From positions 1-23,252 of the IMG/VR virus record IMGVR_UViG_3300033233_000984: a stretch of 23,252 nucleotides of DNA; one strand, 5' to 3'. The DNA is from a virus. The notes beneath the pieces are model-generated. The model saw nothing but the letters and a program-made list of their open reading frames with translations, did no database searches and was not told the origin of the DNA. How positions within the stretch are numbered: position 1 is the stretch's first letter; every line of letters begins with the position of its first letter. Made by a program: the position numbers and the translations under genes. Of the stretch, positions 1-23,252 are shown one piece after another.

Positions 1-592
1 CTCTTGTATAAACTTGAAATCCATAATGACAGGGTGGAAGAACCATTTGGTCTAATTCAGATGGGTTCCACGCTGACAAGAGTAGCCTGCGACTATCAGG
101 ATTTTCTTTGAGTTGTTTAATCAAATCCGATATTTGGTCTATGTTGTCGTTCCAACTTCTCCATTGCTTTCCATACACAGGCCCAAGGTCACCCCATTTC
201 TTAGCAAACTCATCATCGGTTTTGATTTGGTTGATGAATTCTTCCTGTGTCATTTTTCTAACTTCAATATTACTTCCTTCATATTGAAATGTTTTTTCAA
301 CATCAGGGTAATTATCACAATAAGAACGATAAGCATCACCATCCCAAATATGACAATTGTTATCAACAAGGAACTTGATGTTTGTATCACCACGAAGGAA
401 CCATAATAACTCGGTTACCATAGTTTTCCAAGCCATCTTCTTTGTTGTAAGAAGTGGAAATCCAGTTTTCATATCGTGTCGAATTTGTTTACCGAATACT
501 GAAAGAGTTCCGCCATTTCTTGTTTCTTTTGTTACCCCATTGTCAAGAATGTCCTGTAATAAATCTGTGTATTGTTTATCTAAGTTATTCAT
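1..592 (-). CDS. thyA: Thymidylate synthase, 3' part cut by window edge
   Basis: Catalyses dUMP plus methylene-THF to dTMP in the cytoplasm. Translating the minus strand from the ATG at 590-592 gives 197 residues with family hallmarks: a start like [19 protein letters not shown], then [40 protein letters not shown], the [10 protein letters not shown] segment and the catalytic cysteine in [11 protein letters not shown] just before the window edge. The remaining C-terminal part (roughly 70-90 residues in the family) lies outside. It is the last visible gene of a minus-strand operon and overlaps the preceding small gene by 8 nt. Phages commonly carry their own copy to raise dTTP for replication. 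Identification is near certain. Confidence 0.97.
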
Positions 593-773
593 TAATAATC
601 TCGTTTAATCGTTTAATTTCTGATATCACATCATCACCCAATTCAATTTTGGACATCATTGTTAAATCCACTACTTGAGAATAAAGCAAGTTTATTAGTT
701 GTTGTTGAGCTGCCATTTTTGAGGACATCATTTGTGGAAAGTTTTGTAGTTCTTCTTCTGTCATTGTTTTCAC
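585..773 (-). CDS. Small hypothetical protein, 59-62 aa
   Basis: Function not recognised. The product is acidic and probably helical ([20 protein letters not shown] followed by a leucine/isoleucine-rich stretch). The longest start is GTG at 773, which overlaps the TGA of the upstream gene in a GTGA arrangement; ATG at 764 is the alternative and would remove three residues. Its 3' end overlaps the thyA start by 8 nt, so translation of the two is probably coupled. The tight packing on both sides is the main evidence that it is real. Confidence 0.75.
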
Positions 774-940
774 TGTTCTTGTTGTTTAGTTAGTTTTTTA
801 TATTCAATTATTTCTTCTATAATCTCAGTTATTTCTTCGGCTAACAAAAGACATTTTTTCTTGTTAGTTGTGTCTTGTTCATAAATCATATTATAAACAG
901 ATATTAAAATGTCTTCTTTATTCCAATCGTTTCTATTCAT
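770..940 (-). CDS. Small hypothetical protein, 56 aa
   Basis: Not recognised. Reading from ATG 938-940 to TGA 770-772 gives a charged 56-residue product beginning MNRNDWNKEDILISVYNMIY, with a glutamate/isoleucine-rich helix (AEEITEIIEEIIEYKK) in its second half. It fills the only gap in the thyA operon and is joined to its neighbours by ATGA-type overlaps at both ends (with the possible microgene upstream and the 585-773 gene downstream). Probably a small helical phage protein of unknown role. Confidence 0.7.
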   Translation of the reverse strand: MNRNDWNKEDILISVYNMIYEQDTTNKKKCLLLAEEITEIIEEIIEYKKLTKQQEQ

Positions 941-1038
941 TGTTCTTTACGTTTTTCAGGATGTCTCCACTTACCATAGTTAGACCATTTGTTCATAACT
1001 TTCCAATTGATTTTCGTTGAAGATGTGTAATAGTCCAT
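937..1038 (-). CDS. Possible basic microprotein, 19-33 aa
   Basis: A short reading frame ends at TGA 937-939 with an ATGA overlap onto the next gene. From ATG 994-996 it encodes MNKWSNYGKWRHPEKRKEQ (19 aa); from ATG 1036-1038 it gains MDYYTSSTKINWKV and then overlaps the 3' end of the 980-1387 gene out of frame. The basic, tryptophan-rich composition and the stop/start coupling suggest a real gene in an otherwise unexplained 40-nt gap. Length alone gives no statistical support. It could instead be untranslated spacer. Confidence 0.35.
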   Translation of the reverse strand: MDYYTSSTKINWKVMNKWSNYGKWRHPEKRKEQ

Positions 1039-1387
1039 ATTCGTCCATTTCACCTATCACCCGGATTTCACCACCGATTGTTTCAAATACACCTACGATT
1101 GTACAAGGAAATTTGTAACCTTTTGGTTTGTGCGCTTTATCACCAACCTTAAATTTTGGTTCTGTTTGATTAATGACACCGTTTAGTTGTTTAACCTCAT
1201 CAATATAACCTTGTTTTATATAAACACCCCAAGACCATCTTAAAAATGATACCTGAATGCCAAATGATTTTGCAGGTTTCCCATTCTCAAGAAACATTTG
1301 ACTATCATACCAAATATTAACACAAGGTATAATCCATATCATACCATCAATTTTAACCAATCCTGAAGTTTCAAAAAACCATTTCAT
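980..1387 (-). CDS. Hypothetical protein with C-terminal SH3-like beta domain
   Basis: No precise function recognised. The 135 residues fall in two parts. Residues 1-60 are rich in aromatics (MKWFFETSG ... FLRWSWGVYIK). Residues about 78-130 read FKVGDKAHKPKGYKFPCTIV ... LLHIFNENQLE, a pattern of short strands beginning 'F.VGD.' that resembles small SH3-like barrels in many phage proteins. The family resemblance is from memory and is not a firm assignment. It lies 2 nt downstream of the 1390-1626 gene in the same operon. Confidence 0.8.
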   Translation of the reverse strand: MKWFFETSGLVKIDGMIWIIPCVNIWYDSQMFLENGKPAKSFGIQVSFLRWSWGVYIKQGYIDEVKQLNGVINQTEPKFKVGDKAHKPKGYKFPCTIVGVFETIGGEIRVIGEMDEYGLLHIFNENQLESYEQMV

Positions 1388-1389
1388 AT

Positions 1390-1626
1390 CTATACTTTAT
1401 TAATTCCAAATTCGTGACCTGTAAATTTAGTAAAATAGTCAGTTAAACACAAACCTTTATTGTCAAAATCTTCACATCTGATATCGACAAATACTGCTGG
1501 AGTATCTAAAACCCATTCACCATTCTCATTGAGTTTATTTTTTGATAAAATTTCATAACTAACTACCTCAATTTTTTGGTCGGGAAACAGTTTAGTAATC
1601 ATTTTTTCAAATATATCACGTTTCAT
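1390..1626 (-). CDS. Hypothetical protein, 78 aa
   Basis: Not recognised. A small soluble mixed alpha/beta protein starting MKRDIFEKMITKLFPDQKIE and ending TGHEFGINKV. It is the first gene of the minus-strand operon leading to thyA. The 124-bp region upstream is shared with the divergent gene at 1751. No clear minus-strand promoter was found in it; a degenerate TTAATTTG at 1668-1675 (read on the minus strand) is the nearest candidate. Confidence 0.75.
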   Translation of the reverse strand: MKRDIFEKMITKLFPDQKIEVVSYEILSKNKLNENGEWVLDTPAVFVDIRCEDFDNKGLCLTDYFTKFTGHEFGINKV

Positions 1627-1677
1627 AACTAAATTTAAACGATTTTTATGGTTTAATCAATAAAAAATCAAATTAAC

Positions 1678-1708
1678 TTGTATTATTAGATTTTTTGACG
1701 TAAGTTTG
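1678..1708 (+). promoter_or_regulatory. Bacteroidota-type promoter for the 1751 gene
   Basis: TTG at 1678-1680, a 20-nt spacer, then TAAGTTTG at 1701-1708, which fits the Bacteroidota -33/-7 consensus (TTTG / TAnnTTTG). Transcription would start near 1713, leaving an A-rich leader of about 38 nt without a Shine-Dalgarno site. The same architecture recurs at four other places in the window. Confidence 0.7.
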
Positions 1709-1750
1709 TAGAGTTAAAAATAAGTTAAACCAAAAATAAAAGAAAAAAAA

Positions 1751-1984
1751 ATGGCAACAAAAGGAGGATTACGTGGACGTTACATTTGTAAAGTTGGATT
1801 TTACGATGTTTATGCAAAAGACACATTGAAAACAGTAAAAACTAAACAAATTGTTACATCAACAGATTATTGTTTGTATCACGCAAAACAATTGAAGGAG
1901 AAAGGTTTAAAGTCAAAAGAATTAGCAATTGCGAAAGCAAAGGAATTACTTGGCGAAAAATACCAATTACAATACGGTCTCTAA
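1751..1984 (+). CDS. Small basic hypothetical protein, 77 aa
   Basis: Not recognised. A lysine-rich 77-residue protein (MATKGGLRGRYICKVGFYDV at the start, then KTVKTKQIVTSTDYCLYHAK and a helical tail) likely to be cytoplasmic. It is one of only three convincing plus-strand genes in the window. It has its own host-type promoter, an A-rich translation start (AAAATAAAAGAAAAAAAA before ATG) and a strong terminator 30 nt after the stop, so it is an independent transcription unit, probably expressed early. The high lysine content would suit nucleic-acid binding, but no motif supports that. Confidence 0.85.
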   Translation: MATKGGLRGRYICKVGFYDVYAKDTLKTVKTKQIVTSTDYCLYHAKQLKEKGLKSKELAIAKAKELLGEKYQLQYGL

Positions 1985-2013
1985 AATAACGAGGTAGTTA
2001 TTAGTAATAAGTT

Positions 2014-2046
2014 AAAAAAAACGCCTAATTATTAGGTGTTTTTTTT
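2014..2046. terminator. Bidirectional rho-independent terminator
   Basis: CGCCTAA (2022-2028) pairs with TTAGGTG (2032-2038) across a TTA loop, flanked by an A-run at 2014-2021 and a T-run at 2037-2046. The A/T flanks extend the stem and provide a U-tract in both directions. It separates the convergent genes ending at 1984 (+) and 2045 (-). Confidence 0.9.
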
Positions 2047-2308
2047 AATGGTTTTTTAATCGATAGTCTTTATAGACGTAAGTTATTGAATCACCAACTT
2101 TATATATATCTTTTCGTTTTGTTGTAAATTTATCACCAGAACTAAGATGCACATAATAACTTGGGTCATAATCCATAAAGTAAATTTGGGGGTTTTTAGA
2201 TATACTGTCAATAACGTATTTTTTAACTAAATCGTTTTTAGTTATTGTTGATTTACCAACACAACTTGATAATATTAATAATGATAACAAATAAATTAAT
2301 TTCTTCAT
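2045..2308 (-). CDS. Small phage lipoprotein, 87 aa
   Basis: Predicted secreted lipoprotein. Residues 1-16 form a type II signal peptide (KK, then LIYLLSLLILSS) with lipobox LSSC and cysteine 16 as the lipidation site. The mature part of about 70 residues is charged and rich in tyrosine, with the probable beta pattern YYVHLSSGDKFTTKRKDIYK. Such small lipoproteins in phages often act at the envelope, for example in superinfection exclusion; that role is inference only. No N-terminal tag is present. An AATTTAT two nt before the ATG is a weak match to the late-type promoter. Confidence 0.85.
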   Translation of the reverse strand: MKKLIYLLSLLILSSCVGKSTITKNDLVKKYVIDSISKNPQIYFMDYDPSYYVHLSSGDKFTTKRKDIYKVGDSITYVYKDYRLKNH

Positions 2309-2355
2309 ATATAAATTTTTTTTTATAATATAGTCATTATTTTAAATAAGTCCAA

Positions 2356-2820
2356 TTACTTTAACCCTAAAATACCCGTAAGATACGTATTAACTTCACC
2401 TGAACTATTTGAAGTTGATTGAGGCTCCGTTGATTGAGGAGTAGCCGTAGTCGCATCTGTTGTAGTTTGTGCGGGCGTTTCAGTTGTTGTCACATTAGAT
2501 TCTGTTTTTTTACCTGATTTTATATCAGATATTAAATTAACCAAGGCCGTGTCCGCGTTTGCTTCCGTACTATATTCAACCCAATATTTAGTATAATCCT
2601 TAAATAATGGGTCATTTGGTGTTTTAGAAGGGTCTTTATATTGTTTAGGACTAAATGTTTGTACGAATATCTTCCACTTTTTAGATGTTGGGTCTTGAGC
2701 GGTATACCAGTTATTTGAGTCTTTATCTCTTTCTTCTCTACGTTCTTTAATCAAGAACCTATTTTCCAATAACATATTGGCTTCTTGTATTTTTCTTTGT
2801 TTTGTAAAACTTCTATTCAT
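2356..2820 (-). CDS. Tagged protein with Thr/Ser-rich C-terminal linker
   Basis: Function unknown. Residues 1-30 carry a charged start with QRKIQEANMLLENRFLIKER, which contains two I/L-x-E sites (IQE/A and LLE/N) and may be a further tag variant. Residues about 36-100 form a compact domain (NNWYTAQDPTSKKWKIFVQT ... YWVEYSTEANADTALVNLI) whose last part resembles an alpha/beta repeat. Residues 105-142 are a low-complexity linker of threonine, serine, proline and glutamine, and the last 12 residues are hydrophobic. Last gene of the 4676-2356 operon. Confidence 0.8.
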   Translation of the reverse strand: MNRSFTKQRKIQEANMLLENRFLIKERREERDKDSNNWYTAQDPTSKKWKIFVQTFSPKQYKDPSKTPNDPLFKDYTKYWVEYSTEANADTALVNLISDIKSGKKTESNVTTTETPAQTTTDATTATPQSTEPQSTSNSSGEVNTYLTGILGLK

Positions 2821-2856
2821 AGTTAATTCTTTTGTATAAGTTAATTCTTTTGTATA
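2821..2856. repeat. 18-bp perfect tandem repeat
   Basis: The 18-mer AGTTAATTCTTTTGTATA occurs twice in a row (2821-2838 and 2839-2856). It spans the stop codon of the 2841-3338 gene and the 20-nt gap before the 2356-2820 gene, so it looks like a recent slippage or duplication event that separated two formerly adjacent genes. Confidence 0.95.
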
Positions 2857-3338
2857 TAAGTATCAAAGGAAATTAAAACAGGAACAAAATTGTCATCTGG
2901 TATATCGGACGGAAAACTTGATGTCCAATGTATTATATATTCTTTAGGTAAAAGAATATATAATTTATTCACATATTCGTTAATTTCTCGACCAAGATTA
3001 TAATATTTTTCAAATATTTCATCTCTTTCTGAACTATTAAAATTAGGGGTGCCATCTTTATTACCTATATAAGATGCCATTGTTCCAACCGAATGATTCT
3101 CAGGGTCTTGTAATAAATCTTTTTTCCAATAATTTAAAACACCATAACCAAATTTGTCCGCAAGTTCAAAAAAATCAATATATATATCAACGTATAAATT
3201 AACCAAATATTTCTCATATATTGGTGACAATCTCCACCCTTTAATTAATGGGTATTTTTTAATTGCCTTATCAAAGACCATGTCAAGACCTCTAAGTTGT
3301 TTTTTTGTAAAATTATTATTTCTTCTTGGTTCAGGCAT
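2841..3338 (-). CDS. Hypothetical protein, 165 aa
   Basis: Not recognised. Predicted soluble, mostly helical: a basic start (MPEPRRNNNFTKKQLRGLD), a tyrosine-rich central part (YEKYLVNLYVDIYIDFFELA) and a C-terminal half with YIGNKDGTPNFNSSERDEIF and WTSSFPSDIPDDNFVPVLI. It does not carry the II-x-x-x-Q start shared by its neighbours. The stop codon lies inside an 18-bp tandem repeat. It is one nt downstream of the 3340-3714 gene, so the two are co-transcribed and probably translationally coupled. Confidence 0.8.
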   Translation of the reverse strand: MPEPRRNNNFTKKQLRGLDMVFDKAIKKYPLIKGWRLSPIYEKYLVNLYVDIYIDFFELADKFGYGVLNYWKKDLLQDPENHSVGTMASYIGNKDGTPNFNSSERDEIFEKYYNLGREINEYVNKLYILLPKEYIIHWTSSFPSDIPDDNFVPVLISFDTYIQKN

Positions 3339-3339
3339 T

Positions 3340-3714
3340 TTATTCTATAGTTTTAATATCAATATCAAAATGTTTATCAAACCAAATTTTAAATGGTTTT
3401 TCCCATCTATCTCCAAACATGTTATCTAATAAATCTTTTTGATTTCCGTTTTCAAATTCTAAAATTGGTGATTTTGCCAATAAAATATGATTAACATTTC
3501 TCATTTTAGTTGTAACCCAATAATTTTGCCCATACCACCTAAATAAAACTTCGTCATCACCATAATCACCTAAGTAAAATACTGCGGCGTCATCAGTTTC
3601 ATTACCATAATCATCTTCTATCATTGTCCAATGGATATTATTAACATCAAACATACTGTCAAATTGTTTATTAATAATATCATTCAATCTATTTTCCTGT
3701 ATTTTAATTTCCAT
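3340..3714 (-). CDS. Member of the short II-x-x-x-N/Q paralogue family
   Basis: Function unknown. Starts MEIKIQENRLNDIINKQFDS, then a beta-rich centre with AVFYLGDYGDDEVLFRWYG, and ends DNMFGDRWEKPFKIWFDKHF plus a last beta strand (IDIKTIE). This order (N-terminal strand plus helix, acidic strands, 'FG..W...F..WF.K.F' helix, last strand) recurs in the genes at 5257, 6664, 8518, 21197 and 22396, and in the second half of the 5676 gene. The closest relative in the window is 8518-8871, which shares FGDLW and FKEWFEK. Confidence 0.85.
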   Translation of the reverse strand: MEIKIQENRLNDIINKQFDSMFDVNNIHWTMIEDDYGNETDDAAVFYLGDYGDDEVLFRWYGQNYWVTTKMRNVNHILLAKSPILEFENGNQKDLLDNMFGDRWEKPFKIWFDKHFDIDIKTIE

Positions 3715-3716
3715 AA

Positions 3717-4676
3717 TTAAAAATTTTGATAAACCACGGATTCATGGTCAATATATGTATTATTTTTAGGAAATTCTTTAATTGACTTTGCAGAACACGA
3801 TAATGGTCGAACACTATCAATAGTTACAGGTTGATATTTTTTCATTACCAACATTTTATTTTTTGGAGCGACAAATATTAAATAATCAATATACGAATCA
3901 TTAAAATAAATTTGACTCTTTTTGAAAATTTTAAACCCTCCAGGTTCTTTAACACCAGGATTTGAAATGTCACAAGGTGTTTCTTTTAATTTTGTAATAC
4001 TGCCAACACTTTTAACTTGGAATTTAAATCCTTTTCCGTCTTTTTCCATGATGATATCAACACTTAATTTGGTGTCAATTGGGCTTCCTTCGTCAGCAAT
4101 AAAAATAACTTTATACCCTAACTTAACTAATTCGTCAACAACAAACAATTCCGTTTCATTACCCTTCAATGTATTTCTCCTGTTGTTCTCAACATATTTG
4201 TCAAAATTACCTTTAAGGTAAGTTTGATAAAAATCTTCAGGTTCTTTTGTCATTCTATCGGCTAAATCTAAAATAAGGGTCTTATCATTCTTTTTAAGGT
4301 CCTCAACTATCTTACAGATACATTTTCCCTCCCCAACTAAAATATCAACAACAAGAACAGATAAATCACTATAATTTGTGTTTAATTTGTTAATCGGAGT
4401 CCAGTTGCCGTCATCATCATAAACCATCTTAATATTCATTAATTCATCAATTTTTTCATCCGAAAAATTAAAATATTTTTTTAAAACATCACTATCTTTT
4501 TTATACTGTTTTGATTCTTTATCTAAAGACACCTTATGTCTATCTAGTATCATATCAATTGGTTTACGGAAAGTATTTTTAGTACCAACATTGTTCAATA
4601 AAGTTTTTAACTCAGAGACGCATTCCTCAGTTAAACATACTTTGTCAAATTGTTTTTTTGTTATAATAACTTCCAT
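3717..4676 (-). CDS. Predicted PD-(D/E)XK nuclease-fold protein with N-terminal tag
   Basis: Residues 1-18 form a tag-like start, MEVIITKKQFDKVCLTEE, with LTE/E at 15-17. Residues 20-150 are helical and unassigned. Residues 172-225 carry the signature of the restriction-endonuclease fold: an acidic helix (GNETELFVVDELVKLGY, E174/E176), then PIDTKLSVDIIM with D207, and FQVKSV with Q220 and K222. This matches the D-x(n)-(E/Q)-x-K active-site form. A cytoplasmic or virion-delivered DNA nuclease is plausible, acting on host or competitor DNA; the substrate is unknown. It starts from a TATTTAT element 4 nt before the ATG and leads the operon down to 2356. Confidence 0.72.
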   Translation of the reverse strand: MEVIITKKQFDKVCLTEECVSELKTLLNNVGTKNTFRKPIDMILDRHKVSLDKESKQYKKDSDVLKKYFNFSDEKIDELMNIKMVYDDDGNWTPINKLNTNYSDLSVLVVDILVGEGKCICKIVEDLKKNDKTLILDLADRMTKEPEDFYQTYLKGNFDKYVENNRRNTLKGNETELFVVDELVKLGYKVIFIADEGSPIDTKLSVDIIMEKDGKGFKFQVKSVGSITKLKETPCDISNPGVKEPGGFKIFKKSQIYFNDSYIDYLIFVAPKNKMLVMKKYQPVTIDSVRPLSCSAKSIKEFPKNNTYIDHESVVYQNF

Positions 4677-4704
4677 ATTAATAAATATACCACTATTTAT
4701 TTAT
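4677..4704. promoter_or_regulatory. 28-bp divergent late-type promoter pair
   Basis: The gap between the start codons of the 3717-4676 (-) and 4705-5037 (+) genes is only 28 bp. It contains ATAAATA at 4681-4687 (TATTTAT on the minus strand) and TATTTAT at 4694-4700 on the plus strand, separated by six bp. Each heptamer is exactly 4 nt from its own ATG. Either start would give an mRNA with almost no leader. Confidence 0.6.
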
Positions 4705-5037
4705 ATGGATATTACAGGGATAGAAACTTCATTAAAAATGTTTGAAAAATTTTTATCATCAGAAGGTGGTGTTAAAATTGCCAACAAATATTCAGATGAT
4801 ATAATATTTGGTTTGTATGAAAGTCAAACAATACCCTTAACCCAAAAATTATACCCCAGCGGAATATATCATATATACATTGAAATTTTATTTAATGTGG
4901 AATCTAAAGTAATAATTAATTGGAAAAATCAACCGTCAACTATATCTATAGAATTAGATATAGATTCTTGGTTACCAGTTTTTGGTTTCCCGTCAAATGT
5001 CGTAACTAAAATTATTGGTTATCGTAAAGTCAATTAA
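4705..5037 (+). CDS. Hypothetical plus-strand protein, 110 aa
   Basis: Not recognised. The start at 4705 is chosen because TATTTAT lies 4 nt before it, as for the leftward genes; an upstream in-frame ATG at 4591 would extend the gene through the start of the divergent neighbour and is unlikely. The product begins MDITGIETSLKMFEKFLSSE, is acidic, and has amphipathic strands (GIYHIYIEILFNVESKVIIN, ISIELDIDSWLPVFGF). It is convergent with the 5034-5219 gene, and their stop codons overlap in the palindrome TTAA (5034-5037). Confidence 0.8.
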   Translation: MDITGIETSLKMFEKFLSSEGGVKIANKYSDDIIFGLYESQTIPLTQKLYPSGIYHIYIEILFNVESKVIINWKNQPSTISIELDIDSWLPVFGFPSNVVTKIIGYRKVN

Positions 5038-5219
5038 CTCATTAATTTATTAAGGGCAGACATAATTCTTCTTTGACCTTCCTCTAAGTGTTTAATTTTA
5101 CCAATCTGTTCTTGGTTTAATTCTAAACTCTGACCTTTAATCTCTTGGATTTGATTATGTAGTCTTGTGTGGTCATTTAATAATTGACCGTAAATCTCTG
5201 CTTTTTGTGTTTCGTTCAT
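5034..5219 (-). CDS. Small coiled-coil protein, 61 aa
   Basis: Function unknown. Almost fully helical and charged, with heptad-like spacing of leucine and isoleucine from residue 8 to the end (IYGQLLNDHTRLHNQIQEIK, then LNQEQIGKIKHLEEGQRRIM). A small oligomeric or adaptor-like protein is likely. AATTTAT lies three nt upstream of the ATG, close to the late-type promoter geometry. The stop codon overlaps that of the convergent plus-strand gene. Confidence 0.8.
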   Translation of the reverse strand: MNETQKAEIYGQLLNDHTRLHNQIQEIKGQSLELNQEQIGKIKHLEEGQRRIMSALNKLMS

Positions 5220-5256
5220 AATATAAATTTAAGTAATGTATTTTAATAATAAAGTA

Positions 5257-5634
5257 TTAATCTTGTTCACAGGTTACAGAATTAACTGACCAACCATAAG
5301 TTTTAGTAAACCATTCCCCCAATAATTTCTCAAATACACTTTCACCTAACATTGATATTAATAATCTAAACCCATACTCTGAATATCTCAATATTGGTAA
5401 TTTAAATTTTTTACCGAAGTCACCAGGTTCTACTTGATATTGGAAAATCCAATCATCAACCTCATAATCATCTTCAACGCTCTTACAGTAATTAACCACA
5501 TTTACATCAACATACCTGTTTTTTTCATAAACAAAATAATCATAACTTTTTTCGTAATGTTCTAAATTAGAATACTCTTTCATCATAGATGAGAAAGCTC
5601 CAGAAAGTTGTTTAGGTTTAATGATAAGGTCCAT
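5257..5634 (-). CDS. II-x-x-x-Q family paralogue, 125 aa
   Basis: Function unknown. Starts MDLIIKPKQLSGAFSSMMKE and has an acidic, tyrosine-rich centre (YEKSYDYFVYEKNRYVDVNV). Its C-terminus, LISMLGESVFEKLLGEWFTK then TYGWSVNSV, matches the family pattern seen in 3340-3714 and 22396-22707. The TATTTAT-N4-ATG arrangement upstream makes it the head of its own short transcription unit, with 5034-5219 possibly downstream in the same mRNA. Confidence 0.85.
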   Translation of the reverse strand: MDLIIKPKQLSGAFSSMMKEYSNLEHYEKSYDYFVYEKNRYVDVNVVNYCKSVEDDYEVDDWIFQYQVEPGDFGKKFKLPILRYSEYGFRLLISMLGESVFEKLLGEWFTKTYGWSVNSVTCEQD

Positions 5635-5638
5635 GTAG

Positions 5639-5645
5639 ATAAATA
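5639..5645 (-). promoter_or_regulatory. Late-type -10 element TATTTAT, N4 before ATG
   Basis: ATAAATA on the plus strand, 4 nt from the start codon of the 5257-5634 gene. Same geometry as at 4681, 8876, 19495, 21654 and 22285. Confidence 0.55.
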
Positions 5646-5675
5646 GAACTTTTTTTAGTAAATTAATTTTATCCG

Positions 5676-6605
5676 TTAAAATCCCATAATTTCTTTTCGT
5701 TTAACGATATCGGCAATGTCCAAATAATAATCTTCAAGGTCTCTTTCACCTGATTTTATTTTGTCAATAATTTCTTGTCTTGTATATAGTGTATTTTGAT
5801 TGATGAAGTCAATCATTTCATTATCAGTAATACCTTCAGGTTTAACTTGTTCATGTACACATTCGTGGTCCCTACCTTTTGCATCAATTTCTTCAATAGA
5901 TAAACCTGTTTCACCAACAATCCGCTCAAATTTAGGTAGCATAGTGTCTTCATACCATTCTTCAAATACGTGTATAACAAATGACTCTTTAACGCTGAAT
6001 ATTGATTGAATTGTTTTAACAAGATTTTTTGAAATAATTAAATGCCCCTCTTGAAAATTGCCGTCTTCAAAATAATATATTGAGGTGATAGTTTCTATAC
6101 CATCAACACACCAATCTTCACGAAGGTTACCGTAGTTACGAGATTTTTGGGTTATTGTTCTTTTGCCTTTTGATATGTATTGGTTTAAATATTTTTCAAT
6201 CCCTGACTGTAAAACGGGACTACTTTTCATAAATTTTTTATATTGTTCTTCCGTAATAACAAAATTTAATTTATTTCTGCTTTCACCTAATTTTTGTTTA
6301 TCATACCATATCTTATGAGTTTCATAACTATCGATAGTTGAGTTAGACGTACTAACTCCTCCCTTCAAATGCTCACCAAACAAATTACTAACAAAATTTT
6401 TAGCCTCTCGGCTAATGTTATATAAAAAATCGGAATCTTTCATAGAGAACATATCTTTCATCATCAAAGTTATATGTGCAACATTACCATACTTACTTGG
6501 GTAGACATCAACTTTTATTCCATAAAAGTTTTTAGGTAGTTCAATACCTTTAAAATGAGACTCGATTATTTTTTGAATAGCCTTTTCTAACTTATCATAT
6601 TTCAT
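5676..6605 (-). CDS. Two-domain fusion with internal tag-like segment, 309 aa
   Basis: Function unknown. Residues 1-105 form one domain (MKYDKLEKAIQKIIESHFKG, then KVDVYPSKYGNVAHITLMMK and a helix NFVSNLFGEHL) related in pattern to 21738-22280. Residues 113-125 read LNFVITEEQYKKF, which is the start motif of the short paralogues but here sits inside the protein, followed by SIYYFEDG and IQSIFSVKESFVIHVFEEWY, the family C-terminus. The last 90 residues are extra, with an HECVHEQ segment that might bind a metal. It looks like two neighbouring genes fused into one frame. Confidence 0.8.
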   Translation of the reverse strand: MKYDKLEKAIQKIIESHFKGIELPKNFYGIKVDVYPSKYGNVAHITLMMKDMFSMKDSDFLYNISREAKNFVSNLFGEHLKGGVSTSNSTIDSYETHKIWYDKQKLGESRNKLNFVITEEQYKKFMKSSPVLQSGIEKYLNQYISKGKRTITQKSRNYGNLREDWCVDGIETITSIYYFEDGNFQEGHLIISKNLVKTIQSIFSVKESFVIHVFEEWYEDTMLPKFERIVGETGLSIEEIDAKGRDHECVHEQVKPEGITDNEMIDFINQNTLYTRQEIIDKIKSGERDLEDYYLDIADIVKRKEIMGF

Positions 6606-6608
6606 ATT

Positions 6609-6643
6609 TTACATATCAGGTAATAAACTGTACATAATAAATA
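6609..6643 (-). promoter_or_regulatory. Late-type promoter with possible 8-codon leader peptide
   Basis: TATTTAT (6637-6643 on the minus strand) is 31 nt from the ATG of the 5676-6605 gene. One nt after it an ATG (6633-6635) opens a frame MYSLLPDM that stops at 6609-6611, three nt before the real start codon. It may be a leader peptide coupled to the main gene, or a remnant start of a decayed gene. Confidence 0.35.
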
Positions 6644-6663
6644 TCTATACGTTAGGAAAAACT

Positions 6664-7011
6664 TTAATAAACGTATTCATCATTATCAAAGGTAGATATC
6701 TCTTCGATATCTTCTAATCCATCAAAATTTTCTTTAAACCATTGGATTAAATGTTGTTGGATGTCCTCAAATCCATTCAGTGAGAATATATTATAGATTT
6801 CACCGTACAAACTGTCTTCCATCATTACGTCCATACCTTGTGAGTGTGTATTAAAGAAGATAATTACTTTTGAATTACCCTCTTTATCTTTAAAATCAGT
6901 TCTACCATGACCACCGTGTTTGCTAGTAGTCTGCTCTAAACCTTTAATGGTTTTGGTTAAGTAAGAATCAATTACTTGGTATAATCTATTTTCTGTAATG
7001 ATTAGTTTCAT
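6664..7011 (-). CDS. II-x-x-x-N family paralogue, 115 aa
   Basis: Function unknown. Starts MKLIITENRLYQVIDSYLTK and has a glycine/histidine segment (TSKHGGHGRTDF), strands around VIIFFNTHSQGMDVMMED, and the family C-terminus IYNIFSLNGFEDIQQHLIQW followed by FKENF. Among the short paralogues it has the clearest 'KLIITEN' start, linking them to the MKIIITE tag of the larger proteins downstream. It is the last gene of a five-gene run (8871-6664), one nt after the 7013 gene. Confidence 0.85.
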   Translation of the reverse strand: MKLIITENRLYQVIDSYLTKTIKGLEQTTSKHGGHGRTDFKDKEGNSKVIIFFNTHSQGMDVMMEDSLYGEIYNIFSLNGFEDIQQHLIQWFKENFDGLEDIEEISTFDNDEYVY

Positions 7012-7012
7012 A

Positions 7013-7858
7013 TTAATCGTTTACAATAATTTTATTAGGATTAAAACCATTTTTCTCAAAATATTTTTTAATTTCTTGTTTAACCATTTGTCTATCTGAG
7101 TTATAAGAATTTTGTTTATAAGCAAGGGTCATAGTAAACTTATCTGTGTCTACGTGAACTTTCATTGAGTGTATTGCACTACCTGAAGGTAATTTTTTAA
7201 GGTTAGGTTTAATTTGTTTATTAAATATTTCTCTAATAAACTCTTCTCCACCAGTAACTCGAGCATAATAATTAAGTCTAAGTAACCCATGCGATGGACT
7301 TCCTAACTCAATCCCCATAAAGTCTTCCAAATATTTTTTTAATTTATTAAACGCCTGTGATGGGACAAAAATATTGTCACTAATTAACATACTTGGAAAA
7401 TCAATTTCAAATTCAATATTAACCTCGTTAGGTCTTTTCTCTTCAATATTAAATTTAACGTAATCAGGTATGTTCAAATATTTGATGAGGTAAATTAACT
7501 GTTTTTTATATTTTTCAGTAAACTTTTCATTTGGGGTTAATGAGGGTAAAGTCTCAAGTTGTTTTCTAATAATCTCCCTACCTATTTTTGCAAATTTAAC
7601 AATAGACGAATTGTGATAATAGTTCTCATTCGGAATTTCAGCATCAATTAAAAATTCATTAGTGTATTTTTTAAATAATAAAGACATAGGATAACCACCA
7701 ATTTCGTCACCGTGTTTTTTCTTAACCCAATTTCTAAAGTACTTAACAAATACCTCAACAAAATCCTCATCAGAGTAGTCATTAATATTAAACTCCTCAA
7801 GTAAGACAGGGATAAGATTTTTTAACTCTTTCTCCGTTATTTTTATTATTTTTTTCAT
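7013..7858 (-). CDS. Tagged hypothetical protein, 281 aa
   Basis: Function unknown. The start at 7858 is preferred over 7882 because it gives the tag MKKIIKITEKELKNLIPVLL followed by EEF (LEE/F at position 22) and leaves one nt after the upstream stop codon. Residues 24-130 are helical (VEVFVKYFRNWVKKKHGDEI); residues 130-280 look like two repeated beta-alpha units, with strands VNIEFEIDFPSMLI and KFTMTLAYKQN and helices between. The pattern is shared loosely with 8207-8521 and 21738-22280. Confidence 0.82.
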   Translation of the reverse strand: MKKIIKITEKELKNLIPVLLEEFNINDYSDEDFVEVFVKYFRNWVKKKHGDEIGGYPMSLLFKKYTNEFLIDAEIPNENYYHNSSIVKFAKIGREIIRKQLETLPSLTPNEKFTEKYKKQLIYLIKYLNIPDYVKFNIEEKRPNEVNIEFEIDFPSMLISDNIFVPSQAFNKLKKYLEDFMGIELGSPSHGLLRLNYYARVTGGEEFIREIFNKQIKPNLKKLPSGSAIHSMKVHVDTDKFTMTLAYKQNSYNSDRQMVKQEIKKYFEKNGFNPNKIIVND

Positions 7859-7859
7859 T

Positions 7860-8207
7860 TTATTCTTCAAAATATAATTCAATTAAACCTTCAATATCAA
7901 TACCTAACATATCAACACCCAAGAGTTCTAATAATTTTGAGTCGTCAATATCAGTATTACGATAATCAATTATCAGACTACCGTATTTCCAATTTTGATA
8001 TAAATACTCACCATTTTCAGTACTAAATAAAAACATAGGTCCACCACTATTCAAATATTCGTTAATATCTATTCTTTTAAGAAAAATCTTAAATTTATCA
8101 GGTAATTCCCCATAACTTGTTATCATCTGAATTTTATTAGATAGGTCAACGCCCAATCTCTTACTGATGAATGATTTTAGTTTATTTTCTGCTATTAGTA
8201 CGTTCAT
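7860..8207 (-). CDS. II-x-x-x-N family relative, 115 aa
   Basis: Function unknown. Starts MNVLIAENKLKSFISKRLGV and ends with LLGVDMLGIDIEGLIELYFE, an unusual repetitive leucine/isoleucine motif. A decayed copy of that last motif lies at 18960-19037, in front of the lysozyme gene, so the family once had another member there. The start codon overlaps the stop of 8207-8521 by one nt. Confidence 0.83.
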   Translation of the reverse strand: MNVLIAENKLKSFISKRLGVDLSNKIQMITSYGELPDKFKIFLKRIDINEYLNSGGPMFLFSTENGEYLYQNWKYGSLIIDYRNTDIDDSKLLELLGVDMLGIDIEGLIELYFEE

Positions 8208-8521
8208 TAAATAATTTCGTTAATAAATAGTTTTACGTTCGGGAACCATTCTGATATTCGATACTGAATTTCCCCCCTAACATTATCATAATCTTCTCTA
8301 CCTGTATTACTATAAATATCGATATAAACACTAATTCCTTTAAACGGTGATATTCTATCGATAACAATTTTATTGATTGAACTAATCTCATCAATTTCGT
8401 CCATCTCACCAAGACCCCATTCTTCAGATTCTTCACGTAATGAGTTTAATTCAGAGTCAATTAATCCCTGAATTATCTTATGAATTTTTTCTAATTGGTT
8501 ATCGTTAATTTCTACTTTCAT
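8207..8521 (-). CDS. Short acidic paralogue, 104 aa
   Basis: Function unknown. Starts MKVEINDNQLEKIHKIIQGL, then a very acidic stretch (LREESEEWGLGEMDEIDEI), then a beta-alpha unit (GISVYIDIYSNTGREDYDNV, IQYRISEWFPNVKLFINEI). The second part resembles the repeated unit seen in 21738-22280. It is coupled to both neighbours: ATGA overlap with 8518-8871 and TAATG overlap with 7860-8207. Confidence 0.82.
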   Translation of the reverse strand: MKVEINDNQLEKIHKIIQGLIDSELNSLREESEEWGLGEMDEIDEISSINKIVIDRISPFKGISVYIDIYSNTGREDYDNVRGEIQYRISEWFPNVKLFINEII

Positions 8522-8871
8522 AATCTTATAATTTCACCATCAATTTTTATTTCACGGACTTCAAGGTTTGAGTTTTTCTCAAACCACTCTTTGAAAACTG
8601 GAATCCATAGGTCACCAAATAAAGAAGTTAGTTTATCTGAAACAAAATCCATAATATCCAAACGGTAAAGGAAATCATATCCATCATATTCACCAAGATA
8701 TTCGTATGCGGGAGCATCGTTAATATAGAAAACATGAAATCCATATTCTTTAACATCTTTTTTATAGAAATCAAATAAATCAGGCCCCCAATTATAGTCA
8801 GGATGAATGTTATAATCCAAGTAATTGGTAATAACATTTTTGACCTTAGAATCGGGGATTATTAATTTCAT
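8518..8871 (-). CDS. II-x-x-x family paralogue, 117 aa
   Basis: Function unknown. The start at 8871 is chosen because TATTTAT lies exactly 4 nt upstream and the product then begins MKLIIPDSKVKNVITNYLDY like its relatives; the longer frame from 8895 would run through the promoter. The centre has AYEYLGEYDGYDFLYRLD, the same strand pattern as YLGDYGDDEVLFRW in 3340-3714, and the end has LFGDLWIPVFKEWFEK. First gene of the 8871-6664 operon. Confidence 0.85.
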   Translation of the reverse strand: MKLIIPDSKVKNVITNYLDYNIHPDYNWGPDLFDFYKKDVKEYGFHVFYINDAPAYEYLGEYDGYDFLYRLDIMDFVSDKLTSLFGDLWIPVFKEWFEKNSNLEVREIKIDGEIIRL

Positions 8872-8875
8872 AATG

Positions 8876-8882
8876 ATAAATA
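8876..8882 (-). promoter_or_regulatory. Late-type -10 element TATTTAT, N4 before ATG
   Basis: ATAAATA on the plus strand, 4 nt before the chosen start at 8871. The terminator of the upstream gene lies immediately beyond (8896-8925), so a new transcript has to begin here. Confidence 0.6.
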
Positions 8883-8895
8883 GTATATAAAACAA

Positions 8896-8925
8896 AAAAC
8901 CCCAACTTGTTATAGATGGGGTTTT
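8896..8925 (-). terminator. Rho-independent terminator after the 8942 gene
   Basis: AAAACCCCA (8896-8904) pairs with TGGGGTTTT (8917-8925), giving a 9-bp stem with a 12-nt loop. Read on the minus strand the hairpin is followed by a T-rich tract (TTTTTTGTTTT). It ends the transcript of the 8942-9613 gene. Confidence 0.88.
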
Positions 8926-8941
8926 ACTAAATATTAATTGA

Positions 8942-9613
8942 TTATTTTTTTATAAATTTCGCCTCTTTTAATAAATCATCCAAACTCCTAATAAATCTAT
9001 CAATATTACTTATTTCAGGCCTTAGTAAGTTATTATATCGATAAATTTCTGTTTGATAATTTTTAAAATTCATAAATCGAGTTAAAAAATTTTGTTTTAG
9101 TGGTGGGAGACCCGCTTTAACTTTCATTAATTCAATTTTGCAATAATTAGCAGTACTATATAACTTTCTTAGGTCAATTGTTGAACCTTTAGGCAGTTTA
9201 AGAATTGATGTGATTTCTTTAGCGTATAAATCAGAAAGACCGTTTATTTTTGGTTTTAATAATCCAATATTTTTTTGTAACTCCATCATAGAGTTGAGGT
9301 TATACTTAAAATTTTTTTCTAATACAGGACCAATTTTAACTTTTTGAGGTATTTTAGAAAGTAATGACACTACATTAGACGGTAAACTCATCATCGGACT
9401 TGATGTTGGTGAATTCTTAGGGAATGTATTCTTATATGACATATTGTTCCGCGGGTTTAGACCAGTCTTACTTACTGATTTACCACCACGTTTAAAAAAA
9501 TTAAGTATGGCGTCAAATAGACCTTCATTTAATTGATTACTAGTTTGTTCTGAAATAACTCGTCTAACTATACGAGACAAATCGTTTTCCGTTAATTTTA
9601 TAATTCTTTTCAT
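8942..9613 (-). CDS. RLTE-tagged putative internal virion protein, 223 aa
   Basis: Body function unknown. Residues 1-23 are the tag MKRIIKLTENDLSRIVRRVI-SEQ with ISE/Q at 20-22. A second possible cut, LNE/G, lies at residues 28-31 in front of a hydrophobic helix (GLFDAILNFFKRG). Residues 50-80 are basic and serine/proline rich; the rest is helical with leucine-rich segments (LKPKINGLSDLYAKEITSIL, LLRPEISNIDRFIRSLDDLL). A double I/L-x-E arrangement is like T4 internal proteins processed by the prohead protease, but processing here is inference. It has its own promoter and terminator. Confidence 0.85.
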   Translation of the reverse strand: MKRIIKLTENDLSRIVRRVISEQTSNQLNEGLFDAILNFFKRGGKSVSKTGLNPRNNMSYKNTFPKNSPTSSPMMSLPSNVVSLLSKIPQKVKIGPVLEKNFKYNLNSMMELQKNIGLLKPKINGLSDLYAKEITSILKLPKGSTIDLRKLYSTANYCKIELMKVKAGLPPLKQNFLTRFMNFKNYQTEIYRYNNLLRPEISNIDRFIRSLDDLLKEAKFIKK

Positions 9614-9633
9614 GTTTTTTTTTTAATTTTATT

Positions 9634-9642
9634 ATAAAAATA
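9634..9642 (-). promoter_or_regulatory. Degenerate late-type promoter of the 8942 gene
   Basis: TATTTTTAT followed by AATAAAATT (minus strand), 20 nt before the ATG. It resembles TATTTATAATAAAA at 10218, 11383 and 13573, with two extra T. Confidence 0.4.
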
Positions 9643-9647
9643 TTTAA

Positions 9648-10199
9648 TTACAATTCACTTCTTTCTCTATTACTCTCTCTTTTTGAATAAGAATAACAAG
9701 CCAATATTATACCAAGAACCATAACTAATAACGCCATACTTGCGTTACCTCGACCAAGACCCATGTATTGTTCATTTATTTCATTTATTTTGGTAAAGAA
9801 TTTGCTCTGGCTCCATCCTGACACTTCACCAGCAATACTGATTAATCCTGCGGCACTTGCCAATCCTCCGACATAAATTCCAAGATTTGAAACAAAATTT
9901 TTAACTTTAGATATCAGGTTCTCATTTAAATAAGACTCAGATATTGATTCTTCATCTTCTAATTTATTTATTATTTTTTCAATGTTTACGTTTTCCGCCT
10001 TTCTTAATATCTGTGATAATTCTTTATCTGTTAAATCACTAAAAACTTCGTTTTTAAAAAATTCTTTTGATGCGTTAACCGCACTTTTAAATTTAGAAAA
10101 AGTATTACCAAAAAAATCTTCATCCATTTCTTGTTCTCTAATAACTCGTTTAACTAATCTTGTTAAATCTCGTTCTGTTAATCTTATAATTCTTGCCAT
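9648..10199 (-). CDS. RLTE-tagged protein with two hydrophobic segments, 183 aa
   Basis: Function unknown. Tag at residues 1-23 (MARIIRLTERDLTRLVKRVI-REQ, IRE/Q at 20-22). Residues 24-100 are charged and helical with further I/L-x-E-like sites, including LNE/N before the first hydrophobic stretch. Residues about 104-127 (LGIYVGGLASAAGLISIAGE) and 153-173 (ASMALLVMVLGIILACYSYS) are likely membrane-crossing, with a basic tail after the second. A tagged membrane-active protein would suit a role in DNA entry or pore formation, but nothing proves it. The downstream 8942 gene follows after 34 bp and has its own promoter. Confidence 0.83.
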   Translation of the reverse strand: MARIIRLTERDLTRLVKRVIREQEMDEDFFGNTFSKFKSAVNASKEFFKNEVFSDLTDKELSQILRKAENVNIEKIINKLEDEESISESYLNENLISKVKNFVSNLGIYVGGLASAAGLISIAGEVSGWSQSKFFTKINEINEQYMGLGRGNASMALLVMVLGIILACYSYSKRESNRERSEL

Positions 10200-10217
10200 A
10201 ATATTTTTAGTTTTATT

Positions 10218-10224
10218 ATAAATA
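10218..10224 (-). promoter_or_regulatory. Late-type -10 element TATTTAT, N18 before ATG
   Basis: TATTTATAATAAAACT on the minus strand, 18 nt before the start of the 9648-10199 gene. The 17-18 nt spacing with an A-rich leader is typical of the RLTE-tagged genes. Confidence 0.55.
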
Positions 10225-10310
10225 TGTTAATACATGTAAATCTTAAAATATTTATAAATTAATTTTTTTATTTTAAATAAAATTTGTAAATTTATATAAA
10301 AATAGAAATA

Positions 10311-10646
10311 ATGTTAAAATCAAAAAAAGAAGCTAACGAATATAAAAACTGTTCACTTATTAAATTAAAAAGTGTACGTATGATTTATCGTTTTTTATCA
10401 TATATGAGTTTAGATAATGTAAACTTTTTTTTTACTTTTTTTGTGTTAGGATTTTTTGTTTTCCTTTTTAATGAGGTGAATATTTTAACTTCATCATTGT
10501 TTGTTATTTTTCATTATTTTTTCTTTTGGAAATACCTTATATTAAATAAAAAATTTAAATTAGTTAACGATAAAGACAGAGAAGAAATTGAAGAAGTAAT
10601 TTTTTTCTTGGACGAGTTTATAAAAAACAAAAAACCCCACCGATGA
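10311..10646 (+). CDS. Small plus-strand membrane protein, 111 aa
   Basis: Not recognised. Basic N-terminus, then two hydrophobic segments at residues about 38-56 (NFFFTFFVLGFFVFLFNEV) and 58-79 (ILTSSLFVIFHYFFFWKYLI), and a charged cytoplasmic-looking tail (VNDKDREEIEEVIFFLDEF). It lacks the N-terminal tag. An AT-rich stretch of about 110 bp separates it from the divergent 9648-10199 gene. No exact promoter was found for it; a TATTTAT at 10249-10255 on the plus strand is a candidate with a 55-nt leader. Its last codons lie inside the terminator of the convergent gene. Confidence 0.78.
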   Translation: MLKSKKEANEYKNCSLIKLKSVRMIYRFLSYMSLDNVNFFFTFFVLGFFVFLFNEVNILTSSLFVIFHYFFFWKYLILNKKFKLVNDKDREEIEEVIFFLDEFIKNKKPHR

Positions 10647-10656
10647 GGTAGGGTTT
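10632..10656 (-). terminator. Terminator of the 10674 lipoprotein gene
   Basis: AAACCCCACC (10632-10641) pairs with GGTAGGGTTT (10647-10656) with one mismatch. On the minus strand the stem is followed by TTTTTTGTTTTTT. It overlaps the last five codons of the convergent plus-strand gene. Confidence 0.8.
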
Positions 10657-10673
10657 AAAGATTTAATTTTTAA

Positions 10674-11369
10674 TTAGTTTTTTTTCTTTTTCTGAAGTTC
10701 CTTACTGTATTCAGAAACGGGAATCGGAGTTCCAACAGGATAAGGAAATCCTACTTTAGCTGCCGTTACTGATGTCTGTCCATTTTTAACGGGAACCGCA
10801 ACACGTAATGGAATTGCCGCCTCATTAAGTGGACCATATACTTTAGCCAATACAATACCTGTGGATGTAGTATCAAAAACAATACCTGGCATCGCAAACA
10901 TATTACTCTCACTTGTACTTGGAGAATCCATATTAATCACAAATGACCTATTAACAGGTGTTGACATTTCCCATTCTTTAGTCGAAGGGTTAAACTGAGG
11001 AATAGTGGTCAAGGTATCGTAGTACCAAAATAAAGACCATACAGTATTAGTTGTTCCGTCAGGAGTTTGGAAGTTTTTACTCACATTAAACTTTCCGTAT
11101 GTTCCACTAACACCTTTCATAGCTAAACTAGAAATAGATGGTCCTGATAGTACGGGACATATTGCACATCCTTCATCAAACTCAACACCTTGAACAATAA
11201 TCTTCTTTCCTGTAGGAACCGCAGCCGATGCCCCACAAAAAGCAAAAGACCCATCATGTATCTTAACAATTTTATCAGATTTAATATCTTCTAACGTTTC
11301 AGGTTTTGTTCCTGTATTACAACTAAATAACATAGTAGCCGTAACAATAAATAATAATAATTTTTTCAT
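10674..11369 (-). CDS. Predicted lipoprotein, 231 aa
   Basis: Role unknown. The start at 11369 is preferred: it places a KK-LLLFIVTATMLFSC type II signal peptide at the N-terminus, with lipobox MLFSC and cysteine 17. The frame open to 11396 would run into the promoter-like sequence. The mature protein has two cysteine pairs near the start (FCGASAA and GCAICP), beta-rich repeats and a lysine-rich tail (ELQKKKKN). It carries no I/L-x-E tag although it is transcribed from a similar TATTTAT promoter, so it may be a late-expressed envelope protein. Own terminator at 10632. Confidence 0.83.
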   Translation of the reverse strand: MKKLLLFIVTATMLFSCNTGTKPETLEDIKSDKIVKIHDGSFAFCGASAAVPTGKKIIVQGVEFDEGCAICPVLSGPSISSLAMKGVSGTYGKFNVSKNFQTPDGTTNTVWSLFWYYDTLTTIPQFNPSTKEWEMSTPVNRSFVINMDSPSTSESNMFAMPGIVFDTTSTGIVLAKVYGPLNEAAIPLRVAVPVKNGQTSVTAAKVGFPYPVGTPIPVSEYSKELQKKKKN

Positions 11370-11382
11370 AAGTTTTTTTATT

Positions 11383-11389
11383 ATAAATA
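11383..11389 (-). promoter_or_regulatory. Late-type -10 element TATTTAT, N13 before ATG
   Basis: TATTTATAATAAAAAAAC on the minus strand, 13 nt before the start at 11369. It supports that start over 11396. Confidence 0.5.
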
Positions 11390-11410
11390 TAAACATATAA
11401 AGGAAAAAGA

Positions 11411-11434
11411 AAACCCCACTTGAGGGTGGGGTTT
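11411..11434 (-). terminator. Terminator after the 11465 gene
   Basis: AAACCCCAC (11411-11419) pairs perfectly with GTGGGGTTT (11426-11434) across a 6-nt loop, followed on the minus strand by TTTTCTTTTT. Confidence 0.9.
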
Positions 11435-11464
11435 CATATATTAATTCCTAAATAATTATTATTT

Positions 11465-12190
11465 TCAACTACACGAAATTATCCTTTTACCCCAATTCAT
11501 TCTTCCACATGCGGCTTTACCGTAATATGGAAGAACTATTCTAAATTTACAAAATATCATTTTAAGTAAGGATAATCCAATTAATGTTACTAAAGCAATA
11601 CTAGCTATTGATAATACCAATGCCGGCATAGCAAATCCCCCAAAAAGAGTAATAACTACCATGCTAGTACCAAAAAATTCATTAATCATTCCTTCACTAA
11701 CTACTTCAGATGAAGTACCTCCTGACAACATTAGTTCATCTGCCTCAGATTTTTTAGATTTTATATCTTTAAATAATTGTTTTAGGTCCTCAATAGTTAA
11801 TTTATCCAAAAACACCATAAACTTATCTATATACTCTTTAATAAAGTTAATAACCTCACCAGCTTTTTTAGGGAACTTGTTATTAATTGACGACCCAAGT
11901 TTATCTCCAATATATTTATCAATATTACAAACTTCCAACATATTAGTTTTACCTGATAATTCCTTTGTTAAATTCTCAGTACTACTCAATCCATCATTTG
12001 TTATTCCAATTTCTGACATAATACTATCACCACCATCAGATTTAAGTTCATCAATCAATGTCCCAAATTTGTCATCGTAAATATCTAATTCTTTAATTAA
12101 ATGATTCTGCTCAGAAATAACAACACCTTTTTTATAATTTAAAAGATATTTCATTTTATTTAATTCCTCAATAATTATTATTTTTTCCAT
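11465..12190 (-). CDS. Tagged protein with C-terminal hydrophobic hairpin, 241 aa
   Basis: Function unknown. The first 28 residues combine two tag styles: MEKIIIIEELNKMK then YLLNYKKGVVISEQ, with ISE/Q at 25-27. Residues 30-170 are charged and helical, with acidic loops. Two further putative cut sites (VSE/G and INE/F) lie immediately before the hydrophobic region of about 40 residues (residues about 175-215: VVITLFGGFAMPALVLSIAS then IALVTLIGLSLLKMI). The basic, cysteine-containing tail (CKFRIVLPYYGKAACGRMNW) follows. The architecture parallels 9648-10199: tag, helical spacer, cut site, membrane hairpin. Confidence 0.83.
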   Translation of the reverse strand: MEKIIIIEELNKMKYLLNYKKGVVISEQNHLIKELDIYDDKFGTLIDELKSDGGDSIMSEIGITNDGLSSTENLTKELSGKTNMLEVCNIDKYIGDKLGSSINNKFPKKAGEVINFIKEYIDKFMVFLDKLTIEDLKQLFKDIKSKKSEADELMLSGGTSSEVVSEGMINEFFGTSMVVITLFGGFAMPALVLSIASIALVTLIGLSLLKMIFCKFRIVLPYYGKAACGRMNWGKRIISCS

Positions 12191-12207
12191 ATTATTTTAA
12201 TTTATTA

Positions 12208-12214
12208 ATAAATA
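12208..12214 (-). promoter_or_regulatory. Late-type -10 element TATTTAT, N17 before ATG
   Basis: TATTTATTAATAAATTAAAA on the minus strand, 17 nt before the start of the 11465-12190 gene. The same spacing and a similar AAATTAAAATA leader occur at 16976. Confidence 0.55.
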
Positions 12215-12230
12215 CTTCAATATTCAAAAA

Positions 12231-12253
12231 ACCCCACTCTTATTGGGAATGGG
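12231..12253 (-). terminator. Terminator after the 12280 gene
   Basis: CCCACTC (12233-12239) pairs with GAATGGG (12247-12253), with one G-U pair, followed on the minus strand by GTTTTTTG. Its core CACTCTTATTGGGAATGGG recurs in part at 13070, 16995, 19523 and 20120. Confidence 0.75.
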
Positions 12254-12279
12254 CCCATGTAAAATATATGTGTGGGGGG

Positions 12280-12795
12280 TTATGCTTTTACAGATTGACC
12301 TTGATTCTGCTCTTTACAACCGTCAATTGATATCCCTTTTTTAAAATTTTTAACCAATCCCCAAATTGTGTCCCATGTTATTGTGTGTTCACCACTTAAA
12401 TCTTGATATAATGTTTTACCAAATTTTTTATTATAGGCGTTTAATACGGAACCCATTTGTTGTTGAGTTTTTATTTCAGATAAAACTTTTGTTAAATCGT
12501 TAGATACTCCAACCCCTGTCATTGAATTGTGTAGTCGTAATATCCATGATTGAATTGTTTTATCTAATTGGTTTGGTTGACCAGATATCCCTCTTAATTT
12601 ACCAAATAATTCTAAAGACAATTCACCCGATGATTTATAAGTTTTACATCCTGTTTTAGGGACATTTCCTACCCCTGTATCAACACTATACCCTAATTCA
12701 GGCATGAGTTCTAAACCACCTAAAATTTGTTCCTTAATAACTCGTCTAACAAGTCTTGTTAAATCTGATTCCGTTAATTTTACGGTTCTTTTCAT
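12280..12795 (-). CDS. RLTE-tagged protein with annexin-like repeat, 171 aa
   Basis: Tag at residues 1-23 (MKRTVKLTESDLTRLVRRVI-KEQ, IKE/Q at 20-22). The C-terminal half contains IKTQQQMGSVLNAYNKKFGK followed by TLYQDLSGEHT, a pattern like annexin-type or related helical repeats (I.T..QM..V..AY...FG..L..DL..E). This resemblance is from memory and does not identify a function. Two cysteines (CKTY and DGCKEQ) may pair if the mature protein is exported. It is preceded by a small membrane protein gene with one nt between stop and start. Confidence 0.83.
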   Translation of the reverse strand: MKRTVKLTESDLTRLVRRVIKEQILGGLELMPELGYSVDTGVGNVPKTGCKTYKSSGELSLELFGKLRGISGQPNQLDKTIQSWILRLHNSMTGVGVSNDLTKVLSEIKTQQQMGSVLNAYNKKFGKTLYQDLSGEHTITWDTIWGLVKNFKKGISIDGCKEQNQGQSVKA

Positions 12796-12796
12796 A

Positions 12797-12970
12797 TTAA
12801 ATGTCCCGTTTATCCATCAAGTTTAAATATTCGACAACTGCAGTTAACCCTGTTCCAAATGATATTCCAAGACAACCAAAAATCATTAATGAATTCATGT
12901 TGTCCCAAAAAAATAGAACTAATAAAATTTGAGAAACGCACATTATAAAATTTAAAATAAAAGGTATCAT
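12797..12970 (-). CDS. Small membrane protein, 48-57 aa
   Basis: Not recognised. From ATG 12968-12970 the frame gives 57 residues: MIPFILNFIMCVSQILLVLF with FWDN after it, then MIFGCLGISFGTGLTAVVEY and a short charged end (LMDKRDI). Two hydrophobic segments suggest a small membrane protein. Because TATTTAT lies only three nt before this ATG, the mRNA may start inside the frame, and ATG 12941-12943 would then give 48 residues. It is directly followed by the tagged 12280-12795 gene with one intervening nt, so the two are probably coupled. Confidence 0.6.
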   Translation of the reverse strand: MIPFILNFIMCVSQILLVLFFWDNMNSLMIFGCLGISFGTGLTAVVEYLNLMDKRDI

Positions 12971-12973
12971 ATT

Positions 12974-12980
12974 ATAAATA
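12974..12980 (-). promoter_or_regulatory. Late-type -10 element TATTTAT, N3 before ATG
   Basis: TATTTATAATATG on the minus strand in front of the small membrane protein gene. It drives that gene and probably the tagged 12280-12795 gene. Confidence 0.5.
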
Positions 12981-12982
12981 CA

Positions 12983-13075
12983 TTAGTAAACAAAAAAATT
13001 TAACCAGTCGAATTTTTCGACTGGTTCATATGTTGTAACTCTCTTTAAATTGTAGACATCAGACAACCATAACTC
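12983..13075 (-). pseudogene. 3' remnant of a paralogue of the 19074 gene
   Basis: The minus-strand frame 13075-12983 encodes ELWLSDVYNLKRVTTYE and then terminator sequence. The first ten residues match ELWLYDAYNL near the end of the 19074-19490 product. At DNA level 13043-13076 and 19116-19149 are identical at 31 of 34 positions. The 5' part of the gene is missing, and the remnant begins inside a damaged copy of the CTCTTATTGGGAATGGG terminator, suggesting recombination at the shared ACTCT. Confidence 0.6.
13002..13026 (-). terminator. Strong terminator downstream of the 13115 gene
   Basis: AACCAGTCGAA (13002-13012) and TTCGACTGGTT (13016-13026) form a perfect 11-bp stem with a three-nt loop. 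On the minus strand it is followed by AAATTTTTTTG. It ends transcription of the 13115-13555 gene after passing the remnant. Confidence 0.85.
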
Positions 13076-13114
13076 TTATTGGGAATGGGGGTTTTTATAA
13101 AATATTTAAATAAA

Positions 13115-13555
13115 TTATTTTTTGTATTGAGTAGTGCAACCAACAAACGACTCTCTTCCTTGTTTTTCGCCCAAAACACATTCATTACTAGGGTATTTAT
13201 CGTAATTAAAACTATTACCTTTACAAAATTGTGGTTTTAACATTTGAATTAACCCATCTGAATTTTGATATTTATTAATAACATCTAACTTAATTTCCTT
13301 GGCACGATATGGGTCACAAGAGAACACAATACCTGATTTTTCGTGAACCATATAATCAAATTCTGAGGCTCCAAGTCCCGATTGTTTCCATAAGTCACCA
13401 ACTGAAACTTTTATTGTTTTTCCACCATTAGATAATACGTGATTATTTTTTGTTGTATATTTAGCCATTAAAGACTCACCGTCGTAATTTTCATTAATTA
13501 CTCGTTTTACAATTCTAACCAAATCAGATTCGGTTAATCTAACTATTTTTTTCAT
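13115..13555 (-). CDS. RLTE-tagged hypothetical protein, 146 aa
   Basis: Tag at residues 1-23 (MKKIVRLTESDLVRIVKRVI-NEN, INE/N at 20-22). The body is basic, with beta-rich segments around VLSNGGKTIKVSVGDLWKQS and DYMVHEKSGIVFSCDPYRAK, and four cysteines (SCDP, FCKG, ECVL, GCTT) that could form two disulphides. Cysteine pairs in a late virion protein would suit action outside the cytoplasm. No family recognised. Single-gene transcription unit with a TATTTAT promoter and the 13002 terminator. Confidence 0.83.
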   Translation of the reverse strand: MKKIVRLTESDLVRIVKRVINENYDGESLMAKYTTKNNHVLSNGGKTIKVSVGDLWKQSGLGASEFDYMVHEKSGIVFSCDPYRAKEIKLDVINKYQNSDGLIQMLKPQFCKGNSFNYDKYPSNECVLGEKQGRESFVGCTTQYKK

Positions 13556-13572
13556 ATTTATATGTTTTTATT

Positions 13573-13579
13573 ATAAATA
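13573..13579 (-). promoter_or_regulatory. Late-type -10 element TATTTAT, N17 before ATG
   Basis: TATTTATAATAAAAACATAT on the minus strand, 17 nt before the start of the 13115-13555 gene. Confidence 0.55.
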
Positions 13580-13597
13580 GTGATAATAACAGAAGAG

Positions 13598-14188
13598 TTA
13601 GTTTTTTTGGTATTTTTTATGTTTGAATTGTATCCAGTATTCTTTATACCCTTCAGGGGTTTTAAAGTAACCTTGGTCAGTATTACCAACACTAATACTT
13701 TTTAAATTTCTTAATTGTGTTTTAACTCGAACATCTAAGATTGAACTTTTTTGGTTAACCCAAGTTCCGCAATGAACTAAACCTGTGAATGCGTTACGTT
13801 TACTTACTTTAATAAAGGGCATATCTATTACAAATTCAACATAACCTTTTAAGTTCAAACCCGTAGTTTTTATTTTAGTATTTTTAAAATCAATTTTTAA
13901 AAACACACCACGAGAATATGATTCTTTAAGATATTTACCGATTATCTTAGATACTTTATTTGAAAATTGATGAGCAACATCTCCATTTTTATCAAACTCA
14001 AGACCGACGTATTTACCAGAAAATCCTTTATCAGAAATTTTTGTAGTATTAACATTATCTTTAACAGTGTAAGATTCTATAAGACTAACTTTATCTTTTA
14101 CTATGATAGTGTTATCAGGGTTTTTTGAACTACAAGAAGTGATTGAAGTTATTACTACAAAAATCAAAAGTCGGAATGGGGTTTTCAT
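13598..14188 (-). CDS. Early-type predicted lipoprotein, 196 aa
   Basis: Type II signal peptide at residues 1-19 (MKTPFRLLIFVVITSITSC) with lipobox ITSC and cysteine 19, then a serine/lysine start of the mature part. The remaining 175 residues look beta-rich (GKYVGLEFDKNGDVAHQFSN, FLKIDFKNTKIKTTGLNLKG). In contrast to its tagged neighbours it has a host-type TAnnTTTG promoter, so it is probably made early from host RNA polymerase. An early phage lipoprotein suggests surface modification or superinfection exclusion; this is inference from position and promoter only. Confidence 0.83.
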   Translation of the reverse strand: MKTPFRLLIFVVITSITSCSSKNPDNTIIVKDKVSLIESYTVKDNVNTTKISDKGFSGKYVGLEFDKNGDVAHQFSNKVSKIIGKYLKESYSRGVFLKIDFKNTKIKTTGLNLKGYVEFVIDMPFIKVSKRNAFTGLVHCGTWVNQKSSILDVRVKTQLRNLKSISVGNTDQGYFKTPEGYKEYWIQFKHKKYQKN

Positions 14189-14219
14189 ATTATTTAGTTT
14201 TAAATTTTGTTATCTTTTA

Positions 14220-14250
14220 CAAATATAGTTAAAACTTTTTAATCCCACAA
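14220..14250 (-). promoter_or_regulatory. Bacteroidota-type promoter of the 13598 lipoprotein
   Basis: On the minus strand TTG (14248-14250), a 20-nt spacer, then TATATTTG (14220-14227), an exact TAnnTTTG. Predicted leader of about 30 nt, A-rich and without Shine-Dalgarno. Confidence 0.72.
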
Positions 14251-14259
14251 TTTTTAATC

Positions 14260-15141
14260 TTAAATTTTAACACAATTTAATGAATTCATAACTCTAATCA
14301 CTTCTTCTAAATAACCAATTGCTGTTTGTTTTCCAAATTTTTTATTTGGGAAGTAATTTTTAATTGGTTTATTTTGGTAAACTTTCAGAGTCCCGTATTT
14401 TTGATAAGCTGAAGAACCTTTTTTATATGGGTCATATGTTGGGTTTTTACAAGGACCGGCTAAAGTAGGGTTACTAGTGTAACAATACTTTTCAATTATG
14501 TTCATATTATGAGACACTATTGCCATATCAAGCGCCGCGTTATTAGTACTTCTAAAATTAACTCCTTTTTTAGTTAAAAAAGGATTTACAGACCTAGTGT
14601 CTTTACTATACCCTGACGATAACGCAACTCTATAATTAGTTAAAAGTAAAACTATAGTACCTAATCCTGCCCCTGTAATTTTTCTCATATCATCTCTAGT
14701 CATACCAAATTTTTTTTCCATATTTAGATTGTTCCAAGTTCCATGAGTAAATTGGGCCGGACCAACACTTGCTAACTTACCACTTCTTTTTAGACTACGA
14801 AATAAAAATGTATTATCAAATGAGTCAATTAATGCTTCAACAGTGGCACTAGTGCTTAAATTATAATCAGTTTCTCTTTTCATGATACCTATGGCAGCCT
14901 TTGTTAATTGTAATAATAATTCAGATGTGATATTTAATTTTTGGAGTATTTTAGCTCTGTTCTTTTGAACGTAAACTACAAATGGTACTAAATTTCTAGC
15001 ACCTAAACAAGGGAAACTGTTATCTTTTTGTGTAGTCGCCTGTTGAGGAGTACCAATAATTCCGGCAGCGCCCCCAAAACCTTGTTCTTGTATGACTTGG
15101 TTTAATTGAGTATATTGTTTTTCAGTTATTATAATTTTCAC
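14260..15141 (-). CDS. Tagged lytic-transglycosylase-like protein, 293 aa
   Basis: Probably cleaves peptidoglycan glycan strands. Residues 1-20 are the tag MKIIITEKQYTQLNQVIQEQ with IQE/Q at 17-19, followed by a glycine-rich spacer. Residues about 78-200 resemble the SLT-type lysozyme fold: IGIMKRETDYN with candidate catalytic glutamate 90, and ASVGPAQFTHGTW, which parallels the S-x-G-x-x-Q motif downstream of the glutamate in the family. The rest, with cysteine pairs (YCYT, GPCKNP), is unassigned. A packaged transglycosylase would act like T7 gp16 in opening the wall during DNA entry. Four nt downstream of the 15146 gene, in one operon. Confidence 0.72.
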   Translation of the reverse strand: MKIIITEKQYTQLNQVIQEQGFGGAAGIIGTPQQATTQKDNSFPCLGARNLVPFVVYVQKNRAKILQKLNITSELLLQLTKAAIGIMKRETDYNLSTSATVEALIDSFDNTFLFRSLKRSGKLASVGPAQFTHGTWNNLNMEKKFGMTRDDMRKITGAGLGTIVLLLTNYRVALSSGYSKDTRSVNPFLTKKGVNFRSTNNAALDMAIVSHNMNIIEKYCYTSNPTLAGPCKNPTYDPYKKGSSAYQKYGTLKVYQNKPIKNYFPNKKFGKQTAIGYLEEVIRVMNSLNCVKI

Positions 15142-15145
15142 AATA

Positions 15146-16369
15146 TTAGTTAATTTTTGGAGTTCCCGCCCAAATTATTGATAATGTATTTCTACTCATT
15201 TTAGATATTGGAAATGCGTAAACTGTTTGGTGAACATTATGTACCACATATCTTTCCCCTTTACTATCAATATACCCTATAAACCCAATATGAGTGTTAG
15301 GTATAAAAGATTTACCACTTTTTAAAGTTGAGTTTGGTACAAATTTTATATTTTTGTTCTCGTCATCTTGTTTCCATAAAGTATCCCCACATTTATCACT
15401 TTGTTTACAAAAATATGGTTGTTTTAATTTAACCCATTTTCCTTGATTATCTCTTGACATACCAACTGCCGATTGAAAAAATGCTAAATCAAAATTTGAT
15501 GAATCAGGATAATAAAGTCCAACAACCGCACCTAAAGGAAGACTATTAAATTGTTGTTGGTCACTTGGGACCAATGATGATATAATATTTTTTGATTTAT
15601 CATCGTTAACTGAACTATCGTTTAATGTTGGCATACCCGATTTATTAATACTATTAAACACATCTGTTATTTTTTTAACCAAATCAGGTGTAACATTAGC
15701 GTATTGGTTAAATTTACGATATGCTTGCCACGCATCACCAAAAGCGTTACCAATCATATCGTAGGTGAATTCCGCACAACCTACTTGAGTACATTTACGA
15801 ACATAATAACCTAAATTACTTTTGAATGATGATTTATCAATGTTAAATCCTGTTTTAACTAATGATGGTAATGTTTGTCCTGCCTCACTACTAGTTAATT
15901 TTGCTTGTTGATTTTGTTTAAAAAATAAATCACTTAATTTAATTTTACCATATTTTTTAGTTGTAATTATTTCATTAGAAGAATTTATAATGTTATCGTT
16001 ATTAAAACTTCCTCTAATAGATAAATCATTTTTTTTCGCAATATTTGGGTAATATTTAATTACATACTGTCTAAATAAATCACCTTGACCTTTATTTTCA
16101 AATGGTGATTTAACATTATTGGTTTTAACATTATTGGTTTTTATTGGTGTTTTAAAAATTTTTGTGGCAATTGCGTTAGCAACTTCACCAGAAGTGAGTA
16201 TCCATTCAGTTGTATTAGTTTTTCTGGCATAATACATATCATTCTTTTTAAGATAGTCCCATGAGGCTCCTTTAACAATATGTTCTTCTTCGTTTAATTT
16301 TTGTTCTAATAATACATTATTAATTAAACTTATTAATTCTGTCTCGGTTAATCTTACTGTTCTTCCCAT
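15146..16369 (-). CDS. RLTE-tagged NlpC/P60-CHAP-like hydrolase, 407 aa
   Basis: Probably a peptidoglycan peptidase or amidase. Tag at 1-23 (MGRTVRLTETELISLINNVL-LEQ, LLE/Q at 20-22; KLNE/E follows). Residues 88-127 contain GDLFRQYVIKYYPNIAKKND plus a GSFNNDN segment, a motif common in phage wall-associated proteins. Residues 190-225 have GCAEFTYDMIGNAFGDAW with candidate nucleophile C198, and residues 358-385 have NTHIGFIGY and YVVHNVHQTVYAF with candidate histidines 377 and 380, an order compatible with papain-like cysteine hydrolases. KTNN-VKTNNVK at 77-87 is a tandem repeat. The catalytic assignment is by eye. Confidence 0.68.
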   Translation of the reverse strand: MGRTVRLTETELISLINNVLLEQKLNEEEHIVKGASWDYLKKNDMYYARKTNTTEWILTSGEVANAIATKIFKTPIKTNNVKTNNVKSPFENKGQGDLFRQYVIKYYPNIAKKNDLSIRGSFNNDNIINSSNEIITTKKYGKIKLSDLFFKQNQQAKLTSSEAGQTLPSLVKTGFNIDKSSFKSNLGYYVRKCTQVGCAEFTYDMIGNAFGDAWQAYRKFNQYANVTPDLVKKITDVFNSINKSGMPTLNDSSVNDDKSKNIISSLVPSDQQQFNSLPLGAVVGLYYPDSSNFDLAFFQSAVGMSRDNQGKWVKLKQPYFCKQSDKCGDTLWKQDDENKNIKFVPNSTLKSGKSFIPNTHIGFIGYIDSKGERYVVHNVHQTVYAFPISKMSRNTLSIIWAGTPKIN

Positions 16370-16372
16370 AAT

Positions 16373-16720
16373 TTAATTTTCGTTATCCCCCCATACACTC
16401 TTACCACCGTCACCTGATTCATATCTCCAATTCTCCATAATATCATCAAGTTTTAAACATAGACTGTCATATATTGCTTCGGAGTCTGTACCCACTTCGG
16501 AGATTGCCTCTGATAGTTTACTATTAAACAATTTTTTATACACAGTTTTATTCGGATGAGGAAGCCCAAGGTCATTTTCATTAACCAATGGTTTTGCGTC
16601 ACCCAAAGTTGATTCTAAAAGAGATTTAAATCTTGATGTACCAATTTTTATCCCACCTGTATGTTGTTCACGGATATTATTTTTCTCCTCAGAACTCATA
16701 TTATTTAATAAATGTTTCAT
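16373..16720 (-). CDS. MKHLLNN-tagged protein, 115 aa
   Basis: Body function unknown. Residues 1-19 are the third tag type (MKHLLNNMSSEEKNNIREQ, IRE/Q at 16-18), followed by a stretch identical to the 17161-17571 gene but for one residue (48 of the first 49, including SRFKSLLESTLGD). The body from residue 50 is different: KKLFNSKLSEAISEVGTDSE and a helix ending WRYESGDGGKS. GTDSEAIYDSL is reminiscent of annexin-type repeats. Its DNA shares a 147-bp near-perfect repeat with the 17161 gene. Third-last gene of the 16958-14260 run. Confidence 0.82.
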   Translation of the reverse strand: MKHLLNNMSSEEKNNIREQHTGGIKIGTSRFKSLLESTLGDAKPLVNENDLGLPHPNKTVYKKLFNSKLSEAISEVGTDSEAIYDSLCLKLDDIMENWRYESGDGGKSVWGDNEN

Positions 16721-16724
16721 AATA
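16578..16724. repeat. 147-bp near-identical direct repeat, copy 1
   Basis: Matches 17429-17575 at 145 of 147 positions. It covers the first 48 codons of the 16373-16720 gene plus 4 nt upstream of the ATG. The offset is 851 bp. The boundary lies just after codon 48, where the two proteins diverge completely. Confidence 0.95.
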
Positions 16725-16745
16725 TTATTTGTTTTTTAATGGACA

Positions 16746-16958
16746 TCATTTTTTATTTTCCTCAATTAACTTTTTTACCAAAAACATTATATGGACCTTT
16801 ACATCATTGTCTATAACGCTTTCATCGACAAGTTCCTTTAAATAGGTTTTTAGATTTTTTAAATTATCAGAATCACCAACTTTTGTGGTTTGTTTATTAT
16901 CTTCTCTAATAACTCTTTTAACGATACGAGCTAAATCGTTTTCTGTTAATCTTCCCAT
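16746..16958 (-). CDS. RLTE-tagged mini-protein, 70 aa
   Basis: Consists almost only of a tag and one helix. The tag is three residues shorter than usual (MGRLTENDLARIVKRVIRED, IRE/D at 17-19). The remaining 50 residues form a charged helix with leucine/isoleucine positions (LKNLKTYLKELVDESVIDND, then VHIMFLVKKLIEENKK). It could be a minimal capsid-packaged protein like the small T4 internal proteins, or an assembly partner. It heads a four-gene run (16958-14260) from a TATTTAT promoter. Confidence 0.78.
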   Translation of the reverse strand: MGRLTENDLARIVKRVIREDNKQTTKVGDSDNLKNLKTYLKELVDESVIDNDVKVHIMFLVKKLIEENKK

Positions 16959-16975
16959 AATATTTTAATTTATTT

Positions 16976-16982
16976 ATAAATA
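16976..16982 (-). promoter_or_regulatory. Late-type -10 element TATTTAT, N17 before ATG
   Basis: TATTTATAAATAAATTAAAA on the minus strand, 17 nt before the start of the 16746-16958 gene. Likely promoter for the run of four tagged genes down to 14260. Confidence 0.55.
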
Positions 16983-17085
16983 TCATATAAAACAAAAAAC
17001 CCACACTCTTATTAGAAAACGGAGTTAAATTTAAAAAGAAGAATTAATTATTATTTTTATACAACAATAAATATATAAAACAAAA

Positions 17086-17110
17086 AACCCCACCTGATAA
17101 AGATGGGGTT
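17086..17110 (-). terminator. Terminator after the 17161 gene
   Basis: AACCCCACC (17086-17094) pairs with GATGGGGTT (17102-17110), nine bp with one wobble and a 7-nt loop. The minus strand continues GGGGTTTTTTG. Confidence 0.87.
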
Positions 17111-17160
17111 CTTATATTAATTCCTTTATTTTGTTTCTCTCATTTCATCAACGAACGATT

Positions 17161-17571
17161 TTAATCTAATCCTTTATATGTTTCAGGTTCAGGATACATT
17201 TCATCAGAAGAACTTGGTTTATTAGGTAAGTACTTTTGAACTATTTCCTCAGCTTTATCCTGAGTATCATATCCTGGTCCGTTATTGTTCCATTGTGCCC
17301 CTTGCATTAAAATTGGTGTTTTTTGTGTTGCATTTGTTTGATATATATAAAACTTACCAACTTTATTATAGATATAATATTGTATTGGGGGAAGACCAAT
17401 AGGTCCCGCAACTTTTGTTTCTGCCTGCTCATTAACCAATGGTTTTACATCACCCAAAGTTGATTCTAAAAGAGATTTAAATCTTGATGTACCAATTTTT
17501 ATCCCACCTGTATGTTGTTCACGGATATTATTTTTCTCCTCAGAACTCATATTATTTAATAAATGTTTCAT
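17161..17571 (-). CDS. MKHLLNN-tagged protein, 136 aa
   Basis: Residues 1-48 are the same as in the 16373-16720 product except A42 to V, including MKHLLNNMSSEEKNNIREQ and PLVNE. The body is unrelated: a small beta domain with IQYYIYNKVGKFYIYQTNAT and TPILMQGAQWNNNGPGYDTQ, then a helix (KAEEIVQKYL) and an acidic proline-rich tail. The body looks like a compact single domain on a re-used tag. It lies 14 nt downstream of the 17586 gene and ends at the 17086 terminator. Confidence 0.82.
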   Translation of the reverse strand: MKHLLNNMSSEEKNNIREQHTGGIKIGTSRFKSLLESTLGDVKPLVNEQAETKVAGPIGLPPIQYYIYNKVGKFYIYQTNATQKTPILMQGAQWNNNGPGYDTQDKAEEIVQKYLPNKPSSSDEMYPEPETYKGLD

Positions 17572-17575
17572 AATA
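17429..17575. repeat. 147-bp near-identical direct repeat, copy 2
   Basis: Second copy of 16578-16724; the two substitutions (at 17446 and 17448) change GCG to ACA on the plus strand and one of them gives the A42V difference. The copy ends just upstream of the start codon. Confidence 0.95.
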
Positions 17576-17585
17576 ATTACTTTTT

Positions 17586-18017
17586 TTATGCTAGGCTTGT
17601 ATCTACACCTGTATTTGTGCTAGCATAACCTTGTGATGCACCACACTTAGATTTAAGTGTAACCGCTCTTTTATTTGAGATGTACCAGTTTTTGTTAGTA
17701 CCATCCTGTAGTTTAATGGTATTATTAGTGGAACAATAAAAGGTACCATCCATAATCTGGTTTCGACCTGCAATTTTATATTCAAAATTAACATTCGCAC
17801 TAATTAGTTTTATTGTTTGAGGTAAAATATCAATATTAGTTAGTGAGTTAGTGGCGGATGGGTCCCTGAATACCATGGTTTTTAAAGGTGGTGGTGTTTT
17901 CACTGGATTGTTACCAACAGCCTTTCCCACTGCTTTTACAGTACCTCTTTGTTCCGTAATAACTCGTCTAACAATACGAGCCAAATCGTTTTCTGTTAAT
18001 CTTGTAATTCTTGCCAT
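17586..18017 (-). CDS. RLTE-tagged hypothetical protein, 143 aa
   Basis: Tag at residues 1-23 (MARITRLTENDLARIVRRVI-TEQ, ITE/Q at 20-22), then a glycine/valine/proline linker (RGTVKAVGKAVGNNPVKTPP). The body from about residue 45 is a beta-rich domain (NIDILPQTIKLISANVNFEY, IMDGTFYCSTNNTIKL, NWYISNKRAVTLKSKCG) with two cysteines that could pair. No family recognised. First gene of a two-gene unit with 17161-17571. Confidence 0.83.
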   Translation of the reverse strand: MARITRLTENDLARIVRRVITEQRGTVKAVGKAVGNNPVKTPPPLKTMVFRDPSATNSLTNIDILPQTIKLISANVNFEYKIAGRNQIMDGTFYCSTNNTIKLQDGTNKNWYISNKRAVTLKSKCGASQGYASTNTGVDTSLA

Positions 18018-18035
18018 AATATTATTTGTTTATTA

Positions 18036-18042
18036 GTAAATA
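18036..18042 (-). promoter_or_regulatory. Late-type -10 element TATTTAC, N18 before ATG
   Basis: CTATTTACTAATAAACAAAT on the minus strand, 18 nt before the start of the 17586-18017 gene. One mismatch to TATTTAT. Confidence 0.45.
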
Positions 18043-18049
18043 GTATGAT

Positions 18050-18078
18050 AATCAAAAAAAAAACCACTTTTTAGAAAT
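18050..18078 (-). terminator. Weak terminator after the lysozyme gene
   Basis: On the minus strand AAACTT and AAGTGGTTT can form a bulged stem, directly followed by a run of ten T. The stem is imperfect, so activity is uncertain. Confidence 0.4.
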
Positions 18079-18087
18079 AAGTTTAAA

Positions 18088-18963
18088 TTATTTTATTTTT
18101 AATCTTTGTCCCGGTTTAATATTATCTGACGTTAAATTATTTAACTTTCTTAAATTATCAACAGTAACAGATTTACCATATTTTGATGCAATTCCCGAAA
18201 GAGTATCACCTGATTTTACGGTATAAAACATTTCAGGAAAATCATAACCATAATCCATATTGTAATTACTTTTAAAGTACTTATCACATTCAGGTCTATA
18301 GACCAACTCCTTTGGTAACATTTTCAAACACCTTTGTTTTTCGGTTTCTGTTTTGGAATTTTTAACAACTGGTTTTTTTGTTTTTAATTCATTACCATAC
18401 TTGATAAATGATTCTTGATTTTTTACCATTCTATCCGCAACCCCACCTTGATATCTAGGGTCTTTTGCTTGAGAAAAATTAATATTCCACCCTTCCACAT
18501 ATTTTTTAGCCGCTAAACTCCAATTACCTGAATTTATTGCCCTTACCCATTCATGAGATGTTTTTGCCTCCCCCCTAAACACGGTATTAACTAATACCCT
18601 TTGTATATATAATGGGTACTTATCATATTTTGGAAATAATACTTTTTTTGCAATATTTTCTTTTTCTATAATATCTTTTGTTAATAACTCTTCAGCCTTT
18701 GAATTTAATATCTTATTTCCTATTGTCGCTTCTTTACCTGTATGTCCCCACCCAATTGTTAATGTTCCACCCTTTTTTAGTTTATTATTTGAAACAAAAG
18801 TTTTTGGGGTTTTTGAATCCTTATCATCAAATACATAATGGTTACCTTTTGAATCAACAACAGTGGATTCATAATTTTTTATAATGTCTCTTAATTCCGA
18901 ATCATCAGCAATTGATTCCGTTAATAAACTTTTAAATTGGTTTTCAGTTATTATTATTTTCAT
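18088..18963 (-). CDS. Tagged T4-type lysozyme with C-terminal LysM
   Basis: Peptidoglycan muramidase by similarity. Residues 1-20 are MKIIITENQFKSLLTESIAD, a tag with LTE/S at 14-16. Residues 25-195 match the GH24 (T4 lysozyme) pattern: candidate catalytic E32 in NYEST, the hallmark TLTIGWGHTG (T69), a helix NSKAEELLTKDI, then QRVLVNTVFRGEAK and SGNWSLAAKKYVEGWN with a final ADRMVKNQESF. An insertion of about 25 residues separates E32 from TIGWGH compared with T4 lysozyme. Residues 247-291 are a LysM domain (YTVKSGDTLSGIASKYGKSV, then NIKPGQRLKI). The tag would suit a virion-carried enzyme; alternatively it is the endolysin. Confidence 0.9.
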   Translation of the reverse strand: MKIIITENQFKSLLTESIADDSELRDIIKNYESTVVDSKGNHYVFDDKDSKTPKTFVSNNKLKKGGTLTIGWGHTGKEATIGNKILNSKAEELLTKDIIEKENIAKKVLFPKYDKYPLYIQRVLVNTVFRGEAKTSHEWVRAINSGNWSLAAKKYVEGWNINFSQAKDPRYQGGVADRMVKNQESFIKYGNELKTKKPVVKNSKTETEKQRCLKMLPKELVYRPECDKYFKSNYNMDYGYDFPEMFYTVKSGDTLSGIASKYGKSVTVDNLRKLNNLTSDNIKPGQRLKIK

Positions 18964-19037
18964 ATATCATATATACTTTCATAATAAATATCAATTAAAT
19001 CATCGATATTTAAACCCATAATATTAAGACCGAGTAA
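18960..19037 (-). pseudogene. 3' remnant of a paralogue of the 7860 gene
   Basis: After a stop codon the minus-strand frame 19037-18960 encodes LLGLNIMGLNIDDLIDIYYE plus SIYDI, closely parallel to LLGVDMLGIDIEGLIELYFE at the end of the 7860-8207 product. Its stop TGA overlaps the lysozyme ATG in an ATGA arrangement, so the intact ancestor was probably coupled to it. The apparent lysozyme promoter TATTTAT (18982-18988) lies within this remnant coding sequence. Confidence 0.6.
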
Positions 19038-19051
19038 TTATTTAAAGTTAT

Positions 19052-19076
19052 AACTCTCCGTAAATTGTGGACATCA
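19052..19076. repeat. Partial copy of the 19074-gene 3' segment
   Basis: 25 nt match 13037-13061 at 22 positions and also resemble 19110-19134 within the 19074-19490 gene. The repeat ends over the stop codon of that gene, so the gene's 3' end has been locally duplicated and frameshifted. Confidence 0.6.
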
Positions 19077-19490
19077 TAAAGGAACGGAATAATCGTAGTA
19101 ATTAGTTCTTGTTCCCTCTAAATTGTAGGCATCATACAACCATAACTCTGTAAGTTTCTTTGTTTCATAAAAGTCAAGACCAAAACCTTCTCCCAAAAAT
19201 GACCAAATGTTATTATAATCAATGTTAACGTTACTATTATTGCGAACCATTAGATTATTACCGTTTTTATCTTTAAATAATGTACTATCAGGGTTTTTTT
19301 TACTCTGAACAACATCTAAATCATTAAATATATTTAAAAAGTCCATTGGAGTTTTAATTCCAACAAGTTTTTTTAGATTATCAATTCCTCCAACAAATTT
19401 TGCTGCGGTTTCCCAACCATCGTCTTTAATTATGTTTTGGAGTTCTATATTTATTGACTTTTTTTGGCTTTCAGTAATTATAATCTTCAT
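19074..19490 (-). CDS. MKIIITE-start hypothetical protein, 138 aa
   Basis: Function unknown. Starts MKIIITESQKKSINIELQNI and continues with GWETAAKFVGGIDNLKKLVG, TPMDFLNIFNDL, and a polar middle (FKDKNGNNLMVRNNSNVNID). The end, LTELWLYDAYNLEG, has two more partial copies downstream (19052-19076 and 13037-13076). It lacks an I/L-x-E cut near residue 20, so it groups with the short paralogues and not with the packaged-protein candidates. Single gene with a TATTTAT-N4-ATG start. Confidence 0.82.
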   Translation of the reverse strand: MKIIITESQKKSINIELQNIIKDDGWETAAKFVGGIDNLKKLVGIKTPMDFLNIFNDLDVVQSKKNPDSTLFKDKNGNNLMVRNNSNVNIDYNNIWSFLGEGFGLDFYETKKLTELWLYDAYNLEGTRTNYYDYSVPL

Positions 19491-19494
19491 ATTA

Positions 19495-19501
19495 ATAAAT
19501 A
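19495..19501 (-). promoter_or_regulatory. Late-type -10 element TATTTAT, N4 before ATG
   Basis: ATAAATA on the plus strand, 4 nt from the start codon of the 19074-19490 gene; the sequence TATTTATTAATATG is the same as in front of the 3717-4676 gene. Confidence 0.58.
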
Positions 19502-19518
19502 CTTCGATATAAAAAAAA

Positions 19519-19542
19519 CCCCAAACTTATTAGAGAATGGGG
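19519..19542 (-). terminator. Terminator after the DoxX-like gene
   Basis: CCCCA (19519-19523) pairs with TGGGG (19538-19542); on the minus strand the stem is followed by eight T. The loop (AACTTATTAGAGAA) is related to the CTCTTATT terminator element at 12231. Confidence 0.7.
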
Positions 19543-19567
19543 AATTAATTTAGATTGTATGGTTTTA

Positions 19568-19924
19568 TTACTTGGTACTACAACTTCTCAAATAATATGC
19601 TCCCCATACTGCCAAACCTAGAGTGAGAGGTACCATTACTCCAACCCCACCCATCATTGCCATGTGGATAGCCACAGCGCCCGATAAATAAGATGAAAGC
19701 AATACGGCCCCATACTTAGACGTTTTTGGGATAATAAATAATATCACACCAGCAAGTTCAACCACACCAAGCAAAGCAAGATAAGGAAGAAGATTCATAA
19801 ATGTGAAGTTCTTAACCATTTCTTCAGTTCCAATAATTTTGGAAACCGAAGACATCCCCAACATAAACGTAACCAAGACGGTTAACAACCACCCCAAGTT
19901 TTTAAATGTAAGATATTTTTTCAT
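19568..19924 (-). CDS. DoxX-like four-helix membrane protein, 118 aa
   Basis: Predicted inner-membrane protein of the DoxX/DoxD-like group, which is common in cellular Bacteroidota and rare in phages. Four hydrophobic segments at residues about 10-28 (NLGWLLTVLVTFMLGMSSVS), 44-64 (LLPYLALLGVVELAGVILFI), 70-90 and 93-111. SKIIG after helix 1, ELAG in helix 2 and the GA-x-x-x-x-Y-x-SGA-x-x-H segment in helix 3 match the family as remembered. Its biochemical role is not settled. It looks like a host-derived cargo gene: untagged, with a different promoter style and next to a GC-rich hairpin segment unlike the rest of the window. Confidence 0.78.
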   Translation of the reverse strand: MKKYLTFKNLGWLLTVLVTFMLGMSSVSKIIGTEEMVKNFTFMNLLPYLALLGVVELAGVILFIIPKTSKYGAVLLSSYLSGAVAIHMAMMGGVGVMVPLTLGLAVWGAYYLRSCSTK

Positions 19925-19931
19925 ATGACCA

Positions 19932-19960
19932 ATTATAAAATAAATTATTTAATAAGTCAA
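19932..19960 (-). promoter_or_regulatory. Canonical -35/-10 promoter of the DoxX-like gene
   Basis: On the minus strand TTGACT (19955-19960), 17 nt, TATAAT (19932-19937), then seven nt to the ATG. This is an E. coli sigma-70 consensus layout and not the Bacteroidota form. In AT-rich DNA it could be chance. Confidence 0.45.
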
Positions 19961-19964
19961 ATAA

Positions 19965-20090
19965 AAAACGCGGCGGGGAGGGGATTATTTTTTTAAGAGG
20001 GACACCAAGTAGATTACCATAAATCCCCGAAGGGGTCGGGGGACGAAAAAATACCGACGAAGTCGGGTTCGGTTTATGTTGCCCCTTCAA
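19965..20090 (-). other. GC-rich segment with two TTC-loop hairpins
   Basis: The segment stands out by its C/G content. CCGAC (20054-20058) and GTCGG (20062-20066) form a hairpin followed on the minus strand by TATTTTTTCG, a likely terminator. CCCC (20025-20028) and GGGG (20032-20035) form a second one (CCCCTTCGGGG). A 62-codon frame runs across both and into the DoxX-like gene, but it is made of hairpin sequence and is not called as a gene. It looks like bacterial intergenic repeat DNA carried in with the neighbouring gene. Confidence 0.55.
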
Positions 20091-20133
20091 AAGTATGAAT
20101 TTATTATCCTAAAACAAAAAACCCCCACTCTTA

Positions 20134-20358
20134 CTAAAAACTAAGCCTATCCCACTTATGGTCAAAATACGGATAATATTTCATAAAGTTAGAGTGTCTC
20201 GTGATAAGGTCTTCAAATCCCCAAAACAAAAAGGTGATAAACAAAATAAACATAAAAATAGAGTGGTCGTTAAACGATTCAATTGACCATACAATAAGGA
20301 TTTGAGCCCAAAAAATGTCATATAGAAAACGACAATAATATATAATAAGATTTTTCAT
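20134..20358 (-). CDS. Small early-type membrane protein, 74 aa
   Basis: Not recognised. Two hydrophobic segments at residues about 4-24 (LIIYYCRFLYDIFWAQILIV) and 33-50 (SIFMFILFITFLFWGFEDLI), then a basic, aromatic tail (RHSNFMKYYPYFDHKWDRLS). It is expressed from a host-type promoter whose TAnnTTTG is 4 nt before the ATG, so the mRNA is probably leaderless. An early small membrane protein may alter the host envelope; no direct evidence. Confidence 0.75.
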   Translation of the reverse strand: MKNLIIYYCRFLYDIFWAQILIVWSIESFNDHSIFMFILFITFLFWGFEDLITRHSNFMKYYPYFDHKWDRLSF

Positions 20359-20362
20359 ACAA

Positions 20363-20393
20363 CAAAGATAATAGAATTTTTCATTTTTTCAAA
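20363..20393 (-). promoter_or_regulatory. Bacteroidota-type promoter, leaderless geometry
   Basis: On the minus strand TTTG (20390-20393), 19 nt, TATCTTTG (20363-20370), then TTGT and ATG. Start of transcription is expected at or within two nt of the start codon. Confidence 0.68.
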
Positions 20394-20460
20394 TTATAAG
20401 GATTTTATTTTACAGATTATAAAAAATAATCATAAGTCCCATATACTTTTTCTTTTACGT

Positions 20461-20610
20461 TTAAACCTCTTCATCAATAACTCCCAAATCAATACTACTA
20501 TCCGTATCTTTTTCTTCATTTAATTTTTTTTTATATTGATACCACGCAGGATTTGGAAGACCGCTATAATGGTCCCATAAATTCTCGTCAATTAAGTCTA
20601 CTTCAGACAT
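20461..20610 (-). CDS. Small acidic protein, 49 aa
   Basis: Not recognised. ATG 20608-20610 to TAA 20461-20463 gives MSEVDLIDENLWDHYSGLPN followed by PAWYQYKKKLNEEKD and an acidic end (IDLGVIDEEV). The segment HYSGLPNPAWYQYKK looks like a short binding motif flanked by acidic residues. TATTTAT lies 10 nt before the ATG (20621-20627). It is 21 nt downstream of the 20632-21159 gene, so it may also be transcribed with it. Confidence 0.68.
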   Translation of the reverse strand: MSEVDLIDENLWDHYSGLPNPAWYQYKKKLNEEKDTDSSIDLGVIDEEV

Positions 20611-20631
20611 ATATTTAATAATAAATATTAA

Positions 20632-21159
20632 TTACTCATCAACAAGTTCATCATCATGGATACGTTTAAAATTAACGGGTTCAACAAAATTCATATCAAA
20701 GTTTTCCAACTTTAATTTCATTTCATCAATATCCTCACGAGTATAGAACGGGGCAAAACTCGGCCGATACTTAAAAGGAACATCCTCACGTTTATCCCAA
20801 TTATCAAGTTCTTCCTCATGTCGGGGAATAGAATTCTTAAGATACATATATTCCTTCCATTTGTTATGGTCCTCCACGGATGGAATAAACTTAAGAGCCC
20901 CATAGTTATCAATACCAGACAAGTCGGGGTTATTAGAATATACATCAACAATACCATCATCACCATAATATTGGTGACATAACTCCTGAAGAGTATGGGT
21001 ATTATAGATATCCGAATTCTTCCAATTACGTCCATAAGAACGTACCTCACAGATATAAAAATATCCATCTTTATAATCGTGGATTATACCTGAAGCTTTA
21101 GATTGTACCTCAAGTAGTTCTTCAATAGTAAGGTTCTTTAAAAAATTGTCGATTCTCAT
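20632..21159 (-). CDS. Early-type hypothetical protein, 175 aa
   Basis: Not recognised. An acidic cytoplasmic protein (MRIDNFLKNLTIEELLEVQS, then DGYFYICEVRSYGRNWKNSD, LQELCHQYYGDDGIVDVYSN and a charged C-terminal half ending RIHDDELVDE). Codon and base use resemble the neighbours. It has no tag and starts from a host-type promoter with TAnnTTTG 4 nt before the ATG. Early timing suggests a role in host takeover, but no domain supports a specific function. Confidence 0.8.
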   Translation of the reverse strand: MRIDNFLKNLTIEELLEVQSKASGIIHDYKDGYFYICEVRSYGRNWKNSDIYNTHTLQELCHQYYGDDGIVDVYSNNPDLSGIDNYGALKFIPSVEDHNKWKEYMYLKNSIPRHEEELDNWDKREDVPFKYRPSFAPFYTREDIDEMKLKLENFDMNFVEPVNFKRIHDDELVDE

Positions 21160-21163
21160 ACCA

Positions 21164-21194
21164 CAAAGGTAATAAAAGATTTTAATACACCAAA
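21164..21194 (-). promoter_or_regulatory. Bacteroidota-type promoter, leaderless geometry
   Basis: On the minus strand TTTG (21191-21194), 19 nt, TACCTTTG (21164-21171), TGGT, ATG. Same spacing as at 20363. Confidence 0.68.
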
Positions 21195-21196
21195 GA

Positions 21197-21649
21197 TTAT
21201 TTAATCTTCTTTTTCTTTTTTACGTTATATTTTTTTGTTTTAGAATTGTGTTTTGGAGAACCATCCATGTAATTATCAGCATCCGTATTATTAAAACCGT
21301 ATTCATACTGAGTACAATCACATTTAAGACCTGTGTACTTATAAACGTATTCAATTAAAACATTAGAAAACATTTTATGTTTATAATAAGGTATGAAATT
21401 TTCCATTTGTTCTGTTGCTTCAGCACTAAAGGTCAAATCTTGTTTACATCCCTTATTTTTAGATGGTCCTTTTATCCATATATTCGCAATTTCCTCACCA
21501 TTTTCGTCAAATATATCATGATAATCGCTATCACCATGGCCTAATCTTCGTTTTTCTTCGGTGGTTGTAATCCTAAGTTTACCAAACAAACCTTCAAGGA
21601 GTTTTAACACTAATATTATATATTGTTCTTTTGATATTAGAATCTTCAT
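21197..21649 (-). CDS. II-x-x-x-Q family paralogue with lysine tail, 150 aa
   Basis: Function unknown. Starts MKILISKEQYIILVLKLLEG, then LGHGDSDYHDIFDENGEEIA with a strand NIWIKGPSK, and the family-type end MFSNVLIEYVYKYTGLKCDC. The glycine/histidine segment parallels GGHGRTDFKDKEG in 6664-7011. Unlike its relatives it has an extra C-terminal tail ending in a lysine run (KYNVKKKKKIK), which could bind nucleic acid. Possible LLE/G at residues 17-19. Confidence 0.82.
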   Translation of the reverse strand: MKILISKEQYIILVLKLLEGLFGKLRITTTEEKRRLGHGDSDYHDIFDENGEEIANIWIKGPSKNKGCKQDLTFSAEATEQMENFIPYYKHKMFSNVLIEYVYKYTGLKCDCTQYEYGFNNTDADNYMDGSPKHNSKTKKYNVKKKKKIK

Positions 21650-21653
21650 ACTG

Positions 21654-21660
21654 ATAAATA
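21654..21660 (-). promoter_or_regulatory. Late-type -10 element TATTTAT, N4 before ATG
   Basis: ATAAATA on the plus strand, 4 nt from the start codon of the 21197-21649 gene. Confidence 0.58.
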
Positions 21661-21664
21661 TATT

Positions 21665-21698
21665 AAAAACCCAAATGATGAGGTGGGAATTTTTTTTA
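21665..21698 (-). terminator. Weak terminator after the 21738 gene
   Basis: CCCA (21670-21673) and TGGG (21684-21687) can pair with flanking A/T runs, followed on the minus strand by TTTTTAATA. Only 4 strong pairs, so low confidence. Confidence 0.4.
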
Positions 21699-21737
21699 CT
21701 ATATAGGACTAATTTAAAACAAGGGGTCGAATACTTC

Positions 21738-22280
21738 CTAATCTACACCAAAATCCATATATACATCATCAAACGTTGGAAGTAATTCACCAATGTATCC
21801 ATACAACTTACTTAATTTACCCATCTTTGGATACTCATCAAATTTAAAGGAAGCCTTAAACTCGGCCATAGCCCCACGTTGACCCACCTTAATCCTAGAC
21901 AACTTAGGTAAGTCTTCAATCCTATTATATAACTCAGGGGTAATCCTATTAATCATACCACTAAGTTTATTTGAAAATTCTTTCTCATTTAGAAACTTAA
22001 ACTTTACAATAACGTTTGAATCGGTCAAACCAACATAAGGTAATACACTATGGATATTATCCTCCAACTCATATAAAAAATTGTTTGCCTCAGGAATATA
22101 CTTATCCCCCGACATACACATAAGCTCAGGGTCAAGATAAATCGTTATGAGATAATCATCATAAGTATCGTTATAGGACAAAATAGACTCAGGTACAATT
22201 TTAAATTCCAAATCAAAATCCTTGAAAATAAGATTCTTTAATAACTTGGTAAGATGAGGTATGATATTTGATTCCTTCAT
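21738..22280 (-). CDS. Hypothetical protein with repeated beta-alpha units, 180 aa
   Basis: Function unknown. Starts MKESNIIPHLTKLLKNLIFK and contains DDYLITIYLDPELMCMSGDK, FLYELEDNIHSVLPYVGL and VIVKFKFLNEKEFSN, a strand-helix-strand unit like that in the N-terminal domain of 5676-6605 and in 8207-8521. The C-terminal third (RIKVGQRGAMAEFKASFKFD) is basic. The start is supported by TATTTAT 4 nt upstream. Confidence 0.8.
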   Translation of the reverse strand: MKESNIIPHLTKLLKNLIFKDFDLEFKIVPESILSYNDTYDDYLITIYLDPELMCMSGDKYIPEANNFLYELEDNIHSVLPYVGLTDSNVIVKFKFLNEKEFSNKLSGMINRITPELYNRIEDLPKLSRIKVGQRGAMAEFKASFKFDEYPKMGKLSKLYGYIGELLPTFDDVYMDFGVD

Positions 22281-22284
22281 ATGA

Positions 22285-22291
22285 ATAAATA
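22285..22291 (-). promoter_or_regulatory. Late-type -10 element TATTTAT, N4 before ATG
   Basis: ATAAATA on the plus strand, 4 nt from the start codon of the 21738-22280 gene. Confidence 0.58.
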
Positions 22292-22299
22292 CTATATGA

Positions 22300-22395
22300 A
22301 CCCCAAAAATTTTCCAGAAATTTTTTTTCAGTATATATGGGTTAAATTAAAAGAAGGGGTCGATATCCCTGAAAAAGAAGGGGGGTTAAAACTAA
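22300..22395. other. Intergenic stretch with repeats shared elsewhere
   Basis: AAATTTTCCAGAAATTTTTTTTCAGT (around 22306-22332) recurs in related form at 22744-22771. TAAATTAAAAGAAGGGGTCGA (22343-22363) recurs with two changes at 21713-21733. Both sit between late-type units and may be regulatory or transcript-end elements. No gene. Confidence 0.4.
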
Positions 22396-22707
22396 TTAAT
22401 AAATACTGACAAATTCAACATCATATTTTTTCTTAATGTATCTACCAATTGCTTGATTAAACTCCTTAGCGTCAATACCAAACAAAGACCACATGTTGGA
22501 GAAGTGGTGACCATTAGTGTAGTAATTATCAACATTAAAGGAGGGATGACCAACTAACAGAACATCGTCCTGATTAATAAAACCATACCATGTACTATCT
22601 CCTCTATGTCCTGATGTATGTTCACCCCACTTAGCATCTTTAAATTCCTTATCAAAAAACGGTTTAGTGATTTTGTCTAACTGTTCAGGTGAAATAATAT
22701 AATCCAT
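22396..22707 (-). CDS. II-x-x-x-Q family paralogue, 103 aa
   Basis: Function unknown. Starts MDYIISPEQLDKITKPFFDK, then GEHTSGHRGDSTWYGFINQD and a hydrophobic strand (VLLVGHPSFNV), and the family C-terminus MWSLFGIDAKEFNQAIGRYI followed by KKKYDVEFVSIY. It is the shortest full member and shows the conserved scaffold best. The nearest TATTTAT is 26 nt upstream of the ATG (22734-22740), outside the usual spacings. Confidence 0.83.
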   Translation of the reverse strand: MDYIISPEQLDKITKPFFDKEFKDAKWGEHTSGHRGDSTWYGFINQDDVLLVGHPSFNVDNYYTNGHHFSNMWSLFGIDAKEFNQAIGRYIKKKYDVEFVSIY

Positions 22708-22733
22708 AGTTATAAAGTTTTTTTAAATATACT

Positions 22734-22740
22734 ATAAATA
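22734..22740 (-). promoter_or_regulatory. Possible late-type element TATTTAT, N26 before ATG
   Basis: TATTTATAGTATATTT on the minus strand upstream of the 22396-22707 gene; the spacing is longer than in other units. Confidence 0.35.
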
Positions 22741-22842
22741 CCAAATTTTTCTGAAAATTTTTTTTTCAGTTTTACATAAAAATTTATATAAACATTTTTT
22801 TATACGAATATTTCATTTAAGGGATTATCCCCCCTTTTTGAC

Positions 22843-22857
22843 CTGTCAGAATGTCAT
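22843..22857. repeat. 15-bp repeat CTGTCAGAATGTCAT
   Basis: Matches CAGTCAGTATGTCAT at 23027-23041 at 13 of 15 positions. An inverted ATGACATA at 23001-23008 faces the second copy. Possible protein-binding sites. Confidence 0.45.
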
Positions 22858-22864
22858 ATACGGA

Positions 22865-22901
22865 GGGGGGATACGGGGGAGGGGAGGGGTACCCCCCGTA
22901 T
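22865..22901 (+). other. G-quadruplex-forming motif and hairpin
   Basis: Plus-strand G runs of 6, 5, 4 and 4 at 22865-22870, 22875-22879, 22881-22884 and 22886-22889, separated by ATAC, A and A, fit the quadruplex rule. ATACGGGGG (22871-22879) can instead pair with CCCCCGTAT (22893-22901), and GGGGTACCCC (22886-22895) is a palindrome. More G runs follow up to 22932. Confidence 0.75.
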
Positions 22902-23132
22902 GGAGGGGGTCTAGGGGTATTATCAGGGGGGAGTCCTTTAGTTTTGACCCCTACGGTCCCCCATGTCTTAGAGGGTCTTTAATGGGGTGATGTAAAAACA
23001 ATGACATATACAAATAAAGTTATACACAGTCAGTATGTCATGTTAATAAGTGTGGGGGAAAGGCAGGCTGGAGTCTAGCCTCTGCGAAGACTGTACCCCT
23101 CGAACCCGTCTCGGACTTAACCACCGACTATA

Positions 23133-23164
23133 CAAAGGTACGGAAAAGGATTGACATGGCCAAA
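23133..23164 (-). promoter_or_regulatory. Bacteroidota-type promoter into the gene-free region
   Basis: On the minus strand TTTG (23161-23164), 20 nt, TACCTTTG (23133-23140). Transcription would start near 23128 and run into the structured region; no start codon follows with a useful frame. Confidence 0.65.
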
Positions 23165-23194
23165 GGAATAAGTATTTATTTTACCCCAATATTA

Positions 23195-23226
23195 TTTGGT
23201 GGAGTGGGGAATAATATGTATCTTTG
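23195..23226 (+). promoter_or_regulatory. Bacteroidota-type promoter reading out of the window
   Basis: TTTG (23195-23198), 20 nt, TATCTTTG (23219-23226) on the plus strand. It is divergent from the 23133 promoter, with 30 bp between them, and points to a rightward unit beyond 23252. Confidence 0.62.
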
Positions 23227-23252
23227 TATTATATGATAAAGTCTTTATATAC

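What the first reader, a model, noticed from the sequence alone, without database searches (positions are those of the whole stretch)
16578..17575. Recent duplication of a tag onto a different protein body
A 147-bp segment coding for the first 48 residues of two proteins is 145/147 identical, with the bodies unrelated after it. The repeat boundary falls at the end of the tag region (PLVNE). This is a caught-in-the-act domain swap, and it supports the tag being a portable functional unit.
Basis: seen in the sequence. Interest (0 to 1): 0.62.

Follow-up and report, generated by a model that had tools for sequence, protein, structure and literature searches.

The report
Swappable head-packaging tags on phage proteins
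A large uncultured virus of bacteria puts the same short front-end tag on many unrelated proteins and has recently swapped it between genes; the tag looks like the 'load me into the virus head' address label known from phage T4, so each tagged protein is probably cargo carried in the head and injected into the host cell.

Summary
Window 16578-16724 and 17429-17575 (minus strand) are 145/147 identical and encode the N-terminus of a 115-aa and a 136-aa protein with unrelated bodies. It is not an assembly error: a second contig carries both copies, and each type of tag-body junction also occurs in other metagenomes. The swap reading is supported and sharpened. The 115-aa body occurs elsewhere (92% nt) behind a different tag plus an acidic domain, and homology ends at codons 46-47. 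A relative of the 136-aa gene drops from 87-97% to 51-75% nt identity at codon 39/40. A second tag family was exchanged on an otherwise identical gene. Tag-2 occurs in 59 distinct versions on 36 unrelated body clusters; tag-1 in 95 versions on 69. Both end in [I/L/V]-x-E (57/59, 90/95), close to the cleavage motif of T4-type prohead proteases, and all 11 tested tag-bearing records of 230 kb or more encode such a protease. Best explanation: the tags are capsid-targeting propeptides like those of T4 internal proteins, which load diverse, probably injected cargo into the prohead and are cut off there. Packaging and cleavage are inferred. Tag-1 was not found in four capsid-related phage records, three of them isolates.

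The parts
16578..16724 (-). repeat copy 1: tag-2 coding segment (47 codons + 2 nt) and 4 nt upstream
   Evidence: 145/147 identical to copy 2
17429..17575 (-). repeat copy 2: tag-2 coding segment
16373..16720 (-). CDS, 115 aa: tag-2 + body B (NDLGLPHPNK...)
   Evidence: body found behind a different N-terminus in L054-L056
17161..17571 (-). CDS, 136 aa: tag-2 + body (AETKVAGP...)
   Evidence: same body in G002/G003
16577..16579 (-). Glu48 codon of the 115-aa protein, predicted cleavage V-N-E|N
   Evidence: conserved [ILV]xE in 57/59 tag-2 proteins; cleavage inferred
17428..17430 (-). Glu48 codon of the 136-aa protein, predicted cleavage V-N-E|Q
   Evidence: as above
16667..16669 (-). Glu18 codon of the 115-aa protein, possible second site I-R-E|Q
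   Evidence: I-x-E at residue 18 in 50/59 tag-2 proteins
17518..17520 (-). Glu18 codon of the 136-aa protein, possible second site I-R-E|Q
17058..18086 (-). segment absent from sibling G004 (136-aa and 143-aa tagged genes); presence/absence polymorphism
   Evidence: blastn W vs G004, junction
17586..18017 (-). CDS, 143 aa, tag-1 (MARITRLTENDLARIVRRVITE|Q)
16746..16958 (-). CDS, 70 aa, tag-1 (MGRLTENDLARIVKRVIRE|D)
15146..16369 (-). CDS, 407 aa, tag-1 (..NNVLLE|Q)
13115..13555 (-). CDS, 146 aa, tag-1 (..RVINE|N)
12280..12795 (-). CDS, 171 aa, tag-1 (..RVIKE|Q), weak annexin match; replaced by other tagged genes in G004
9648..10199 (-). CDS, 183 aa, tag-1 (..RVIRE|Q)
8942..9613 (-). CDS, 223 aa, tag-1 (..RVISE|Q); absent from G004
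14260..15141 (-). CDS, 293 aa, third tag type (MKIIITEKQ...VIQE|Q)
   Evidence: tag assignment by eye
18088..18963 (-). CDS, 291 aa, lysozyme + LysM, third tag type (MKIIITENQFKSLLTE|S)
   Evidence: tag assignment by eye

Best explanation
The repeated 48-codon segment is a capsid-targeting propeptide (a CTS in the T4 sense). The tag would bind the scaffold core of the growing prohead and carry the attached body inside. The phage's gp21-type protease would then cut after Glu48 (V-N-E|N or V-N-E|Q), perhaps also after Glu18, freeing the mature body, which stays with the DNA and is probably ejected into the next host. Because tag and body are separated at the cut site, the phage can label new cargo by recombining at or just before it. 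The 115-aa gene is such an event: the tag of the neighbouring 136-aa gene (or its ancestor) was joined at codons 46-47 to a body that in other phages sits behind a different tag. SHOWN: the duplication, the junctions, the many unrelated bodies, the conserved [ILV]-x-E end, and a gp21-type protease and gp23-type capsid protein in relatives. INFERRED: packaging, cleavage, ejection, cargo function, and the direction of the swap.
For: Tag-2: 59 distinct versions on 36 body clusters, conservation collapsing after residue 48; [ILVM]xE at the end in 57/59 against a mean of 7.0 (maximum 16) in 2000 permutations. Tag-1: 95 versions, 96 of 102 hits N-terminal, 69 body clusters, [ILV]xE in 90/95. Prohead protease PF03420 in G002, G003, G005 and in 12 of 17 further tag-2 records, including 9/9 of those of 280 kb or more. 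Major capsid protein PF07068 with I-N-E|A at residue 60 of its N-terminal region. The closest isolate by capsid protein with annotation, Flavobacterium phage immuto, has QIVSE|A in the same place, so Val at P3 is plausible. Swap breakpoints at codons 46-47, 39/40 and at the tag-1 end. The acidic domain behind tag-1 in L054/L056 sits behind a third tag type in L147. Literature: T4 internal proteins share only the CTS; gp21 cuts after L/I-x-E; CTS fusions carry foreign proteins into the head (PMC9026906; PMC3012670; PMC12373910).
Against: No proteomics. At Glu48, P3 is Val in 34 of 57 tag-2 proteins whereas the T4 rule is L/I-x-E; strict [IL]xE holds there in only 25/59, though 54/59 have a strict site at Glu18 or the end. 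P1' is mostly Gln in the tags but Ala in the capsid protein. [ILV]xE is a short motif (8% of 5-position windows in the bodies). The window is a 23-kb fragment with no protease gene. Twelve distinct tag-2 ORFs are tag only (52-62 aa), which does not fit a pure cargo label. Some bodies are peptidoglycan hydrolases, which could act from the tail or at lysis. The protease is expected in any phage with a T4-type head, so its co-occurrence is necessary rather than decisive.
Confidence: 0.77

Rival explanations
1. The tag is a docking or localisation peptide for some other process inside the infected cell (for example a membrane, a replication compartment or a shared partner protein) and is never cut; the Glu at its end is part of the binding surface.
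For: The whole 48 residues are conserved, not only the end; tag-only ORFs exist; a few tag-1 copies are C-terminal or internal.
Against: Conservation ends exactly after [ILV]xE and the site keeps its register when it slips by one residue (48 vs 47). Two unrelated tag families end in the same motif. A cutting enzyme of the right type and a capsid site of the same form are present.
Confidence: 0.15
2. Plain gene duplication followed by replacement of one body, or gene conversion that homogenised two old tag-2 genes; the tag's role is incidental.
For: Genes are tandem neighbours, and the codon-47 change that separates the window from G004 and L054 could be a conversion from the 136-aa gene. L054 vs L056 looks like conversion of the tag alone (upstream 30 nt identical, tag 79%, body 99%).
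Against: It describes how the copy arose, not why the tag is conserved on 36 body clusters; body B with another N-terminus shows a real join rather than homogenisation alone.
Confidence: 0.3
3. Assembly artefact: a chimeric contig joined at the repeat.
For: Short near-identical repeats can cause misassembly.
Against: Both copies are in a second contig, and each junction type is in other metagenomes.
Confidence: 0.02

Closest known systems
Capsid targeting sequence (CTS) of phage T4 internal proteins IPI, IPII, IPIII, removed by prohead protease gp21
   Same: Short N-terminal segment shared by proteins with unrelated bodies; ends at a hydrophobic-x-Glu site; found in phages with a gp21-type protease and gp23-type capsid protein; hypervariable cargo genes.
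   Different: No obvious sequence resemblance to the T4 CTS (10-19 residues); tag-2 is 48 residues with two or three possible sites and often Val at P3; at least two tag families in one genome; 7-15 tag-1 genes per ~290-320-kb record instead of three ip genes; packaging not shown.
Propeptides of head and ejection proteins in giant phages phiKZ, 201phi2-1 and SPN3US
   Same: Many different head proteins cut after Glu by a gp21-like protease; propeptides may hold several sites (PMC9026906).
   Different: The phiKZ motif is S/A-x-E; here it is I/L/V-x-E with a T4-type capsid protein; no portable shared tag sequence is described in the passages read.
Flavobacterium phage vB_FspM_immuto_2-6A (Immutovirus)
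   Same: gp23-type capsid protein (41.8% identity over 57% of the query), annotated prohead core protease, possible capsid site QIVSE|A.
   Different: No tag-1 match in its genome.

Membership tests
T4-type capsid targeting sequence / internal proteins | One conserved N-terminal segment on otherwise unrelated proteins | tested here: met
   tag-2 on 36 body clusters, tag-1 on 69
T4-type capsid targeting sequence / internal proteins | Segment ends in the gp21 cleavage motif L/I-x-E | tested here: inconclusive
   tag-1: strict motif 81/95. tag-2 end: strict 25/59, [ILV]xE 57/59; strict at Glu18 50/59. The protease specificity of these phages is unknown
T4-type capsid targeting sequence / internal proteins | Genome encodes a gp21-type (S77) prohead protease | tested here: met
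   G002, G003, G005 and 12 of 17 more tag-bearing records; 11/11 tested records of 230 kb or more. Not in the window, which is a fragment
T4-type capsid targeting sequence / internal proteins | gp23-type major capsid protein with a matching cleavage site | tested here: met
   PF07068 in G002, G003, G005; HLINE|ASST and YLINE|ASST at residue 60. Cleavage itself not shown
T4-type capsid targeting sequence / internal proteins | Tagged protein found inside the virion, cut at the site | not testable with these tools
   needs virion mass spectrometry
T4-type capsid targeting sequence / internal proteins | Body ejected into the host with anti-restriction or takeover function | not testable with these tools
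   no functional data; most bodies match no Pfam family
T4-type capsid targeting sequence / internal proteins | Sequence homology to the T4 CTS | not tested
   segments too short for a reliable test; none apparent by eye

The most novel reading that the evidence does not exclude
These large phages run a modular cargo-loading system: several unrelated prohead-address tags in one genome, each swappable between cargo genes by recombination at or just before the tag's own cleavage site, so that an arsenal of injected proteins evolves by tag capture. Different tags may address different core partners or positions in the head.
Probability: 0.35. Interest if true: 0.78.

Novelty: new variant of a known kind. 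Interest (0 to 1): 0.62.

Why it matters
If right, the tags are a searchable address label that picks out dozens of unknown phage proteins as head cargo, many probably injected to disarm or take over the host, in phages with no cultured member that I could find. T4's three internal proteins all turned out to be inhibitors of type IV restriction enzymes (PMC12373910), so a list of more than 100 tagged bodies is a ready catalogue of candidate anti-defence proteins. The caught swaps also show how such an arsenal can grow: by moving a label onto a new body at the point where the label is cut off.

Tried and rejected
Assembly artefact: rejected. T4-type late promoter TATAAATA upstream of tagged genes: not enriched over shuffles; a different element was seen instead. 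tblastn of the 136-aa protein and of a 23-aa tag-1 consensus against named phages: nothing, the latter too short to be informative. PF03420 in the window: none, but it is a fragment. Tag-2 in bacterial genomes: none confirmed, so the host was not identified. Structure of the tag: two short helices (10-21, 29-36) at mean pLDDT 66, pTM 0.29, not reliable. Structure of the 136-aa protein: mean pLDDT 46, unusable, so no fold search was run. Tags diverging faster than bodies in general: only 1 of 11 close tag-1 pairs clearly shows it, so wholesale tag shuffling among close siblings is not claimed. Papers describing these tags: none found in the searches made; most subscription papers are not held, including Repoila et al. 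1994.

Full report
OBSERVATION. 16578-16724 and 17429-17575 differ at two positions. They encode the N-termini of a 115-aa protein (16373-16720, minus strand; here 'W1') and a 136-aa protein (17161-17571; 'W2'). The first 48 residues are identical except A42V, and the bodies are unrelated from residue 49. Contig L001 (99.95% identical over 15.4 kb) holds both copies; G004, a sibling from another metagenome, holds W1; G002 and G003 hold the W2 type. This is not an assembly error.

IS IT A SWAP? (1) Body of W1: a search with the body alone found it at 93% amino-acid (92% nt) identity in L054-L056, where it follows a different N-terminus: tag-1 (MGRIVRLTERDLTRLVRRIIREG) plus an acidic domain. Homology with W1 starts at codons 46-47: L054 reads ATTATTGAAAATGAC, G004 GTTATTGAAAATGAC, W1 GTTAATGAAAATGAC, and leftward similarity is at background. 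G004 keeps the Ile47 of L054, whereas W1 has the Asn47 of W2, so the window copy may have had a little conversion since the join. (2) Body of W2: against G003 the gene is 75% and 51% identical in codons 1-20 and 21-39, then 97% in codons 40-49 and 87-88% beyond. W2 is itself recombinant, with a breakpoint at codon 39/40 inside the tag. (3) L054 and L056 carry the same 175-aa gene; their upstream 30 nt are identical and the bodies are 99% identical, but the tag-1 segment is only 79% identical and the difference stops at the tag end. (4) The acidic domain of L054 occurs in L147 behind a third tag type (MKIIITEQQSKQLKRILSEE) and without W1's body. Three kinds of tag and at least three bodies are therefore being recombined. 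(5) G004 is 98.8% identical to the window over 4.3 kb and lacks 17058-18086, which carries W2 and a tag-1 gene; it also lacks the tagged gene at 8942-9613 and has other tagged genes in place of 11448-12784. The tagged-gene array is a gene-by-gene polymorphic region.

DIRECTION. In the loci fetched, codons 1-39 of the W1 and W2 tags are identical to each other and at most 80% identical to any other tag-2 outside this lineage. W1's body has a relative with a different tag; W2's body was found only with tag-2. The simplest reading is that W1's body received the tag, but this is inferred.

HOW WIDESPREAD. A profile search of IMG/VR found 127 places encoding tag-2 relatives, of which the best 80 were kept. 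They give 59 distinct N-termini; 47 have bodies of useful length, which fall into 36 clusters at BLAST E 1e-3, and 12 are tag-only ORFs of 52-62 aa. Column conservation is high up to Glu48 and falls to background at residue 50. Tag-1 has 95 distinct versions in the loci held, 96 of 102 hits are N-terminal, and 89 N-terminal bodies form 69 clusters. Large records carry 7-15 tag-1 copies each. Tag-1 was not found in Flavobacterium phage immuto, Microcystis phage Mel-JY01, Rhodothermus phage RM378 or the uncultured phage LR756508, and tag-2 was not confirmed in any of the 84,980 bacterial and archaeal species genomes searched.

WHAT THE TAG ENDS IN. Both families end in [ILV]-x-E: 57/59 tag-2 (34 Val, 15 Leu, 8 Ile at P3) and 90/95 tag-1. 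In tag-2, shuffling residues 40-60 gives 7.0 of 59 on average and never more than 16 in 2000 trials. In nine proteins the Glu is shifted by one residue and the hydrophobic-x-Glu pattern shifts with it. T4 gp21 cuts after L/I-x-E (PMC9026906).

IS THE ENZYME THERE? PF03420 (gp21-type protease) is in G002, G003 and G005 and in 12 of 17 further tag-2 records; every tested record of 230 kb or more has it, 11 of 11. The gp23-type capsid proteins of G003 and G005 carry LINE|ASST at residue 60, in the N-terminal region that T4 removes. Immuto's capsid protein has QIVSE|A in the same region, so Val at P3 is plausible in this group. The presence of the enzyme is necessary for the model but does not prove it, since all phages with this type of head are expected to have one.

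MECHANISM. In T4 the internal proteins share only their N-terminal CTS, which binds the scaffold core and is cut off by gp21; CTS fusions carry foreign proteins into the head and on into the host (PMC9026906, PMC3012670). [quoted passage not shown] The tags here match this logic. I therefore put 0.77 on capsid targeting plus cleavage. Steps shown: tag sharing, swap junctions, conserved motif, protease and capsid genes in relatives. Steps inferred: binding to the core, cleavage, retention in the head, ejection, and function of the bodies. Few bodies have recognisable domains: M23 peptidase, SLT, peptidoglycan-binding and annexin-like.

MEMBERSHIP. It works like a T4 CTS. I do not file it as a proven CTS: virion location and cleavage could not be tested, strict L/I-x-E at the tag-2 end holds in only 25/59, and there is no obvious sequence similarity to the T4 CTS.

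NOVELTY. New variant of a known kind. The principle of one address label on many bodies is known from T4 and was extended to T-even relatives by Repoila et al. 1994 (cited through PMC3012670 and PMC12373910; not read). What I found no record of is these two tag families, their scale, and junctions caught at or near the predicted cut site.

Noticed in passing
upstream of tagged genes in the window and G003-G009: An element TATTTAT-N0-5-TAAA about 25 nt before the start codon is found in 22 of 50 tagged genes, 6 of 55 genes in the head/tail region and 38 of 868 others. Many other genes have TATTTAT at about -15. It may be a shared promoter; the 'other' set includes spurious ORFs.
   Followed up: partly
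L061, L068-L070, L084, L085, L092, L097-L099, L123, L126 (match positions): Twelve distinct ORFs consist of tag-2 alone (52-62 aa). They could be a small core protein from which the cargo tag derives, or decayed cargo genes.
   Followed up: no
L018:3812-4369 (G003, 185 aa) and L032:11337-12032 (G005, 231 aa): Tag-like segments lie inside or at the C-terminus of proteins close to the capsid gene (NEGMRQFIKSILNEQ, NEGLRDLILKVLKES). T4 Alt is also processed at its C-terminus.
   Followed up: no
window 18088-18963 and 14260-15141; most 100-130-aa ORFs between 3340 and 8895: A third N-terminal type (MKIIITE.Q or similar) is on a lysozyme+LysM protein, an SLT-like protein and many small proteins; only some have an [ILV]xE within 25 residues, so it may be more than one kind of tag.
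   Followed up: partly
G003 173390-175477 (L021): Further tag-like N-termini in the relative: MKKFIITEEEKNRILGMH...LNEQ flanks the W2 homologue on both sides, and MNLQENI.RIKEMMG occurs at 183028-184499 (L022).
   Followed up: no
window 12280-12795; L064 and L063 tag-2 bodies: Annexin-like repeats (E about 1e-5, below Pfam's cut-off in the window protein) recur in bodies behind different tags.
   Followed up: no
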